A program made the position numbers and the translations under genes. Shown here in pieces: positions 1-64,000 of a DNA stretch of 64,000 nucleotides (position 1 is its first letter; each line of letters starts with the position of its first letter). The notes beneath the pieces were generated by a model. It made no database searches and was not told the DNA's origin. It saw only the letters and a program-made list of their open reading frames with translations. This DNA comes from Comamonas testosteroni (GTDB lineage Bacteria; Pseudomonadota; Gammaproteobacteria; Burkholderiales; Burkholderiaceae_C): the NCBI GenBank assembly GCA_008727115.1, contig CP044131.1:1736001-1800000 (forward strand), read 5' to 3'.

Positions 1-1
1 C

Positions 2-2752
2 GTGTATCTCATTTGCGCTTGCGCTCATGAGTTGCTCGACGAACAATCGGCAGTGGCCGCCAGCATTCTAGCCAAGGCCCGGCAGACAAAGAATATTCGC
101 TTCAAGATCGTTGGAGGCCCGGAAGTCCTGCTCTCAAAGGACGGAGTCAACGGCCCATCAGCCGACGAGCTCCACATCATCCTTGTGCCTACGCTGGCGG
201 CCACCTCTGCAAGGCCCCTCAACCTTCCTGACGAACCGTTGCGTCTCCTGCCACTTGCGGATCTCATCACCATCATCGATAGCCTAGCGGATCTGGAGGA
301 TCTGCAGCGTTATTGGACTTTTTGCGATGTGCAGCGCTCGGCCTTGTCTCCCTTCTCTCGGGGTCCTGCCGATCTGTTCGCTTCATTCAAGGACACCGAG
401 GAGGTTCTTGTTGATGGCGCCGTCGAGCCCACGATGATCAGCCTTGATCCGAGTTGGGGCACCTCATGGAGGTTCAAAATGCTCGCTGAGTTCTGGTCAA
501 GGGCTCCTCGCGTCTTTCCCGATCGAACATCTAGCTGGCTATTGCGTCCAGGGACAGATGGCGTCATCGAGATGAGTTCGCGCGGTCGCAAGGTCATCGC
601 CTACTCCACTCTCGTCGGTGATTGCACAGTTCAAGCATTGCTGGAAATCAAGGACGACTTAGACCAAGAAGACGGACGAATGGTCGACCTGTTCATTCAA
701 ATCCTCGCCGACAGCGCATTCCGGTGCCAAGGGCTTCTTGCCACAGCGCCACTGTTTCAACTGGACCATGTTCTGTTCGTCTGCAAGCGCAACGCGTCCA
801 GCACCATCGTTGGCTATGACGAAGCGGGCACTGACGCAGCTAAGAATGCAGGCTCTGTTGTAGCTGCTGCCGAAGGAAGCTTCGGCAGAACTGCAGTCAT
901 TCACCTTGATATCGATGTTCGCGCGGTGCTCTCGGGCTTGACCGACGCTACCAACGGGAGTTTCGAGGTGTGGTGCCTTGCGGAGGCGATTCGCAAGAGC
1001 CACGACGCCCTTGGCATGTCGTTGCCTGAGGGGCTGGAGGGAGCGGTTCTATCAGCGGCGGGTGAGCTCGCCCGATACACACTGCGAGTCTCCATCCGGC
1101 ACGTCGACGTTCCAGACCACCCACTAGTGATCATTTCCAGGATGTCGGACTACAAACTGGCTCGCAAGCAACTCGCTGAGATAATCCGAGACTTGGGCTT
1201 GGCACCTGGCCGATACGCGCTCTCGGAGGCCAAAGAGAAAATTGATCTGGCCTGCGTCCAGTTCAGGCTTCACATCGAAGGGCGGCTCACTCAGCTTGAC
1301 CGGCTTCAGCTGATTCGAGCTTGCATCGAACAGCACGATGCGCTTCTGGCTACCGAGCGAGGACGGATTGAAAGAGCCCGCCAGAGCCTGTCTCACGAGG
1401 TGGACTACGACCGAGTTGACGCTGTCGAAGAGGCGCGCAAGCAATACGGGACTGTAGCTCGTCACTATCGATACCTGCTGGAAAAGGCAGTCAGCAGTCA
1501 GGCCACTGGACCCGGCGAAGTCACTCCCGATGTACTGCGCGAACTGGTAGGCAAAGTTGACTGGCTCATGACGCTTGCAGGAGCCAGTGACGTCCTCCAC
1601 AACGGGGTCGATGTGGCAGGCATCACCATCGACGATTCGTTCATCCCAGATGTCTTCTACTCCGACGGTTCTAATGACCGGGAGATTCGGTTCGCGCGTG
1701 AGTACGCCAAGACACGACTTGGTCTGGGTGAAAATCGTCAGGACGTGGTCGAGGGGGAGTCGGAGGCTCTATTGGAGTCAGCTGATTTCAACCACGCTTT
1801 TGAGACCGACCTTGGATTCAACCTGTCAGACTTGCTCACGTCCCTATCCGTGTTGGCCCAAGCTCAGCACCGAGGTTTTGCCAAGGAGCCGTCACTTTCC
1901 TACAGCGCCAGTCCAGACGAACTGGCAGGGACGCTTGCCTCCGAGATCAAGGACATTGGACAGGAGAAGGCAGAGCGCATTGTGGCTTTCCTGACCCTTT
2001 CAGAGACGGGGCTTCTTCGGCTCGCTGGCCGGGACGTCCAAGAAGAGGAAGTGCCCTACTGGGAGCACAGCAAGCGTATTCAACGATACGCCATCCGGCC
2101 ACTGGTGCAGGTCGGTAATGAGCTGTGCTGGGGGGCGGAGGCGGCGAGTCGTTGCATGTTCAATTGGATGTCCTCGGTGCGCGATGGATATCTCCCTGCC
2201 GATTTCGGTTGGCCTAACATCGAACCCGTTGTTCGGCAGGTGAAGGCCAGCATCGAGAGACGGCTAGAATTCCGCAGTGAAGAGATATTCCGCCGGCATA
2301 CCCCGTATGTCGCGCGGGGCATAGACTTCTACCGGAAGTTTCGAACTGAAGGATTCGAAGATGTTGGCGACTTCGACGTCCTTGCGTATTGGCCCGACCA
2401 CAATCTCATGGTCGCGGTCGAGTGCAAGTACAACCAACCGTTCTACACAATGAAGGACGGTCGCCGGATCCGCGACAAGATCTTTGGGCGCAAGGAGGGC
2501 GACAAGGGCCAGATCGGAAAGATGCTCCGCAGAGGTGCCTTTTTGGAGCAGCACCGAACCCGGATGCTGGAGCTACTCGGATGGCCAAAGTCCGTTAACG
2601 TGCCAGAACGCTATATCGAGCTTTACGTCAGCAGGGACATCTATTACTGGATGATTCACCCTCCCTACCCATTGTCGACCCACTTTGTGAGGATTTCGAC
2701 GTTGGATTTTTGGCTGAAGACTGAGCTATTTACGGTCGCAGGCCTGCTTTGA
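2..2752 (+). CDS. Large protein with C-terminal PD-(D/E)XK nuclease-like domain (5' end may lie outside window)
   Basis: I do not recognise the family by name. The frame is open from the window edge, so the GTG at position 2 may not be the true start. The first ~700 residues show no motif I can assign. The last ~130 residues carry a restriction-endonuclease-like core: D790-F-D792 in a beta strand, then V-E807-C-K809, followed by an Arg/Lys-rich stretch and aromatic strands. This spacing fits the D...ExK metal site of PD-(D/E)XK nucleases. It is followed 54 bp later on the same strand by the frameshifted gene and then by a second D...ExK protein, which suggests a functional unit, possibly defence. 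DNA cleavage is inferred, not shown. Confidence 0.7.
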   Translation: MYLICACAHELLDEQSAVAASILAKARQTKNIRFKIVGGPEVLLSKDGVNGPSADELHIILVPTLAATSARPLNLPDEPLRLLPLADLITIIDSLADLEDLQRYWTFCDVQRSALSPFSRGPADLFASFKDTEEVLVDGAVEPTMISLDPSWGTSWRFKMLAEFWSRAPRVFPDRTSSWLLRPGTDGVIEMSSRGRKVIAYSTLVGDCTVQALLEIKDDLDQEDGRMVDLFIQILADSAFRCQGLLATAPLFQLDHVLFVCKRNASSTIVGYDEAGTDAAKNAGSVVAAAEGSFGRTAVIHLDIDVRAVLSGLTDATNGSFEVWCLAEAIRKSHDALGMSLPEGLEGAVLSAAGELARYTLRVSIRHVDVPDHPLVIISRMSDYKLARKQLAEIIRDLGLAPGRYALSEAKEKIDLACVQFRLHIEGRLTQLDRLQLIRACIEQHDALLATERGRIERARQSLSHEVDYDRVDAVEEARKQYGTVARHYRYLLEKAVSSQATGPGEVTPDVLRELVGKVDWLMTLAGASDVLHNGVDVAGITIDDSFIPDVFYSDGSNDREIRFAREYAKTRLGLGENRQDVVEGESEALLESADFNHAFETDLGFNLSDLLTSLSVLAQAQHRGFAKEPSLSYSASPDELAGTLASEIKDIGQEKAERIVAFLTLSETGLLRLAGRDVQEEEVPYWEHSKRIQRYAIRPLVQVGNELCWGAEAASRCMFNWMSSVRDGYLPADFGWPNIEPVVRQVKASIERRLEFRSEEIFRRHTPYVARGIDFYRKFRTEGFEDVGDFDVLAYWPDHNLMVAVECKYNQPFYTMKDGRRIRDKIFGRKEGDKGQIGKMLRRGAFLEQHRTRMLELLGWPKSVNVPERYIELYVSRDIYYWMIHPPYPLSTHFVRISTLDFWLKTELFTVAGLL

Positions 2753-2806
2753 GCCTGTCAAATCAAGCAATCCCACCGTACTCCTGACTGCAAAGGCTGC
2801 TTCCAT

Positions 2807-4520
2807 ATGACTCGTCGATTCAACATGGCGACGCTAAAGGCCCTCGCGCAGGCTCCAGCTGGCACAGCCGCCAACTGGCTCGTCGGTGCAGAAGATTCGG
2901 TCGCGTTCCTCAAGGCGAATGCGCAGAGTGAGGAAATCGTCATCTACGCGAGTGGCCCGGCCGTCCTGATACACGGTGTGCTCGCGCCCGCTAAGCAGGT
3001 GACACCTGCAAACCAGGAAGACTTGATACGCGGCTTTGTCCAGACTGACGAGAGCTGGGTAATCCAAAAGAGCTACGGAGGCGGTGAAGGGCACAAGGTC
3101 TACCTTGAGCCGCCGCTGAGGCACGCGGGCAAGTCGCTCTCTGGTGGCGAAAAGCTGATCTTCCGCCGATCGTTCGACGGCGTGCAAAAGGGAGAGAGTC
3201 CTATCGAGTTGAACCAGAAACTGGTGCATTCGCTCGACCTACACTTCGTACCCGAGCGCAATGCCTACTGCCGGCTCGATGACCACGGCGACATCGAAGA
3301 CGTGATCCGCGTCCTGCGAGCCGAGCTCGGAAATGGCCGCGAAAGCCTCACGGCCGTCACAATTCTCGCCAGAGATCTCTCCACGTACATGACGCTGGCG
3401 GACATGGCGCTGGTGTTCCTGTTCGACTTCACGCGCGTTGTCCCGGGCAGCTTCAACGGCTGGGGGCGATCACGACCGAGTTGACCGAAGGAGTCCAGAT
3501 CTCTTCTATCACGTTGGTGGCATCGCCAATGCCAGCTACGTGAACGGCCGGATGATCGTCCGCTCCGCCATACCACTGCAGCAGCTGATTGATGAGTGGA
3601 AGGAAGAGTCGAACCCGGCCAAGCGCGAGTACGCGACCTTTAAGATCTTTGATCGCAAGAACTGCGTAGAGGTTGAGACGTCCTGCGCTCCGGAGTTCCT
3701 CTCAAACTACTTTCAGGAATCGGGCCTTCCGTGGGAGATCTCGCCCGCTTTCTTCCGACCGGATGTCCTGCATCGTTTCAAGTCTGACCCCGAGAAGTAC
3801 ACCCTCAATGACCGCACGATCAGCTGTCGCAACGCGTGGCATCTGAAGGGCTACGACATCAATGAGGCAGGACAGGTGCACGCCTATATAGGCGATCTTG
3901 CACGCTTGCCGGTTGAAGAGCAGCGCTACTGGCAATCGTTCAACGAATGGCCAAAGGGCTCAATCTCGAGGCGCGCGCATGAAAACGACATCATGGGCAA
4001 GTTCAGCTCAGAGTATGACCCGCTCCACCTCTTGAAATACAAGATCGGGAAGCTCAACGACGCACCGCCCGCATGGTGGCTACCACGGAGCCCCGAGCAT
4101 CTCGATGCGACCCGTTACCCGGCAACTGATTCGACGTTCGAGTGGGCCAACGAGATCATGGCTCTTGACCAACTCGTGGTCGAGGGGTTCCTACTCAAGC
4201 CATTGCGCAAGGCCCTGGAAGACAAGGGAGCAAAAGCTGATTCCAGCTGGGCGTCGCTCCGGGTTCTGGGGGCAATTCTGGTTGCAACAGGAGTGTCCGA
4301 GGAGCAGGCCAAGACAACGCTCGCGTCGCTTTCAAGGCTGCACGGACTGCGGAGCACGCTCCGGGCTCACAGTTCGGTCACAGAGAAGGACAAAGAGGAA
4401 AGGCTAGCACGATCCACCCACGGGACGCTGCGCGCTCACTTCAAGTGGTTGGCGGGTGAGTGCGACAAGGCTTTCGACGCCGTACTACTGGCTCTGGGTG
4501 TGGGAGATCTCAACCCCTGA
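2807..4520 (+). pseudogene. Hypothetical protein gene interrupted by a frameshift in a G5 run
   Basis: Two adjoining open frames read as one ~570-residue protein. The first runs 2807-3484 and ends in FNGWG followed by nonsense and a stop. The second continues from about 3467 as DHDRV...DLFYHVGG. The frames join cleanly if one G is removed from the run at 3462-3466. No domain is recognised in either half. The second half ends in a helical region (roughly 4130-4500). The gene sits 54 bp after the nuclease-like gene and 126 bp before the SEC-C protein gene, so the three are probably co-transcribed. The shift could be a true mutation or a homopolymer sequencing error; the sequence cannot tell which. 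Confidence 0.65.
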
Positions 4521-4646
4521 AAGTCCGCACGTCGGCGCTTGCTGGGCGAATTACGACTCTACGAGCAAGTGTGTGCGTTTGGTACCTCCCGGCTTCTGCC
4601 CCTCTCGGTGGACTTAAAGATTCAGAAACATCAGGCATAAGTAGTT

Positions 4647-6980
4647 ATGGACGATAAAAAACGGAAAGAGGCCGCTGCTTCCCTATTGAAAGACATGGAA
4701 GCCACATCCGCCCGCATGCGCGAGCTGATCGTCGCTATGCCTCCGCATGATTTGCTTGGCTATATCTACGCACAGCACATGATGAAAGCGATGGCAGACC
4801 AAAGCGCCGCAGAGGAGCAGTGCCAAACGGGCGCCCCGGATGACCTGATTAACGAAAACCAGTTCTTGCTGGAGTACGTGCACGCAGTTCTCACGTCAGA
4901 TGCTGCTCCTGCGAACATGACATTCGACGAAGCCCAGTGCGCAGAGCTGTTTGAACTTGGCCGCAAACTGCGAGAGCAAGCCATGTTTTTCGCCATGGCC
5001 ACGTCTGCTGATACCAAAGATGGAATCTTCGGTCCCAACACTGCCGACATTGAATTTCGCGCGAAATCCAATTGGGTCATGATGCGCGGGAACCGCTACC
5101 AAGTTTTGGAAGGCGAGTTCTACCGCTACGTTCTGGCGCCTCACAATGAAGTTTTGGAAGAAGTGTATGGCGTTGGCGCCGCCTATATCGCGGAAGGCTT
5201 CCAGGCCATGGCCGATGCCACGCGTTCTGGGCATGCCGAAGCCACTATGGAGATGATGACGCAGTTGGAGGCAGCTCAGGCCTTCGCTGCGGCACAGGAC
5301 AAGCCTCTGGAAGAGATTATGGAGGCATGGGTTGCGGCGAATGCGGAACAGGCGAAAGCCGCTGGATGGGCAGTGGAGGACATGTTTCGGGGCGGCATCG
5401 CCAACGTGAGCCGTCACACAAAGCTACCACCGACGCTGCTAGCAGACTTGGCGTACCAGCGAGGCGAAGAAACCGAGTTCTTCGCCGCGGGCGATTTTGC
5501 GGGGACACCCTACCGGACACTACCGGCCCGAAAGAAACCTCTAATCCAGCTTGGGCCAGATTACTACGCCGTCGATCCGTGTTTCGCCCGCGATGCAGGG
5601 TATCGTGCTCTTCTCTACAACCTGCTTCAGCGAAAACCGGACTACAAGAAGACCTTTGAGGATCGTCAGAAGACGATGAGCGAAGCTGCCTTCGCCGACA
5701 TTATGGCCGCTCAGCTTCCAGGCGCCACAGTTCTCCAGGAGATCTACTACAAGGATCCTGCCAGTAAGCAGTGGTCCGAAAATGACACACTCATCCTGAT
5801 TGATGACGTGCTGTTTTTAGTCGAGGCCAAAGCCGGTGCGGCCGCCACCATAGCTTCGCCAGCGCTTGATTTCGGCCGCCACGCCCAATCCGTTCAGGAC
5901 TTGGTGCTTAAAGCGTATAGGCAGTGTGAGCGCTTCTTCAATTACCTGAATTCAGCGGATGAAGTGTCCCTCTACCGCCTGGTGGACGGTAAATACGAAG
6001 AGTGCGGCCGTGTACGCCGCTCCGACTATCGAGTGATGGTGCCGATTGGGCTGACGGTTGAGTCATTCTCGCCCTTTTCAGCGTACTGCAAGGAACTGCC
6101 GCAGGTTGAGCCGCTACTTGGAAGGCATGCCTTCGTTTCGCTGTCCATTGACGACCTTTTTGTACTCAAGCGACTCCTGCCCACACCCGGCGAGTTCGCC
6201 CATTACATGGAGGTGCGGCAAGCCGTGGCGAGAATGCGCCAGGCTCATCTTTTCGACGAGTTAGACCACCTTGGCGCGTACCTAAAGAAGAACCGCTTCG
6301 ATCAGGATATTGCCGAGCAGTTGAAGGGGGGCAATGTGAACATGCTTATCTGGGAGGGCATGAGCGGCGTCGTTGATAGGAGCTTTGAGGGTGAAGACTG
6401 GGAGAGCAAGCCGTTTCCGACGCAGGACTTCCCTGAAGAGGTGCTGAAGCTGCTTGATGCTCTTGACGTAACCCGAGCACTCGGTTGGCTTTCGGCGGAG
6501 AGCCATATCCGTGACCTAGGAGAGGAAGGCCGGAAAAATCTGGCCAAGATGCTCACCGACCTTCGCCAAACCCTGAATCAATATCCCGCCCGTTACTTTG
6601 TTCTGGCTGGGGACGGAAAGCCGCTCTTTGTCTGGCTACAACAACACGGCCAGCAAATTGACTGGGTAAAGGTAAATGAGAAGGCCAGTGCAGCTTCGTT
6701 AGCCGTTAAGGCTTCTAGTGTGGTCGGCGTCGTTGCAGAGGTTAGTTCCGATGGCACCTATCACCAGGCGCAATCGTTCGCGGTTCGCATACCAACAGAG
6801 CGAACGGAAGAAAACGCCTCCATCTACGAAGACGCTGCCCGAATGGCTCACCCAACGCGGGCGGTGAATCTCAAGCAGCCGGAAAACGTACCACCCCTTG
6901 GGAAGAGCAAAAAACCGGGGCGAAATGATCCGTGTCTGTGCGGTAGTGGCGCAAAATTCAAAAGGTGTCATGGCCGCTAG
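4647..6980 (+). CDS. SEC-C motif protein with internal PD-(D/E)XK-like core
   Basis: A 777-residue protein. The C-terminus ends in a SEC-C zinc-binding motif (N-D-P-C-L-C-G-S-G then K-R-C-H-G), a short domain also found at the end of SecA and of many accessory proteins. In the middle, hydrophobic strands around D386-D387 and V-E393-A-K395-A-G have the D...ExK spacing of PD-(D/E)XK nucleases. The first ~250 residues are mainly helical. No Shine-Dalgarno sequence is obvious before the ATG at 4647; the 126-bp gap upstream leaves room for its own promoter. Function is unknown. A role with the two upstream genes as a nuclease-based defence module is inference. Confidence 0.75.
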   Translation: MDDKKRKEAAASLLKDMEATSARMRELIVAMPPHDLLGYIYAQHMMKAMADQSAAEEQCQTGAPDDLINENQFLLEYVHAVLTSDAAPANMTFDEAQCAELFELGRKLREQAMFFAMATSADTKDGIFGPNTADIEFRAKSNWVMMRGNRYQVLEGEFYRYVLAPHNEVLEEVYGVGAAYIAEGFQAMADATRSGHAEATMEMMTQLEAAQAFAAAQDKPLEEIMEAWVAANAEQAKAAGWAVEDMFRGGIANVSRHTKLPPTLLADLAYQRGEETEFFAAGDFAGTPYRTLPARKKPLIQLGPDYYAVDPCFARDAGYRALLYNLLQRKPDYKKTFEDRQKTMSEAAFADIMAAQLPGATVLQEIYYKDPASKQWSENDTLILIDDVLFLVEAKAGAAATIASPALDFGRHAQSVQDLVLKAYRQCERFFNYLNSADEVSLYRLVDGKYEECGRVRRSDYRVMVPIGLTVESFSPFSAYCKELPQVEPLLGRHAFVSLSIDDLFVLKRLLPTPGEFAHYMEVRQAVARMRQAHLFDELDHLGAYLKKNRFDQDIAEQLKGGNVNMLIWEGMSGVVDRSFEGEDWESKPFPTQDFPEEVLKLLDALDVTRALGWLSAESHIRDLGEEGRKNLAKMLTDLRQTLNQYPARYFVLAGDGKPLFVWLQQHGQQIDWVKVNEKASAASLAVKASSVVGVVAEVSSDGTYHQAQSFAVRIPTERTEENASIYEDAARMAHPTRAVNLKQPENVPPLGKSKKPGRNDPCLCGSGAKFKRCHGR

Positions 6981-7577
6981 GAGCGAGCCGGAACTGTCCG
7001 GTAACCACTCGCGATGAATGTCTCTTGTGTGTCGATTGCGCAAGTCCAACCACTGCTGATCAACGATCGCAACCAGCCTAAAGCTGTCCTTGAAGAAGGG
7101 CCGCGGCCTTTTCCCATTCGGGAGATCGCATAAAACCTAAGCTTAATGTGTGCGCATACAGGCTGTTGACCATATCCAAAGATGCGTTGACCTCGTGCGC
7201 GCAACGCAAGATCAAACTAGGCTCAATTTCGTTAAAAAAAGGAGTTAAAACTCCGTTCGTCAGTTCATTTTTTGCACTTAAGCGACCATTGCAAAACGAT
7301 GCAATCACATCCGACGAACTCACGATGGGTCCGTATGGAACATTCATATGGCTTGCAATGAGAGAAGCACCTGACATGCACCTGATTGTCTGGTATTGCT
7401 AGCTGACTTGGTAATTTCGTTGATCGATTGGCGGTGCTCTACGAGAACTCGACGTCTCGTTTTATCAATACCGTCTTGGTCCTGTCTGAGCAAGGATTGA
7501 TTGAGTGAACAAGTTTGAAGGCTGCCGCTTGTAAACGCGAAATATTCGGAACCAAGGCCTCACTGGGGGTAGAAATT
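6981..7577. other. Gene-poor, lower-GC stretch
   Basis: About 600 bp between the SEC-C protein gene and the copper-protein gene. GC is visibly lower than in the flanking chromosome. Only a weak minus-strand open frame (7078-7377) stands out. I see no clear tRNA, terminator or recombination site that would mark an island edge. Confidence 0.4.
7078..7377 (-). CDS. Possible small hypothetical protein (weak)
   Basis: A 99-codon minus-strand frame starting with ATG at 7377. The translation has a plausible amphipathic C-terminal half with acidic and aromatic residues (H-E-V-N-A-S-L-D-M-V-N-S-L-Y, then R-S-P-E-W-E-K). The residue balance is reasonable for a real protein or a gene remnant. There is no strong ribosome-binding site and no recognised domain, and an overlapping plus-strand frame also exists. 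It could be chance. Confidence 0.25.
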   Translation of the reverse strand: MSGASLIASHMNVPYGPIVSSSDVIASFCNGRLSAKNELTNGVLTPFFNEIEPSLILRCAHEVNASLDMVNSLYAHTLSLGFMRSPEWEKAAALLQGQL

Positions 7578-7603
7578 GGCGCTTACAATGAAAGGAGATA
7601 GCT

Positions 7604-7935
7604 TTGACTGCAACCAACACCTATTCTTCCTGCATCGAAGAGTGCAACACATGTGCTGCTGCCTGCGACGCCTGCTTTGCAGCTTGCCTGAAAAAAGTGA
7701 TGTGCGGATGATGGAGCGCTGCATCATGCTTGATGCGGACTGCGCAGCCATCTGTCGTCTGGCTGCATCTGCGATGGCTCGTGATAGCGAGATAGCCAAA
7801 CAAATATGTCGTCTGTGCAGCGAGATCTGCTTGGCCTGTGCCAATGAATGTGGCCGACACTCACATGATCATTGCCAGGCGTGCGCGAGTGCATGCAGAA
7901 ACTGTGCCGCAGCTTGCCAAGCGATCATCCACTAA
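7604..7935 (+). pseudogene. Four-helix-bundle copper-binding Cys-rich protein (Csp/DUF326), frameshifted
   Basis: A TTG start at 7604 lies 6 nt after a strong AAGGAG. The translation begins with CIEECNTCAAACDACFAAC, the Cys-x3-Cys / Cys-x2-Cys pattern of cytosolic copper-storage (Csp-like, DUF326) proteins. This frame stops soon after the A6 run at 7691-7696. The rest of the family signature continues in another frame to 7935: MMERCIMLDADCAAICR, then many more Cys and His residues. Restoring one A to the run gives one continuous ~110-residue protein. The family binds Cu(I) through Cys lining a four-helix bundle. No signal peptide, so probably cytosolic. True mutation, sequencing error and transcriptional slippage on the A tract are all possible. 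Confidence 0.75.
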
Positions 7936-8031
7936 ACGGTGAGTTAAGAATCCAAGGCGCAAATCGTTTAATGAAATGCGAGTTTGCCAAAGGAATGCCT
8001 GAGGTTCTAGGCGATGAATGACATCACCTTG

Positions 8032-8223
8032 CTACTGCTTTGACTTGGTGCCAGCTTTGCCTGAGCCAGATTTTTTGCCACCACCGGATTCCTTGTTGAC
8101 TGTAGCCCAAGCTATTTCTTGGGCCTTCTTTTCGCTCACGCCACGCTTTTCGTAGCTCTCCTCAATATGAGCTGCTTGCCGCTTTTGCTTGTCCGTGTAT
8201 TTGGACTTATCACCTCGTGGCAT
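8032..8223 (-). CDS. Small basic KGG-like / plasmid-stabilisation-type protein
   Basis: A 63-residue, Lys-rich protein starting MPRGDKSKYTDKQKRQAAHI and ending in a Gly/Ser/Lys-rich tail. This matches a widespread small family often annotated as plasmid stabilisation protein, whose real function is not known to me. The ATG at 8223 follows AGGAG at good spacing; a longer frame to 8346 exists but overlaps the separate upstream small gene. It lies 13 bp after that Pro-rich gene and is probably co-transcribed with it. The context is general stress (catalase, copper protein). Confidence 0.8.
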   Translation of the reverse strand: MPRGDKSKYTDKQKRQAAHIEESYEKRGVSEKKAQEIAWATVNKESGGGKKSGSGKAGTKSKQ

Positions 8224-8236
8224 TTGAAGACTCCTC

Positions 8237-8386
8237 TCATGGTTGAGGCGCTGGCTCAGGTGGTAGTTTGATTGGAGGTTCCTCGCGAGGAGGATCAATG
8301 GGCTGAGGCTTTGCTCGAGTACCCGGTGCTTGGCTTGGATCTTCAAGCGGTGGCAAATTAGGGGCGTCAGGTCCGGTTGCAGTCAT
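8237..8386 (-). CDS. Very small proline-rich protein
   Basis: A 49-residue protein starting MTATGPDAPNLPPLEDP and ending in repeated Pro-Pro-Glu and Pro-Ala-Pro motifs; about one residue in three is Pro. The ATG at 8386 follows AAGGAG at 7-8 nt, which supports translation. The stop is 13 bp before the start of the basic KGG-like protein, so the two form a small operon. No domain is known. The composition suggests an intrinsically disordered protein. Confidence 0.65.
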   Translation of the reverse strand: MTATGPDAPNLPPLEDPSQAPGTRAKPQPIDPPREEPPIKLPPEPAPQP

Positions 8387-8586
8387 GAGCTATCTCCTTG
8401 CGTCCTTCTGGCCACCTTAACGCCGCCTCTGGAGCAAGTAAATGGCAGACCTGCATCAGAGATGGCAAGCGTTACAAAAGACAGGGTTGGTCTATGACTT
8501 CCTACAAAGTGGTTTTTTGTGAGAGCTCATCCTTAAAGCACAGCAAGCAACCGCTTGCTGTTCACCTCAACTGAAGGAGTAGAGCT

Positions 8587-8733
8587 ATGCAACAGCAAAA
8601 CAACCAACAGAACAATGTGAACCAACAGGGCCAGGGATCCACAGATCAACAAAAAAAGCAGCAACAGCAGCAAGCCCCAAACCAGCAGCAACCAGGGCAG
8701 CAGCAAGATCCGAAGCAGCAACAGTCAAAATAG
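8587..8733 (+). CDS. Very small glutamine-rich protein
   Basis: A 48-residue protein made mostly of Gln, with Asn, Lys and Pro (MQQQNNQQNNVNQQGQGS at the start). A consensus AAGGAG lies about 8 nt before the ATG at 8587, so it looks translated despite low complexity. It is divergent from the Pro-rich/KGG-like pair across a 200-bp promoter region. Function is unknown; the extreme composition points to a disordered protein. Related Gln/Asn-rich coding appears in the N-terminal tail of the nearby catalase (HQQRGSGGELQQQAG). Confidence 0.6.
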   Translation: MQQQNNQQNNVNQQGQGSTDQQKKQQQQQAPNQQQPGQQQDPKQQQSK

Positions 8734-8968
8734 ACTTTGACCGAGCAGCCATAGATCACCAAGATGCTTGCGGTTCTTGGATGAGCAAGCAATATCGAAG
8801 TCTCTACTGGCCGCTGCAGATGGGGCAACCTATCAAGAGTCCTAACTTTGACCAGCAACAGAGCAAATGCAATAAACGGCAACTAGGTGAGGAATCAAAG
8901 CCATCGCCAAGTATTCAAATGCATTGACTGTAGATGCTGCAGGACTGCCTGAGAGGACCCTGAAATTT

Positions 8969-8990
8969 GCCCGCTCCAGCGGGCATTTTT
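8969..8990 (+). terminator. Rho-independent terminator
   Basis: The stem GCCCGCT (8969-8975) pairs with AGCGGGC (8978-8984) and is followed by A then TTTTT. It lies downstream of the Gln-rich gene and just overlaps the stop of the minus-strand gene ending at 8989. Confidence 0.6.
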
Positions 8991-9378
8991 ATTGGACTGC
9001 ATTGCCGTGTCGTACTAGCTGATCTTGAAGTGCAGCGGGTAGGACGCCAAGAATTTGTGGAGCATCTTCTTCAACAGATTGAATGACAACACTTCCATCA
9101 ATGTGCAGATACACCCGAACAGTGATGCTTGCTGTGATTTCTGCAAAGGCGACGTCTGCGCCCAGGCCCTGCCAACCATGCTCTGCGCAAAGTCTTCTCC
9201 TTCGCAACGCGTACACAAACTCCTCAGGTGCTCCTCCTTCAAAATTTGTTTCTGCCCATAAATTCATGATGAGATCGTGAGCATCCTGCTGGCTATGGCA
9301 GGGCTGCGCAGCCTCAACCTTGCTCAGCCAGTCATGAAGACGCAGATCGAATGGCGCAAGCTTGCCTGCGTTTGGCAT
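8989..9378 (-). CDS. Conserved-looking hypothetical protein, 129 aa
   Basis: Starts at ATG 9378 behind a strong AAGGAG. The protein has no signal peptide or membrane segment. Its centre is an alpha-beta mix with an Arg-rich patch (ALRRRRLCAEHGW) and a C-terminal pair of strands (ITVRVYLHIDGSVVIQSV). I do not recognise the family. It sits in the stress-gene cluster between the Gln-rich protein and the glycine-zipper protein. Confidence 0.6.
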   Translation of the reverse strand: MPNAGKLAPFDLRLHDWLSKVEAAQPCHSQQDAHDLIMNLWAETNFEGGAPEEFVYALRRRRLCAEHGWQGLGADVAFAEITASITVRVYLHIDGSVVIQSVEEDAPQILGVLPAALQDQLVRHGNAVQ

Positions 9379-9829
9379 TTCTCCCTCTCCTTGTACAAAT
9401 CGCTCTTGAACTTAAGCCAAACACCGATTGGGGCTAAATGCTTTTACTCAAAGTAACGGATGACACAAGTAAGTGGCGTGGGGAATTCGCTTCGAAAATT
9501 CGCTGCATTGGTCAAAAAATTTTTGATGTGTGGCTAGGCGATAAACAAGCACTTTTACAGAATCCTGTCGTCCACATAGTCGAAAATTTCGGTTGAACTA
9601 AGCGTTGCCTTCTGCGCAAATGATCCAAATCAGGCATGCATTGATCTGCAGCGGAGGTTACTTCTATCAAGGGAAGAGGGCAGTTTTTCGAGCTGGATGC
9701 GCCTCTCAGGCAGGGTACTCGTTATCTGAGGTCATGGATGTTAGGGACGCTCCTACAGCATCGATTCCATGCGCGCCGGACCATGGCTATTCCGTCGCCT
9801 TGGCGTCTTTGACACGGAAAGGAGTTGAT
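9379..9829. other. Divergent intergenic region
   Basis: About 450 bp between the divergent 129-aa gene and the glycine-zipper gene. It is AT-richer than its surroundings and presumably holds promoters for both. An open frame runs in from 9605 to the glycine-zipper gene, but its first 75 codons lack a credible start signal. Confidence 0.4.
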
Positions 9830-10315
9830 ATGAGCGATCCAAAAGACAAGTTGAATCCTGATCCCATTACAACAGGAGAGCCAGGAGCTCACCCTGTTGG
9901 CACTGGCTTAGGGGCAACAGGAGGGGCAATTGCTGGCGCTGCTGCAGGTCTTGTCGGTGGACCAATAGGTGTAGCTGTTGGTACGGTTGTGGGTGCCGTC
10001 ATTGGTGGCTTTGCGGGTAAAGAGGCTGCAGAGGTTGCGAACCCTACAGAGCATGACGCTTACTGGCGTGAGGCTCATATAGGTGAGCCGTACTACCTCT
10101 CTGAATACACATACGACGAATACGGGCCTGCCTATCGGGCCGGATATGAAGCACGATTTGCAGGAACGGACTGGGATACAACCCGAGCGGAGTGGGCTCG
10201 TCGTTGGGATGCAGAGCACGCTGACGGCAAACTCAAATGGGAAAAAGCGGAGCCTGCTGTGAAAGCGGCATGGGAGCGTGCCAATCGCGCCTATGTGCAG
10301 GAAACAGGATCTTAA
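9830..10315 (+). CDS. Glycine-zipper-containing stress protein
   Basis: A 161-residue protein. ATG 9830 is chosen because AAAGGAG lies 5-6 nt upstream. Residues ~25-65 are a glycine zipper (GATGGAIAGAAAGLVGG and similar repeats), a hydrophobic Gly-rich stretch that can pack as membrane helices. The C-terminal ~90 residues are acidic and aromatic: HDAYWREAH, then YGPAYRAGYEAR, then Trp-rich helices. I have seen this architecture in small proteins near stress genes, but no function is established. It precedes the katE region by 167 bp. Confidence 0.7.
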   Translation: MSDPKDKLNPDPITTGEPGAHPVGTGLGATGGAIAGAAAGLVGGPIGVAVGTVVGAVIGGFAGKEAAEVANPTEHDAYWREAHIGEPYYLSEYTYDEYGPAYRAGYEARFAGTDWDTTRAEWARRWDAEHADGKLKWEKAEPAVKAAWERANRAYVQETGS

Positions 10316-10565
10316 TTTTTAGGTTCAGGTAAGTGGCACCTCAAGACTCCTGCCTGATTTTTCTTCTTAACTTCCGTATGTATTCCATGCGGCTTTGCAA
10401 TGTAAGTTTTAACGCACCCGCCATTGCGTGGATTTCATCTTCAGAGCGTTAAAGCACGCATTTCTTTTACAAAGGAAATCTCATGCCTAAAAGCCAGCCG
10501 AAGACAACAACGCATCAGCAACGAGGTAGCGGAGGGGAATTGCAGCAGCAAGCAGGTGATGGCCA

Positions 10566-10573
10566 TCCTGTGA
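10566..10573. repeat. Left 8-bp target-site duplication
   Basis: TCCTGTGA immediately before the IS; identical to 12039-12046 on the other side. The 8-bp length is usual for ISL3-family elements. Confidence 0.93.
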
Positions 10574-12038
10574 GGTCCTTCGTCATTTCGTGTGGAACAC
10601 AACACTCACAATGCTCCCCTGGTTGTTGAGCCCGGTGGGCATGTGTGCAGGCCGCTGGCCGGCCTGTGCACATGTCCACGAGGCGTGTTTGATCAGGAGG
10701 ATGAGTCCATGGGCATTGCCGTAGAAGCTCTGTTCACCAGCGCGCTGGGCTTGCAGCCGCCGTGGGTCGTCGATGACGTCAGGCTCGACACCGCCAAGCG
10801 GCGTATCGACTTCGAGATCGGCTGCCACACCAGCAGGCTCGCCTGCCCGGCATGCGGTGCGGCCACGCAACCGGTGCACGACCGGCTGCGCCGATCCTGG
10901 CGGCACCTGGACTTCTTCCAGTTCGAGGCCTGGCTGCACTGCGACGTGCCGCGCGTGGCCTGCGGTGCCTGCGGCAAGACCACGCAGGTGGCCGTGCCCT
11001 GGGCGCGTCCGGGCTCGGGCTTCACCGCGGCGTTCGAAGCGCTGGCGCTGACCTTGTGCCTGGACCTGCCGGTGCGCCAGGCCGCCGAGTTGCTGCGCTG
11101 CAAGGACAAGCGGCTGTGGCGGCGCATCGAGTTCTACGTCGCGCAGGCGCGTGCGCTGGAAGACTTCGCCGGCGTGCGCACGGTGGGCATCGACGAGACC
11201 AGCCTGCGGCGCGGGCAGCACTACATCACCGTCGTGCACGACCTGGATCGCAAGCGGCTGCTGTTCGCCACCGAGGGGCGCGAGCACCGCACGGTGGTGG
11301 AGTTCGCCGAGGATCTGAAGGCCCATGGCGGCGATCCCGCCCAGGTGCGGCACGTGTGCATGGACATGAGCGCAGCCTACGCCAAGGGCGTGGCGCTGGC
11401 GCTGCCCGAGGCGCAGATCAGCTACGACCGCTTTCACGTCGTCTCGATGGCCATCGATGCGATGGACCAGGTGCGCCGCGCGGAGATGGCCACCGACGCG
11501 CAGGCGGTGCGAGCCGCGCTGGGCGCTGGCGGCCGCAAGACGCTCAGGCAGCTGCTGTGGGGCATGCGGCGCAACCCCAGCACCTGGAGCGCCCGCCAGC
11601 TCGATGCCATGCACTGGCTGCAGCGCTCGACGCTCAAGAGCGCGCGGGCGTGGCGGCTGAAGATGGCGCTGCGCGCGGTGTACGCACGGGCCACAGCGCA
11701 CAACAGCATCGAACAGGCCGCATCCGACCTCAGGGCCTGGCTGAGCTGGGCGCGGCGCTGTCGGCTCGAGCCGTTCAAGAAGCTGGCCGCCACGCTCAAG
11801 GAGCGGTTCGACGCGGTGGTGCGCGGCATGGTCGATCACCGCAGCAACGCCTTCGTCGAGGCGATGAACGGGCTGCTGCAGCAGGCCAAGCGCGCCGCGC
11901 GCGGCTTCAGGACGAGCCAGAACTTCATCGCCATCGCCTACCTGCGCATGTCCAAGCTCAAGCACCTGCCGGCCAGTCCGTTCGCGCCAGCCATGCCGAC
12001 ATGACGCGAAGCGTTTCCACACAAAACGGCATAGAGCC
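10574..12038 (+). mobile_element. Complete ISL3-family insertion sequence
   Basis: A 1465-bp element. Its ends are imperfect inverted repeats: GGTCCTTCG...GTGTGGAA on the left and GGCTCTATG...GTGTGGAA on the right (17 of 24 positions match). It is flanked by the exact 8-bp duplication TCCTGTGA. It contains one intact transposase gene in the same direction as the interrupted catalase. GC is clearly higher than in the host stress cluster, which suggests a recent arrival. Confidence 0.93.
10709..12004 (+). CDS. ISL3-family transposase
   Basis: A 431-residue DDE transposase. ATG 10709 is preferred because AGGAGG lies 8 nt upstream; a longer frame begins at 10592. An N-terminal zinc ribbon is visible (CPACG...C, then ACGACG). 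Likely catalytic residues are the Asp in VGIDETSL, the Asp in CMDMSAAYAKG and the Glu in AFVEAMNGLLQQAKR, the usual ISL3 pattern. No internal stop or frameshift, so the element may still be active. Confidence 0.93.
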   Translation: MGIAVEALFTSALGLQPPWVVDDVRLDTAKRRIDFEIGCHTSRLACPACGAATQPVHDRLRRSWRHLDFFQFEAWLHCDVPRVACGACGKTTQVAVPWARPGSGFTAAFEALALTLCLDLPVRQAAELLRCKDKRLWRRIEFYVAQARALEDFAGVRTVGIDETSLRRGQHYITVVHDLDRKRLLFATEGREHRTVVEFAEDLKAHGGDPAQVRHVCMDMSAAYAKGVALALPEAQISYDRFHVVSMAIDAMDQVRRAEMATDAQAVRAALGAGGRKTLRQLLWGMRRNPSTWSARQLDAMHWLQRSTLKSARAWRLKMALRAVYARATAHNSIEQAASDLRAWLSWARRCRLEPFKKLAATLKERFDAVVRGMVDHRSNAFVEAMNGLLQQAKRAARGFRTSQNFIAIAYLRMSKLKHLPASPFAPAMPT

Positions 12039-12046
12039 TCCTGTGA
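12039..12046. repeat. Right 8-bp target-site duplication
   Basis: TCCTGTGA directly after the IS right end, matching 10566-10573. Confidence 0.93.
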
Positions 12047-14154
12047 TGACGACCCAGCAGGGCATTGCGATTTCGGACAACCAAAACTCTCTCAAGGCAT
12101 ACGAGAGAGGTCCAGGGCTGCTTGAAGACTTCGTTCTTCGCGAGAAGATCACACACTTTGATCACGAGCGTATTCCTGAGCGAATCGTGCATGCCCGCGG
12201 AACCGGGGCACACGGCTATTTCGAGTTGAGCGATTCGCTTGCCAAATTCACTAAGGCCAAGGTGCTGACGGAAAAAGGGAAGAAGGTTCCGATCTTTGTG
12301 CGCTTTTCTACCGTGGCAGGGGGCGCAGGATCCGTTGATACCCCCCGAGACGTTCGGGGGTTTGCCATCAAGTTTTACACCGAGGAGGGTAACTGGGACC
12401 TTGTTGGAAACAACGTGCCGGTATTCTTCATCCAGGATGCAATGAAGTTCCCCGACCTGGTACATGCCGTCAAAATGGAGCCTGATCGAGGGTTCCCTCA
12501 GGCAGCAACCGCGCATGACACATTCTGGGACTTCATTTCATTGATGCCAGAGTCGATGCATATGGTCATGTGGATCATGAGCGATCGAACGATTCCTCGA
12601 AGTCTGCGAACCATTGAAGGCTTTGGAGTCCACAGCTATCGTCTCATCAATGCAAAGGGCGAGAGCACCTTTGTCAAATTTCACTGGCGGCCCGAGTTGG
12701 GCATTCAGTCCAACATCTGGGATGAAGCAGCGCAGTTGCAGGCCGCTGACAATGACTACCATCGTCGCGACTTGTTCGAAGCTCTGGAGGCGGGGCAAAA
12801 GCCCGCTTGGGAGCTTTCCGTGCAGCTATTCACGCAAGAGCAGGCCAACGCTCTGCCTTATGACCATCTTGACCCCACAAAAATCATCCCAGAAGAGGTG
12901 ATTCCGCTGCGCAAGATCGGGCGCTTTGTGCTGGACAGGTGGCCAGATAACTTCTTTGCAGAAACAGAGCAGGTCGCATTTTGTCCCGCCAATGTGCCGC
13001 CGGGCATCGATTTTTCGAACGACCCATTGCTGCAAGGGCGTCTCTTCTCCTATCTGGATACCCAGCTCTCGCGTTTGGGAGGGCCAAATTTCGCGCAAAT
13101 TCCGATCAATGCTCCCAAATGTCCTTTCGCACATCATCAGCGCGACGGACATATGCAGATGCAGGTGCCTAAAGGGAGAGTGGCGTACGAGCCGTCAAGC
13201 TTGCAGTCCGATAGTCCGAGAGCATCTGTCGCTCAAGGAACCCATGCATTTGCGGAAATGGCGAATGGTAGCAAAGGGCGAGTTCGGCCTGAGTCATTTG
13301 CTGATCACTACAGCCAGGCGCGAATGTTCTATCGTAGCCAAAGCGAGGTGGAGCAGTCACACATTGCGATCGCACTGGTGTTTGAGCTATCCAAAGTGCA
13401 AACACCGCATGTACGCAGTGCAATGGTCAGCCATTTGCGCGTGATTGATGAGAAGCTGGGCCAGAGGGTTGCCGCAGGCTTGGGCCTGTCGCCTGCGCCT
13501 GATGCCGCAACCCCTGCGGTTCCCGTGACCGACCTGGATCTGAGTCCCGCGACACGAATCATTGACCGCATGAAGCTGACACTGGAAGGGCGGTGTATTG
13601 CCATCTTGGTCGATGAAGGCTCGAATGCCGAGTCTGTAGCAGCCCTGCGTAAAGCTCTCGAAGCGGAGAAAGCCACCGTCAAGATCATTGCTCCGCGAAT
13701 TGACGGCATCAAGCTAAGCAATGGCAAGACGATCCACGTAGATGGGCAACTGGCGGGCTCGCCTTCTGCTCAGTTCGATGCCGTAGCTTCCATCATTCCG
13801 CTTGAATCAGGAAAGAGGCTCTCCAAAGATGCGGTTGCTCAGAACTGGTTTCGCGATGCCTTCGGGCACTTGAAGGCCATTGCGGCATGCAAGGGGACAC
13901 AAGCCATCTTGACGGCAGGAGGGGTTAATCCAGACGCTGGCGTAATAGATCCATCAGAGATAGAGGCCTTTATCAAGGCTGCCCAAACCCGCTTTTGGAA
14001 TCGCGAGCCGGGAATACGAACGCTTGCATGAAGGGGGATGCAAGATAAGGACTCTGTAATGATCTAGGCTTCATCTCAAGGGTCTTGAGATTTGAAGTTT
14101 TCCACGCATGATGGCGGGAGTATCTCGCGGTGGTGCGATAGGTATTGGTAGATC

Positions 14155-14187
14155 AACAATGGGCTCGCATGAGCCCATTGTTTTTAG
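14155..14187 (+). terminator. Rho-independent terminator after katE
   Basis: AACAATGGGCTC (14155-14166) pairs perfectly with GAGCCCATTGTT (14171-14182) across a GCAT loop, followed by a T run. It separates the catalase from the convergent acyl-CoA dehydrogenase gene. Confidence 0.85.
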
Positions 14188-14256
14188 GTCTTAAAGGCCT
14201 GATCAGATTCGTTTTATTGCCAGGCCAACGGCACTGTCTCTAAGCCTTTGGCGCTA

Positions 14257-16047
14257 TCAGAACATATCCATGGGCAGTTCCATCACGCTGTCTGCGCCGT
14301 GGAGAACAGCATCAGCCTGCCCGGGGACACGAGCCAGAATGTGCTCGGCGTAGAACTTGGCTGTGGTGAGCTTGGCCTGCATGAAAGCAGCATCCTGACC
14401 CAGATTCAGTTGTGCTTGGGCTGCCAGGGCAGAGCGGCCCATTTGCCAGCCGGCAACCAGATTGCCGGTGAGCATCAGATAAGGGACGCTGCCTGCATAT
14501 GCAGCGTTAGGGGTGGCTTTGGCATTGGCCACCATAAAGTCCACGACCTTCACAAAGGCTTGGCGAGCCAAGCTCAGGCTGGCAGCGATTGCCTTGGCTG
14601 TGTCGGTGCCGCTGGTGTTCAGCTCGGCTTCGGTCTTTTCGATCTGGGCGGCAATGGCCTTGGCAGTCTGGCCGCCATCTCGCGCAGTCTTGCGGCCCAC
14701 CAGGTCGTTGGCCTGAATGGCGGTCGTGCCTTCGTAGATGGTCAGAATCTTGGCATCGCGGTAGTACTGGGCGGCACCGGTTTCCTCGATAAAGCCCATG
14801 CCGCCGTGCACCTGCACGCCGAGGCTGGTGACCTCCAGGCTCATTTCTGTGCTGTAGCCCTTGACCAGTGGAACCATGAACTCATAGAAAGTCTGGTTGG
14901 CCTGACGCACGGCTGGATCAGGGTGGTGGTGGGCTGCATCGTAGGCGGCAGCAGCTGTGGTGGCCATGGCACGGCAGCCCTCGTTGCTGGCGCGCATGGT
15001 CATGAGCATGCGGCGCACATCGGGGTGGTGAATGATGGTGGCGCTGGTTTTGACGGAACCATCGACAGGGCGGCTTTGTACACGCTCCTTGGCATAGGCT
15101 ACAGCGTGCTGGTAGGAACGCTCGGCCACAGCCAGACCTTGAACGCCGACGGCATAGCGGGCGGCGTTCATCATGATGAACATGTATTCAAGACCGCGGT
15201 TTTCCTCGCCCACAAGGTAGCCAATGGCACCGCCGTTGTCGCCAAACTGCAGCACTGCGGTGGGCGAGGCCTTGATGCCCATCTTGTGCTCGATGCTGAC
15301 GCAATGCACATCGTTGCGCTCACCCAGAGAGCCGTCTTGGTTCACCAGGAACTTGGGCACGACGAACAGGCTGATGCCCTTGACACCTTCGGGCGCACCG
15401 GCCACGCGGGCCAGCACCAGATGGACGATGTTGTCCGCCATGTCGTGCTCGCCATAGGTGATGAAGATTTTGGTGCCGAACACCTTGTACGTGCCATCGC
15501 CCTGTGGCTCAGCCTTGGTGCGAACCAGAGCCAGGTCGGAGCCGGCCTGTGGTTCGGTCAGGTTCATGGTGCCGGTCCACTCGCCAGTGACCAGTTTTTC
15601 CAGATAAGTGGATTTGAGCTCATCGCTGCCAGCCGTGAGCAGTGCCTCGATGGCGCCGTCGGTCAGCAGAGGGCACAGGGCAAAGCTCAGATTGGCGCTG
15701 TTGAGCATTTCAATGCAAGCGGCACCAATGGTTTTGGGCAGACCCTGGCCGCCAAAGTCGGTGGGGTGCTGTAAGCCTTGCCAGCCGCCTTCGGCGTATT
15801 GCTTGAAGGCATCGGCAAAACCGGGGGTGGTGGTGACGACGCCGTCCTTGAAGGAGGAGGGGTTGACGTCACCGGGCACGTTCAGAGGCGCGACCACGCC
15901 TTCGCAGAGCTTGGCACATTCTTCCAGCACAGCCTGTGCTGTTTCCAGGCCAGCATCTTCAAAGCCGGGAATCTGGGCAACTTGATCGATCTGGGCCAGA
16001 TGCTCCATGTCGAACAACATGTCTTTGATGGGGGCTGTGTAGGTCAT
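14257..16047 (-). CDS. Acyl-CoA dehydrogenase (DmdC/FadE-like, 596 aa)
   Basis: An FAD enzyme that introduces a trans-2 double bond into an acyl-CoA. The length and the N-terminus (MTYTAPIKDMLFDMEHL) fit the long ~600-residue subgroup often named after 3-methylmercaptopropionyl-CoA dehydrogenase, with an extra C-terminal domain. Visible features are the FAD-contact region TMNLTEPQAGSDL, the MGFIEETG segment, and catalytic Glu439 in ILTIYEGTTAIQ. It stands alone on the minus strand. A perfect palindrome about 150 bp upstream is a likely operator. The substrate cannot be read from sequence; medium or long acyl-CoA is as likely as sulfur compounds. Confidence 0.9.
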   Translation of the reverse strand: MTYTAPIKDMLFDMEHLAQIDQVAQIPGFEDAGLETAQAVLEECAKLCEGVVAPLNVPGDVNPSSFKDGVVTTTPGFADAFKQYAEGGWQGLQHPTDFGGQGLPKTIGAACIEMLNSANLSFALCPLLTDGAIEALLTAGSDELKSTYLEKLVTGEWTGTMNLTEPQAGSDLALVRTKAEPQGDGTYKVFGTKIFITYGEHDMADNIVHLVLARVAGAPEGVKGISLFVVPKFLVNQDGSLGERNDVHCVSIEHKMGIKASPTAVLQFGDNGGAIGYLVGEENRGLEYMFIMMNAARYAVGVQGLAVAERSYQHAVAYAKERVQSRPVDGSVKTSATIIHHPDVRRMLMTMRASNEGCRAMATTAAAAYDAAHHHPDPAVRQANQTFYEFMVPLVKGYSTEMSLEVTSLGVQVHGGMGFIEETGAAQYYRDAKILTIYEGTTAIQANDLVGRKTARDGGQTAKAIAAQIEKTEAELNTSGTDTAKAIAASLSLARQAFVKVVDFMVANAKATPNAAYAGSVPYLMLTGNLVAGWQMGRSALAAQAQLNLGQDAAFMQAKLTTAKFYAEHILARVPGQADAVLHGADSVMELPMDMF

Positions 16048-16201
16048 CGTCTCTGTTTCCTTGAATGCAGACTCTGCGGGGTGCGGAGTCTGGGTTGTGC
16101 CTTTGATTGTTGGGGATGTGGTCTGCCGCTGATGGCAGGGGCTTCCCTCGACTTCATGCGCGCTGTCCAGAGCTCAAAATCAGGACCGCATATTGCATTG
16201 A

Positions 16202-16215
16202 CGTTTACGTAAACG
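16202..16215. promoter_or_regulatory. Perfect 14-bp palindrome, likely operator for the acyl-CoA dehydrogenase gene
   Basis: CGTTTACGTAAACG reads the same on both strands and lies in the 329-bp gap upstream of the acyl-CoA dehydrogenase start at 16047. Similar TTTACGTAAA-type sites are bound by regulators of fatty-acid and branched-chain acyl-CoA catabolism (for example PsrA, FadP or LiuR types). Which regulator acts here is not known. Confidence 0.6.
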
Positions 16216-16376
16216 GAATAATTCTAGGGGCAGTCTGTACCGGATTGGCACTGTCAAGCCTCAATATGATTGCCAAGGCTTGCGGCAAGCTTGCAGTCAA
16301 AGTGAAACTCTGAAGTTAATCTCGAAAACATGGTGTTTACCCTTGGTTTTGTGAAGAAGCTTGTTCCCATCCAGGT

Positions 16377-17315
16377 TCAAGAACGAAGGTAAATGGCTTC
16401 TCCTGAACTCTCGTATTCCTGCCGGATATGGCCAGCGGTCAGCAGCTCTTGCAGGTGCTGCGAGATGCTGCGTGCCTCGGCACCCTGAACCCAGGGCGCG
16501 TCGAAGCCTTGTGGATAGAGCAGGCGCTGCGCCACCATCTGTGCAAGCGTCATGGGTTGCTCTGCCAGCCAGTCCAGAATCCGAGCCTCTCGCTCATCGA
16601 TGACAGCCGCAAAGCGCCGAAGGCCGCGCAGAAAAGTCTCTCGTTCGGTATAGATACCTTTGTGGTGCGATGTGACCCAGACCCTGGCATCGATCTCGGG
16701 CAGTCGCTCCAGGCTGCGGCGAAAGTCTGCAAGGCTGGAGCAGGCGTCGCCGTAACACGGGCCAAAGCCCGTCAGATCGATATCGCCGATAAAGGCCACG
16801 CCCTCGGGCTCGACCAGCAGCACGCTGTGGCCGGCCGTATGGCCGGGCATGTGAATGGCGCGGATGCGTGACTGACCCAGCTCCCAGACAGCACCGTCTT
16901 CGTAGCCTTGCGCATCGGGCCTGGGCCGGTAGAAAAATTCTGCCTCCAGCTTGGTCCGTATCTGCTGGGCCACCGCTCCATGGGCCCAGCCCAGCGTGGC
17001 CAGCAAGCCCTCCCAGCTTTGCAGTGCTGGCAAGTCGGCCTGATGTGCAAAGACCTGAGCCTGCGGCAGGCGGTGCAGACCGGCCATATGGTCTTCATGC
17101 ACATGGCCCAGCACCACCAGCTCAGCGGCGTCGAACTCGGCACCGATGTGGTTGGCCACGATGGGGGTATCCAGCGCCGCCAGCGTATCGCTGCCGGCAA
17201 TCATGATCTGGTTGCCGTCCGGGTATTTGCCGCCCTTGGCGCCGCGAAACACGCTCACGCGGCCAAACTGGTGGCGCTGTATCTCAGGCGGCGGGGTGTG
17301 GGTGAGAGAGGTCAT
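16377..17315 (-). CDS. MBL-fold metallo-hydrolase
   Basis: A 312-residue metallo-beta-lactamase-fold enzyme. The zinc-binding motif reads HVHEDHM, followed by the His in MPGHTAGHS and the Asp in FIGDIDL, then a late His pair in TSHHKG. The C-terminal ~90 residues look like a winged-helix lid (ILDWLAEQPMTLAQMV). ATG 17315 is chosen over much longer in-frame starts that would add an unlikely tail; ATG 17324 is also possible. It is divergent from the NUDIX gene. The substrate is unknown; hydroxyacyl-thioesters or related esters are typical for the fold. Confidence 0.82.
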   Translation of the reverse strand: MTSLTHTPPPEIQRHQFGRVSVFRGAKGGKYPDGNQIMIAGSDTLAALDTPIVANHIGAEFDAAELVVLGHVHEDHMAGLHRLPQAQVFAHQADLPALQSWEGLLATLGWAHGAVAQQIRTKLEAEFFYRPRPDAQGYEDGAVWELGQSRIRAIHMPGHTAGHSVLLVEPEGVAFIGDIDLTGFGPCYGDACSSLADFRRSLERLPEIDARVWVTSHHKGIYTERETFLRGLRRFAAVIDEREARILDWLAEQPMTLAQMVAQRLLYPQGFDAPWVQGAEARSISQHLQELLTAGHIRQEYESSGEAIYLRS

Positions 17316-17433
17316 GTGATGCATAAAACAGAAGCCAGCTTCTGCGAAGATTAAGCCCATGCAGCGAATGGCGCTGTCACTACGGCGCGAGTGAAAGACG
17401 AGTGAGCTGACACAGCAAGACAAAGAAGCCCAT

Positions 17434-18006
17434 TTGATTGAGCACCCCATCAAGAGCGAGCTGGTACACCAAGGCAGCTTTTTGACCGTGAAGCTCGATA
17501 CCGTGCGCCTGCCCCATGGCGGGCAAGCCACGCGTGAGTATGTGCTCCACCCTGGCGCCGTGGTGGTGATCGGCCTGCTTGACGATGGACGTGTGCTGCT
17601 GGAGCGCCAGTTTCGCTACCCCGTGGGGCAGGTGATGACGGAGTTTCCCGCAGGCAAGCTGGATGCGGGCGAGTCGCCGCTGCTCTGCGCCCAGCGTGAG
17701 CTGCTGGAGGAAACCGGCTACAGCGCGCGTGAATGGGCCTATGCCGGCCCCATGCATCTGGCCATTGGTTATTCCGACGAGGTGATTCACGTGTTCTTTG
17801 CGCGTGGCCTGACTGCGGGCGAGCGCCATCTCGATGCCGATGAGTTTCTCGATGTCTGCAGCATGACGCCTGCCGAGTTGCTCGAGGGCGTGCGTACCGG
17901 CCAGGTGACGGATGCCAAGACCCTGAGCTGCTGCCTGTGGCTGCAGAACGTGCAAAGCGGGGCCTGGGCACTGGACTGGCAAACGACCAATGGTTTTGAG
18001 AGCTGA
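17434..18006 (+). CDS. NUDIX hydrolase (ADP-ribose pyrophosphatase-like)
   Basis: A 190-residue protein with a full NUDIX box, GKLDAGESPLLCAQRELLEE followed by TGY, which binds the catalytic metal. The upstream strands (VVVIGLLDDGRVLLERQFRYP) and overall length fit the ADP-ribose/NudF group that hydrolyses nucleoside-diphosphate sugars. The start is TTG 17434, preceded by an AAAGAAG-like site; no better start is in frame. It is divergent from the MBL hydrolase gene. Confidence 0.88.
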   Translation: MIEHPIKSELVHQGSFLTVKLDTVRLPHGGQATREYVLHPGAVVVIGLLDDGRVLLERQFRYPVGQVMTEFPAGKLDAGESPLLCAQRELLEETGYSAREWAYAGPMHLAIGYSDEVIHVFFARGLTAGERHLDADEFLDVCSMTPAELLEGVRTGQVTDAKTLSCCLWLQNVQSGAWALDWQTTNGFES

Positions 18007-18225
18007 AAGCGCTTGGTGCTCAATGATTTCAGCATGAAAAGTATCTGAATTCATTGATGGACGAGCGCTACGTGCTCTTGTTTTTGATGTGGGTACAGGT
18101 CGATGCCATGGCTCGCCCGAGTCGCTCTGCTGGAGACGGAGCATCCGATAAACTCGGCCCATGCACCCTGGCGCGCAACCCATGTTTGAAGGTTGATGGC
18201 CGAGGCCGGTGCTCAGGAGTGTTTC

Positions 18226-18534
18226 ATGGAATCGTCGGATCTTGAGGATGACAGCGTTTTTGAAAGCGCAGCCGAGCTGTTCAAGGCCATGGCCGCGCCC
18301 ATGCGCCTGAAGATCATCAGTGCGCTGTGCAATGGAGAAAAGAATGTCTCCGAGCTGCTGGCGTCGATAGACACCACCCAGCCCAATATGTCCCAGCACC
18401 TGAACACGCTCTACCAGTCCGGCATTCTGGGGCGCAGGCGTGAGGGCGTCAGCATCTACTACTTCATTGCCAACGAAAAGGTGGTGCACATGTGCCGCAC
18501 GATCTGCGTGCAGATTGCCATTGAGCAGAACTGA
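18226..18534 (+). CDS. ArsR-family regulator, SoxR/SqrR-like, of the sox cluster
   Basis: A 102-residue winged-helix repressor. ATG 18226 follows AGGAGT at 7 nt. The helix-turn-helix reads VSELLASIDTTQPNMSQHLN. Cys in ISALCNGEK and Cys residues in the last helix (HMCRTICVQ) match the two-Cys layout of persulfide-sensing ArsR proteins such as SqrR and BigR, which release DNA when a polysulfide bridge forms. Its place at the head of the sox region suggests control of thiosulfate oxidation; an AT-rich palindrome at 20830 is a candidate site. Confidence 0.85.
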   Translation: MESSDLEDDSVFESAAELFKAMAAPMRLKIISALCNGEKNVSELLASIDTTQPNMSQHLNTLYQSGILGRRREGVSIYYFIANEKVVHMCRTICVQIAIEQN

Positions 18535-18549
18535 TGAGCTGACACCGAC

Positions 18550-18576
18550 AAAAAAGGCGCCTGAGGCGCCTTTTTC
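18550..18576. terminator. Bidirectional terminator
   Basis: AAAAAGGCGCC, a TGA loop, then GGCGCCTTTTT. It is symmetric and lies between the convergent arsR and dsrE genes, so it can serve both. Confidence 0.88.
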
Positions 18577-18602
18577 ATGTCTGCTGCACGAGGTTTTTTT
18601 GT

Positions 18603-19016
18603 TCAAGGCTTGAGGTAGACAAAGCCCTCCTTGGCCTGCAATCGCGCCACTTCGGCCACGCCCGAGGGGATGACCGATGTCTCCATCAGCAGGCTGGATG
18701 CATCGAGCTTGCGTGTTTGCAGCGTGTTGTTGCAGACCTTGAACTCCACACCGCGCCCGGCCAGGGCGCTGACCTGGCCGCTGAACTCGCGGCCCTTGCT
18801 GTCCTTGGCATTGCTCAGCAAGAAGTCGATGCCCGGCCCGTGCGTGACCACCACGATCTTGTCGGTGGGCGAGGCATTGAGCTCGTTGGTGATGTTGCTG
18901 AGGATGGCGGCTGCGGTCTCCACGCCGGTGTTGACGTGATAGACCACTTTGACGTCCTGTGCGGCGGCGATGGCGGTGAACAAGGCAAAGCTGAGGGCAA
19001 GAAGAGGGCGCTTCAT
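18603..19016 (-). CDS. Exported DsrE-family protein
   Basis: A 137-residue protein with an N-terminal signal peptide (MKRPLLALSFALFTAIAAAQ) and a DsrE/DsrF-like fold (VVYHVNTGVETAAAILSNITN...IVVVTHGPGIDFLL). One Cys, in GVEFKVCNNTLQ, is at the place where sulfur-carrier DsrE proteins hold their reactive Cys. It probably acts in the periplasm in sulfur-atom handling next to the Sox system. It is divergent from the MBL-thioredoxin pair. Confidence 0.82.
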   Translation of the reverse strand: MKRPLLALSFALFTAIAAAQDVKVVYHVNTGVETAAAILSNITNELNASPTDKIVVVTHGPGIDFLLSNAKDSKGREFSGQVSALAGRGVEFKVCNNTLQTRKLDASSLLMETSVIPSGVAEVARLQAKEGFVYLKP

Positions 19017-19189
19017 GAGGGTCTCCGGTGGTGTATGTCTGTGGGCATCAGGGAAGATGCCGCTGGTTAAATATTGCCACTTGCTTATATTAGTAAGGGT
19101 GCAAACATTCAGAAATAGGGCAAGCGCTTAGTGGTGTGGTTCGTGCTGCGGCCAGTGCACCCAGATGCTGCCCATCAACGGAGACAACA

Positions 19190-20209
19190 ATGATGACAGG
19201 ACGCTCAAGACCAGGGCAGACAGGCAGACGCTGGGGCGCGGTGGCCATGCTGATGGCGGGGCTGGCAGGAACCGTTTGGGCGCATGAGGCCGCGCCCTTG
19301 GGTCAAGCGGCCAAAACGGGCCAGGCAGCGCGGGAGCCAGTGATGGAGCTGCAGAAAGTGGCTGAAAACGTCTATTTTGTGCAAGGTGCATCGGCACTGG
19401 GCAGTCCTGCCAATCGCAACTTCATCTCCAATGCGGGATTTGTGGTCACCGGCGACAGCGTGGTGGTGATCGATGCACTGGGCTCGCCCGCTCTGGCCGA
19501 GGAGCTGGTGCAGAAGATTCGCACCATCACGCCCAAGCCCATCAGCCATGTGCTGCTGACGCACTACCATGCAGACCACATCTATGGCCTGCAGGTATTT
19601 GAGGCACTGGGCGCCAAAATCGTGGCCCATGCGCAGGCGCGTGAGTACATCAACTCCGAAACGGCACATCTGCGGCTGGAGGCCTCGCGCAAGGATCTGA
19701 CCCCCTGGGTGAATGAGAGCACGCGCATGGTGCCCGCGCAGCAATGGGTGTCGAATGACAACACGCAGCTGACAGTTGGTGGCGTGGACTTTGTGCTGCA
19801 GCACATGGGCCCATCGCATACGCCGGAAGACACGGCCATTTTTCTGCCGCAAAGCGGCGTGCTCTTTATTGGCGATGTGGTGTTTCGAAACCGCATTCCC
19901 TTCGTCGGGCAGGCGGACAGCCGCCACTGGATCAGTGCGCTGGATGAGTTGCTCAAGCTGCCCGTCAAGGTCATGGTGCCGGGGCATGGGCCGGCATCCG
20001 AGCAGCCCCGCCAGGACATGCAGCTGACGCGCGACTACCTGCACTTTTTGCGCGAGGCCATGGGCCAGGCCGCCGCCAATCTGGATCCGTTTGAAGAGGC
20101 CTATCAGGCGACCGACTGGTCGAGGTTTTCTGGCTATCCGCTGTTCAAGGAAGCCAATCGCATGAATGCCTACAACACGTTCTTGCTGATGGAGCAGGAA
20201 AAGCCGTGA
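19190..20209 (+). CDS. Exported MBL-fold hydrolase, SoxH-like
   Basis: A 339-residue protein. ATG 19190 follows GGAGAC; an in-frame start at 19136 lacks support. A signal peptide covers residues ~1-35. The zinc motif is THYHADHIYG, with later ligands in MGPSHTPED, FIGDVV and VPGHGP. MBL proteins of this type (SoxH) accompany sox genes, but their substrate is not established. The stop overlaps the start of the thioredoxin gene by 4 bp, so the two are translationally coupled. Confidence 0.83.
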   Translation: MMTGRSRPGQTGRRWGAVAMLMAGLAGTVWAHEAAPLGQAAKTGQAAREPVMELQKVAENVYFVQGASALGSPANRNFISNAGFVVTGDSVVVIDALGSPALAEELVQKIRTITPKPISHVLLTHYHADHIYGLQVFEALGAKIVAHAQAREYINSETAHLRLEASRKDLTPWVNESTRMVPAQQWVSNDNTQLTVGGVDFVLQHMGPSHTPEDTAIFLPQSGVLFIGDVVFRNRIPFVGQADSRHWISALDELLKLPVKVMVPGHGPASEQPRQDMQLTRDYLHFLREAMGQAAANLDPFEEAYQATDWSRFSGYPLFKEANRMNAYNTFLLMEQEKP

Positions 20210-20724
20210 GCAAGCTGCGCCCGTCATCACATTCGTTCTTGCTTTCCTCATTTCAAAGCCGCAGGCGATGGATGCTGCAGGCCTTGCTGGCTGGCGCTGC
20301 GCCGGCATGGGCGGCGCTCGATGCATCGGAGCGTTTGCTGCCGACCAGCCAGAGTCTGCCGCGTGATCTGACGGCAGCGCTGGCAGGCAAGCAGCCGCTG
20401 GTGGTGATGGCGACCCTGCGTGGCTGCCCGTTTTGCAAGATTGTGCGAGAGCATCATCTGCTGCCATTGCGCGAGGCTGGGGCGTTTGTGACCCAGATTC
20501 ATTTCCTCTCGAGTCAGCCTCTGCAAGGCTGGGGTGGAGCGGCGACCACGCATGGCGAGATGGTCAAGCTACTGGGTATAGACGTTGCTCCTACCGTGCT
20601 GTTCTATGGCGCTGGCGGGAAAGAGGTGGCAGAGCGTTTGAGTGGCAGCTCCATTCCTGACTTCTATGGCGCTTATCTGGAGGAGCGCGTGAAGACGGCC
20701 CAGGCGGCAGTGCTGCGGCGCTGA
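20206..20724 (+). CDS. Periplasmic thioredoxin-fold protein, SoxW-like
   Basis: A 172-residue protein with a GTG start overlapping the previous stop. A twin-arginine-like or Sec leader (SRRRWMLQALLAGAAPAWA) precedes a thioredoxin fold with the redox motif CPFC in LRGCPFCKIV and the cis-Pro region DVAPTVLFY. It is expected to reduce disulfides or persulfides in the periplasm, perhaps keeping the SoxY Cys usable, as proposed for SoxW in other sox clusters. Confidence 0.82.
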   Translation: MSKLRPSSHSFLLSSFQSRRRWMLQALLAGAAPAWAALDASERLLPTSQSLPRDLTAALAGKQPLVVMATLRGCPFCKIVREHHLLPLREAGAFVTQIHFLSSQPLQGWGGAATTHGEMVKLLGIDVAPTVLFYGAGGKEVAERLSGSSIPDFYGAYLEERVKTAQAAVLRR

Positions 20725-20829
20725 AGCGGAGCATGGACGGATTGAACCCGCTGTTCTAATTTGGAATAACGAGGGTTAGCGTGGAAGCCTGATTTCAACG
20801 TCCTGTTGCATACTTTAAATAACAACATG

Positions 20830-20847
20830 CTTATATATAAATATAAG
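20830..20847. promoter_or_regulatory. AT-rich inverted repeat, candidate ArsR/SoxR operator
   Basis: CTTATAT and ATATAAG (18 bp in total with the ATAA spacer) lie just before the cytochrome c start and overlap its ribosome-binding site AAGGAGG. The AT-rich form resembles sites of persulfide-sensing ArsR repressors. A half-like match, CTTATAT, is also seen at 19084 in the dsrE/soxH divergent region. Confidence 0.5.
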
Positions 20848-20858
20848 GAGGCAATCGC

Positions 20859-21179
20859 ATGAAAACTGCATCTTGGCTGGGTGGGGCGGTAGTGCTGCTG
20901 GGGCTGATGGCTCCTGCGCTGGCGCAGGCAGATCAGGCGCTGGCACAGAAAAATGCCTGCCTGGCCTGCCATGCGACGGACAAGAAACTGGTGGGGCCGG
21001 CGTTTCAGGACGTGGCCAAGAAATATGCCTCTCAGTCGGATGCCCAGGCCTATCTGGCCAAAAGCATCAAGGCGGGCGGCTCCGGCAAATGGGGGCCTGT
21101 ACCCATGCCGGCTCAGGCGGCACTCAGCGACGCTGACGCCAGTGCGCTGGCTGCCTGGATTCTCAAAGGTTCCAAGTGA
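20859..21179 (+). CDS. Small periplasmic cytochrome c (c551/c552 type)
   Basis: A 106-residue protein with a signal peptide and one haem site, CLACH. The distal Met is probably in VPMPAQ. It starts the sox structural run, just after the palindrome at 20830. The mature protein closely resembles the C-terminal domain of SoxD encoded downstream (shared KNAC-ACH, VGPAF/IGPAF, KAGGSG-WG, PMP-Q, LSDADA), so it is probably a paralogue that passes electrons from the Sox enzymes to the respiratory chain. Confidence 0.9.
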   Translation: MKTASWLGGAVVLLGLMAPALAQADQALAQKNACLACHATDKKLVGPAFQDVAKKYASQSDAQAYLAKSIKAGGSGKWGPVPMPAQAALSDADASALAAWILKGSK

Positions 21180-21190
21180 AATTGGCCTGT

Positions 21191-21211
21191 AGCGCTTATT
21201 GGATAAGCGCT
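21191..21211. repeat. Hairpin between cytochrome c gene and soxC
   Basis: AGCGCTTAT and ATAAGCGCT form a perfect 9-bp stem with a 3-nt loop, followed by GCTAGCTATCAAA. The core resembles other intergenic copies in this window (26106, 29121, 49499). There is no T run, so it is an RNA-stability or repeat element rather than a terminator. Confidence 0.6.
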
Positions 21212-21234
21212 GCTAGCTATCAAAGAGAGAGCTT

Positions 21235-22596
21235 ATGCAAAGCCAGTTGATGGGCAGGGTGCGCAAGGCACCGGAAAATTTTGTCAAGCCGGATGAGGTG
21301 GGCACGGTGTTTGCCGAGGCCAAGGCCGGCCGCCGTGACTTTATTCGCGGCGCTTTTGCGGCTGCAGCAGGCACGGCTGCCGCTGCTTCAGCCGTGAGTG
21401 CGCAGGCCCAGCAGGCAGTTTCAGGCGATGGGGATCCGAACATCCTGGAGCTGCCCGCGCACAGCAAGGGCCTGGGTCAGCCCGTGGTGACCGATGGCTA
21501 TGGCAAGCCCTCCAAATACGAGGCCAATGTGCAGCGCCGCCAGAGCCCGGGCCTGACGCAGACCAAGCAGGCCTCGGTGTCTTTTGCTCCGCTGCAGTCG
21601 CTGTTTGGCATCGTCACGCCCAGCGGCCTACACTTCGAGCGCCACCATCAGGGCTGGTGGGATATCGATCCTTCCAAGCACCGCCTGATGATCAATGGAC
21701 TGGTGAAGAACCCCAAGGTCTTCACCATGGATGAAATCATGCGGCTGCCTTCGGTGTCGCGCTTTCACTTCATCGAGTGCGGTGCCAATACCGGCATGGA
21801 ATGGGGCAATGTGGCCGTGCCCACGGTGCAGTACACGCACGGCATGATTTCCTGCAGCGAGTTCACGGGCGTGCCGCTGATCACCTTGCTGGAGATGGCC
21901 GGGGCCGATCTCAAGAAAGGCAAATTCATTCTGGCCGAAGGGGCGGACGGCTCGTCCATGACCCGCACCATTCCCATGGAGCTGATTACCTCCGGCGAAG
22001 TGCTGGTGGCCTACGGCCAGAACGGCGAGATGCTGCGGCCCGAGCAGGGCTACCCGCTGCGTCTGGTGGTGCCCGGTGTGCAGGGCGTGAGCTGGGTGAA
22101 ATACCTGCGCCGTATCGAGGTGGGCGACATGCCTTATGCCGCCAAGGACGAGGCCATCCACTATGTCGACCTGATGCCTGACGGGCAGCACCGCCAGTAC
22201 ACCAGCATTCAGGAATGCAAAAGCGTGGTGACCACGCCGTCCGGCGGTCAGATGCTGCTGGACAAGGGTTTCTACAACATCACGGGGCTGGCCTGGTCGG
22301 GGCGCGGCAAGGTCAAGCGCGTGGACGTGAGTGTGGACGGCGGGCGCAACTGGCGCACGGCTCGACTCGAAGGTCCGGTGTTGAGCAAATGTTTGACGCG
22401 CTTCAATCTGGACTGGGTCTGGAATGGCGAGGAATGCATCATCCAGAGCCGTGCGACAGACGAGACCGGCTATGTACAGCCGACCTACCAGCAACTGCGC
22501 GCCGTCCGCGGTGCGCGCTCCATCTATCACAACAATGCCATCCAGTCGTGGGCGGTGCGGGCCAATGGGGAGGTCGCCAATGTTCAGCTTGCGTAA
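21235..22596 (+). CDS. soxC: Sulfane dehydrogenase molybdenum subunit SoxC
   Basis: A 453-residue molybdopterin enzyme of the sulfite-oxidase family. A twin-arginine leader (RRDFIRGAFAAAAG) directs folded export. Cys182 in FIECGANTG is the expected Mo ligand. The C-terminal domain is the dimerisation fold. With SoxD it oxidises the SoxY-bound sulfane sulfur, so thiosulfate can be taken fully to sulfate. soxD starts inside the soxC 3' end (17-bp overlap). Confidence 0.95.
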   Translation: MQSQLMGRVRKAPENFVKPDEVGTVFAEAKAGRRDFIRGAFAAAAGTAAAASAVSAQAQQAVSGDGDPNILELPAHSKGLGQPVVTDGYGKPSKYEANVQRRQSPGLTQTKQASVSFAPLQSLFGIVTPSGLHFERHHQGWWDIDPSKHRLMINGLVKNPKVFTMDEIMRLPSVSRFHFIECGANTGMEWGNVAVPTVQYTHGMISCSEFTGVPLITLLEMAGADLKKGKFILAEGADGSSMTRTIPMELITSGEVLVAYGQNGEMLRPEQGYPLRLVVPGVQGVSWVKYLRRIEVGDMPYAAKDEAIHYVDLMPDGQHRQYTSIQECKSVVTTPSGGQMLLDKGFYNITGLAWSGRGKVKRVDVSVDGGRNWRTARLEGPVLSKCLTRFNLDWVWNGEECIIQSRATDETGYVQPTYQQLRAVRGARSIYHNNAIQSWAVRANGEVANVQLA

Positions 22597-23659
22597 ACCA
22601 CTGGCCTGGCTGGCGCTGGCCGCCATGGGGGCGGTCGCAGTGTCTGCTGCGGCCCAGAACAAATCTGCCGAAGAGCGCTACCCCGGAGTGGGCCGCAATG
22701 CCACTGGCAAAGAGGTGTTGGCCTGGGATATCGACGTGCGCCCGGACTTCAAGGGCCTGCCTGCAGGCTCTGGCTCGGTGCAAAAGGGCATGGATGTGTG
22801 GGAGGCCAAATGTGCATCCTGCCACGGTGTGTTTGCAGAGTCCAATGAGTTCTTCAGCCCGTTGGTGGGCGGCACCACGGCTGATGACATCAAGACCGGT
22901 CACGCGGCGCGGCTCAAGGATCCGGCCTTTCCCGGGCGCACCACGATGATGAAGGTGGCGACGGTGTCCACGCTGTGGGACTACATCAACCGTGCCATGC
23001 CCTGGAATGCGCCCAAGTCGCTGTCCACCGAAGAGGTGTATGCCGTCACCGCCTATCTGCTCAACCTGGGCGGTGTCATTCCCGAGGACTTCACGCTCAG
23101 CGACAAGAACATTGCCGAGGTGCAGCAAAAGCTGCCCAACCGCAACGGCATGACGACGCAGCATGCGCTGTGGCCCGGTAATGAGTTCAGCAAGAGTGCC
23201 AAGCCCGATGTACAGGCTGCTGCCTGCATGAGCAACTGCGGCCCGGCGCCCAAGGTGCGGTCGGCGCTGCCCGAGCATGCGAGCAACAACCACGGCAATC
23301 TGGCCCAGCAAAACCGGCTGGTAGGCGCGCAGCGTGGCATTGAAACCGATGGCGGGGCCAGCAAGGCAGCCAAGCCCGCTGCAGAGAAAAAGGCCGGTGC
23401 AGCTGCGCTAGCCGCGCCGACCGCATTGCTGGAGAAAAACGCCTGCATGGCCTGCCACGGCATGGAGCAAAAACTCATCGGCCCGGCGTTCAGTGAAATT
23501 GGCAAAAAGCATGCCGGTCAGGTTGATTACCTGGCGGGCAAGGTCAAGGCCGGAGGCTCGGGTGTCTGGGGATCGACACCCATGCCGCCCCAGCCCAACC
23601 TCAGTGATGCGGATGCCAAGCTGATTGCCCAGTGGCTGGCGGCTGGAGCCAAGCCCTGA
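22580..23659 (+). CDS. soxD: Sulfane dehydrogenase cytochrome subunit SoxD (dihaem)
   Basis: A 359-residue protein. ATG 22580 follows GGGGAGG; longer frames upstream lie within soxC. Signal peptide, then a first haem domain with CASCH, a linker rich in Ala, Lys and Glu, and a second domain with CMACH near residue 290. The second domain is closely similar to the small cytochrome at 20859. It accepts electrons from the SoxC molybdenum site in the periplasm. Confidence 0.95.
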   Translation: MFSLRKPLAWLALAAMGAVAVSAAAQNKSAEERYPGVGRNATGKEVLAWDIDVRPDFKGLPAGSGSVQKGMDVWEAKCASCHGVFAESNEFFSPLVGGTTADDIKTGHAARLKDPAFPGRTTMMKVATVSTLWDYINRAMPWNAPKSLSTEEVYAVTAYLLNLGGVIPEDFTLSDKNIAEVQQKLPNRNGMTTQHALWPGNEFSKSAKPDVQAAACMSNCGPAPKVRSALPEHASNNHGNLAQQNRLVGAQRGIETDGGASKAAKPAAEKKAGAAALAAPTALLEKNACMACHGMEQKLIGPAFSEIGKKHAGQVDYLAGKVKAGGSGVWGSTPMPPQPNLSDADAKLIAQWLAAGAKP

Positions 23660-23732
23660 GAGGCACCCAGACCAGTGCCATAGAACGAGATACAACGCAA
23701 TACGACTGTGAACCCATGAAAAGGAGACAAAG

Positions 23733-24188
23733 ATGAAACGCAGAGACGCCCTCAAGAACAGTGCAGCCGTACTCGGCATGCTGATGGCCGCAGGCATGCT
23801 GCCCCAAATGGCCCATGCTTCCTATAACAAGGCAGCTTTCGATGCCAAGACCATGGCCGATGTGCTCAAGGCGCTGGGAGCCTCGGCTCCTGCAGAGAGC
23901 AAGGATGTGACCTTGACCGCGCCCGATATCGCCGAAAACGGTGCCGTCGTGCCCCTGGGGGCCGCGACCACTTTGCCCAATGTGAAGCAGATGCTGGTGC
24001 TGGTGGAGAAGAACCCCAACACGCTGGTGGCATCGTTTGCCGTCAGCGATGCGCTGGAAGCCAACTTCCTGACCCGCGCCAAGCTGGGTCAGTCCTCCGA
24101 CGTCTATGCGGTGGCCATTACCAATGATGGCAAGGCCTTCTACGCCAAGAAGGAAGTCAAGGTCACCCTGGGTGGCTGCGGCGGTTGA
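23733..24188 (+). CDS. soxY: Sulfur carrier subunit SoxY
   Basis: A 151-residue protein with a twin-arginine-type leader (MKRRDALKNSAAVLGM). It ends with GGCGG, the swinging-arm motif whose Cys carries the thiosulfate-derived sulfur through the Sox cycle. A clear AAGGAG precedes the ATG. It pairs with SoxZ, encoded 33 bp downstream. Confidence 0.97.
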   Translation: MKRRDALKNSAAVLGMLMAAGMLPQMAHASYNKAAFDAKTMADVLKALGASAPAESKDVTLTAPDIAENGAVVPLGAATTLPNVKQMLVLVEKNPNTLVASFAVSDALEANFLTRAKLGQSSDVYAVAITNDGKAFYAKKEVKVTLGGCGG

Positions 24189-24221
24189 TTGAAACAAGTC
24201 ATCTGAAAGAAGGAGAAGAAC

Positions 24222-24533
24222 ATGGCTGATCCAATGCGTATTCGTGCCCAGGCTGCGGGCGACAAGACCACCGTGCGCGTGCTGATGTCTCATGAGATGG
24301 AGACCGGCCAGCGCAAGGATGCGGAGGGCAAGACCGTTCCTGCCTGGTTTATTCAGGAAGTGACGGCGGCGCACAACGGCAAGCAGGTGCTGCAGGCCGA
24401 GTGGGGCCCGGCGGTGTCCAAGAATCCGTTTTTGCAGTTCGTGGTCAAGGGCGCCAAGGCCGGCGACAAGATCTCGGTGAGCTGGAAAGACAACAAGGGC
24501 GAGACCCGCACGGACGAAGCCATCGTGAGCTGA
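24222..24533 (+). CDS. soxZ: Sulfur carrier partner SoxZ
   Basis: A 103-residue protein with no signal peptide; it is exported with SoxY through the SoxY leader. It begins MADPMRIRAQ and has the Ig-like strand pattern of SoxZ. It forms the SoxYZ heterodimer that presents the carrier Cys to SoxXA, SoxB and SoxCD. A strong AGGAG precedes the start. Confidence 0.96.
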   Translation: MADPMRIRAQAAGDKTTVRVLMSHEMETGQRKDAEGKTVPAWFIQEVTAAHNGKQVLQAEWGPAVSKNPFLQFVVKGAKAGDKISVSWKDNKGETRTDEAIVS

Positions 24534-24613
24534 GCCAGGCAGGTGCAGCGGCTGGCGAGTCGTCAGCTGCTGCCCTGACTTCCCAATCAATGAGAAAAAG
24601 TGAGAGGTGCCCC

Positions 24614-25423
24614 ATGAGACATTCCTCCATGAGCGGGGTGGCTGCTGCGGCTTTGGCCTTGTGCGCAGCCATGCCAGCGCAGGCGCAAAAGAGCACGGCT
24701 GACGGTATCGCCGAGTACCGTGAAATGCTGCAGGACGGCAATCCCGCAGAGCTGTTCGAGATGAAAGGCGAGGAGCTGTGGAAGCAAAAGAGAGGCCCGA
24801 AGAGCGCCTCCATGGAGCAATGTGATCTGGGCAAGGGGCCGGGCGTGGTCAAGGGTGCTTTTGTAGAGCTGCCGCGCTACTTTGCCGACACCGGCAAGGT
24901 GCAGGATCTGGAGTCGCGCCTGCTGACCTGCATGGACAAGCTGCAGGGGCTGGACGCCGCCAAGATTGCCGCCACGCCGTTTGGCAAGGATGAGCAAAAG
25001 AATATGGAAGGACTGGTGGCCTGGATTTCCTCGCAGTCCAAGGGCATGAAGTTCAACCTGCCGCAAACCCATGCGCAGGAAAAGCAGATGTACGAGGCGG
25101 GCAAGCGCTTGTTTTATATGCGCGGCGGCCCGCATGACTTTGCATGCGCCTCCTGCCATGGTGCAGACGGCAAGCGCATTCGCATGCAGGACTTGCCTAA
25201 TCTGACCAAAAATCCCGGCGCAGCCGATGGCTATGGCGCCTGGCCGGCCTATCGCGTCTCCTCGGGCGAGCTGTGGAGCATGCAGCGCCGCCTCAACGAC
25301 TGCTTCCGTCAGCAGCGCTTTCCTTATCCCGGCTATGCCAGCGACGTGACGGTGGCGCTGAGCATGTTCATGGGTGTCAACGGCAAGGGCGGTGAATCTA
25401 CTGCACCGGCCATCAAGCGATAA
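24614..25423 (+). CDS. soxA: L-cysteine S-thiosulfotransferase haem subunit SoxA (mono-haem type)
   Basis: A 269-residue periplasmic cytochrome. ATG 24614 is chosen because a signal peptide follows (AAAALALCAAMPAQAQ). Only one haem motif, CASCH, is present. The N-terminal domain keeps two single Cys (MEQCDLG, LLTCMD) where dihaem SoxA proteins bind another haem. Cys in LNDCFRQQRFPYPGY is the expected persulfidated haem ligand in the active site. With SoxX it attaches thiosulfate to SoxY. Confidence 0.95.
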   Translation: MRHSSMSGVAAAALALCAAMPAQAQKSTADGIAEYREMLQDGNPAELFEMKGEELWKQKRGPKSASMEQCDLGKGPGVVKGAFVELPRYFADTGKVQDLESRLLTCMDKLQGLDAAKIAATPFGKDEQKNMEGLVAWISSQSKGMKFNLPQTHAQEKQMYEAGKRLFYMRGGPHDFACASCHGADGKRIRMQDLPNLTKNPGAADGYGAWPAYRVSSGELWSMQRRLNDCFRQQRFPYPGYASDVTVALSMFMGVNGKGGESTAPAIKR

Positions 25424-25432
25424 GGAGGCCCT

Positions 25433-26086
25433 ATGAGCAAGCAAAAATACCTGCCCTATGCGGCTGTGGCGGCATCGCTGCTGGTGCTGGGCTGTGCCTC
25501 GGTGGATGGCGCGGCAGATATCGACGCCCTGACGGCCAAGATGCTGCAGACCTCGTTCCGCGACCAAGGCATTGCCAAGGTCGACCGGCTGCAGCAGGAC
25601 GAGTCGAGTGCGGCCTGCAGCGCAGCCGATGCTTCGGGCAAGCCACTTGCGCCTGAGCGTGCGCAGGCCATCGAAGCGGCCAATCTCAAGACCGTGCAGT
25701 GGCCCAAGGACGGCAAGCTGGTGGGCAGCTGGAAAGAGGGCGAGAAAATTGCCCAGAACGGCCGCGGCATGACCTGGAGCGACAAGGCGGGCAGTGCCAA
25801 TGGCGGCAACTGCTACAACTGCCACCAGATTAGCAAGGAGGAAATCTCCTTTGGCACGCTGGGGCCCAGTCTCTACAACTACGGCAAGATTCGCGGCATC
25901 AAGGACCCGGCCAGCCCTGAGTCCAAGGCCATCGTCGAATACACCTGGGGCAAGATCTGGAACGCCAAGGCCTATAACGCCTGCTCGGGCATGCCCCGCT
26001 TCGGCCACGCCGGCATTCTGACCGAGGCCCAGACGCGCGATCTGGTGGCGCTGCTGGTCGATCCGAACTCCCCCGTCAATCGCTGA
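25433..26086 (+). CDS. soxX: L-cysteine S-thiosulfotransferase subunit SoxX, lipoprotein form
   Basis: A 217-residue protein 9 bp after soxA. The leader ends in a lipobox, LVLGCAS, so the mature protein is probably lipid-anchored; many known SoxX proteins are soluble. An ~80-residue N-terminal extension precedes the haem motif CYNCH; the distal Met is in SGMPRFG. AGGAGG lies before the ATG. It would transfer electrons from SoxA to small cytochromes. Confidence 0.93.
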   Translation: MSKQKYLPYAAVAASLLVLGCASVDGAADIDALTAKMLQTSFRDQGIAKVDRLQQDESSAACSAADASGKPLAPERAQAIEAANLKTVQWPKDGKLVGSWKEGEKIAQNGRGMTWSDKAGSANGGNCYNCHQISKEEISFGTLGPSLYNYGKIRGIKDPASPESKAIVEYTWGKIWNAKAYNACSGMPRFGHAGILTEAQTRDLVALLVDPNSPVNR

Positions 26087-26105
26087 CGCATACTCTTGAA
26101 AGCAT

Positions 26106-26146
26106 AGCTGGCAGCGCTTTACTGGTAAGGGGTTGCCGGCTTTTTG
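26106..26146 (+). terminator. Terminator-like hairpin between soxX and soxB
   Basis: AGCTGGCAG...TTGCCGGCT forms an imperfect long stem with the inner arms CTTTAC/GTAAG and is followed by TTTTT. It sits in the 65-bp gap and may lower read-through into soxB or be another copy of the intergenic repeat. Confidence 0.5.
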
Positions 26147-26151
26147 ACACT

Positions 26152-27885
26152 ATGAGCCTTTCCAAACGCGAATTTTTGCAGGTGCTGGCTGCGGCCAGCG
26201 TGACGGGCATGGGCTTGCAGCGCTATGCCTATGCGGACCAGAAGCAGGCCGACAAGGCCTTGTACGAGGTGGCTCCGTTCGGCAATGTGTCCCTGCTGCA
26301 CATGACCGACTGCCACGCCCAGCTCAACCCCATTCACTTTCGCGAGCCCAGCGTCAACCTGGGCATAGGCGCGATGAAGAACCAGCGCCCGCATCTGGTG
26401 GGCGAGCATTTGCTGAAGTCCGTGGGCCTCAAGCCCGGCACGGCTTCGGCCCATGCCTTCAGCTATCTGGACTTCGAGGCGGCCGCCAGGCGTTATGGCA
26501 AGGTCGGCGGTTTTGCGCATCTGTCTACGCTGGTGCAGCGCATGCGGGCCTCACGCCCCGGCGCCTTGCTGCTTGACGGTGGCGATACCTGGCAGGGCTC
26601 GGCCACTTCGCTGTGGACCAATGCACAGGACATGGTGGACGCCTGCAAGCTGCTGGGCGTCGATGTGATGACCGGCCACTGGGAGTTCACCTATGGCATG
26701 GAGCGCGTGCAGGAGATCATCGAGAAAGACTTTGGCAGCAAGCTGGACTTTGTGGCGCAGAACGTCAAGACGGCCGACTTTGGCGATCCGGTCTTCAAGC
26801 CCTATGTGATCCGCGAGATCAACGGCGTGCCCGTGGCCATCATCGGTCAGGCCTTTCCGTACACGCCCATTGCCAACCCGCGCTACATGGTGGCGGACTG
26901 GAGCTTCGGCATCCAGGACGAGAACATGCAGCTGATGGTGGACGAGGCGCGCGGCAAGGGTGCCAAGGTGGTGGTGGTGCTCTCGCACAACGGCATGGAT
27001 GTGGATCTGAAGATGGCCAGCCGCGTGCGCGGCATTGATGCGATCTTGGGCGGCCACACCCATGACGGCATGCCTGTGCCGACCATTGTGCAGAACGCGG
27101 GCGGCAAGACCATCGTCACCAACGCAGGCTCCAACGGCAAGTTCCTGGGCGTGCTGGACTTTGATGTCAAGGACGGCAAGGTGCGTGACTTCAAGTACCG
27201 CCTGCTGCCCGTATTTGCCAATATCCTGCCCGCCGATGTCCAGATGCAGGCGCTGATCACCAAGATTCGTGCGCCCTACGAAGGCAGGCTCAATGAGGTG
27301 CTGGCACGCACCGACGGCACGCTGTACCGCCGGGGCAACTTCAACGGCACGGGTGACCAGTTGCTGCTGGACGCCATGATGGCGGTGCAGGATGCGCCCA
27401 TTGCCTTCTCGCCGGGTTTTCGCTGGGGCACGTCGCTGCTGGCTGGGCAGGACATCACGCGCGAATGGCTGATGGACATGACGGCCACCACCTATTCCTA
27501 CGCCACCGTGACCGAGATGACGGGTGCGACCATCAAGACCGTGCTCGAAGACGTGGCCGACAACCTGTTCAACCCCGACCCCTACTACCAGCAGGGCGGC
27601 GACATGGTGCGTGTGGGTGGCTTGCAATACCAGTGCGATCCGGCTGCCGGCGCGGGACAGCGCATCAGCGATATGCGCCTAGGCGGGCAGTTGCTGGAGG
27701 CGGACAAGAAGTACAAGGTGGCCGGCTGGGCGCCGGTGGCTGAAGACGCCAAGAGCGCGGGCCACGAGCAGATCTGGGAAGTGGTCGAGCCCTGGCTCAA
27801 GGCGCAAAAGACGCTGGGGCCGCGCCAGCTCAATGAGCCCAGGCTCATCAGCATCGGCAGCAATCAGGGCATCGCCAAAACCTGA
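26152..27885 (+). CDS. soxB: S-sulfosulfanyl-L-cysteine sulfohydrolase SoxB
   Basis: A 577-residue exported dimanganese enzyme of the 5'-nucleotidase family. A signal peptide starts MSLSKREFLQVLAAASVTGMG. Metal-binding motifs are visible: LLHMTDCHAQ, LDGGDTWQGS, TGHWEFTYG, VVVLSHNGMD and ILGGHTHDG. It removes sulfate from the thiosulfonate bound to SoxY. No strong ribosome-binding site is seen before ATG 26152, and a hairpin lies just upstream. Confidence 0.96.
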   Translation: MSLSKREFLQVLAAASVTGMGLQRYAYADQKQADKALYEVAPFGNVSLLHMTDCHAQLNPIHFREPSVNLGIGAMKNQRPHLVGEHLLKSVGLKPGTASAHAFSYLDFEAAARRYGKVGGFAHLSTLVQRMRASRPGALLLDGGDTWQGSATSLWTNAQDMVDACKLLGVDVMTGHWEFTYGMERVQEIIEKDFGSKLDFVAQNVKTADFGDPVFKPYVIREINGVPVAIIGQAFPYTPIANPRYMVADWSFGIQDENMQLMVDEARGKGAKVVVVLSHNGMDVDLKMASRVRGIDAILGGHTHDGMPVPTIVQNAGGKTIVTNAGSNGKFLGVLDFDVKDGKVRDFKYRLLPVFANILPADVQMQALITKIRAPYEGRLNEVLARTDGTLYRRGNFNGTGDQLLLDAMMAVQDAPIAFSPGFRWGTSLLAGQDITREWLMDMTATTYSYATVTEMTGATIKTVLEDVADNLFNPDPYYQQGGDMVRVGGLQYQCDPAAGAGQRISDMRLGGQLLEADKKYKVAGWAPVAEDAKSAGHEQIWEVVEPWLKAQKTLGPRQLNEPRLISIGSNQGIAKT

Positions 27886-27981
27886 AAAAGCCTCCACAGA
27901 GGCTTGATTAAGAAATCATTACTGCCCGTGCTGGGGTATGTGCCATTGCCTTGAGCACATGCCCCAGCGTCCAATTCCCGC

Positions 27982-29091
27982 ATGAGTCTTGCCGAGTTTG
28001 AATCGCTGACGGCCACCGTTTTGGTGGCCATTTTGTTGCTGGCTGCTGTATTGGGCTTTGTGATGCGCGAGACACGTTTTTGCACCGTGGGTGCGATCAG
28101 CGACGTGGTGTATCTGCAGGACTGGGGGCGGGCACGCCAGTGGGGCATGGCGATTGCGGTGGCCATGCTGGGCTTTACGGCGCTGGCGCTGTGGGGGCAG
28201 GTGGATGTGGGGGATTCGCTGTATGCCAGCCGTCGTTTGCTATGGCTGTCTGCGCTGGTCGGCGGCGTGCTGTTTGGCGCAGGCATGGTGCTGGCATCGG
28301 GCTGCGGTGCCCGCAATCTGACGCGGCTGGGTAGCGGCAGCCTCAAGGCGCTGGTGGTGCTGCTGGTCATGGGCGTGGCGGCTTTTGCCACGCTCAAGGG
28401 CATTACGGCCGTGGCACGGGTGCGCTGGCTGGACAGCGTGCACCTTGAATTGAACACGCTGGCCTTGCTGCCGGAATGGCTGGCGGGTCATGTCTCCTGG
28501 TCTGTGGGCATGCTGCGCGGCGTACTGGGCTTCGGGCTGGGGGCGCTTTTGCTGATGTGGGCTGCGGATCTGCGCCCGGGTGCCATGCGTAGTCCCGCTT
28601 CGTTGATAGGGGGGCTGCTGGTGGGGCTGTGTATTACGGCAGCCTGGTGGCTCAGCGGTCATTTCGCGCTAGTGCCGGAGCATCCCGAGACGCTGGAGCA
28701 GGTCTATGCCTCCACCTACAGCGGCCGTATCGAGGCTTTCAGCTTTGTCACGCCGGTGGCGCACACGCTGGACTGGCTGATGTTCTTCAGCGACCGCAAC
28801 AAGCTGCTGACCTGGGGCATTGCCTCGGTGACGGGCGTGGTGCTGGGCAGCTGGGTACACGCGCTGTGGCGTAAAGATTTTCAGTGGCAGGGCTTTGCCG
28901 ACCGGCAGGATCTGGCGCGCCATCTGCTGGGCGCGCTGCTGATGGGCGTGGGGGGCGTGACGGCCATGGGCTGCACCGTGGGGCAGGGCATCAGCGCGAT
29001 TTCCATGCTCAGCCTGAGCAGCTTTATCTCCCTGCTCGGCATTGTGCTGGGAGCGGTGCTGATGCTGCGCTATCTGGCAAGGAATGCTTGA
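27982..29091 (+). CDS. YeeE/YedE (TsuA/SoxT-like) sulfur-compound transporter
   Basis: A 369-residue inner-membrane protein with about nine to ten hydrophobic segments. The Cys motifs typical of thiosulfate-transporting YeeE proteins are visible: TRFCTVGA, ASGCGARN and MGCTVGQG. It probably moves thiosulfate or another sulfur unit across the membrane for the Sox system or for assimilation. It is the last gene of the sox run, 96 bp after soxB. Confidence 0.88.
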   Translation: MSLAEFESLTATVLVAILLLAAVLGFVMRETRFCTVGAISDVVYLQDWGRARQWGMAIAVAMLGFTALALWGQVDVGDSLYASRRLLWLSALVGGVLFGAGMVLASGCGARNLTRLGSGSLKALVVLLVMGVAAFATLKGITAVARVRWLDSVHLELNTLALLPEWLAGHVSWSVGMLRGVLGFGLGALLLMWAADLRPGAMRSPASLIGGLLVGLCITAAWWLSGHFALVPEHPETLEQVYASTYSGRIEAFSFVTPVAHTLDWLMFFSDRNKLLTWGIASVTGVVLGSWVHALWRKDFQWQGFADRQDLARHLLGALLMGVGGVTAMGCTVGQGISAISMLSLSSFISLLGIVLGAVLMLRYLARNA

Positions 29092-29187
29092 GGTGCCTGA
29101 GCGACCTGGGCTTTGGTTAATTTGATAGCTGCTTGCGCAAGCCAATCAAGGAACCTGGCATCAAAACTGTCTGAAAACAAGAAAAGA

Positions 29188-29210
29188 AGCGCGGTAGGCG
29201 CTCCTTTTTT
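29188..29210. terminator. Weak terminator at the end of the sox region
   Basis: AGCGC (29188-29192) pairs with GCGCT (29198-29202), followed by CC and six T. It lies between the sulfur transporter gene and the convergent aminotransferase gene. Confidence 0.5.
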
Positions 29211-29226
29211 ATAGATGGAAGCGTTT

Positions 29227-30414
29227 TTAGAGCTTGCGCAAACGAGAGGCCGCCTCGATCAGGGTTTCATCCTTTTTGGCAAAGCAAAAACGCACCACGC
29301 GTTGGTCGAAACCGTCGCCATAAAAGGCCGAAAGCGGAATGGCGGCAACGCCGACTTCCTTGACCAGCCACTGGCAGAAATCGGCTTCGTTGAGATCCGA
29401 GACCGAGGAGATGTCGGCACAGAGGAAATAGGTACCGGCGGTGGGCAGCAGCTTCAGGCGCGATCCCTGTAGGCCATTCACAAACAGATCGCGCTTGGCC
29501 TGATAGAAGGCCGAGAGGTTCATGTAAGGCGCTGGGTCTTGCATGTATTGCGCAAGACCGGCCTGCATGGGCGTGTTCACCGTGAAGACGTTGAACTGGT
29601 GCACCTTGCGAAACTCCGCCATCAGCGCGGCGGGGGCGGCCACGGTGCCCACCTTCCAGCCGGTGACGTGAAAGGTCTTGCCAAAGCTGGAGACGATGAA
29701 GGCGCGCTCGGCCAGGCCCGGGTAGCGGGCGCTGCTCAGGTGCTGGGCGCCGTCATAGACCATGTGCTCATACACCTCGTCGCTGATCAGCAGCACATTG
29801 GTGGGCGCGAGCAGGGCTTCGAGTTGGCGCATTTCCGCATCGGTCCAGATGGTGGCGCTGGGGTTGTGCGGGCTGTTGATGATCAAGAGGCGCGTGCGCG
29901 GCGTGATGGCGGCAGCGATCTTTGCAAAGTCGGGGCGGAAAGTGCCGGGTGTCAAAGGCACGCGCACGGGCGTGCCGCCTGCCATCTCGATATTGGGCAC
30001 ATAGCTGTCGTAGCAGGGGTCGAGCACGATGACTTCATCGCCTGCATGCACGGTGGCCAGGATGATGGTGAGAATGGCCTGCGTGGCACCCGCTGTGATG
30101 GTGATTTCGCTGGCTGCGTCATAGTGGTGGGCGTGAAGCGCTTCTATTTTGGAAGCAACTGCTTCGCGCAAGGCGGGCCAGCCCGTCATGGGCGGGTACT
30201 GGTTGTGGCCGGCGCGCATGGCGTCGTTGACGGCATCAAGCAGCTTGGGGTCGCAGCCAAAGTCAGGAAAGCCCTGGCCCAGGTTGACAGCCTTGTGCTC
30301 GGCCGCCAGTGCCGACATGACGGTGAAGATGGTGGTGCCCACATTGGGCAGCTTGCTGGGGAAGGTAGGAGTCACGATAGTCTTGCAATGCACGCCTTGC
30401 GCATGGCATCGCAA
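29227..30414 (-). CDS. PLP-dependent aminotransferase (methionine/YbdL-like)
   Basis: A 395-residue class I/II aminotransferase. The PLP lysine is in SSFGKTFHVTGWKVG; the GQGFPDF start, NSPHNPSAT and SDEVYEHMVY motifs match the YbdL/kynurenine-aminotransferase group that often uses methionine or 2-oxo-4-methylthiobutanoate. The true start may be one of the GTG codons shortly inside the frame, since the first 13 residues look non-native. It sits beside cysB. Confidence 0.85.
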   Translation of the reverse strand: MRCHAQGVHCKTIVTPTFPSKLPNVGTTIFTVMSALAAEHKAVNLGQGFPDFGCDPKLLDAVNDAMRAGHNQYPPMTGWPALREAVASKIEALHAHHYDAASEITITAGATQAILTIILATVHAGDEVIVLDPCYDSYVPNIEMAGGTPVRVPLTPGTFRPDFAKIAAAITPRTRLLIINSPHNPSATIWTDAEMRQLEALLAPTNVLLISDEVYEHMVYDGAQHLSSARYPGLAERAFIVSSFGKTFHVTGWKVGTVAAPAALMAEFRKVHQFNVFTVNTPMQAGLAQYMQDPAPYMNLSAFYQAKRDLFVNGLQGSRLKLLPTAGTYFLCADISSVSDLNEADFCQWLVKEVGVAAIPLSAFYGDGFDQRVVRFCFAKKDETLIEAASRLRKL

Positions 30415-30433
30415 GGCAAAAACTCTGAGGGAG

Positions 30434-31375
30434 TTACAGTCCGAAGTCGTCCACGCTGCCGTTCATGGCGCGCATGATCAGGTCGCGCGAGAGGCGGTCG
30501 CTGAGCAGTTCGGCAAACTTGTAGACGAAGTTGCGCAAGTATGCGCCGCGTTTGATGGCCACGCGGGCCACGCTGGAGCCAAACAAATGGCCGACGGGGC
30601 GCACCACGAGATCATTGACGGAGTCGTCGCGCATAGCCATCTCGGCCACGATACCAATGCCCAGGCCCAGGCGCACATAGGTCTTGATCACGTCGGCATC
30701 AATGGCTTCCAGCACGATATGCGGGTGCAGACGGCGCATGGCAAAAGCCTGGTCAATCTTGCCGCGTCCGGTAAAGGACGGGTGATAGGTGATCAGCGCT
30801 TCCTGTGCGATGTCTTCCAGCGTGATGCGCTCTTTTTGCGCCAGATGGTGTCCCGTAGGGATGACCAGCACGTGCTGCCATTCATAGCAGGGCAGGGTCA
30901 CCAGGTCGGGGTAATCTGCCAGCGATTCCGTCGCCATGCCGATCTCGGCCACCTCGTCGATGACCATGCGGGCCACTTCGGCGGGCGTGGCCTGGTGCAG
31001 GCTGATGGTGACCTTGGGGTACATCTCGCGCAGGCGGGCCACGGCAGGCGGCAGCACATAGCGGGCTTGGGTGTGGGTGGTGGCAATGCTGAGTGTGCCG
31101 CTGTCCTGCGCGCTGTATTGCTCGCCAATGCGCTTGAGGTTGCCCACCTCGCGCATGATCAGCTCAATGCTTTTGAGCACTTCCTGGCCGGGCTCGGTAA
31201 TGCGCTTGAGGCGCTTGCCGTGGCGGGCGAAGATGTCAATGCCCAGCTCTTCCTCCAGCTCAATAATGGCCTTGGAGACACCTGGCTGCGAGGTGTGCAA
31301 GGCCTTGGCTGCTTCAGTGAGGTTGAGATTGCGGCGTGCGGCTTCCTGAACGAAGCGAAATTGATGCAGGTTCAT
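30434..31375 (-). CDS. cysB: LysR-type regulator CysB
   Basis: A 313-residue LysR protein with N-terminal HTH MNLHQFRFVQEAARRNLNLT and LHTSQPGVSKAIIELEEELG, the characteristic start of CysB/Cbl. The effector domain contains TTHTQARYVLP. CysB activates sulfate and thiosulfate assimilation genes, with O-acetylserine as inducer and sulfide or thiosulfate as anti-inducer. Being close to the sox locus and to cbiX fits sulfur control. Confidence 0.93.
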   Translation of the reverse strand: MNLHQFRFVQEAARRNLNLTEAAKALHTSQPGVSKAIIELEEELGIDIFARHGKRLKRITEPGQEVLKSIELIMREVGNLKRIGEQYSAQDSGTLSIATTHTQARYVLPPAVARLREMYPKVTISLHQATPAEVARMVIDEVAEIGMATESLADYPDLVTLPCYEWQHVLVIPTGHHLAQKERITLEDIAQEALITYHPSFTGRGKIDQAFAMRRLHPHIVLEAIDADVIKTYVRLGLGIGIVAEMAMRDDSVNDLVVRPVGHLFGSSVARVAIKRGAYLRNFVYKFAELLSDRLSRDLIMRAMNGSVDDFGL

Positions 31376-31476
31376 GACGACATGGACTAAGAACTTGCGT
31401 CATTATGCTTCAAATATCTAAAGAAGCTATTTTTTATCCGAAATCTGTATGTTTGCGGTCGGCAAGGCCGTGCGTG

Positions 31477-31875
31477 CTATTTCTCGGCAGCCTCAATGGC
31501 CAGTTGAGCCAGAAGAGCGGTGACACGTGGGTTCTCGCCGGCAGCAGCCTGAAGCTCAAACTGACAGGACGGGTATTGCTCGCGCAAGAGAGCAATCAGG
31601 CGCGGGATGTCCTCCCGCGCGTGCTTCCCTGTACCCAGAAACAGCGGCAGGACAGTCAGATGGGTGATGCCCTGCGCTATCAGGGCTTGGGCCGCGGTGG
31701 GCAGGTCCGGGGTGCAGGCATCCAGATAGGCACAGAGGCAGGGCAGGCCGGGTTGCTGCGCCAAAATGGTCTGCTGTACTGCTTCTATGGGCTGGCGCCA
31801 GAGCGGGTCTCTGGAGCCGTGGGCCAGCAAGATCATGCCAGCCCGACGGGACACCAAGCCTTGTCCTGTACTCAT
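31477..31875 (-). CDS. cbiX: Sirohydrochlorin chelatase, CbiX/SirB type
   Basis: A 132-residue single-domain chelatase. The N-terminal LLAHGSRDP motif and VLPLFLGTGKHAREDIP, with its metal-binding His residues, are diagnostic. It inserts Fe2+ or Co2+ into sirohydrochlorin, here probably for the sirohaem of sulfite or nitrite reductase. It lies 6 bp after the lptG stop, so it is likely co-transcribed with lptFG. Confidence 0.9.
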   Translation of the reverse strand: MSTGQGLVSRRAGMILLAHGSRDPLWRQPIEAVQQTILAQQPGLPCLCAYLDACTPDLPTAAQALIAQGITHLTVLPLFLGTGKHAREDIPRLIALLREQYPSCQFELQAAAGENPRVTALLAQLAIEAAEK

Positions 31876-31881
31876 GGTGGT

Positions 31882-32985
31882 TTAGCGTCTGAGCACCAGC
31901 CAGCCAAATGCCGACAGCGATAGTGCTGTGTAGAGCAGGCCCGGCGCTGCGGCGGCCAGCCAGGGCCACCAGGACTGCAGCGTGCCGATATAGCCGAATA
32001 CGTTGTTGAGCAGGAAGAAACTGATGCCGGCCATCACCCCGCCAAAGACATAGGCCGTGATGCCACCCGAGCGGAAATGCAAATAGGCAAAGGGCAGGGC
32101 TAGAACCACCATCACCAGGCAGCTGAGTGGGTAGAAGACTTTGCGCCAGAACTCGATCTCGTACTTTTGCGCTGCCTGACCGTTGTCCTGCAAATGCTGG
32201 ATGAACTGGAACAGGGCGATGGTGGTCATGCGGTCGGGCTTGAGCAAAGCGCCGGAGACCATGGCAGCGGTGACCTTGGTGGGCCAGTTCATAGACTCTT
32301 CGTTCAGGCGGCTGAGCTTGGTGATGTCGCCTTCCTGGGAGACTTTGGTGGCCTGCACGTTTTGAAGTGCCCACTGTTCGTTATCTTCGTCGACCTGGGC
32401 TGTCTGGGCGTGAATCTGGGAGTCAATGCGGCCATTGGTATCAAACTCGAAGATGCGCACATTGACAAAATCACCGGGAGACTTGATGGCGCCGACATTG
32501 ATGGCAATGGAGTGGTCGCCTTGCTTTTCCTTGAGCCAGGCACCGGTGGCGCCGCGCGAAATCTGACCTTTGGTGACCGCACGCAGATTCTGGCTGAGGT
32601 TGTCTGCAGCCGGGGCGATGTAGTCGCCCACCACGACGGTGAGAACCACAAAGCTCATGCCCAGAACGAGCAGCGTGCGCAGTGCCAGCCAAGGCCCCAT
32701 GCCACTGGTGCGCATGATGGTGAATTCGGAGCTCTGGGCAAACTTGGCCATTACGAAGATGGCACCGATCAGCACGGCAATCGGCATCAGCTCATACAGG
32801 TGGCCGGGAATGGACAGTGCGACAAAGAGCAGGGCGCGCGTGGCGGTATAGCCCGCATTGCCGCTGCCCACCCAGCGCATTTCATCAACCAGGTCGAAGA
32901 AAAAGAACAGGGCCAAGAAGGCCAGCGAGACATAGAGAACTGCCTGTATGACCTCTCGGTAGATCAGATTGCGAAGGACTTTCAT
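31882..32985 (-). CDS. lptG: LPS export permease LptG
   Basis: A 367-residue inner-membrane protein of the LptBFG ABC transporter, which extracts lipopolysaccharide and passes it to LptC. Membrane helices flank a ~180-residue periplasmic beta-jellyroll (three helices at each end). It starts MKVLRNLIYREVIQAVLYVS and its ATG overlaps the lptF stop by 4 bp. Confidence 0.94.
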   Translation of the reverse strand: MKVLRNLIYREVIQAVLYVSLAFLALFFFFDLVDEMRWVGSGNAGYTATRALLFVALSIPGHLYELMPIAVLIGAIFVMAKFAQSSEFTIMRTSGMGPWLALRTLLVLGMSFVVLTVVVGDYIAPAADNLSQNLRAVTKGQISRGATGAWLKEKQGDHSIAINVGAIKSPGDFVNVRIFEFDTNGRIDSQIHAQTAQVDEDNEQWALQNVQATKVSQEGDITKLSRLNEESMNWPTKVTAAMVSGALLKPDRMTTIALFQFIQHLQDNGQAAQKYEIEFWRKVFYPLSCLVMVVLALPFAYLHFRSGGITAYVFGGVMAGISFFLLNNVFGYIGTLQSWWPWLAAAAPGLLYTALSLSAFGWLVLRR

Positions 32986-34091
32986 TGAGCGGCCTCCGTG
33001 TGGCTGGATGGCTTGCCCAGCAGGTCACGTGGCGACCAGCGGAAATGGCGCGCCAGCAGCACCAGAACACTGGCGAGCAGGATGCTGCCGTGCAGCAGTC
33101 CCAGAATGCCCCACATGCCAATCTTGTCAGCCTTGACCCAGCTCTCGCCCAGAGTCATGAGGTTGTAGTAAACGATGAATGAGAACAAGGCAATCATCAG
33201 GCTGGTGCTGTTGCCCGCACGTGGGTTCACGCTGGAGATGGCCAAGCCCAGAATGACGAAGTTGAGGGCCGCGAAAGGCAGGCCTAGACGCCACGCGAGA
33301 ACAGAGCGTGCAATCGGCTCATCTTTGCCAATCAAGTCTTTGGTGAGCATGCTGCGGGCCGCCATCTCTTCGATTGCAGCAGGGCTATCGTTGTCAACCT
33401 GTACACCGTACTCTTCGAATTCAGTGATGCGAACGGAGCCGTCATCGGCGCGCGTTTCCATGCGTTGACCATCTTCAAGAATCACCATGCGCTGTCCCTT
33501 GACGACAGCCAAGCGGGCCCCTTTGGCCGAGGTGACGGATTCTTTGCCAGGATCTCTTGAGACCACAAAGACATTGCTGGCAGCCAGATCCGAGGGGGAG
33601 TCCTTGTCCACGAAGAACACGCGTGTGCCGCCGGCAGACTCTTGGAACTCGCCGGGTGCGATGCGGTCCAAGTCGCTGCGTTGCTGGAACTGGGTCTTGA
33701 TCTGCTCGATTTGCTGATAAGACCAGGGCAGCACGCCCAAGGCCAGGACTGCCGTGATGAGAATTACCGGCCAGGCAAAGCGCAGCAAGGGCTTGAGCAG
33801 GCTGGCCAGTCCTTGACCAGCAGCGAACCAGATGACCATCTCGCTGTCGCGATACATGCGTGACAGTGAGCCGACAATGGCGACAAACAGGCTCAGGCCC
33901 AGTATGGTTGGCAACTGTCCGAGCACGGTGAAGCCCATGACCAGCATCACGTCGGAAGGGCTGACACTGCCCTTGTAGGCTTGGCCCAGGGTACGAATCA
34001 GCATCATGGTCATCACCACAGTGATCAAGACCACAGCCGTTGCACCAAAGCTGCGGGCCAGCTCTTTGCGTATGGATGAATCGAATAACAT
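32982..34091 (-). CDS. lptF: LPS export permease LptF
   Basis: A 369-residue partner of LptG with the same helix-jellyroll-helix layout. It starts MLFDSSIRKELARSFGATAVV. It is the first gene of the lptF-lptG-cbiX run and divergent from pepA across only 23 bp, an arrangement common in betaproteobacteria and gammaproteobacteria. Confidence 0.94.
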   Translation of the reverse strand: MLFDSSIRKELARSFGATAVVLITVVMTMMLIRTLGQAYKGSVSPSDVMLVMGFTVLGQLPTILGLSLFVAIVGSLSRMYRDSEMVIWFAAGQGLASLLKPLLRFAWPVILITAVLALGVLPWSYQQIEQIKTQFQQRSDLDRIAPGEFQESAGGTRVFFVDKDSPSDLAASNVFVVSRDPGKESVTSAKGARLAVVKGQRMVILEDGQRMETRADDGSVRITEFEEYGVQVDNDSPAAIEEMAARSMLTKDLIGKDEPIARSVLAWRLGLPFAALNFVILGLAISSVNPRAGNSTSLMIALFSFIVYYNLMTLGESWVKADKIGMWGILGLLHGSILLASVLVLLARHFRWSPRDLLGKPSSHTEAAQ

Positions 34092-34114
34092 TGGCTAAAA
34101 GGAAAACACCGATT

Positions 34115-35665
34115 ATGAACTTTGAACTGAAGGCTCTGAGTGCTGCCGCAGCAGCACGCGAAAAATGTGATTTGTTGCTGGTACTGGTTTCCGAGCAGGC
34201 AGCATCGGGCACATTTGGCAGCGACGCCATCGGTGCCATGGTGGCCCACGCGGTGAAACAGGGTGATTTTGCCTTGTCTTGCGGCAAACAATTGCCTTTG
34301 TATCAGGTGCCGGCCATTGCCGCGCGCCGTGTAGTGCTGCTGGGTGTGGGTGCTGGCTCCCCCAAGGATGTACGCAATGCACTGATGGGTTGCAGCGCGG
34401 TGCTCAAGGCGGAGGGTGTCGCCAAAGCGGTGGTGAGCTTTGGCTTCAGTGCGGGTACACAGGTTGTGGCTGCCGCCGTGCAAGCGGTGGCTGATGCCGC
34501 TTATGTCTATACCCATACCAAGACCCAGACCAAGCCGCTTGCTCTGAATAAAGTTGTTTTGGGTGTGAGTTCCAAGACAGCCGCTGTCGCTGACGCATTC
34601 AATACTGCCGTCGCTCAGCAGGAGGGTGTGCTCATGGCGCGTGAGTGGGCCAATCGCCCCGCCAACCATGCAACGCCTACCTTGCTGGCGAATGCCGCCA
34701 AGAGCATCGCAAAGGCTGCGCGCATGAGCTGCAAGATTCATGGCCCTGCTGAGGTGGCCAAGCTGGGCATGGGAGCCTTCATGGCTGTGGCCCAAGGCTC
34801 GCGAGAGCCTCTGCGCTTTATCGAACTGCACTACAACGGCGTCGCTAAAAATGTGGCTCCCATCGTGCTGGTGGGTAAAGGCATCACTTTTGACACAGGT
34901 GGTATCTCTCTCAAGCCTGCAGCCGAGATGGATGAGATGAAGTACGACATGGGAGGGGCAGCCAGTGTGCTGGGCGTGTTTCAGGCTCTGGCCAAGCTCC
35001 AGCCTGCTATCAACGTGGTGGGCCTGATCCCCGCTTGCGAAAACATGCCTGATGGCGCAGCCGTCAAGCCTGGCGACGTGGTGACCAGCATGAGTGGTCA
35101 GACGATTGAAATTCTGAATACGGATGCCGAAGGTCGTCTGGTTTTGTGTGATGCCCTGCATTACGCAGCGCGCTTCAAGCCTTCTGCATTGGTGGATATG
35201 GCAACGCTGACAGGTGCTTGCGTGGTCGCCTTGGGTGGTTTGCGCAGCGGTTTATTCTCGACCAGCGACGAATTGGCGGCAGCGCTGCAAAGCGCAGGTG
35301 ATGCCGCGCTTGATCCTTGCTGGCGCATGCCTTTGGATGATGAATACGCCGATGGCCTCAAGAGCAACTTCGCCGATATGGGCAATGTGGCCGGTCGCGC
35401 TGCAGGAGCGGTGACGGCCGCCAAGTTCTTGCAAAAATTTGTGGGTGATATGCCTTGGGCGCATCTCGACATAGCTGGAACGGCCTGGAAGAGTGGCGCG
35501 GCCAAGGGGGCTACTGGCCGTCCAGTGGGCCTGTTGCTGCAATATTTGCTGGCCCAAGAGAGCAAGAAGCTTGAGACGGCTGATGTGAGCAAGGTTGCAA
35601 CCCAACGTAAGCGTACGGTAAAACCTGCCGCATCGCGACGTACGGGTGGAGCGACTAAGGCTTAA
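34115..35665 (+). CDS. pepA: Leucyl aminopeptidase PepA
   Basis: A 516-residue cytosolic M17 aminopeptidase. The metal-binding and catalytic motifs are VGKGITFDTGG, KYDMGGAASV and the signature NTDAEGRLVL. ATG 34115 (MNFELKALS) is chosen; the frame extends upstream to 34040 inside lptF. A short basic, Ala/Thr-rich tail follows the catalytic domain. It removes N-terminal residues from peptides and may also bind DNA in some species. Confidence 0.95.
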   Translation: MNFELKALSAAAAAREKCDLLLVLVSEQAASGTFGSDAIGAMVAHAVKQGDFALSCGKQLPLYQVPAIAARRVVLLGVGAGSPKDVRNALMGCSAVLKAEGVAKAVVSFGFSAGTQVVAAAVQAVADAAYVYTHTKTQTKPLALNKVVLGVSSKTAAVADAFNTAVAQQEGVLMAREWANRPANHATPTLLANAAKSIAKAARMSCKIHGPAEVAKLGMGAFMAVAQGSREPLRFIELHYNGVAKNVAPIVLVGKGITFDTGGISLKPAAEMDEMKYDMGGAASVLGVFQALAKLQPAINVVGLIPACENMPDGAAVKPGDVVTSMSGQTIEILNTDAEGRLVLCDALHYAARFKPSALVDMATLTGACVVALGGLRSGLFSTSDELAAALQSAGDAALDPCWRMPLDDEYADGLKSNFADMGNVAGRAAGAVTAAKFLQKFVGDMPWAHLDIAGTAWKSGAAKGATGRPVGLLLQYLLAQESKKLETADVSKVATQRKRTVKPAASRRTGGATKA

Positions 35666-35712
35666 AAGGAAGTCGGCAAGCGCTGCCTGGATTCAGGTCG
35701 CGCTTGCTGCCC

Positions 35713-36150
35713 ATGCTTGTGACAGAAATTGCCTTTCATTTCAACGCGCCAGACAAACTGGGTTACGTGTGCCGCTTTGCCCGCAAGGCCTTGCGCCATG
35801 GTGCGCGCCTCGTCATTTTGGGTGAGGCTACAACGCTGGAGCGTCTTTCGCCTCGACTTTGGGGTGTGTCAGCCATAGATTTTCTTGCGCATGCGTCTGA
35901 ATCGGATGGGTCTCAGATGCTGGCAGCCTCCCCCATTGTTCTTACCGGTCAACTGCAGAACCTGCCACATTACGATGTGCTGGTGAATCTTATGGCTCAG
36001 GTGCCGACTGAATTCGAGCGCTTTGCGCGAGTTGTGGAAATCGTTTCCTCTGTCGATGAGATGGACCGTCAGGACGCCCGCCTGCGTTGGCGGGACTATT
36101 CAGGGCGTGGGCTTTCCATTGTTCGGCACGATTTGAACCTAAAGGGCTAA
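35713..36150 (+). CDS. holC: DNA polymerase III subunit chi
   Basis: A 145-residue protein, MLVTEIAFHFNAPDKLGYVCR, matching HolC, which links the clamp loader to SSB. ATG 35713 is preferred over TTG 35704. It follows pepA by 47 bp, the usual betaproteobacterial order, and is 3 bp before the next gene. Confidence 0.9.
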   Translation: MLVTEIAFHFNAPDKLGYVCRFARKALRHGARLVILGEATTLERLSPRLWGVSAIDFLAHASESDGSQMLAASPIVLTGQLQNLPHYDVLVNLMAQVPTEFERFARVVEIVSSVDEMDRQDARLRWRDYSGRGLSIVRHDLNLKG

Positions 36151-36153
36151 GCC

Positions 36154-36858
36154 ATGAACTCGTCCTCCAAAGTTCCACCACGCTTTGTACCTACTCTGAC
36201 TGAAGTGGTACAGACAGAGGCTCTGCCAAGCCAGGACCCGACAGCGAGTGCGGAGTCGGCGCATGTGACGAATAGGAGCGAGGAAGAGCAGCCAGGTGTG
36301 AGTGAAACCTCGATGCGGCCTTCTTTTCACTCGCCTTGGCTGTCGGATGGCCTCTATGTACGAGGAGCGCCTCCGACGATTCCGCATGAGCTTCCGCCTT
36401 TGCCCGAGTCTTTGCCGCCTCAGCAGCCCTTTTCTGAGTTGCCAGCAGTTGAAGAGCGGCTGAAAGAGTTGGAGTCACAGAGCCCTGAGACAGAGTCTCT
36501 TGTCGATCCCTTGAGAGAGGATGTCTCCTTGCCCTCGGATAGATCAGATCATTCTGATAACTCCGCTTGCCGGCTGGACTCTTCAATGCCAGGGGCGATT
36601 GAGAACAAGGGAGCTAGCAGTCTGGCAGAGGTGCTAGATGGGCAGTCTGGTGCACAAGCAGAGGAGTACTTGATTCATCGACTTATGCAGCGAGTGGATC
36701 TGGTGCTCGAGGAGCGCCTCAAGGATGTCATTGCACAAGTCGTTGAAACACAGACGCGCTCCATGGTACGGAATTTGCGGCAAGAGGTGGAGTCTGTGGT
36801 GCGCCAGTCAGTGTACGAAGCTGTGGACGCAGAGCTTTCCGCCCAGGCTCGTAAGTAA
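36154..36858 (+). CDS. Hypothetical protein downstream of holC
   Basis: A 234-residue acidic protein. The first ~150 residues are Pro-, Ser- and Glu-rich and probably disordered. The last ~70 residues are a predicted long helix or coiled coil (AEEYLIHRLMQRVDLVLEER, then VVETQTRSMVRNLRQEVESV). It starts 3 bp after holC and is probably co-transcribed. Similar short tailed proteins follow holC in related genomes as far as I recall; no function is known. Confidence 0.75.
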   Translation: MNSSSKVPPRFVPTLTEVVQTEALPSQDPTASAESAHVTNRSEEEQPGVSETSMRPSFHSPWLSDGLYVRGAPPTIPHELPPLPESLPPQQPFSELPAVEERLKELESQSPETESLVDPLREDVSLPSDRSDHSDNSACRLDSSMPGAIENKGASSLAEVLDGQSGAQAEEYLIHRLMQRVDLVLEERLKDVIAQVVETQTRSMVRNLRQEVESVVRQSVYEAVDAELSAQARK

Positions 36859-36867
36859 AGTCCAAGC

Positions 36868-37893
36868 CTATTTGCTGATTGGTCTCCAGCCTCTGCTCAG
36901 TGCCTCCGGGTTCACCAGATTGCTGGGCTGAGCATTGACGAAGTTCACGATGTTTTCGAACGCTGCACGAAAGTAAAGCTCATAGCTGTCCTGCTCCACA
37001 TATCCGATATGAGGTGTGCAGATGCAGTTTTCTAGGCGCAGCAATGCATGGCCTTGCAAGATTGGCTCACTCTCGAAGACATCGATAGCTGCAAGCCCAG
37101 GACGACCACGGTTCAGCCCGCACAGCAAGGCCTCGGGCTCTACCAACTCTGCTCTTGAGGTGTTGACGAATAACGCAGTTGGCTTCATTCGAGAGAGGTC
37201 ATGCGCGGTCACTATGCTGCGCGTGGTTTCGTGCAGGCGCAGGTGGAGCGACAGCACATCCGATTGCTCGAAAAAAGCTTCTTTGCTGGGGGCCGCGAGA
37301 AAGCCATCTGCCTGGGCTTGGCGGCGTGAAGCATCGCTACCCCAGACGCAGACTTGCATACCGAATGCTTTGCCGTAGCCTGCAACCAGTTGTCCGATGC
37401 GTCCATAGCCCCAAATACCCAGCATGCGTCCGCGCAGTACGCACCCTAGCCCGAAGTTGGGCGGCATAGATGCGGCTTTGAGGCCGGACTGCTGCCATGC
37501 GCCATGCTTGAGATTTGAGACATATTGCGGGAGCCTGCGCATGGCAGACATGATCAACGCCCAGGTCAACTCAGCGGGAGCAGTGGGAGAGCCAGCACCT
37601 TCTGCAATGGCTATGCCTCGCTCGGTACAAGCCTCTACATCGATATGAGCACCGACCCTGCCCGTTTGTGCGATCAGCTTCAGCCGGGGCAGTTTTTCAA
37701 GCAGCTGACGCGATATCTGTGTGCGCTCCCGGATCAGAACAATGACATCTGCATCGCGCAGTCGAACGGAAAGCTGACCCACACCCTTGATGGTGTTGGT
37801 GTAGACCTTGGCGTTGAAGGTGTCTAGCAGCTTGGCGCAATCAAGCTTGCGAACACCATCTTGGTAATCGTCCAAAATAACGATATTCACCAC
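36868..37893 (-). CDS. D-2-hydroxyacid dehydrogenase family protein
   Basis: A 341-residue NAD-dependent dehydrogenase. The Rossmann glycine motif reads LGIWGYGRIGQLVAGYGKA. Catalytic residues are Arg in VNTSRAELV, Glu in DVFESEP and His in CTPHIGYVE. It is convergent with the holC operon. The substrate (phosphoglycerate, glyoxylate or another 2-oxoacid) cannot be read. Confidence 0.88.
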   Translation of the reverse strand: MVNIVILDDYQDGVRKLDCAKLLDTFNAKVYTNTIKGVGQLSVRLRDADVIVLIRERTQISRQLLEKLPRLKLIAQTGRVGAHIDVEACTERGIAIAEGAGSPTAPAELTWALIMSAMRRLPQYVSNLKHGAWQQSGLKAASMPPNFGLGCVLRGRMLGIWGYGRIGQLVAGYGKAFGMQVCVWGSDASRRQAQADGFLAAPSKEAFFEQSDVLSLHLRLHETTRSIVTAHDLSRMKPTALFVNTSRAELVEPEALLCGLNRGRPGLAAIDVFESEPILQGHALLRLENCICTPHIGYVEQDSYELYFRAAFENIVNFVNAQPSNLVNPEALSRGWRPISK

Positions 37894-38201
37894 TGGAATC
37901 CCTTAAATAAGCGGCTGATTTTATTGAGGAAAATTCAATGAGGTCAAAAGACGGAGACCTCTTTTGGAACGACTTAAGGTGGCGAAAGCTGCTTAACTCA
38001 GATCACATGCTTCGACACATATCTCAACAAAATACCTGTTGATGGGGGCTATTGTCGTCCAAGCAGACTGTGGATGCCGCTGAGGGCTTGCTTTATTGAC
38101 AGGGAAAGCTGAATGAAGGCGCAAGTCTTGCAACCGGGAGTAAATACAAGGCGAAGTGATTGAAACGAGAGCGCTGTGACTTGGGTGCCGGTCTTCAATA
38201 A
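37894..38201. other. Intergenic region without recognisable gene
   Basis: About 300 bp between the dehydrogenase start and the terminator of the next locus. It is AT-richer than the coding DNA and presumably includes the dehydrogenase promoter. No open frame with a start signal is seen. Confidence 0.4.
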
Positions 38202-38243
38202 GAAAAGCCCTCCTGACTTGCATGAAATGCAGAAAAGGAGGGC
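38202..38243 (-). terminator. Terminator of the bigR-yeeE operon
   Basis: Read on the minus strand, GCCCTCCT pairs with AGGAGGGC across a ~20-nt loop and is followed by TTTTC. It lies just after the minus-strand transporter gene ending at 38268. Confidence 0.75.
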
Positions 38244-38267
38244 CTGAGACCTTGGGGCTGGGTGCTT

Positions 38268-38687
38268 CTAAGCTTGCGACTTCGACCAAATGTGCTGTAC
38301 TCCCATGCCAGCAAGCATGGCCGCAACAAATAGCCAAACTTCAGGGTTGAGTGTGCTTAGGTTCATGAGGGCCGGGCCTGGGCAAAAGCCTGCCAAACCC
38401 CAGCCTATGCCAAACAAGGCGGAACCTGTCAGCAGCTTTCTATCGATGGCAGTGCTTGTCGGGAGTTGCATGGGGGCGCCCAGCAAGGCTGTTTGGCGTT
38501 GTTTGGCCCAAGTGAAAGCGACTAAGCCGACAGCAATGGCTCCTCCCATCACAAATCCTAGGGAGGGATCCCATTGACCGAAAAAATCCAGAAAATTTTG
38601 CACCTTGGTGGGACTGCCCATACCTGACAGGATGAGGCCTAAACCAAAAATGAGACCGCATGCAAGTGCAGCAATATTGATGATCAT
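38268..38687 (-). CDS. Half-size YeeE/YedE-family membrane protein (PmpB-like)
   Basis: A 139-residue protein with four hydrophobic segments. The Cys motif GLAGFCPGPALMNL and the GLILSGMGSP segment match the second half of YeeE-type sulfur transporters. It works most likely as a partner of the half-size protein encoded directly upstream, together making one full transporter. It is last in the bigR-yeeE-yeeE operon. Confidence 0.85.
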   Translation of the reverse strand: MIINIAALACGLIFGLGLILSGMGSPTKVQNFLDFFGQWDPSLGFVMGGAIAVGLVAFTWAKQRQTALLGAPMQLPTSTAIDRKLLTGSALFGIGWGLAGFCPGPALMNLSTLNPEVWLFVAAMLAGMGVQHIWSKSQA

Positions 38688-38705
38688 GATGTTTCCTGTT
38701 GAGGC

Positions 38706-39149
38706 TTAAGCAATCACGTGGCGTATCACGAAAACAGTGATAGCGCCGGTTGCCATGAAAGTGATGGTGGCAGCGAGAGAGCGCACGGAAAGACGAGAGA
38801 GCCCGCAGACACCGTGGCCGCTGGTGCAGCCGGACCCCATGCGAGTGCCAAATCCGACCAGCAGGCCGGCGGCGATGATGACCAAGGGGTTGGAAGGCAT
38901 CTGCATGTCAGGCAAGGGGGCAAATAGTTGCCATACCAGCGGCGCTGAAACCATTCCCAAGATAAAAGCCAGGCGCCAGCCCCATTGCTTGACGGAAGAC
39001 CAAGTTGGCACTTGCAGTAGAGCGCCGGTAATGCCGCTGATGCCGGCCACGCGTCCAAGCAAGGCAATCAGCAGGGCGGCGGAAAGGCCGATGAGAAGGC
39101 CACCGGCAAGCGCCGACCAAGGGGTGAATTCGTTCCACAAAATATTCAT
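38706..39149 (-). CDS. Half-size YeeE/YedE-family membrane protein (PmpA-like)
   Basis: A 147-residue protein. ATG 39149 (MNILWNEFTPWSAL) is chosen because it overlaps the arsR stop by 4 bp; a longer frame runs upstream. Four membrane segments and the Cys motif GSGCTSGHGVCGLSRLS match the first half of YeeE sulfur transporters. It pairs with the 38268 gene. Confidence 0.87.
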   Translation of the reverse strand: MNILWNEFTPWSALAGGLLIGLSAALLIALLGRVAGISGITGALLQVPTWSSVKQWGWRLAFILGMVSAPLVWQLFAPLPDMQMPSNPLVIIAAGLLVGFGTRMGSGCTSGHGVCGLSRLSVRSLAATITFMATGAITVFVIRHVIA

Positions 39150-39490
39150 GCATGTTCTCCTGCTTGGCAAAACAATTGATGTACGGTTTGCATCAGCTGC
39201 AAGGCACGAAGATCTGCCAGCTGATACCAGATGAACTTTCCTTCTCGGCGGGTTGTTACCAGACCTTCGCGGCGCAAGACGCCGAGCTGCTGTGATAGCG
39301 TGGGCTGAGTAATGCCGGTCAGTTGCTCCAGCTCGCCCACAGTGCGTTCTTGGAGGGAGAGCTGACACAGCAAAAGCAGGCGGTCTTCATTCCCCAGCAG
39401 TTTGAGCATGATCACTGCTTCACTGGCGTGCGAGCGCATGGCCTGGAGATCCAGCGGAGGCAGACTCTCTTCGGCGTTAATGGAAGTCAT
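39146..39490 (-). CDS. ArsR-family regulator, BigR-like
   Basis: A 114-residue winged-helix repressor. The recognition helix is TQPTLSQQLGVLRREG. Two Cys, in LLLLCQLSL and HQLFCQAGEH, occupy the positions of the persulfide-sensing pair in BigR and SqrR. It is first in an operon with two YeeE halves and divergent from a persulfide dioxygenase gene, exactly the gene set regulated by BigR in other proteobacteria. Confidence 0.88.
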   Translation of the reverse strand: MTSINAEESLPPLDLQAMRSHASEAVIMLKLLGNEDRLLLLCQLSLQERTVGELEQLTGITQPTLSQQLGVLRREGLVTTRREGKFIWYQLADLRALQLMQTVHQLFCQAGEHA

Positions 39491-39514
39491 GGCTTTGCCT
39501 TTTGAAATATTTCC

Positions 39515-39525
39515 ATATATTATAT
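39515..39525. promoter_or_regulatory. AT-rich palindrome in the bigR/persulfide dioxygenase divergent region
   Basis: ATATA-T-TATAT lies in the very AT-rich 94-bp gap between the two divergent genes, next to further TATATTA-type repeats (39500-39540). BigR is known to bind AT-rich palindromes that overlap the promoter, so this is a likely shared operator. Confidence 0.5.
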
Positions 39526-39583
39526 AAAAAAGTATATTAATTGGTTGTGAAGGGTTTTCAGAACCATCTTGTCAGGAGTCACG

Positions 39584-40516
39584 ATGACGGCAGTTAACAG
39601 CATGCATATCGAAGCATTTTTTGATGCAGTCACAGGAACTGTCAGCTATGTCCTTGCGGACACGCTCAGTGCAAAGGCCGCTGTGATTGACCCGGTACTG
39701 GACTTTGAACCGAAGTCCGGCACATTGAGCAGCCGGTCTGCCGACCGCCTCATTGCGTATGTGCGCAGCCAGGGATGGCAGGTGCAGTGGATTTTGGAAA
39801 CTCACGCGCACGCGGATCACCTGTCTGCAGCGCAGCACATTCGTCATCATTTAGGTGGCAAGGTCGCGATTGGGGCGCATATTCGTGAGGTGCAAGCTGC
39901 ATTTCGCAAGATCTACCATTTCGAGCGAAGTTTTTTGCCAGATGGAAGCCAGTTTGATCACCTTGTCGAAGATGGCGAGGGCTTGCCGCTGGGCGATTTG
40001 ATGGTGACGGCCATGCATGTACCCGGACATACGCCGGCCGATATGGCGTATCGGGTGGGGGATGCCGTATTTGTGGGAGATACCTTGTTCATGCCCGATG
40101 TAGGTACGGCGCGTGCAGACTTTCCCGGTGGTGATGCGGTGGTGCTGTACCGCTCCATTCAGCGGCTACTGGATCTGCCGTCTCAGACGCGTATTTTTGT
40201 CTGTCATGACTATCCGCCAGCATCACGCGTGCCGGCCTGGCAGACGACGGTGCAAGACCAGCGAGAGCGCAATATTCATGTGCGACAAGGCATCAGCGAA
40301 GCCGAATTCGTCAAGATGCGCCTCGCTCGTGATGCCACACTGGAGATGCCGACTTTGATCCTGCCCTCGGTGCAGGTCAACGTGCGCGGCGGAAAGCTGC
40401 CGCCGGCCGAGGATGATGGTCGAACTTATATACAGCTGCCGGTCAATGCCTTCGCTGCAAGCGAATCTGTGCCACAAGGTGTTTGGCAGAAGGCTCTGAC
40501 TTCTGGCGTCAAGTGA
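39584..40516 (+). CDS. Persulfide dioxygenase (ETHE1/Blh-like MBL protein)
   Basis: A 310-residue MBL-fold non-haem iron enzyme. ATG 39584 follows AGGAG at 6 nt. Metal motif ETHAHADHLS, plus HVPGHTPADMAY and FVGDTLFMPDVGTARADFPGG, which is characteristic of the ETHE1/Blh group. It oxidises glutathione persulfide to sulfite and glutathione. Together with BigR and the YeeE pair it forms a sulfide/persulfide detoxification unit. Confidence 0.92.
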   Translation: MTAVNSMHIEAFFDAVTGTVSYVLADTLSAKAAVIDPVLDFEPKSGTLSSRSADRLIAYVRSQGWQVQWILETHAHADHLSAAQHIRHHLGGKVAIGAHIREVQAAFRKIYHFERSFLPDGSQFDHLVEDGEGLPLGDLMVTAMHVPGHTPADMAYRVGDAVFVGDTLFMPDVGTARADFPGGDAVVLYRSIQRLLDLPSQTRIFVCHDYPPASRVPAWQTTVQDQRERNIHVRQGISEAEFVKMRLARDATLEMPTLILPSVQVNVRGGKLPPAEDDGRTYIQLPVNAFAASESVPQGVWQKALTSGVK

Positions 40517-40540
40517 CAAGGCTTGCTGGACAAGAAGAGC

Positions 40541-42028
40541 TCAAGGTGCGGCAGGCGCAGCCTTGTGTGATTCGAGGCTGTTAAGAGCATTGAGCCTGAG
40601 CTGCAGACGCATCATGTGCTCGGCATAGACCAGAACTTCCTGGGTGGGCAAAGGGCGAGTGACTCGCTGAGAGTAGACCTTCAGTGCGCCTTGTACGACC
40701 TCAGGGTCATTGCTGTCGGCATACCAGGCCCAGTCAGCCAGATGAGCAGCAAGCTCCGGGTTGCTTTCTGCAAGAGCAGTGGCGCGAAGGATCATCTGCT
40801 TGGCACCACCCGCCAGCCTTGCCAGTTCTTGGGCTTGCGCTGCAAGAGGTGCAGGCCGCCAGTGGGATGGAATATCGTCCCACCAACCGCTGTATTCGCT
40901 GGCAACCATGCGGCCAATGTTTTGCACTGACACGTACAGCTCGCGTGCATCAGGGCGTGACGCCAACTCCGGCGGCAGTGCGACTTGCTCAATCACCTGA
41001 TCTTTGCGTTTGCCGCTGTTCAGACCTGCGACAACCTGGGCAGCAATCGTCTCCAGCATCAATGCCTGAGCAGGCAGGCGGTCCTGGATTTCCTCAGAGT
41101 TATTGATGGCGGGTCCATGAGCCGGCAGCAGCAACTGAGGCTGTAGTGCAGTCATTTCACGCAAGGCCTTGGCCCATTCCTCAGGGTAGCGCTGGCGCCG
41201 CTTGCCATTACCTGCATTGGGTAAAAAGCCTTGAAAGTAGTCGGCACTGGCGACCATCTTGCGGCCCGGAACGGCCACCCAGATCTGGTCCTCGGTTTCA
41301 CCACGTGCATGGGTCAGAACAAAGTCCTCGCCTCCGATCCTGAGCGTGGTCTTGCCGTGGAACGTCAATGTGGGGCGTATGGCATTTATCCAGTCTCCGT
41401 GGGGAACGTCAGCTACGCTTTGCTGGTTATTGCGCGCGTTCAATCCATTGCTGCGCATATCCAGTTCCATCTGGGCGATGAAGCGCTGTTCTGCAATGAT
41501 CTGGGGCTTTTGGTCCAGCAGCGTCCAGGCGCCAAAAGCATGGTCGGCGTGGAAGTGCGTAAAGATCACGGTATGCACGGGCTTGCTGCTGATTTTTTTC
41601 AGCGCTTCGGCCAGGCCTGGGCCAGCAGGTGCATAGCCACTGTCGACCAACACCAGTCCTTCATCCGTTTCGAAGACCACCACATTGACAATGGGAAAGC
41701 GCAGCAGCCAAGTACGTGGCGCAACCGCTTCGATCTTGAGCTTGGCACGGGCATCGTCAATAGCAGCCTGGTTCGTGCGACTGTACAAACTATTGGCTAC
41801 CGCATAAGACAGCTCGGACCCGAAACCTCCACCTTGCTTGATGGATTGGACCATCTGTGGGTTGGCCTTGAGGACTTGCGCATACGCTGCTGCTTCGGCG
41901 GGGTTCTGAGAGCCGGAGCCACTTCGCTCATTTCGCTCGTGGGCGAGGATTGCGCTGGGGCATAGCAGGCTCAGGAGCAGGGCGGAGCCGAGGCCGCGTA
42001 GCTTGGATCGAGAATAGGTTTTCATCAT
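40541..42028 (-). CDS. Exported MBL-fold alkylsulfatase-like protein
   Basis: A 495-residue protein with a signal peptide (MMKTYSRSKLRGLGSALLLS). The MBL domain has the motif FTHFHADHAFGAW; after it comes an alpha-helical domain (residues ~330-480; QALMLETIAAQVVAGLN, then WWDDIPSHWRPAPLAAQ) like the dimerisation domain of SdsA-type alkylsulfatases. It may hydrolyse sulfate esters or another ester in the periplasm. It is followed by minus-strand genes for two other exported proteins. Confidence 0.8.
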   Translation of the reverse strand: MMKTYSRSKLRGLGSALLLSLLCPSAILAHERNERSGSGSQNPAEAAAYAQVLKANPQMVQSIKQGGGFGSELSYAVANSLYSRTNQAAIDDARAKLKIEAVAPRTWLLRFPIVNVVVFETDEGLVLVDSGYAPAGPGLAEALKKISSKPVHTVIFTHFHADHAFGAWTLLDQKPQIIAEQRFIAQMELDMRSNGLNARNNQQSVADVPHGDWINAIRPTLTFHGKTTLRIGGEDFVLTHARGETEDQIWVAVPGRKMVASADYFQGFLPNAGNGKRRQRYPEEWAKALREMTALQPQLLLPAHGPAINNSEEIQDRLPAQALMLETIAAQVVAGLNSGKRKDQVIEQVALPPELASRPDARELYVSVQNIGRMVASEYSGWWDDIPSHWRPAPLAAQAQELARLAGGAKQMILRATALAESNPELAAHLADWAWYADSNDPEVVQGALKVYSQRVTRPLPTQEVLVYAEHMMRLQLRLNALNSLESHKAAPAAP

Positions 42029-42073
42029 GCAAGGAGCTAGATAAGGGATGCCATGGGCATGTGCCCAAAGGAT

Positions 42074-43471
42074 TTACTCAGACTTGATGAGCTCTACGGG
42101 CTCCAGTACCCAGGAGGGGTCCAGGACTTCCGGCCAGGGCTGGTAAGCGCGAGCCATCAGGTAGAACAGGTTTTTCTCGGGTGTGGGCAGCCAATTAGCG
42201 CGTTTTTCCGGGCCGGGGTCTGTGGGCTGAAGCCAGATGTCCAGACTGCCGTCGGCGTTGCGTTTCATGCCCTGGGTGCGGTCGCCAATGGAGTAGCGGT
42301 TGATGGGGTTGTCCACCATGTACTGGCCACCAGTCACGAACTCATACAGGGAGATGGACCAGAAGGCATCGGCAGGCAATCGACCGTCGGGTAGGTGCAG
42401 GCGATAGCTTTGCCCCTTTCCCAGTGGCTGGTTGTTGCCATCTACGCTGGCGGCGAAGTAGCTCGCCTCGGCTGCCTCCAGTCCCAGAATGCCGCCCGAC
42501 ATGGCGGCTGACTGTGCGCGCATGGTGTAGTTGCTGCCAAACCCGTCGGGCAAGCGATAAGGTGTCCAGCCGTTGCGTCGGTTCGGATCTGCCGTTTTGC
42601 GGTCTGCGTTCAGGCGGTTCTTCAGTTCGTTTTTCTCGATATCTGGGGCAAGGGCGAGCCAGCGCTGCTGCACGGTGGCTGGCAGCTTGTCCCATTTGCA
42701 ATCAGCGCCGCAAATGCCCACGCTGGCAAAGCGCTGCAGCAGCTTCTGTTCGCTGCCCGGTGGCGGGTTGCGCACCAAGGCTTCATTGACCACATCGACA
42801 AAACGCCCCCAGTCCTGAGCCTGCGGCTTGATGCGCGGGCTGTCTTCGGCGGTCTTGAGGGCGGGTTCTATGCGAAAGCCATCCTGCACGGCATGTGCTG
42901 CCTTGAGGTCATCTTCGCCCGTGACCAGTACGCGCAGATTCAGGTAGACATCGCGTGTGGGGGCCCGGGCGATTTGATCGACCTGGGGAATTGCGCCCTT
43001 CCAGTTTGGCCCGACCAGTGCCACCTTGCGTGCAGCAGTGCCGCCAATGCGCCGGCCCACATAGGAAAAGGTATTGAGATCCGCGCCGATCATGGCAATC
43101 ACGTAGTAGCGGCCATGGGTTTCGGGCAGAGTCAGCACCAGCGGAGAATGCTCCAAGTCCAGCCAGGTGGTGGAGTAGAACGTGTCTCGGATGGGGCCGT
43201 TGGCCCAGCGATCCTTGGGGGTGGCCAAGTGGCGAGTGTGACGGAAGTGATGGAGCTTTGTGGCTGTGGCGGAGTCTTTGATCTCCAGGGCTTCATGACG
43301 CATTTTCATGAACTCCTGATAAGGGTAGGCATAGAGCATGGCTTCCCGGATCAGGCTGTCCAGCTCAGGTGCTTCCGAGGGCGCGGCAGCTTGCGAGTGT
43401 GCCGTGCCTAGGCAAAGAGACAATGCAGCGGCGGCCAGGGCGTGCAGCCCGGGCAAATAGTTCTTTGGCAT
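42074..43471 (-). CDS. Exported DUF1254/DUF1214 domain protein
   Basis: A 465-residue secreted protein (signal peptide to about residue 28). The N-terminal part AYPYQEFMKMR and the later TFYSTTWLDLEHSPLVLTLP match DUF1254; the C-terminal part, with SYRLHLPDGRLPADAFWSIS and NPINRYSIGDR, matches DUF1214. The biochemical role of this family is unknown. It lies between the alkylsulfatase-like and DUF1329 genes on the same strand. Confidence 0.85.
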   Translation of the reverse strand: MPKNYLPGLHALAAAALSLCLGTAHSQAAAPSEAPELDSLIREAMLYAYPYQEFMKMRHEALEIKDSATATKLHHFRHTRHLATPKDRWANGPIRDTFYSTTWLDLEHSPLVLTLPETHGRYYVIAMIGADLNTFSYVGRRIGGTAARKVALVGPNWKGAIPQVDQIARAPTRDVYLNLRVLVTGEDDLKAAHAVQDGFRIEPALKTAEDSPRIKPQAQDWGRFVDVVNEALVRNPPPGSEQKLLQRFASVGICGADCKWDKLPATVQQRWLALAPDIEKNELKNRLNADRKTADPNRRNGWTPYRLPDGFGSNYTMRAQSAAMSGGILGLEAAEASYFAASVDGNNQPLGKGQSYRLHLPDGRLPADAFWSISLYEFVTGGQYMVDNPINRYSIGDRTQGMKRNADGSLDIWLQPTDPGPEKRANWLPTPEKNLFYLMARAYQPWPEVLDPSWVLEPVELIKSE

Positions 43472-43531
43472 GGTTTGGGATTGTTGGTGGCAGATGCCAC
43501 CGGACGGGGATGCGCCCGGTGGACTGGCTAG

Positions 43532-43552
43532 AGAGCGCAGTTACTGCGCTCT
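43532..43552. repeat. Perfect intercistronic hairpin
   Basis: AGAGCGCAGT and ACTGCGCTCT form a perfect 10-bp stem with a single-base loop centre, between the DUF1329 and DUF1254 genes. No T run follows, so it is more likely an mRNA processing or stability element than a terminator. Confidence 0.55.
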
Positions 43553-43580
43553 GGCGGAGCCCCTGGGTTGGGCTCTGTGC

Positions 43581-44969
43581 TCAGGTGCCTGCGTTGCGCG
43601 TGGCTTCGGGCGTGAACATGGCGGGGGTCATGTCACCCTTGTTGAGCACGGGGCCCTTGGGGCGTTCCTGGAACATGTTGTATGCCACATAGCCGCCGCC
43701 CACGAGGTCGTGGTAGAAGCTGGTGCCCGCATGCCAAGTGTTGGCGTCAAAGGCGTAGTAGTGGTTGATGAAGGCGTGCTGCCACAGATTGCCGCGAGCA
43801 TCGTAGAAGTCGCTCATCAGCGCCTGGCCGGTGTCCTCGTCCAGGAACAGCACACGCTTGCCGTACAGGTGGCGATAGCCTTGCTTGAGCGTGGCTTCCA
43901 GCATCCAGACGCGGCGCAGTTCATAGCGCATGTACTCGGGGTTGGCATGGCCGGGCTTGAGCAGGTCCGCGTATTTGATGGTGTTGGAGTGAATCTTGTA
44001 GGCATTGGCTGGAACGTAGATTTCCTTCTTGCCCAGGCTCTTCCATGTGTAGCGCTCTGGCGAGCCGTTGAACAGACGGTCGGAGTCGATCGTCATCTTG
44101 GCACCCACGCCACCGCCCATGGGCTGATCAAAACCGTATTCGGGGATCTGGCGCACGCGGCGTGTGCCGGGGTCATAGCTCCAGCCCAGGCGCTTGTCCT
44201 TGCCGAAGTTGACCGGCTCCATGCTCACACTGACGCCGCCTTTTTCACGCTCGGGCAGCTTCACGGCATTCATGCCCTGGGCCATCGTGCCCTCGAGTGG
44301 CTTGCCGGCTTGATCGGGGGAGTTCAGCAAGCTCATGCTGCGGTTCTCTGCCCGGCCAAACACGGCAGAGCCATCCTGCATCACATAAGCGTTGTCGCGC
44401 AGCGTGTGCTCGGTGAAGGAGCGGAAGGGAAAGAGGTTGTTGAACGCCAGCTCGATGCCGCTCTTGGGAAAGGGGAAAGGCATGGCGCCCTTGACGGCAT
44501 TGTCAGCCCCCATGCCATCGGCACTGATCACTGCGTTCTGGGCATTGTGTTTGGCGGATGCACAGACGAAGTCGGGGTAGCGGAAGTCGCGATGACCCTG
44601 GTAGACCGGAATGCTGAAAGTCTTTGGGTAGCGGGCGAACATGCCTTTCTGACCATCGGTCAGATTGGCGGCGTATTTGGCCATGTTCTCTGCGGTGATG
44701 GAGAACAGTGGCTTTTCATTGGCATAAGGGTCCACGGGGTGCTGACCCACATGGGGGGTGTACTGAATTCCGGGCGGCGTACCCAGCCATTTGCCGGTGT
44801 ACTCCGGCACGCCGCTGGCGGTGCCTGCTTTTTCTGCACCCACGCAGGTCAGCGACTTGCCCAGTTTTTCAACCTCTTCAGGCGAGCCCTTGGCCGAGGC
44901 AGCCCCTGCCATCACGGTGGCAGCGGCCAATGCAATCAACGCACGGTAATTCACTCTGGACTCCATCAC
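43581..44969 (-). CDS. Exported DUF1329 domain protein
   Basis: A 462-residue protein with a signal peptide (MMESRVNYRALIALAAATVM). The conserved features RVRQIPEYGFDQP, RRVWMLEATLKQGYRHLYGKR and FLDEDTGQAL match DUF1329, an outer-membrane or periplasmic LolB-like family often seen beside steroid and lipid degradation genes. It is first in the three-gene minus-strand run with DUF1254 and the alkylsulfatase-like gene. Confidence 0.87.
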   Translation of the reverse strand: MMESRVNYRALIALAAATVMAGAASAKGSPEEVEKLGKSLTCVGAEKAGTASGVPEYTGKWLGTPPGIQYTPHVGQHPVDPYANEKPLFSITAENMAKYAANLTDGQKGMFARYPKTFSIPVYQGHRDFRYPDFVCASAKHNAQNAVISADGMGADNAVKGAMPFPFPKSGIELAFNNLFPFRSFTEHTLRDNAYVMQDGSAVFGRAENRSMSLLNSPDQAGKPLEGTMAQGMNAVKLPEREKGGVSVSMEPVNFGKDKRLGWSYDPGTRRVRQIPEYGFDQPMGGGVGAKMTIDSDRLFNGSPERYTWKSLGKKEIYVPANAYKIHSNTIKYADLLKPGHANPEYMRYELRRVWMLEATLKQGYRHLYGKRVLFLDEDTGQALMSDFYDARGNLWQHAFINHYYAFDANTWHAGTSFYHDLVGGGYVAYNMFQERPKGPVLNKGDMTPAMFTPEATRNAGT

Positions 44970-45447
44970 GATTCCTTAAAGATGTATTGGTGAAGTGCTT
45001 TCGATATCGACCTGCCACAGGTCGCCCTAGAACGAAATCTCTGTCGGCGCGTATCGATGGATCAATTGTTCAGGGGGGCTTATGGCACCCCCATCGTCCT
45101 TTGGGACTAGCCTGTAAGAGGTATCAGAGTCGCCTCAGAGACAAACGTAGCAAGAGCACCTGTGATAAAGCCTTAAATCAAGGGAAAACCTGTGTCAGCG
45201 TGTTCAGGGATAACCAGTACCCCTTCAAGGCGCTTTCAGTGTGCTTTTGGGGCGTTTGAATGCTCATAGAGCCTTATGTGCTGCTCTGCCCAGGTGTGGA
45301 GCCGTAAATCATTTGAATGAAGTAGTTCAAATGCGGTAAATCATGCGCAGCCAAGGTCGACTTATTCGGATGAAGTGCTTGCTTTCGGGCCGTGGCTTGC
45401 CTGTCAAGGCAGTGGGTTGAGTGGCGCTGTTTGTGCAACAGGCTAGG
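44970..45447. other. Intergenic region, no gene seen
   Basis: About 480 bp upstream of the DUF1329 gene. It should contain that gene's promoter. Open frames here are continuations of shadow frames and have no start signals. Confidence 0.45.
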
Positions 45448-45876
45448 TCAGTGATCCGGCATGCCAAAAAGATCATGGGCATCCAGCAACTCCCAGGCAA
45501 TGGAGGGGTTGCGCTCCAGTCCTTTGCGTATGGCCGCAGGGATGCTTTGGCGGGTCTTGCGGCACAGGCCGGGCATGTCCGAGAGCACAATCTGGATGCC
45601 GCGCATGGTGCGCACTTCATTGCTGCCCGGCGCAATATGAACCTGCAGGCCTAGCAAGGCGTGGATGCGCTGCTGCATATGCTCCAGGTCACTCAGGCTG
45701 GTGATGTGCTCCAGCCTCAGCAAAAGCTTTTTCTCTTCTTCTCGAGTGAGCTGAAGAATGCGCAGGTCTGCACCCGGTGTGTGCAGCAACTGCTCTCGCT
45801 GACAGTCGCAGGCACCGGGCGGGCATTCAACACGGATAGGCAAGAGAGGCGGCATAAGGGCTGGGAAAGTAGGCAC
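45448..45876 (-). CDS. Hypothetical protein, 142 aa
   Basis: A soluble protein with an N-terminal CPPGACDCQREQLL patch that could bind metal, then a helical central part with acidic-basic runs (LTREEEKKLLLRLEHITSL) and a C-terminal region GLERNPSIAWELLDAHDLF. No family is recognised. It stands alone, upstream of and divergent from metN. Confidence 0.6.
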   Translation of the reverse strand: MPTFPALMPPLLPIRVECPPGACDCQREQLLHTPGADLRILQLTREEEKKLLLRLEHITSLSDLEHMQQRIHALLGLQVHIAPGSNEVRTMRGIQIVLSDMPGLCRKTRQSIPAAIRKGLERNPSIAWELLDAHDLFGMPDH

Positions 45877-46172
45877 TCATGCTAAGCGCTGACGCATGCC
45901 TTGACCAGTCATGAAATGGGCTCAGGCTCGGGGGCATCGCCTGTCAATTGCCCGACTTCTACGTGAATCCACTTGCCCCGGTTGGCGTCAGGTTTGCATA
46001 GACTCAGGCATCATTGAGGGTTACTACTAAAAGTAGGCTGGCTTGATCTGCCTGCTTCTACAAGAACGAAGGCTCGCGTTGCCGCTGCTCAGCGGCGCTG
46101 CTGGCGGGATGGGATCAATCACTTTTTTATAGCTGTATCCGCATTGCTGATGCGCGATAAGCGGTATTTTTC

Positions 46173-47219
46173 ATGATAGAAATTCGGGACTTATCCCTGA
46201 CATACCAAGGCCCCAAGGGCCCGGTGCACGCTCTGCGCGGCATCAATCTAGAGATCGCCTCGGGCGAGGTGTTCGGCATCATCGGTCGCTCCGGTGCGGG
46301 CAAAAGCTCGCTGGTGCGCTGCCTGAATCTGCTCAACCGGCCCACCGAAGGCAAGGTCATCGTCAATGGCCGTGATCTGATGGCGCTGTCCGATGCCGAG
46401 CTGCGCGCCGCGCGTCGCGACATTGGCATGGTGTTCCAGCACTTCAACCTGCTGTCTTCACGCACGGTGTTCGACAACGTGGCTTTGCCGCTGGAGCTGG
46501 CAGGTCTTTCCAAGGACGAGATCGCCAAGCGCGTGACGCCGCTGCTGGAGCTGGTCGGTCTGGATCATCTGTTCGACCGCTATCCGGCTCAGATCTCTGG
46601 CGGCCAAAAGCAGCGCGTGGGCATTGCCCGTGCGCTGGCCAGCAACCCCAAGGTGCTGCTCAGCGATGAGGCCACATCCGCGCTTGACCCTGAAACCACG
46701 CGCTCCATTTTGGACTTGCTGCGCAAGGTCAACCGCGAGCTGGGCGTGACCGTGGTGCTGATTACCCACCAGATGCAGGTCATCAAGCAGATTGCCGACC
46801 GCGTGGCCGTGATCGACGGCGGCAATATTGCCGAGCTGGGTTCGGTCATCGATGTGTTCACCAAGCCGGAGCAGGCCATCACCAAGAGCCTGATCGACGA
46901 GATCGTGCCCCAGCAACTGCCCGAATCGGTGATGACGCGCGTCAGCCAGCTGGCGGCCCAGTTGCAGCCCGGCCAGCAAGGCCAGTTGCTGCGCCTGTCC
47001 TATGCGGGCGAGAGTGCGTATCAACCCATCCTCTCGCACCTGATTCGTGAGCTGGGTCTGGACCTGTCGATTCTGCATGGCCAGATTGACGAGATTCAGG
47101 AGCAGACCTTTGGCTCGCTGGCCGTGTATGCCAGTGGCGAGGCCGCCAAGATTGAGGCCGCCGTGACCCATTTGCGCGCCAGCGGCGTGCAAGTGCAGAT
47201 TGTGCCCAGCAAGGACTGA
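46173..47219 (+). CDS. metN: Methionine ABC transporter ATPase MetN
   Basis: A 348-residue ATPase. Walker [10 protein letters not shown], signature [15 protein letters not shown], Walker [13 protein letters not shown], and a C-terminal NIL regulatory domain (from ~residue 260) that binds methionine and blocks transport when methionine is plentiful. It drives uptake of D/L-methionine with MetI and MetQ. Confidence 0.96.
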
Positions 47220-47224
47220 TAGCG

Positions 47225-47890
47225 ATGTTTGAGAATTTTTCGGAAATGATGCTCCAGCTGCTGCTGGATTCCTTCTGGGAGACGTTGATCATGGTCGGCG
47301 TCTCGGGACTGGTCGGCGGTCTGATCGGTATTCCGCTGGGCGTTTTTCTGCGCTTGACGGATCACGGCGGCATTTTGCAGAACGGCCCGGCCAACAAGAT
47401 CGTGGGCTGGATTGTCAACGCGCTGCGCTCCACGCCTTTCATCATCTTGCTGGTGGCCATCATTCCGGTGACGCGCTTCATCACCGGCTCCTCCATCGGC
47501 ACCTGGGCCGCTGTCGTTCCCTTGACGATTGCGGCCGCGCCCTTCGTGGCCCGTCTGGTCGAGACGGCCCTGCGTGAGGTGGACGGTGGTTTGGTCGAGG
47601 CGGCCCAGTCCATGGGGGCCAGCACCAGCCAGATCGTCTGGAAGGTGCTGCTGCCCGAGGCGCTGCCCGGTATCGTTGCCGGCCTGACCATCAGCTTTGT
47701 CAGCCTGACCGGCTATTCGGCCATGGCCGGTGCCATTGGCGGCGGCGGACTGGGTGACCTGGGTATCCGTTATGGTTACCAGCGCTTCCTGCCCGATGTG
47801 ATGTTGGTGGTGGTGATTATTCTGATCTTCTTTGTGCAGGCCATTCAAAGCCTGGGTGACTGGGCCGTGCGCCGTCTCAGCCATCGCTGA
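47225..47890 (+). CDS. metI: Methionine ABC transporter permease MetI
   Basis: A 221-residue inner-membrane permease with about five helices and the coupling loop EAAQSMGASTSQIVWKVLLP. It starts 5 bp after metN. Confidence 0.96.
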   Translation: MFENFSEMMLQLLLDSFWETLIMVGVSGLVGGLIGIPLGVFLRLTDHGGILQNGPANKIVGWIVNALRSTPFIILLVAIIPVTRFITGSSIGTWAAVVPLTIAAAPFVARLVETALREVDGGLVEAAQSMGASTSQIVWKVLLPEALPGIVAGLTISFVSLTGYSAMAGAIGGGGLGDLGIRYGYQRFLPDVMLVVVIILIFFVQAIQSLGDWAVRRLSHR

Positions 47891-48032
47891 TCACGCTGGA
47901 ACATTACAAAACTTTAAGCTAGGGGGCGTGTGCGCAAGCCAGCGCTGCCCCTAGAATGCAGGTTCAAAATTTTTTTGAAAGGCCACTGCCGCGAAGGGGG
48001 GCCATGTTTTTTTTTTGGATAGATAACAGCAA

Positions 48033-48341
48033 ATGATGGATGGTTTGATTACCGGTCGCCTGACCGGCATTCCCGAGAGCCGCGTGGACCGTAACCGCCG
48101 CCCTTATATGGTGGCCCGTATGCGCGCTAACGCGGGAGATGGTTCCTCGATTCCTGTGAACATCGTCGCCTTTGACAACGCACCCTGCGCCGTGCTGCGC
48201 AGCCTCTCCGAAGGGGATGCGATTGCATTGCGCGGCAGCTTCACGCCCAAGGTCTGGATTGACCGCCAGGAGGAGTCGCATGCCGTGCTCGATGTGGTGG
48301 CGCAGCAAGTGCTGGCAGCGCCCTCGCTGTCGGATCTCTGA
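48033..48341 (+). CDS. Small OB-fold-like protein between metI and metQ
   Basis: A 102-residue protein. The strand pattern GLITGRLTGIPESR, YMVARMRAN, SIPVNIVAFDN, LSEGDAIALRGSFTPKVWI resembles single-stranded DNA-binding OB folds such as SSB or PriB. It has no relation to methionine transport that I can see. A strong terminator follows, so it may be the last gene of a metN-metI transcript or be transcribed alone after the T10 run at 48005-48016. Confidence 0.7.
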   Translation: MMDGLITGRLTGIPESRVDRNRRPYMVARMRANAGDGSSIPVNIVAFDNAPCAVLRSLSEGDAIALRGSFTPKVWIDRQEESHAVLDVVAQQVLAAPSLSDL

Positions 48342-48364
48342 GCGACCGGACGGTACTCTCTTGT

Positions 48365-48399
48365 AAAAAGCCCGCTTTGCAGAAAAGCGGGCTTTTTTG
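48365..48399 (+). terminator. Rho-independent terminator
   Basis: AAAAGCCCGCTTT pairs with AAAGCGGGCTTTTTT across a short loop. It follows the OB-like gene and separates it from metQ. Confidence 0.88.
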
Positions 48400-48537
48400 T
48401 GGCTGTCTTATTGCTGGATTCTCTTCATGGTCAATCCGTTGTTTGCATCTGAGCAATCTGTCTAAGCCGCAGTGCGGCAGGCGTGACAACTGAAGCTACA
48501 TTCAGGGCAATCCTCTTTTTTCGCACAAGGAATTTCC

Positions 48538-49338
48538 ATGTTGAACAAGCGCTCGCTTTTGCGAACCACATTGGCCGTGGCTGCGGCCGGCACGCTGGGC
48601 TTTGCGGCCCAGGCTCAGGACAAGACCATCAAGATCGGCGTGACCGCCGGTCCCCACGCCCAGATCATGGAAGTGGTCAAGAAAGTGGCAGCCAAGAACG
48701 GTCTGGACCTCAAGATCGTCGAGTTTGGCGACTATGTGCAGCCCAATGCCGCGCTGGCGTCTGGCGATCTGGATGCCAACAGCTACCAGCACCGTCCTTA
48801 TCTGGATGCCCAGCTCAAGGATCGCGGCTACAAGATCAGCTGGGTGGCCGATACCGTGAACTTCCCCATCGGCATCTATTCCAAGAAGATCAAGAAGCTG
48901 GCCGACCTGCCGACAGGAGCCAAGTTCGGTCTGCCCAATGACCCCACCAATGGCGGTCGTGCCTTGCTGCTGCTGCAGGGCCAGGGCCTGGTCAAGCTCA
49001 AGGACGGCGCGGGCCTGAAGGCAACGCCGCTGGATATCGTTGCCAACCCCAAGAAGCTCAAGTTCGTCGAGCTGGATGCCGCCCAGCTGCCGCGCTCGCT
49101 GGATGATCTGGATGCCTCTACCGTCAACACCAATTTTGCGATTGCTGCGGGCCTGAATCCCAAGAAGGATGCGATCGCGCTGGAGTCGGCCAAGAACCCC
49201 TATGTGAACATCATGGTGGTGCGCGATGCCGACAAGAACCAGCCCTGGGTGGCGCAGCTGATCAAGTCCTACCACTCCGAGGAAGTGCGCCAGTTCATTG
49301 ACAAGGAGTTCAAGGGCTCCGTGTTTCCGGCGTTCTGA
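48538..49338 (+). CDS. metQ: Methionine-binding protein MetQ
   Basis: A 266-residue NlpA-family binding protein with a signal peptide ending near AAQAQDK; no lipobox Cys is seen, so it is probably soluble periplasmic rather than a lipoprotein. Motifs IKIGVTAGPHAQIMEVVKK, DYVQPNAALASGDLDANSYQ and PNDPTNGGRALLLL are typical. It delivers methionine to MetNI but is transcribed after a terminator, probably from its own promoter. Confidence 0.95.
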   Translation: MLNKRSLLRTTLAVAAAGTLGFAAQAQDKTIKIGVTAGPHAQIMEVVKKVAAKNGLDLKIVEFGDYVQPNAALASGDLDANSYQHRPYLDAQLKDRGYKISWVADTVNFPIGIYSKKIKKLADLPTGAKFGLPNDPTNGGRALLLLQGQGLVKLKDGAGLKATPLDIVANPKKLKFVELDAAQLPRSLDDLDASTVNTNFAIAAGLNPKKDAIALESAKNPYVNIMVVRDADKNQPWVAQLIKSYHSEEVRQFIDKEFKGSVFPAF

Positions 49339-49344
49339 TGGTTA

Positions 49345-49372
49345 CCCCCTGAGGCGCTTCGCGCCTTCCCCC
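49345..49372. repeat. REP-like intergenic element, copy 1
   Basis: CCCCCTGAGGCGCTTCGCGC followed by CTTCCCCC, just after the metQ stop. The same core occurs at 61204-61231 after another ABC binding-protein gene. It contains the hairpin GGCGC/GCGCC. Confidence 0.7.
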
Positions 49373-49455
49373 AAGGGGGACGACAGCTTCGCTGCGCGGC
49401 GGCGCTTGCTTGCTGTCTCTTTGTTGGGGCATGCCTGGTTTGAGGGCATTTGGCT

Positions 49456-49480
49456 AAGCGCTGCACTTGCAGCGCTTTTT
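49456..49480 (+). terminator. Terminator after metQ
   Basis: AAGCGCTGC and GCAGCGCTT form a 9-bp perfect stem, with ACTT as the loop and TTTTT after it. Confidence 0.8.
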
Positions 49481-49498
49481 CTTTGACTCTTGATTTTG

Positions 49499-49576
49499 TA
49501 GCTGCTAGCGCTGGTCTTTGCTTGGTTTTAGGTGATTAATGCTTTGAAACCTATTGTTTTCATGCGCTGGCAGCTA
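49499..49576. repeat. Long inverted intergenic repeat (TAGCTGCTAGCGC type)
   Basis: TAGCTGCTAGCGC at 49499-49511 and GCGCTGGCAGCTA at 49564-49576 are inverted copies with one mismatch, 52 nt apart. Related half-sites are seen at 21211, 26106 and 29124. Confidence 0.6.
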
Positions 49577-49590
49577 TCTTTATTCAAGCA

Positions 49591-50322
49591 CTATTCAAGC
49601 GTCTGAAACCACTCGCCCAACGGCGCACGCGTGGTCTGGGTCTGGTTGACGGGCGCTGATTCGTCGGCCCAGCCCAGGGCCAGTCCGCAGACGATGTGCT
49701 TGTTCTCGGACAGGCCCAGCACACGGCGCACGGTGGCGGGGTAGGAGGCCAGGGCCCCTATGGCGCAGCTGCCCAGGCCCATGGCGGCGGCGGCCAGTTG
49801 CAGGCCGTAGAGCGTCATGCCCAGGTCCATATAGCCGCCGGGGCCATAGTGGGAGTCAATCGTCACGACCAGCGCCACGGGCGCGTCGAAAAAGCGGTAG
49901 TTGCGCGCAAACTGGGCATCGCGTCCGGCGCGGTCGTCGCGCGCTACGCCAAGAGCGCCATACAAAGCCTGGGCCGAAGCCACCTGGCGCTTGCGCAGCT
50001 GCATGGGCATGGGGCGGGGAAAGTAGGCGTAGTCTTCCTGCTCGGGCGCCTGACTTTCAAAGTCCTGTAGCAGGGCTGCTGTCAGCTGCTCGCGCACCGT
50101 GCCGCGCACGGCAATCAACTGGCCGGGCTGCAGATTGCCGCCGCTGGGGGCCTGGCGCGCCGTCAGCAGCAATTGCTGCAGCAGTTCGTCGGGCACGGCA
50201 TCGGGCAGAAACGCGCGCGTGGAGCGGCGCTGCTGCATCAAAGCCATGCCGGCTGGTACATCAGATTTTTCAGGTGTTTTTGCGTTCAAGCCAATGCTGA
50301 GCATGGGGTGGTAGCTATCCAA
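49591..50322 (-). CDS. Nitroreductase-family FMN enzyme
   Basis: A 243-residue protein. RRSTRAFLPDAVPDELLQQL and TARQAPSGGNLQPGQ, then GLGSCAIGAL, are nitroreductase FMN-binding motifs. It reduces a quinone, nitro group or flavin-type substrate with NAD(P)H. It lies 7 bp after the thiolase stop and is the last gene of the six-gene bioMNY operon. The start could also be Met7. Confidence 0.88.
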   Translation of the reverse strand: MDSYHPMLSIGLNAKTPEKSDVPAGMALMQQRRSTRAFLPDAVPDELLQQLLLTARQAPSGGNLQPGQLIAVRGTVREQLTAALLQDFESQAPEQEDYAYFPRPMPMQLRKRQVASAQALYGALGVARDDRAGRDAQFARNYRFFDAPVALVVTIDSHYGPGGYMDLGMTLYGLQLAAAAMGLGSCAIGALASYPATVRRVLGLSENKHIVCGLALGWADESAPVNQTQTTRAPLGEWFQTLE

Positions 50323-50329
50323 AATACAT

Positions 50330-51598
50330 TCAAGATGAGGGCGGCTGGCATTGCACCAGGGTGGCTGCGCCTATGCCTCCGGCTCCGGCGATGGCAGCGA
50401 GCCCCAGCGAAGCAGTCGTTTGCGGCCCGGCCGATGCGCGGGCCTGAAATTCCAGCTCTGCCAGACAGCGCACCAGCGCAATAGCACCCGATGCACCAAT
50501 GGGATGGCCGCGCGCCAGTCCGCCGCCAGCGGTGTTGATCTGCTCGGGCTCGAGCCCCAGTGCGGCGCAGAAGGCCAGGCCTTGTACGGCAAAGGCGTCA
50601 TGCAGCTCTATTGCAGCCAGATCCTGAATGGACAGGGATGGCTGTGACAGCGCAGTTTTCCCTCTTTGCAGAGCCAGGCGTGCAGCGGCAATGGCAGCCA
50701 GCAGCGGGGTTTCGGGGGCAGTACCCACGCTGGCGCTGGCCAGCCAGTGGGCGCGTGGTTGCAAGCCCCATTGCGCACAGGCCTGGGGTGTGGCCAGCAG
50801 CAGCAAGGCCACACCATCGGCTTTGGCCGAAATGGTCAGAGCGCTCAGCGCATGGGCCTTGATGGGATCTGCGCCGTTGCCGTTGTCATTGCTGCTTTTG
50901 GCTTTGCTGGCTTGGTAGTTGCCCTGGGCGACCACCGGCATGCGCGCCGCACGCTCGGGCGTGAGGGCGCGGGGATAGCTGTCATGCGCCAGGTCCGCTA
51001 CCGGCACGATCTCCGCAGTCAGCCGGTTTTGTGCGGCCAGCGCCCGCCGGTGGCTGAGCAGGGCGTATTGCTCCTGCTGCGACCGTGTGAAGCCGTGCTT
51101 CAAGGCATAGTCGGCGGCCGACTGCAGCATGTCCGGGTCTCGCGCTGGGTCAGGGGCAAAAGGTGGGCGTTCATAGCTTTGCGGCAGTTCGTCACGGCTG
51201 AGCGGGCGGGTCTGGCGTATGGGCGAGCGGCTCCAGGCTTCGATGCCGCCCGCAATCACCACCTCGGCCTGGCCGGTTTGTAGCAGGCCGATGGCCATGG
51301 CAACCGCATCCAGCCCCGAGCAGCACTGGGTATCAATGGTGTGCGCCGCGCAGCTATCGGGAAGACCAGCCGCCAAAGACAGCATGCGGGCCGGGTTGCC
51401 GCCTGCGCCCAGGGCATTGCCAATGATCACGGCATCCACGGCCCGAGCGGGCAGGCCGCATTGCTGCAAAAGGGCGTGAAGCAGCGGTGCACCCAGCTCG
51501 TGCGGGGCCAGTTGTGCCAAAGCCGTGCCAGCGGGGGCTATCGGGGCTACTGGGCTGCGTGCCCAGGCAAGGATGGGGATAGGAGAGGGCTGGGCCAT
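50330..51598 (-). CDS. Thiolase-family protein lacking the second catalytic Cys
   Basis: A 422-residue thiolase. ATG 51598 is chosen; a longer frame runs through the upstream gene. Nucleophile Cys92 is in DTQCCSGLDAV, and His residues occur in ELHDAFAVQ and ARGHPIGASGA. The expected CxG motif near the C-terminus is replaced by an Ala (LAAIAGAGGIG), so the usual Cys acid/base is missing and normal thiolysis may be impaired. It follows the AMP ligase by 4 bp in the bioMNY operon, like yhfS in the yhfS-yhfT-bioYB cluster of Bacillus subtilis as I recall it. Confidence 0.88.
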   Translation of the reverse strand: MAQPSPIPILAWARSPVAPIAPAGTALAQLAPHELGAPLLHALLQQCGLPARAVDAVIIGNALGAGGNPARMLSLAAGLPDSCAAHTIDTQCCSGLDAVAMAIGLLQTGQAEVVIAGGIEAWSRSPIRQTRPLSRDELPQSYERPPFAPDPARDPDMLQSAADYALKHGFTRSQQEQYALLSHRRALAAQNRLTAEIVPVADLAHDSYPRALTPERAARMPVVAQGNYQASKAKSSNDNGNGADPIKAHALSALTISAKADGVALLLLATPQACAQWGLQPRAHWLASASVGTAPETPLLAAIAAARLALQRGKTALSQPSLSIQDLAAIELHDAFAVQGLAFCAALGLEPEQINTAGGGLARGHPIGASGAIALVRCLAELEFQARASAGPQTTASLGLAAIAGAGGIGAATLVQCQPPSS

Positions 51599-51602
51599 GG
51601 CT

Positions 51603-53123
51603 TTAACGCTGCAAGGCTTGCAGGGCAGGCAGATCGCTGTCCGTGTTGTGGGAGGGCGAAGCTGCTGCGCCACTCGCCAGCAAGGCCTTGGCGATTTTGC
51701 CGTGGTCGGTCTTGCTGCTGGCGGTTTGCGGCCATTGCGCGCAAACCCACCACTGGCGCGGGACCTTGAAGGCTTCCGTGCGCTCTCGCAGCCATTGATT
51801 GAGCTGCAGTGCGCTTGGGGGCTGAGCAGCGTGCTCTTCTTTCCATTGCACCACGGCATGCACCTGCATGCCGCGCAGGGTGTCTGCCTGCCCGTGCAGC
51901 GATACCTGGGCAATGGCGGGGTGGCTGGCCAGCAGGTTTTCCACCTCTTCGGGAAACAGGTTTTTGCCCTGGGTGACGATCATGCGGCTCTGGCGCCCGG
52001 CCAGGCACAGCATTCCGCGCTCGTCGATATGGCCCATGTCACGCACGGACAACCAGTCGCCATCGCGCAGCACGGCCGTGGGGTCGTGGGCGTCGCCCAC
52101 ATAGTCCATGAAAAGCATGGGGCTGCGGATGTAGATCAGCCCGTCATCGCCATGGCTGCTGGCGGGGTCGGCCAGGCTGTGATCGGTGCTGGGGCGAATG
52201 TCGATGTCCACATTGCTGAAGGGCCTGCTCACGGCCTGCGGGCTGCTGTGCTCATCGGCCTCCATCCAGGCAACGAAACTGGCCTCGGAGGCACCATAGA
52301 ACTCGATGATGCGCGCCTTGGGGAACAGGGCGCGCAGTGCGGGCGTGTGAGCGCGCATCCAGCGTGCGCCGCTGATGGTGATCAGCTCCACGGCCTCCAT
52401 CGGCGGCAGCTTGCGGTGCTGGGCCCATTGCAGCATCAGCAGCAACTGGCTGGGCACGGCCACAAGGCACGGCGTGTGACACTGCGCCAAGGTGCTCAGG
52501 CAGCGCGAGGCCGAGAACTTCTCTTGCATGACCGCGCCGCAGCCATACCAGATGCCTTGCATGGCTCCGAACAGAAACAGCGAGTGCGAGATGCGCCCCG
52601 GTGCCAGCGTGCGCTGGGCGACCACGGGGCCGAAGTCCTGCAGGCCTACGCGAAAGCTCTCCGTCCACGACCGGTGGTGGCGTTTGAAGCCCTTGGGCAT
52701 GCCGGTGCTGCCCGAGGTAAAGCCGGTGTAGAAGGCCGCAGTTGGCTGGGCTTCTTTGAGGAGGCTGGGTTCGGTGGGTAGCCAGCTTTCGATGCGCTGG
52801 CGCACATCGGGCTGCCAGTCTGGGTCCGCCACGGCGGCGCAGCGGCCGCTGTGGATGACGGCCAGAAAGTCCACCAGCCGCTCCAGTGTGGATTGGCTGG
52901 CATCCAGCAGCACCATCTCCGGGGTGCATTGCGCGACCAGGCGAGCAGAGCGCTGCAGCACTTCACGGTGCAATTGGGCAAACGTCCAGCTCTGCGATTC
53001 GTTCTCAAGCGCGATGACCTGGGGGCGGTGTTCGGCCCAGTGGGCCAGAGGCCCGTGCACCAGCTGCCACAGGCCTTGCAGGGGGACATGAGAGGGGGGC
53101 GTGGCAGCGGACTCTAGACTCAT
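51603..53123 (-). CDS. AMP-dependent acyl-CoA ligase, YhfT-like
   Basis: A 506-residue ANL-family adenylate-forming enzyme. ATG 53123 overlaps the bioY stop (ATGA). Motifs: FTSGSTGMPKGFK (P-loop), EFYGASEASFVAW, DGDWLSVRDMGHID and the catalytic Lys region SSKTDHGKIAK. It activates a carboxylic acid as acyl-AMP and probably makes acyl-CoA. The gene order with bioY and a thiolase mirrors the Bacillus yhfT-yhfS-bioYB cluster, suggesting a substrate linked to biotin or its pimeloyl precursor; this is inference. Confidence 0.88.
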   Translation of the reverse strand: MSLESAATPPSHVPLQGLWQLVHGPLAHWAEHRPQVIALENESQSWTFAQLHREVLQRSARLVAQCTPEMVLLDASQSTLERLVDFLAVIHSGRCAAVADPDWQPDVRQRIESWLPTEPSLLKEAQPTAAFYTGFTSGSTGMPKGFKRHHRSWTESFRVGLQDFGPVVAQRTLAPGRISHSLFLFGAMQGIWYGCGAVMQEKFSASRCLSTLAQCHTPCLVAVPSQLLLMLQWAQHRKLPPMEAVELITISGARWMRAHTPALRALFPKARIIEFYGASEASFVAWMEADEHSSPQAVSRPFSNVDIDIRPSTDHSLADPASSHGDDGLIYIRSPMLFMDYVGDAHDPTAVLRDGDWLSVRDMGHIDERGMLCLAGRQSRMIVTQGKNLFPEEVENLLASHPAIAQVSLHGQADTLRGMQVHAVVQWKEEHAAQPPSALQLNQWLRERTEAFKVPRQWWVCAQWPQTASSKTDHGKIAKALLASGAAASPSHNTDSDLPALQALQR

Positions 53124-53716
53124 GCCCGGCCACCAAAGCGCCAGTCCGGCATGCCGCGGGCCACGGTGTGAACAATGATGGCGCACAGCACGCACTTGAT
53201 GAAGTCACCGGGCACAAAGGCCAGGGTCACGGTAAAGGCCTGGCTCAGGCTCATCTTGGCCAGCAGCATCAGGCCCATGACGCCGAAGGCGTGCAGGCAC
53301 AGCAGACCGCCGATGAGCGAGGCCGTAAAAGCACTGAGGGCCGTGCGGCGCGGCGTGCTCTGGGGCAGGGCCGCCATGATGGCGCCGATGATGCAGGCGG
53401 CCAGGGCATAGCCCACCAGATAGCCGGCAGACGGCGCCAGAAAGACGCCAATGCCGCCGCGCCCGCCCGACAGCAAAGGCAGGCCTACTGCGACCGCAGC
53501 CAGGAACAGCAGCATGGACTGCAGACCGCGCCAGGGCCCGAGCATGACGCCGGCCAGCATCACGCCCAGCGACTGGATGGTGATGGGCACGCCCAGGGGC
53601 AGGTCGATCTTGGGGATCAGGCCCATCACGGCCATGAGCGCTGCAAACAGCGAAACCTGGGCCATGGAGCGTGCGCCGCCGCGCGATACGGTGTGAGAGG
53701 GAGTGGTCATCATCAA
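53120..53716 (-). CDS. bioY: Biotin transporter substrate-capture component BioY
   Basis: A 198-residue membrane protein with about six helices. The typical motifs PITIQSLGVMLAGVMLGPWRG, SAGYLVGY and VPGDFIKCVLC are visible. It is the S-component that binds biotin for the BioMN energy-coupling module. AGGAG precedes the ATG. Its stop overlaps the ligase start. Confidence 0.95.
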   Translation of the reverse strand: MMMTTPSHTVSRGGARSMAQVSLFAALMAVMGLIPKIDLPLGVPITIQSLGVMLAGVMLGPWRGLQSMLLFLAAVAVGLPLLSGGRGGIGVFLAPSAGYLVGYALAACIIGAIMAALPQSTPRRTALSAFTASLIGGLLCLHAFGVMGLMLLAKMSLSQAFTVTLAFVPGDFIKCVLCAIIVHTVARGMPDWRFGGRA

Positions 53717-53721
53717 ATCTC

Positions 53722-54315
53722 CTAAAAACCCAGTCTGGCCCAGAGGGCGTCGGCCACACGGCGCGTGGCCTGCAGCATGTGAATCGTCAGTGGTGCAATC
53801 AGGCGCAGGCCGCCACCTTTGCCGGTGCGCAGGCGGTGCGCTTCATCGAGCTTCTTCCATTGCACAAAAAAATGCTCGGTAAAGCGCAGCATCAGTGCAA
53901 TCTGCATGGCCACGCGCTCGGTGGGCATGCCCAGTCGCGCCAGCGGGGCCAGCAGCCATTCGAGCACCTCGACCAGATCGCTGGGGCGGGTGGTCACGGT
54001 CAGGGCAATCCCCAGCGTGGAGGCACAGATCAGGCGCAGGCTGCTCACCGCTGCCAGAGCATGGTTGCCCATGAAGACATGAAAACCCGCCACCAGCAGT
54101 GCGGCAATGATCACCGAGCGCATCAGGCGACGGGCAATGCGTGTGGCCTGGCCCAGCGAGAACCAGAGAATGGCGCAAAGCAGCCCGCAGCCCGCCAGCA
54201 GCACGGGGCTGCTAGTCAAAAAAAGCAGCGTTCCTAGCGCTGCCAGCAGGGCCAGCTTGAGGCCGGCCGGCCAGCGGTGCAGCCAGGTGGGCAGCTCGCT
54301 GTAGAGGCTACCCAT
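53722..54315 (-). CDS. bioN: Biotin ECF transporter T-component BioN
   Basis: A 197-residue membrane protein of the CbiQ/BioN family. The late motifs TTRPSDLVEVLEWLLAP and LMLRFTEHFFVQW followed by a basic coupling segment are typical. It couples BioM ATP hydrolysis to BioY. It overlaps bioM by 8 bp. Confidence 0.93.
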   Translation of the reverse strand: MGSLYSELPTWLHRWPAGLKLALLAALGTLLFLTSSPVLLAGCGLLCAILWFSLGQATRIARRLMRSVIIAALLVAGFHVFMGNHALAAVSSLRLICASTLGIALTVTTRPSDLVEVLEWLLAPLARLGMPTERVAMQIALMLRFTEHFFVQWKKLDEAHRLRTGKGGGLRLIAPLTIHMLQATRRVADALWARLGF

Positions 54316-55030
54316 GGCACACCCCTGCTGTGCTCTGTTGTGTCAGCTGCTGCTTCACCGTCTCTTCATAGGCATGGCAAACCTCACGGCCAGCACCGTC
54401 GCCGAGCAAGCGGCCTTGCTCCAGCCAGATCACACGCTCAAAGTCGCGCACATGGTCCAGCACATGGGTGGAGACCAGTATTTGCTGAGGAGCGGCGGCG
54501 ATGTCTTGCGCCAGTCGCGCCTGGCCAGGCAGGTCCAGGCTGGCAAAGGGCTCATCGAGCAGCAGCAGTTGAGGTGCGGCAATCAGCAGCGACAACCAGC
54601 ACACCTGCTGGCGCTGACCCTGGCTGAGGCTGCCTACGGCGCGCTCTGCCCAGTGCTCCAGCCCGCGCGCGGCCAGCAGCTCGCGAGCCTTGGCTCTGGC
54701 TTGCTGCTTGTTCAGGCCCTGAGGATGCAGCCCCAGTGCCAGCTCTTCTTCGACGGTGGGAAAAATGATCTGGTCGTCGGGGTTCTGAAACATCAGCCCG
54801 ACCAGGCCCGGCTTGTTTTGGCGAGCCTCCAGCAAGGGCGAGCCATCGATCAGAACTTGGCCGGACTGCGGCTGCTCCAGCCCGCACAGCAGTCGAAACA
54901 GGCTGGACTTGCCTGCGCCGTTGTTGCCAATAACGCCAATGCGCTTTTCGGTCAGCTGGAGGCTGAGACCGTCAAAAACCTGTGTCTGACCGCGCTGCAG
55001 CTTGATATCGACCAACTGCACGCCGCTCAT
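54308..55030 (-). CDS. bioM: Biotin ECF transporter ATPase BioM
   Basis: A 240-residue ABC ATPase. Walker A GNNGAGKSS, MFQNPDDQIIFPTVEEE (typical of CbiO/BioM), signature LSQGQRQQVCW and Walker B LLLLDEPFASLD. It is the first gene of the bioM-bioN-bioY-ligase-thiolase-nitroreductase operon. Confidence 0.95.
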   Translation of the reverse strand: MSGVQLVDIKLQRGQTQVFDGLSLQLTEKRIGVIGNNGAGKSSLFRLLCGLEQPQSGQVLIDGSPLLEARQNKPGLVGLMFQNPDDQIIFPTVEEELALGLHPQGLNKQQARAKARELLAARGLEHWAERAVGSLSQGQRQQVCWLSLLIAAPQLLLLDEPFASLDLPGQARLAQDIAAAPQQILVSTHVLDHVRDFERVIWLEQGRLLGDGAGREVCHAYEETVKQQLTQQSTAGVCHG

Positions 55031-55877
55031 GCCAAAGCTCCTTCAATGTGGAGACGGGCGAGCGAAGAGGCTGCAAAAGCAACAGGAGCGGAAGAGGCGG
55101 CTGGAGCGGCAAGAGGGGACATACGGGAAAACCTGAAACCTTGATCCGGACTGCCAAACGAGCCGGACTGCATTGGTGGCGGATTCTAGCGCCGCCAAAT
55201 TGCTTTCAAAAGCCTGCAATCTGATCTCTTTTTATATGAAATCTGCATAAGAGATGACTTCTTCACCGGCAGTGCTTGGAAGCCGGCGCGGAGCCGGTAT
55301 TTGGCGGCAGTTAAGGGGCAGTTGCCTGTGCGTTGTGGAGGAAAGTTTTTTCATGCTCGCTTTTTGCCCTCTTCAGCGGCTAACTTCGCTGAAGCTACGG
55401 CGGAAGTGCTTTGCAGATGAATGGGGTTGTGCGTGGATGGCGGTGTTTTGGCGTCACTTGGATGCGAAAACTGGGGAAGTATGCGGATGCATTGCGAGCG
55501 AGAGGCTGAAAATACGCTCTGAGGCCATGTTTTTGGGCGATTTGAGGGTTTTTTCGAGCCGGAAAAATTTTTGAAAAAGATGCGGATAGATGTGGATGAG
55601 AGGCGCATGTGCAGTTAAGCCCATGAATACATGGCATTGCAGAGCCAGAGGCCGTCTCTTGCGGATATCCAAAAGTACAAAAACAGGAGCTGTTTGCGCT
55701 TATGGAAATTCAGTTTCAAAGGCTTTTGGTGCTGAAATCAAGGTATGACTTGCGCTAAAAGCTCCTTTTTTGAGAGTACTGGCTTTCTTTTGCCCTCTCT
55801 TGTATTGATGCACTCATATATATAGAGAGGACATGGAGCGCCTCTTGAGAGGCTTCCCCGTTGGGTTAAGATCATGC
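55031..55877. other. Long intergenic region before the TPP riboswitch
   Basis: About 850 bp. It contains the bioM promoter region, the inverted repeat at 55686-55771, and weak overlapping frames on both strands (for example 55254-55574 on plus) without start signals or recognisable motifs. I see no credible gene. Confidence 0.5.
55686..55771. repeat. Inverted repeat ending in a T run
   Basis: AGGAGCTGTTTGCGC (55686-55700) is inverted as GCGCTAAAAGCTCCT (55752-55766), followed by TTTTT. It may be a terminator or a copy of an intergenic palindrome family. Confidence 0.5.
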
Positions 55878-55879
55878 GG

Positions 55880-55945
55880 CGCTCCGGGGTGCACAAGCGT
55901 GCTGAGATCGATACCCGCGAACTTGACCCGGTTCATACCGGCGGA
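55880..55945 (+). ncRNA. TPP (thiamine pyrophosphate) riboswitch, THI element
   Basis: The conserved THI-box parts occur in order: CGGGGTGC, CTGAGAT (the pyrimidine-sensing loop, 55902-55908), ACCCGCGAAC, TTGACCCGG and TTCATACCGGCGG. This is the leader of the luxE-like operon 92 bp upstream of its start. TPP binding usually turns expression off. Confidence 0.92.
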
Positions 55946-55998
55946 AGAAGAGCTTGCAAACTGACCGCAGGGCAGAGACTTGTCGCATGGTCAGTGAG

Positions 55999-56030
55999 CC
56001 TTCGGAGCATGATGACCCCGCTCTCGAAGG
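55999..56030 (+). promoter_or_regulatory. Expression-platform hairpin hiding the ribosome-binding site
   Basis: CCTTCGGAGC (55999-56008) pairs with GCTC-t-CGAAGG (56020-56030) with one bulged T. The 3' arm includes most of the GAAGGA Shine-Dalgarno of the gene starting at 56037. This fits translational repression when TPP is bound. Confidence 0.6.
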
Positions 56031-56036
56031 AATTTC

Positions 56037-57143
56037 ATGGATAAGGCCGCTTCTCTGGTCGCCGATCTGCTTGCTTTCATCGCTCTGGATGAGGGCTCTG
56101 ACGACCAGTTCAACTCACTCGCTCTGCGCCTTTTCGCCTACCAGTACGAAAACAACGCACCGTTTCGCAGCTTTTGCCAGCGACGCGGCGCTACGCTGCG
56201 CAATGTGAAAAGCTGGCGCGATATCCCGGCAGTCCCTATCGATGCCTTCAAGGCCATGGAGCTGCGCAGCGAGCCAGCCCATGCGGACGAGCGCGTATTC
56301 ATGACCAGCGGCACGACGGGCCAGGCCAAGGGAATGGCAGCGCGGGGGCGTCATTTTCATCCTCAGCTTGAGGTCTATGACCTGTCCATGAAGCGTTATT
56401 TCTCCAAGCGCTTCATGCAGGGCGTGGAGCGCATGCCCATGGGCATTCTGTTCCCGGATGAGCAGGCCATGCCCAACTCCTCGCTGGCTCACTATCTGGC
56501 GCTGGCCAGGTCCGAGTTCGGTAGCGAAGGCAGCCGCTACTACCTGAACTCCGAAGGGCTGGACATGCCCGCTTTGTGCGCTGCGCTGGAAGAGTCAGAG
56601 CGCAGCGGCCAACCCTTTGCGCTGCTGGGCGCAAGCTTCAGCCTGGTTCATGTCATGGATGCTTTGCGTGCCCAGGGCCGCAGCTTTCGCCTGCCTGAAG
56701 GCAGCCGCATCCTCGACACCGGCGGCTACAAGGGGCAGTCGCGCGAGCTGCCGCTCGAAGAGTTCTATGCAGAGCTGTCGCAGTTGCTGGGTGTGCCGCG
56801 CCGCCTGTGCATCAATATGTATGGCATGACGGAGCTGAGTACCCAGTTCTATGACGATGGCAATGTCACGCTGCCGGCAGTCAAGTCCGGGCCGCACTGG
56901 ATTCGCTCGCGTCTGGTCGAGCCCATCACCGGCCGGGACGTGGCAGCTGGCGAGCGCGGTATTCTGGTGCATTGTGATCTGGCCAACTACAACGCAGTCA
57001 CCACGATCCTGACCGAGGACGTGGGCCTGTGGGCGGGCGCTCAGGAGTCTGACGGCTTTTTGCTGCTGGGCCGTGCCGAAGGCGCTGCGGCCAAGGGCTG
57101 CTCGCTGGCGGTGGAAGAATTTGTGAAGGCTGCCAGCGCATGA
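56037..57143 (+). CDS. LuxE-like acyl-protein synthetase
   Basis: A 368-residue ANL-type enzyme close in length to LuxE. Residues 89-99 are the AMP-binding loop MTSGTTGQAKG; DTGGYKGQSREL and NMYGMTELSTQFY follow. Cys355 near the C-terminus (KGCSLAVEEF) sits where LuxE carries its acyl-acceptor Cys. It should activate a carboxylic acid with ATP and hold it as a thioester. It is the first gene after the TPP riboswitch and overlaps the LuxC-like gene by 4 bp. Confidence 0.88.
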   Translation: MDKAASLVADLLAFIALDEGSDDQFNSLALRLFAYQYENNAPFRSFCQRRGATLRNVKSWRDIPAVPIDAFKAMELRSEPAHADERVFMTSGTTGQAKGMAARGRHFHPQLEVYDLSMKRYFSKRFMQGVERMPMGILFPDEQAMPNSSLAHYLALARSEFGSEGSRYYLNSEGLDMPALCAALEESERSGQPFALLGASFSLVHVMDALRAQGRSFRLPEGSRILDTGGYKGQSRELPLEEFYAELSQLLGVPRRLCINMYGMTELSTQFYDDGNVTLPAVKSGPHWIRSRLVEPITGRDVAAGERGILVHCDLANYNAVTTILTEDVGLWAGAQESDGFLLLGRAEGAAAKGCSLAVEEFVKAASA

Positions 57144-58621
57144 GCCAGAAGCTTGCGGTCGATGCCGGCACGGTTCAGCGTATCAAGGCGGGCTATCTGC
57201 CGGGCTTGAGCGACGATGAGGTGCAGTGGCAGGTGCTGCCCTTTGAGGCGCGCGATGGCCTGAGGCTGGAGGTGTGCGTGCCCATGCTGACGGCACCGCA
57301 GATGCTGGCGCTGGCCGAGCGCGTGCGCAAGGCGGCTGATACCCATCTGCGCTCCATGCCGGTGGCCGAAATCATTGAGGCCATTGACCGCGCCATGGCT
57401 CGGCTGCTTGATCGCAACGACGTCTATCGGCAATGGGCCGAGCGCTGGCTGCCCGTGGTCAGCGGCTATGACGCCGACATGGTGCGGCTGGGGCTGACGG
57501 GTTTTTTCAAGACTTTCAGGGCAGCACAGCTCAAGCGCTTTGTGGCTGAAGATTTTTCCAACCCGGCCGTGCTCGACAGCTTTCAGCCTGCCGCCAAGGG
57601 CGGTGCCGTGCGTGCCTTTGGCCCTGATCTGCTGGTACACAGCTGGGCTGGCAATGTGCCAGCGCTTTCGCTGTGGAGTCTGGTCTGCGGCCTGCTGGTC
57701 AAGGCCCCCGCGATGGGCAAGCTGGCCAGTGCCGAGCCTTTGTTTGCGGGCTGGTTTGCACGATTGCTGGCCGAGGTGCATCCACCGCTGGCCGATTGCC
57801 TGGCCGTGGTGTGGTGGCGCGGTGCTGGCGGTGAGGAAGCCGATGCGCTCTATGGCCAGGCCGATACGGTGCTGGCCTATGGCGGCAACCCGACGCTGGA
57901 CGCGCTGCGCCGCCGCCTTCCTGTGACCACACGCTTTTTGCCCCATGGTCACAAGCTGGGCTTTGGTCTGATTGCGGCGCAGGCGCTGGACACACTCAAG
58001 GCTCCGGCCATGGCAAGACTGGCCGCCTGGGATGTGATGCGCTATGACCAGCAAGGCTGCTACTCGCCCCATGTGTTTTATGTGCAGCGCGGCGGGGCCG
58101 TGTCACCGCGTGCGTTTGCCGACTATCTGGCGGCCGAGCTGGCCAATCTGCAACGTCGCTTTGCACGCCGCGAGCTGGACCTGGAAGAGGGGGCTGCCGT
58201 CGCCCGCTGGCAGCAGAGCATGGAATGGAGCGCCGAGCCGCAGCAACTGCTGGGCCCTGTGGATGCGGCCTGGAGCGTGGCTTACAGCGATGGTCTGCAG
58301 CCCCTGATGCCAACGGCGCTGCAGCGCACGATTGCCGTAGTGGCCGTAGACAGCCTGGACGACGTGCTGCCGGTGGCGGCTGCCCAACGTGAATATCTGC
58401 AGACTGCGGGCATTGCGGCCAGCCCCGAGGAGCTGTACCGCCTGGCCGGGCTACTGGGCGCCGCTGGCGTCACGCGTATCAGTGCCATTGGCTCCATGAG
58501 CATGCCCGAGGCGGGCTGGCACCATGACGGGCGCTTCAATCTGCTTGATCTGGTGCGCATGACGGAGATCGAGCAGTCGGCAGAACTCGCTGCTCAGCCG
58601 CTGGCCGCTTATGCAGACTGA
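57140..58621 (+). CDS. LuxC-like acyl-CoA/acyl-protein reductase
   Basis: A 493-residue aldehyde-dehydrogenase-fold reductase. Cys307 in RYDQQGCYSPHVFYV is the catalytic Cys seen in LuxC proteins. It should accept an acyl group from the LuxE-like protein and reduce it with NADPH to the aldehyde. No luciferase genes (luxAB) are nearby, so bioluminescence is excluded. Overlap on both sides (4 bp upstream, 11 bp downstream) indicates tight coupling. Confidence 0.88.
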   Translation: MSQKLAVDAGTVQRIKAGYLPGLSDDEVQWQVLPFEARDGLRLEVCVPMLTAPQMLALAERVRKAADTHLRSMPVAEIIEAIDRAMARLLDRNDVYRQWAERWLPVVSGYDADMVRLGLTGFFKTFRAAQLKRFVAEDFSNPAVLDSFQPAAKGGAVRAFGPDLLVHSWAGNVPALSLWSLVCGLLVKAPAMGKLASAEPLFAGWFARLLAEVHPPLADCLAVVWWRGAGGEEADALYGQADTVLAYGGNPTLDALRRRLPVTTRFLPHGHKLGFGLIAAQALDTLKAPAMARLAAWDVMRYDQQGCYSPHVFYVQRGGAVSPRAFADYLAAELANLQRRFARRELDLEEGAAVARWQQSMEWSAEPQQLLGPVDAAWSVAYSDGLQPLMPTALQRTIAVVAVDSLDDVLPVAAAQREYLQTAGIAASPEELYRLAGLLGAAGVTRISAIGSMSMPEAGWHHDGRFNLLDLVRMTEIEQSAELAAQPLAAYAD

Positions 58622-59384
58622 GGGAGTGGACACAGCCGTGGCATTCATGGAGTTCAGGCAGGCCCGATTCAGCTATCCGGGACGAGCAGCTGTGGTGGAC
58701 GGTGTGGACTGGCAGGTCGGAGCCGGAGAGTTTCACTGCCTGCTGGGGCGCAGTGGCTGCGGCAAGACCACGCTGCTCAAGCTGGCGGCAGGTCTACTCA
58801 GGCCTCAGTCGGGCCATGTCTTGCTGGGCGGAAGTGAGCTGGCAAAACCCGGGCCACAACTGGGCTTTATGTTCCAGGCACCGACTCTGCTGGACTGGCA
58901 TTCGGTGCTTGATAACGTGCTGCTGCCGGTGTCGCTGCAGCGCAAGCCCACGCCGCAGGATCAGCGCATTGCCATGCAGTGGCTGGAGCAACTGGGGCTT
59001 GCCGACCATGCGCAGCATTACCCCAGACAGCTTTCCGGCGGCCAGCAAAGCCGCGTGGCACTGGCTCGGGCCTTGATTCTCGAGCCCGCGCTGCTGCTGC
59101 TTGATGAGCCGTTTGCCGCGCTGGATGCCATCACGCGTGCCGAGCTGCAGGACGATCTGCGGCGCACCTGCCAGCGCCATGGCACGACGGTGCTGTTTGT
59201 GACCCATGACATCAATGAGGCCGTCTATTTGGGCGACCGCATTGCGCTCATGCATGGTGGTCGCATTGTGGATGACTGGACGATCAAGCTGCCGCAGCCG
59301 CGTACCCAGGACATGCGCCACGGCACCGTGTTCAACGATTACTGTGCCCGCGTGCGTGCCTCCATGGACAGAGGTGTGGCATGA
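58611..59384 (+). CDS. ABC transporter ATPase (SsuB/ThiZ-like)
   Basis: A 257-residue nitrate/sulfonate/taurine-type ATPase. Walker A LLGRSGCGKTT, signature LSGGQQSRVALARAL, Walker B LLLLDEPFAALD and the H-loop VTHDINEAV are intact. ATG 58611 is inside the luxC-like 3' end. It powers the importer with the next two genes; under a TPP riboswitch such transporters carry thiamine precursors (ThiXYZ). Confidence 0.9.
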   Translation: MQTEGVDTAVAFMEFRQARFSYPGRAAVVDGVDWQVGAGEFHCLLGRSGCGKTTLLKLAAGLLRPQSGHVLLGGSELAKPGPQLGFMFQAPTLLDWHSVLDNVLLPVSLQRKPTPQDQRIAMQWLEQLGLADHAQHYPRQLSGGQQSRVALARALILEPALLLLDEPFAALDAITRAELQDDLRRTCQRHGTTVLFVTHDINEAVYLGDRIALMHGGRIVDDWTIKLPQPRTQDMRHGTVFNDYCARVRASMDRGVA

Positions 59385-60169
59385 ATCTCCTGCTGACCAA
59401 GTCGCGCCTGCTGTCTGCTTTGCTTTTGATAGCTGTACTCGCAATATGGGAGCTGGCTACAAGGCAATTTGGCTTGTCGTCTTTGGTGCTACCTGCACTG
59501 TCGGCGGTGGCGGAGTCTCTGTGGTCGGGCCTGCGCTCTGGCTACTTCTGGCCGCACCTGTGGGCCAGCCTGAAGGCTTTGCTGCTGGGCCTGCTGATCG
59601 GCAGTGCCGTGGGGCTTGTCAGCGGCATGGCCTTGGCGGAGTTTCCCTTGCTGGAGCGCGTGCTCAAGCCCTATGTGGTGGTCAGCCAGGTGGTGCCCAA
59701 GCTGGCCTTGGCTCCCTTGTTTGTGCTGTGGTTTGGGTTTGGCCTGCTGCCCACGGTGCTGATCACGGCACTGATCTGCTTTTTTCCGCTGATGGAAAAC
59801 ACGCTGACCGGTCTGCGCCAGGTCGATGCCCAGCGCTTGCAGCTGTTTCAGATGCTGGGCGCCACTAGGCTGCAGACCTTGCTACGACTGAAGCTGCCGA
59901 CAGGCCTGCCTGCCATTTTTGCGGGATTGCGCGTGGCCGTGGTGCTGGCGCTGGTTGGTGTGGTGGTGGCCGAGTTCATGGGCGCAAGCCAGGGCCTGGG
60001 TGCCGTGGTCATCGCGGCGCAGGGAATGATGGACACCACGCTGATGTTTGCAGCGCTGGTGCTGATCGCCATGCTGGGACTGATGCTTTATCAGGCCTGT
60101 CTATTGCTGGAGCGCCGCTTGCTGCGTGCGCATTACCTTTCAACTCCGCAGTCCAGGCGCAGCAGCTGA
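59381..60169 (+). CDS. ABC transporter permease (SsuC/ThiX-like)
   Basis: A 262-residue permease with about six helices. The EAA-like coupling loop reads LFQMLGATRLQTLLRLKLPT. The N-terminal coding DNA includes the family repeat TTTTGATAGCTG at 59424-59435. It overlaps the ATPase gene by 4 bp. Confidence 0.9.
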   Translation: MNLLLTKSRLLSALLLIAVLAIWELATRQFGLSSLVLPALSAVAESLWSGLRSGYFWPHLWASLKALLLGLLIGSAVGLVSGMALAEFPLLERVLKPYVVVSQVVPKLALAPLFVLWFGFGLLPTVLITALICFFPLMENTLTGLRQVDAQRLQLFQMLGATRLQTLLRLKLPTGLPAIFAGLRVAVVLALVGVVVAEFMGASQGLGAVVIAAQGMMDTTLMFAALVLIAMLGLMLYQACLLLERRLLRAHYLSTPQSRRSS

Positions 60170-60204
60170 GTGCGCCACGACTGCATCTTTCCGGGTCATT
60201 TGTC

Positions 60205-61203
60205 ATGCAAGCAAGTTTTCAGACTTTGTCTATCTCCCGTCGCAGCCTGCTCGGTGCCTGTGCAGGCCTGAGCGGTCTCGCCATGGCTGGCACCAGCATG
60301 GCAACGCCCGTGCAGGGCAGGATTCGCCTGGCGGGCTGGAGCAAGCCCATCAGCGAGATCACCAACTTGCTGGTCGAGCCGGAAAAAGGCTTTTTCAAGT
60401 CACAAGGGGTGGAGCTGACCTACCTGCCGGGTGCGGGCGGTGGCGATGCGATTCGCAACCTTCTCAGCGGTCAGGCCGATGTAGCCTTTACCGATCCCGG
60501 CTCCTTTTTCATGGCATTGGACAAGGGTGAAAAGCTGGTAGCCATCTACGACATCTATCCGCAGAACGTATTCAATGTGGTCTCGCTCAAGTCTTCGGGC
60601 ATTCACAAGCCTGCAGACCTCAAGGGCAAGAAAATTGGTGTCTACAGCCTTGCCAGCGGAACGCGCCAGAACCTGTTGGTGATGCTGCATCAGGCCGGAC
60701 TCAAGGAGTCCGATGTGACGATTGTGGTGACCGGGCTGCTGAACTTCGCTCCCCTGATGCAGGGTCAGGTCGATGCCACGGCGGCCACCGACACCGGGCT
60801 GGCTGTGGGCTTGCGCAAGGGGATTGGCGAGGTCGATGTGATGCAGGTCAGCGACCACCTCAATATGTCCAGCGACATGTTTGTGGTGCGTGAAGAAGTA
60901 TTCCAGCAAAAGAAGGAACTGCTCAAGGCCTTCCTCAAGGGCTACCGCGATAGCGCGGCCTGGATGATGGCGAACCCCGAGGATGCTTCGGTGCTGGCCA
61001 GCAAATACGCGATTGATGGCACGCGTCGCGACATCAATCTGGATGTGATTCGACTGCGCAATGCGGCTTCCATGCCTGCGCTCAAGGGCCAGCCGCTGGG
61101 CAGCTTCGATATGGCTGCGCTGCAAAAGGGGGCAGATGCCTATCGGGCACTGGGCATGGTGCAGCGGCAGATCAAGGTGGCGGATGTGGTGAGGCCGCTG
61201 TAA
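60205..61203 (+). CDS. Periplasmic binding protein, NMT1/THI5-like
   Basis: A 332-residue protein with a twin-arginine-type leader (SRRSLLGACAGLSG). RIRLAGWSKPISEITNLLVE, KGFFKSQGVELTYLPGAGGGD and SGQADVAFTDPGS match the NMT1/THI5 fold, which is used for thiamine pyrimidines (ThiY), sulfonates and related small compounds. The riboswitch favours a thiamine-related ligand. The stop is followed directly by a REP-like element. Confidence 0.88.
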   Translation: MQASFQTLSISRRSLLGACAGLSGLAMAGTSMATPVQGRIRLAGWSKPISEITNLLVEPEKGFFKSQGVELTYLPGAGGGDAIRNLLSGQADVAFTDPGSFFMALDKGEKLVAIYDIYPQNVFNVVSLKSSGIHKPADLKGKKIGVYSLASGTRQNLLVMLHQAGLKESDVTIVVTGLLNFAPLMQGQVDATAATDTGLAVGLRKGIGEVDVMQVSDHLNMSSDMFVVREEVFQQKKELLKAFLKGYRDSAAWMMANPEDASVLASKYAIDGTRRDINLDVIRLRNAASMPALKGQPLGSFDMAALQKGADAYRALGMVQRQIKVADVVRPL

Positions 61204-61231
61204 CCCCCTGAGGCGCTTTGCGCCTTCCCCC
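61204..61231. repeat. REP-like intergenic element, copy 2
   Basis: CCCCCTGAGGCGCTTTGCGC followed by CTTCCCCC, starting at the base after the binding-protein stop. One T/C difference from the copy at 49345. The rest of the 140-bp gap has further small hairpins. Confidence 0.7.
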
Positions 61232-61342
61232 TCTCTCGCTTTGCTTCGCAATGCGGGAGGGTGACGATGCCTTCGCCGCGAGGCGGCTCTTGCTCGGCAT
61301 CTCTGAGAGGGGAGTGCTAATTTTTGAGTGGAAATGGTGAAT

Positions 61343-62140
61343 ATGAGTCAGTCTTCTTCCATGGGCTTGCGCGGCAAGGTGGTGCTGGTAACGGGGGGCA
61401 GCCGCGGCATTGGTGCGGCCATTGCCCTGGCGTTTGCGCGTGAGGGGGCGACGGTGGTCATCAACTACCTGTCCAATGACGAGGCCGCGGTCAAGGCCGT
61501 GGAGGCCTGTCTGGCCGCAGGCAAGGAGTCAGGCGGTGATGCCTGGGCCGTCAGGGCCGACGTAGGCTCCTCCGATGCAGTGCAGCGCATGGTGGAGAGC
61601 ATCGTGCTTGAGGTAGGCGGCATTGATATCGTGGTCAATAACGCCTTCAAGCCTTATGCCTTCGATCCAGAGCAGCGCAAGCGTTTTGACGATTTGCAGT
61701 GGCAGGACTATCAAAGCCAGTTTGATGGTGCGGTGGGCGCTGCCTTCAATGTCTGCCGTGCGGTGCTGCCAATCATGAGCCAGCGTGCGCGGGGCAGCAT
61801 CGTCAACATCGTCAGCAACCTGGTGGAGCACCCGGTCGTGCCTTATCACGACTACACCACCTCCAAAGGGGCGCTGGTGGCCTTTAGCCGCAACCTGGCC
61901 AGCGAGTTGGGGCCGGTGGGCATTCGCGTCAACTGCGTGGCCCCAGGGCTGGTCTATCCCACGCAGGGAACACAGGGCAGCAAGGAGTCATTCAGAGAGT
62001 CGCTGATGGCGGCCACGCCTTTGAGGCGTCTGGCAAGGCCCGAGGATGTGGCGGGGCCTGTGCTGTTTCTGGCTTCCGAGCTCGGCAGCTTTGTGACCGG
62101 GCAGGTGCTGATGGTCGACGGTGGCTTGGTGATGCGATAA
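61343..62140 (+). CDS. SDR-family oxidoreductase (FabG-like)
   Basis: A 265-residue short-chain dehydrogenase. The nucleotide motif TGGSRGIG, NNAF, and a catalytic Tyr-x3-Lys in YHDYTTSKGAL are present. An in-frame ATG at 61334 and GTG at 61328 also exist; 61343 (MSQSSS) is closest to the conserved start. It is separated from the binding-protein gene by 140 bp but is on the same strand and could still be in the TPP-controlled transcript. It may reduce the aldehyde made by LuxC-like protein; this is inference. Confidence 0.85.
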   Translation: MSQSSSMGLRGKVVLVTGGSRGIGAAIALAFAREGATVVINYLSNDEAAVKAVEACLAAGKESGGDAWAVRADVGSSDAVQRMVESIVLEVGGIDIVVNNAFKPYAFDPEQRKRFDDLQWQDYQSQFDGAVGAAFNVCRAVLPIMSQRARGSIVNIVSNLVEHPVVPYHDYTTSKGALVAFSRNLASELGPVGIRVNCVAPGLVYPTQGTQGSKESFRESLMAATPLRRLARPEDVAGPVLFLASELGSFVTGQVLMVDGGLVMR

Positions 62141-62297
62141 GAGCAGCCAACACCGCCCTTGATACGTCGTTGCTTCGCCTTGTCGTACGCTTGTACCGCC
62201 TGCGGCTTCGCGCCTCACCTCAACCGCAAACCTGCGGTTTGCTAAGTGGTGTTAGTCGCTCTAAGTGGTACGGCAGGCGCCGTCTGCCTTGTCGAGC
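62141..62297. repeat. Hairpin-rich intergenic repeat region
   Basis: Short inverted pieces such as AACCGCA/TGCGGTT and GGCAGGCGCC/GTCTGCC lie between the convergent SDR and membrane-protein genes. It may serve as a terminator for both. Confidence 0.4.
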
Positions 62298-62717
62298 TCA
62301 AGGCTTGGCCGAAGACTGGGCGTGATCTATGGCATCAATGATGGCTATGCCGGTCTCTTGTACACCAGGGGCGTTGAAGCCTGGGCCGGGTGTGACGGCA
62401 GGGTGGCTGAGCAGCTTTTCGGCCATGCTCGGCTGCGTTGCAGCAGCAGGCTGCATGTGTACAGGTTCGGCTGGCGTGGCGGCAGGTTCAGGCGCAGAGG
62501 TGTCTGTGGACTGCAAATAATCGTTGTAGCGCTTGTAGGCCTGACGGTCGGTGCGTTCTTGCTCCTGCTGCTGGGAGTGCTTCATGTATTGATAGGCTCC
62601 CACGCCCAGAACCAGCGATGCCACGAGGAAGACGGCAATGGCCGTGAAAACGAAGTTTTCGTCGGAGCGCTGGGGTGTGTGTGGGGCGGCGGCAGGGATG
62701 GGGCGAGAGGCGGGCAT
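62298..62717 (-). CDS. Small single-pass membrane protein
   Basis: A 139-residue protein with one membrane helix (FVFTAIAVFLVASLVLGVGA), then an Ala/Pro/Gln-rich acidic part. ATG 62717 is chosen; an in-frame ATG at 62768 adds a poor start. Function is unknown. It may be a periplasmic-facing or cytoplasmic tail anchor. Confidence 0.65.
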   Translation of the reverse strand: MPASRPIPAAAPHTPQRSDENFVFTAIAVFLVASLVLGVGAYQYMKHSQQQEQERTDRQAYKRYNDYLQSTDTSAPEPAATPAEPVHMQPAAATQPSMAEKLLSHPAVTPGPGFNAPGVQETGIAIIDAIDHAQSSAKP

Positions 62718-62856
62718 CGGCAAATCGGCTCGTGAGCACGAAAAACGGGCTGAACGAAAAACTATCAAACTGTTTTCAGCGTATCAAAAAACAGTGGCTG
62801 GGATCTTTCAGATCGGCGACTTCTCGCAGAACTTCAGTCAGAAATAGCGTGAATCG

Positions 62857-62890
62857 CAAAAAAGCCGGTACTCCTTGAGGAGTACCGGCT
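62857..62890 (-). terminator. Terminator of azoR
   Basis: AGCCGGTACTCCT pairs perfectly (13 bp) with AGGAGTACCGGCT. Read on the minus strand it is followed by TTTTTT. It lies directly after the azoR stop. Confidence 0.9.
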
Positions 62891-62936
62891 TCGTTCATGG
62901 CTTTTGTTGGCTGCGTCTTTGGACGCAGCCCGGTGA

Positions 62937-63560
62937 TCAGGCTGCCACCGCCACCGCTTGCAGCTGTTCAATCTCTGCCTTGGCTCCCTGCATGGCTGCA
63001 GCCTTGGCTTCAGGGCCCATGGATACGCCTTCGGCGCGCACGATGGTGACGTCGGTCACACCCATGAAGCCGAAGATGACCTTCAGATAGCTTTCCTGAT
63101 GCTCCATGGCTTGCCCTGCAGCGCTGCTGCTGTAGGCGCCGCCGCGGGCCGAGGCAATGATGACCTTCTTGTCGCCTGCCAGGCCGACAGGGCCTGTGGC
63201 TGTGTACTTGAAGGTGCGGCCCGCCTGGGCAATGCGATCGAGCCAGGCCTTCAGCTGAGTGGGAATGGTGAAGTTGTAGAAAGGCGCGCCGACGATGATG
63301 ACGTCTGCAGCCAGGAACTGCGTCACCAGCGCTTCGGAGATAGCGTTCTCTTGGCGTTCGATTTCTGTGGCAGCTTCCTGACCGGTGCGAAAGCCCAGGG
63401 ACTGAGCGCTCAGGTGGCTGGGGGCATTCACGGCCAGATCCAGGTAGTCAACCTTGGCTTCAGGGTGAGCCTGTTGCAGGTTGGCCAGAATGTCGGCAGT
63501 CAGTTCACGGGTGATGGAGTTGTTGCCAGTGATGGCAGAGTCAATGTGCAGAATTTGCAT
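62937..63560 (-). CDS. azoR: FMN-dependent NADH azoreductase AzoR
   Basis: A 207-residue flavodoxin-like reductase. [20 protein letters not shown] and the FMN-binding [20 protein letters not shown] and SARGGAYSS are diagnostic. It reduces quinones and azo dyes with NADH, and is typically induced by quinone or nitro stress. It is divergent from a LysR-type gene, which probably regulates it. Confidence 0.92.
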
Positions 63561-63756
63561 GTTGGTATCCAGATGCCTCAGGGTGGTTGTTGGAACACAT
63601 TTCTTGAGCCTTGCCGGTGGCGAGCCGTGGCCTGCCGGGGATTGGTTCTGAAACGCGATGGAATAGATTGTAAATTCGACTCAAGCTCCCGATAAGTCTG
63701 CAAAAATGCGATAGATCGTTCCAAATATCAATTCAATCGAGTCCAAGGAAGTGTGC
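63561..63756. promoter_or_regulatory. Divergent promoter region of azoR and LysR gene
   Basis: About 195 bp between two divergent starts. The LysR start is preceded by AAGGAAG. A LysR site of the T-N11-A type is expected here but I do not single one out. Confidence 0.5.
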
Positions 63757-64000
63757 ATGGTTGATCTCAATGACATGCTGTATTTCGTCGAGGTGGTCGA
63801 GCGTGGTGGCTTTGCCGCTGCCGGCCGGGCCTTGGGTATTCCCAAGTCGCGCCTGTCACGCCGTGTCGCCGAGCTGGAAGGGCATTTAGGCGTGCGCCTG
63901 CTGCAGCGCACCACCCGCAAGCTGTCATTGACCCAGGTTGGCGAAACTTTTTTGCGCCATGGACAGGCCATGCGCGATGCGGCCCTGGCGGCGTCCGATG
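63757..64000 (+). CDS. LysR-family regulator (3' end outside window)
   Basis: The first 81 codons show a standard LysR helix-turn-helix: MVDLNDMLYFVEVVERGGFA, then AAGRALGIPKSRLSRRVAELE and LGVRLLQRTTRKLSLT. It is truncated by the window edge. It probably regulates the divergent azoR. Confidence 0.9.
   Translation, partial: MVDLNDMLYFVEVVERGGFAAAGRALGIPKSRLSRRVAELEGHLGVRLLQRTTRKLSLTQVGETFLRHGQAMRDAALAASD

Follow-up and report, generated by a model that had tools for sequence, protein, structure and literature searches.

Related systems

To our knowledge, the known salvage routes for the pyrimidine half of thiamine recover it as an amide, an amine or an alcohol. FAMP salvage proceeds by hydrolysis of an amide and an amine. 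The ThiXYZ-YlmB-TenA system of Bacillus halodurans serves this pyrimidine branch with a TPP-controlled ABC importer and an NMT1/THI5-type binding protein. Within its family, LuxE is the enzyme that activates an acid with ATP, and in light organs it is found with LuxC as a fatty acid reductase (solved complex 7xc6). Passages of PMC10881298 describe a further solution, i.e., uptake of pyrimidine vitamers through CytX or ThiV by thiC-less bacteria, for example Pelagibacterales with thiV, by which thiamine synthesis is enabled in bacteria without thiC but with thiG and thiE.

The window, i.e., the whole stretch of 64,000 nucleotides of Comamonas testosteroni DNA that was analysed, contains a six-gene operon with features of all three systems (Table 1). 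It resembles ThiXYZ-YlmB-TenA in the TPP control and the importer type, but it would activate and reduce an acid, and assignment to the FAMP pathway was rejected at this locus, with YlmB and TenA not among the six genes. It shares with the light-organ reductase the two enzyme families in one operon, whereas a TPP leader and an SDR are added and the scores fall far below the curated cut-offs. It would resemble CytX and ThiV in its effect, but these are single permeases without acid-reducing enzymes. In the literature searched, which left subscription journals mostly outside, no description linking thiamine or a TPP riboswitch with LuxE/LuxC or acyl-enzymes was found among the papers listed.

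We assign a probability of roughly three in four to the following reading. The operon would be a TPP-controlled salvage system for thiamine's pyrimidine half, reducing an acid, in the simplest case 4-amino-2-methylpyrimidine-5-carboxylate, to HMP (4-amino-5-hydroxymethyl-2-methylpyrimidine). The observations behind it are the gene families and their order, the TPP leaders, the cysteines, the exchange of transporters, the link to thiD, thiE, thiO and thiG, and a gene-content pattern with the operon in the place of thiC.

Operon structure and TPP leader

Table 1. Features of the operon in the window.
Feature	Position	Strand	Evidence
TPP riboswitch aptamer (THI element)	55875-55966	+	RF00059, 54.1 bits, E 6.4e-10, model positions 1-105 of 105
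Probable expression platform	55967-56036	+	CGGAGC element, then a stretch able to pair with the ribosome-binding site
LuxE-like acid-activating ligase (acyl-protein synthetase family)	56037-57143	+	PF04443, 72.2 bits; presumed catalytic Cys355
LuxC-like reductase (acyl-thioester to aldehyde)	57140-58621	+	PF05893, 266.9 bits; presumed catalytic Cys307
ABC importer ATPase, ThiZ-like role	58611-59384	+	PF00005, 111.5 bits
ABC importer permease, ThiX-like role	59381-60169	+	PF00528, 95.6 bits
Presumed periplasmic substrate-binding protein, NMT1/THI5 superfamily, ThiY-like role	60205-61203	+	PF09084, 172.8 bits
SDR, proposed aldehyde to alcohol step	61328-62140	+	PF13561, 196.7 bits

The initial annotation had placed a TPP riboswitch in front of a LuxE, LuxC, ATPase, permease, NMT1/THI5 and SDR run, and the RF00059 and Pfam matches agree with this. 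It had also called the whole run tightly overlapping. This holds only for the first four genes, LuxE to permease, which overlap by 4, 11 and 4 bases, because gaps of 35 and 124 bases precede the binding protein and the SDR. The ATG near 61343 is possibly the true SDR start, as alignment with relatives suggested. The spacers flanking the SDR gave a single 32-base match elsewhere in the window in a repeat check, and no further repeats.

The aptamer of the window is full-length, and its score is 0.2 bit below the RF00059 gathering score (54.1 versus 54.3 bits). The Rfam scan of the window at gathering level was therefore empty, and the riboswitch was recovered by rescanning a short stretch at an E-value threshold. 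It is taken as real because the leaders of relatives pass gathering.

By covariance model and Rfam, a TPP leader was found ahead of the operon at 77 of the 80 loci of relatives, although the model was built from 18 leaders, and 17 of these came from the 80 loci and match by construction. The covariance model also found it at 37/37 loci of a second set. A simple THI sequence pattern failed in Limnohabitans, Malikia, MOLA814 and similar loci, where the model gave weak matches at the expected place. Five such loci were rechecked with Rfam and all exceeded gathering (L179, 66.6; L138, 60.4; L109, 60.2; L096, 58.0; L129, 57.8 bits). Six of the 80 loci gave no model match at E 0.01. In three of them (L104, L147 and L149) the contig ends upstream of the operon and the leader region is cut off, and in the others (L106, 38.3; L111, 37.6; L113, 33.6 bits) sub-gathering Rfam matches are correctly placed. 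L188 is also below gathering (49.0 bits). All nine plasmid loci of this kind that were inspected have the leader, eight of them above RF00059 gathering.

The stretch after the aptamer, 55967-56036, is probably the expression platform. Its CGGAGC element is complementary to GCTCCG at the aptamer 5' end. Of the 82 leaders found by the strict pattern, 76 have CGGAGC no more than 130 nt downstream of the aptamer core, versus 6.6% in mononucleotide shuffles. A ribosome-binding-site hairpin was formed in two of the four folded leaders (window, z -1.7; L052, z -0.8), the remaining two having z -0.2 and 0.1, so that folding by itself is not significant. No covariation was seen in the platform of the compared leaders, in which nearly all positions are invariant. 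TPP presumably reduces expression of the operon.

LuxE-like and LuxC-like enzymes

Both enzymes belong to their superfamilies, i.e., 72.2 versus a cut-off of 24.9 bits for LuxE in PF04443 and 266.9 versus 21 bits for LuxC in PF05893, with the acyl-accepting cysteines conserved. The residues proposed beforehand as catalytic are invariant, Cys355 in 38 aligned LuxE sequences and Cys307 in 16 of LuxC, and in the alignment with 7xc6 they fall on the cysteines of KGCS and QQAC. Identity with the true light-organ enzymes was rejected. The long-chain-fatty-acid--protein ligase model (NF052244) gave 82.9 versus an equivalog cut-off of 550 bits, and the long-chain fatty-acyl reductase model (NF052251) gave 74.4 versus 750 bits. 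The LuxE clade of the operon is also separate from a light-organ LuxE. The name given in public annotation is 'long-chain fatty acid--CoA ligase'.

The absence of luxAB stated earlier was borne out for the proteins scanned in the window, whose family matches include neither luxA nor luxB. No luxA, luxB or luxD is annotated adjoining the annotated plasmid copies. The LuxE-LuxC pairs of L089 and L090 were rejected as members of this operon, having no ABC or SDR match and lying outside the LuxE clade.

Importer and binding protein

The operon has the makeup of a ThiXYZ-type importer, i.e., an NMT1/THI5-type binding protein, an ABC permease and an ATPase under a TPP leader. The AlphaFold2 model of the binding protein has a mean pLDDT of 88.6, and its best fold match in the PDB is 3ix1, the FAMP-binding protein (ThiY) of Bacillus halodurans. 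The identity to ThiY is only 17%, and the folds of a thiamin-binding protein and SsuA score almost as high.

Distribution and exchange of importers

All six genes are in the same order in 69 of the 80 relatives. The initial annotation would have been weakened by a linkage that is not conserved, and the opposite was found, since the linkage is kept across several classes and two phyla. Carriers belong to the Pseudomonadota and Bacillota, and some copies lie on plasmids. The constant core across the two phyla is the TPP leader, LuxE, LuxC and SDR, whereas the importer is variable, being an ABC type, an NCS2 nucleobase permease (Lactiplantibacillus, Levilactobacillus and Niallia), or none at the locus (Pantoea, Pseudomonas silvicola and G717). 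The SDR remains with LuxE-LuxC at loci without ABC genes. In Niallia, a ThiW gene lies within the same leader-headed run as the core and provides a separate importer for the thiazole half.

Thiamine genes are linked to the operon in other lineages. In 18 Ramlibacter-type loci, two of which (L059 and L136) are one genome, thiD is immediately upstream of LuxE, and the leader is visible in front in 17, L149 being cut. In MOLA814, which lacks thiC, the operon continues directly into thiO-thiG-thiE on the same strand. It is fairly probable that the operon is a widespread, horizontally moving B1 salvage pathway of Pseudomonadota, Bacillota and plasmids, which reactivates the oxidised pyrimidine by carboxylic acid reduction.

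Thiamine genes of carriers

Among 45 carriers, thiC is present in 38 and missing in seven, and thiG is retained in all. The seven thiC-less carriers, few as they are, spread over six genera, and all retain thiD, thiG and thiE; gene absence was read partly from drafts, e.g., G108 is 86% complete. In the family sample, the operon showed no association with thiC loss by itself (8/106 thiC-less genomes versus 18/193, p 0.67, kinship ignored). The link is confined to genomes keeping thiG. Of the 106, 93 were tested for thiG and 13 left out, and thiG was found in 7/7 carriers versus 5/86 non-carriers (Fisher p 8e-8, kinship ignored).

CytX was found in none of these seven carriers versus four of the five thiC-less, thiG-positive non-carriers, with all matches below the strict cut-off of the family. 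The 12 thiC-less, thiG-positive genomes thus comprise seven with the operon, four with CytX, one with neither and none with both. As a genomic pattern, the gene content is as if the operon fed ThiD and ThiE and replaced ThiC.

Part of PMC12637900 explains thiC-less Limnohabitans by ThiV/ThiY/CytX/TenA, and the operon would be an alternative to that explanation. G318, the one Limnohabitans-type genome tested, has no CytX. If the proposed reading is true, the pyrimidine acid would be an unmeasured B1 vitamer needed by thiC-less bacteria such as Limnohabitans sp. B9-3 and isolate MOLA814. The reading predicts one specific nutrient, and the pathway could explain the life of some bacteria without their own pyrimidine synthesis. 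Recovery of the acid by such a route would fill a gap in the B1 cycle and assign relatives of LuxE/LuxC a function beyond light production, and annotations such as the ligase name above would be corrected.

Proposed pathway and alternatives

In the proposed pathway, the ABC importer would take up the pyrimidine carboxylic acid. LuxE would activate it with ATP and hold it on its cysteine, LuxC would accept the acyl group and carry out its reduction to the aldehyde, which the SDR would convert to HMP. HMP would then be phosphorylated by ThiD and joined to the thiazole by ThiE. Riboswitch control suits an anabolic route. Thiamine control, salvage and acid reduction followed by an SDR, as first suggested, are supported by the genome context. 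The pyrimidine branch as the predicted target is strongly supported by these genomic patterns, while we infer the ligand and the order and direction of the reactions.

HMP may instead be made from some other pyrimidine acid or a conjugate, and LuxE, LuxC and SDR would then act in a different order or need another carrier. The genomic evidence fixes the branch and not the molecule, and the most that can be read from the NCS2 permeases is a possibly nucleobase-like ligand in two lineages. However, the 5-carboxylate is, by chemical reasoning, the simplest acid giving HMP directly by two-step reduction, and rat urine is reported to contain it as a metabolite of thiamine (Neal and Pearson 1964, a title among the references of PMC7780320). 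We regard this alternative as unlikely.

It is rather improbable that the importer carries HMP itself and that LuxE, LuxC and SDR merely recycle HMP oxidised inside the cell. The importer-free loci of Pantoea and G717, with the three enzymes and the TPP leader, would fit. However, the window genome already has a CytX-like permease that is linked to a riboswitch and putatively imports HMP, and enzymes and importer stay linked in most loci.

Besides the pyrimidine 5-carboxylate, which the genome context favours, thiazole acetic acid and thiamine acetic acid had been named as substrates. Salvage of a thiazole acid or of whole oxidised thiamine would fit the chemistry and riboswitch control equally, but it is very improbable as the main function. 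Since the thiC-less carriers retain thiG and thiE, they do not obtain thiazole or whole thiamine through the operon; thiG is kept in every carrier tested, thiD lies inside the Ramlibacter-type operon, and Niallia has the separate ThiW.

That LuxE and LuxC produce fatty aldehydes beside a thiamine-precursor importer by chance, as the family names and public annotation would have it, is hardly credible given the widely missed NCBIfam fatty-acid cut-offs, the LuxE clade apart from the light-organ enzyme, and the TPP leader, which is kept even where the locus has no importer.

Operon organization and predicted riboswitch control

The genome of Comamonas testosteroni is a single contig of 4.14 Mb, of which 64 kb form the window. 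The initial annotation had called six genes 3' of a TPP riboswitch, and these calls proved correct. The presumed catalytic cysteines that it named, i.e., Cys355 of LuxE and Cys307 of LuxC, are both conserved in the alignments.

Features of the riboswitch-headed operon in the window
Feature	Position	Strand	Evidence
TPP riboswitch	55875-55966	+	RF00059, 54.1 bits, E 6.4e-10; gathering score 54.3
LuxE-like	56037-57143	same strand as riboswitch	gene and family search
LuxC-like	57140-58621	same strand as riboswitch	gene and family search
ABC ATPase	58611-59384	same strand as riboswitch	gene and family search
Permease	59381-60169	same strand as riboswitch	gene and family search
NMT1/THI5-type binding protein	60205-61203	same strand as riboswitch	PF09084
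SDR	61328-62140	same strand as riboswitch	gene and family search

Upstream of the operon, on the opposite strand, BioY, a CbiQ-like protein and an ABC ATPase (53120-55030, -) make up a biotin-type ECF importer. The spacer 5' of the SDR (61200-61231) matches 49341-49372 over 32 bases at 94%.

A CGGAGC motif complementary to the 5' end of the aptamer was found 3' of the core in 76 of 82 leaders, versus 6.6% of shuffles. The stretch after it pairs with the ribosome-binding site in two of four folded leaders, with energies not significantly below shuffles, and no covariation support was found for the downstream control region of the leader. From the leader sequences, control looks translational.

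Conservation of the operon and its leader

The LuxC search took in 61 genomes and gave 23 matches, including two of another kind (G026 and G057, 28-29% match). LuxC of the operon kind was present in 21 of 37 genus-group genomes (G000-G036), and in the family sample LuxC was present in 26 of 299 genomes (E 1e-30), one of them (G153, a genome 55% complete) with a match of 38% on a contig of 3.5 kb. From these carriers, with the genus carriers only partly covered, 37 loci (L052-L088) were fetched. All six genes were found in 35 of them, counting L080 with its short permease frame; L055 and L069 end at a contig end.

With the LuxE alignment as a pattern, 84,980 species were scanned and 365 relatives obtained; the 80 best were taken further. 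Among these best 80, the six genes stand in order in 69, the ATPase alone is missing in three Alcaligenaceae MAGs (L117, L118 and L125), and the other eight are cut by a contig end. In the three MAGs, the permease starts about 10 bases after LuxC with no ATPase gene in the operon; the importer may thus rely on an ATPase from elsewhere.

The covariance model R1 was built on 18 TPP leaders, 17 of them from the 80 loci tested. It detected a leader before the unit in 74 of these best 80 (E up to 0.0055); sub-gathering Rfam TPP matches at L106, L111 and L113 bring the count to 77, and the remaining three are cut upstream. All 37 loci of L052-L088 have an R1-type leader (E up to 2.1e-4). The locus sets overlap, as several loci stem from a genome that was picked up in both ways. 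Two R1 hits lie in tandem at L131 (8690-8919) and L066 (11142-11371), and a second hit lies 3' of the operon, right before thiO, at L141 (15790-15886), L142 (13276-13374) and L143 (15798-15896).

The LuxE profile matched only five of 398 phylum genomes, two of them outside the family; the module is therefore patchy.

Constant core and probable transfer of the module

LuxE was searched in 72,556 plasmid records. Of 51 matches, 11 were opened and nine were of the operon kind. The full set is on plasmids of Azospirillum lipoferum, A. ramasamyi and Priestia megaterium, and LuxE-LuxC-SDR alone on those of Pantoea dispersa and Pantoea sp. BRR-3P. Two small Lactobacillaceae plasmids, from Lactiplantibacillus plantarum and Levilactobacillus brevis, carry TPP riboswitch, NCS2 nucleobase permease, LuxE, LuxC and SDR (L186, 1390-6321; L187, 2947-7878); this permease is nearest to the xanthine permease subfamily, with a score under that cut-off. 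The same protein accessions occur in both genera, which suggests recent transfer. The order in Niallia taxi is two TPP leaders (in tandem, L189, 5778-6074), ThiW, NCS2 permease, LuxE, LuxC and SDR. On the Pseudomonas silvicola plasmid (L190, 8001-11252; TPP leader 63.8 bits), the matches to LuxE, LuxC and SDR are all split into several pieces, which makes this copy look broken. Rfam TPP scored above gathering before the unit in eight of the nine plasmid loci; the ninth, Priestia, gave 49.0 bits (E 1.4e-8). A chromosomal locus from another family of the same class (G717, L179) has LuxE-LuxC-SDR behind a TPP leader of 66.6 bits with no adjoining importer. Since LuxE-LuxC-SDR is kept under a TPP leader with a changed importer or none, TPP riboswitch, LuxE, LuxC and SDR are the constant core, and the SDR is most likely part of the module's chemistry.

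In a LuxE tree of 26 proteins, the 22 of the operon kind form one group on a long branch (support 100/99); the remaining four, a light-organ LuxE and three further members of the LuxE family, lie outside it. The depth and root are unsure because of very long outgroup branches and deviant Bacillota composition. The closest named relatives of the window LuxE are from Comamonadaceae, e.g., Acidovorax. The Pantoea and G717 proteins cluster with those of Azospirillum and Methylobacterium (99/99), a placement that suggests movement of the module between classes.

Other LuxE kinds were also seen. A Priestia megaterium plasmid (L192, 2684-8616) encodes one of 24% identity, adjoining genes for a carrier protein, fatty acyl-AMP ligase, cysteine desulfurase and iron-sulfur scaffold. 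L089 and L090 are distant LuxE-LuxC pairs, one from the genus-group and one from the order, with LuxC frames of 901 and 814 aa.

Relation to thiamine biosynthesis genes

The HMP (4-amino-5-hydroxymethyl-2-methylpyrimidine) kinase gene thiD lies directly upstream of LuxE in 18 Ramlibacter-type loci, two of which (L059 and L136) are one genome; the leader is visible before thiD in 17, and L149 is cut. Over the overlapping sets, thiD, thiO, thiG or thiE was inside the fetched stretch in 48 of 121 loci, and thiC in none of the 121. In MOLA814, the operon leads straight into thiO-thiG-thiE on the same strand.

Among 45 carriers tested (21 genus, 22 family, G520 and G717), thiG was present in all and thiC in 38. 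The seven thiC-less carriers, i.e., G108 (86% complete), G170, G189, G275 (MOLA814), G279, G287 and G318 (Limnohabitans B9-3), are spread over six genera. All seven keep thiD, thiG and thiE, and CytX, a putative HMP permease, was found in none of them. Of six thiC-less non-carriers, five had no convincing match to any of thiD, thiG and thiE, and G061 has all three.

In the family sample, thiC was present in 193 of 299 genomes (188 over cut-off) and absent from 106. Of the latter, 93 were tested for thiG, which was present in 7/7 carriers versus 5/86 non-carriers (Fisher p 8e-8, kinship ignored). CytX was matched in four of these five non-carriers, with scores of 200 bits or more that all stay below the strict family cut-off; the one without it, G190, is an 87% complete genome. 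The operon was not commoner in thiC-less genomes (8/106 versus 18/193 with thiC, p 0.67), because most of those tested had lost thiG too. It was present in 7/12 thiC-less, thiG-positive genomes versus 18/193 thiC-positive ones (p 9e-5), only part of the 193 being tested for thiG. Together with the thi neighbours, this pattern of gene content indicates that the module can take the place of ThiC, i.e., supply HMP, and in no tested genome that of ThiG.

Importer ligand and proposed chemistry

The binding protein was modelled by AlphaFold2 from 47 sequences (mean pLDDT 88.6). Its best PDB match was 3ix1, a FAMP-binding protein (TM 0.76/0.83, 17% identity), followed by a thiamin-binding protein (4nmy), SsuA and Thi5. 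In a profile search of PDB sequences, 3qsl, 4nmy and THI5 were at the top and 3ix1 was lower (E 3.4e-6). These matches support, short of proof, a thiamine-related ligand.

In the window genome, further TPP sites precede thiC and the gene of a CytX-like permease, an example of CytX occurring with thiC in a carrier. The latter site is weak (35.8 bits; L176, 2791-4059, near 2347582-2349049 of the genome). The permease scored 237.7 bits against a strict cut-off of 309.85 and shares a 12-kb stretch with thiD, thiG and thiE. As this genome already has TPP-linked thiC and CytX-like permease, the operon probably takes up something other than HMP.

Enzymes of the LuxE family activate a carboxylate with ATP and then hold the acyl group on a cysteine; those of the LuxC family take it over and reduce it to the aldehyde. 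In the proposed route, LuxE would activate the imported acid and hold it on its cysteine, LuxC would accept the acyl group and release the aldehyde, and the SDR would reduce this to the alcohol. Riboswitch control suggests that the route is active when TPP is low. If the product is HMP, the substrate would most simply be 4-amino-2-methylpyrimidine-5-carboxylate, a compound reported as a metabolite of thiamine (Neal and Pearson 1964, cited in PMC7780320).

No description of the module was found in literature searches joining thiamine or TPP with LuxE/LuxC or acyl-enzymes, and 'lux' is absent from the main text of the TPP-regulon study PMC3766115. PMC12637900 accounts for thiC-less Limnohabitans by ThiV, ThiY, CytX and TenA. 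We file the module as like known TPP-controlled precursor salvage in control and purpose, but different and new in its proposed chemistry. In annotated plasmid copies, LuxE is named 'long-chain fatty acid--CoA ligase' or 'acyl-CoA synthetase', and LuxC 'acyl-CoA reductase'.
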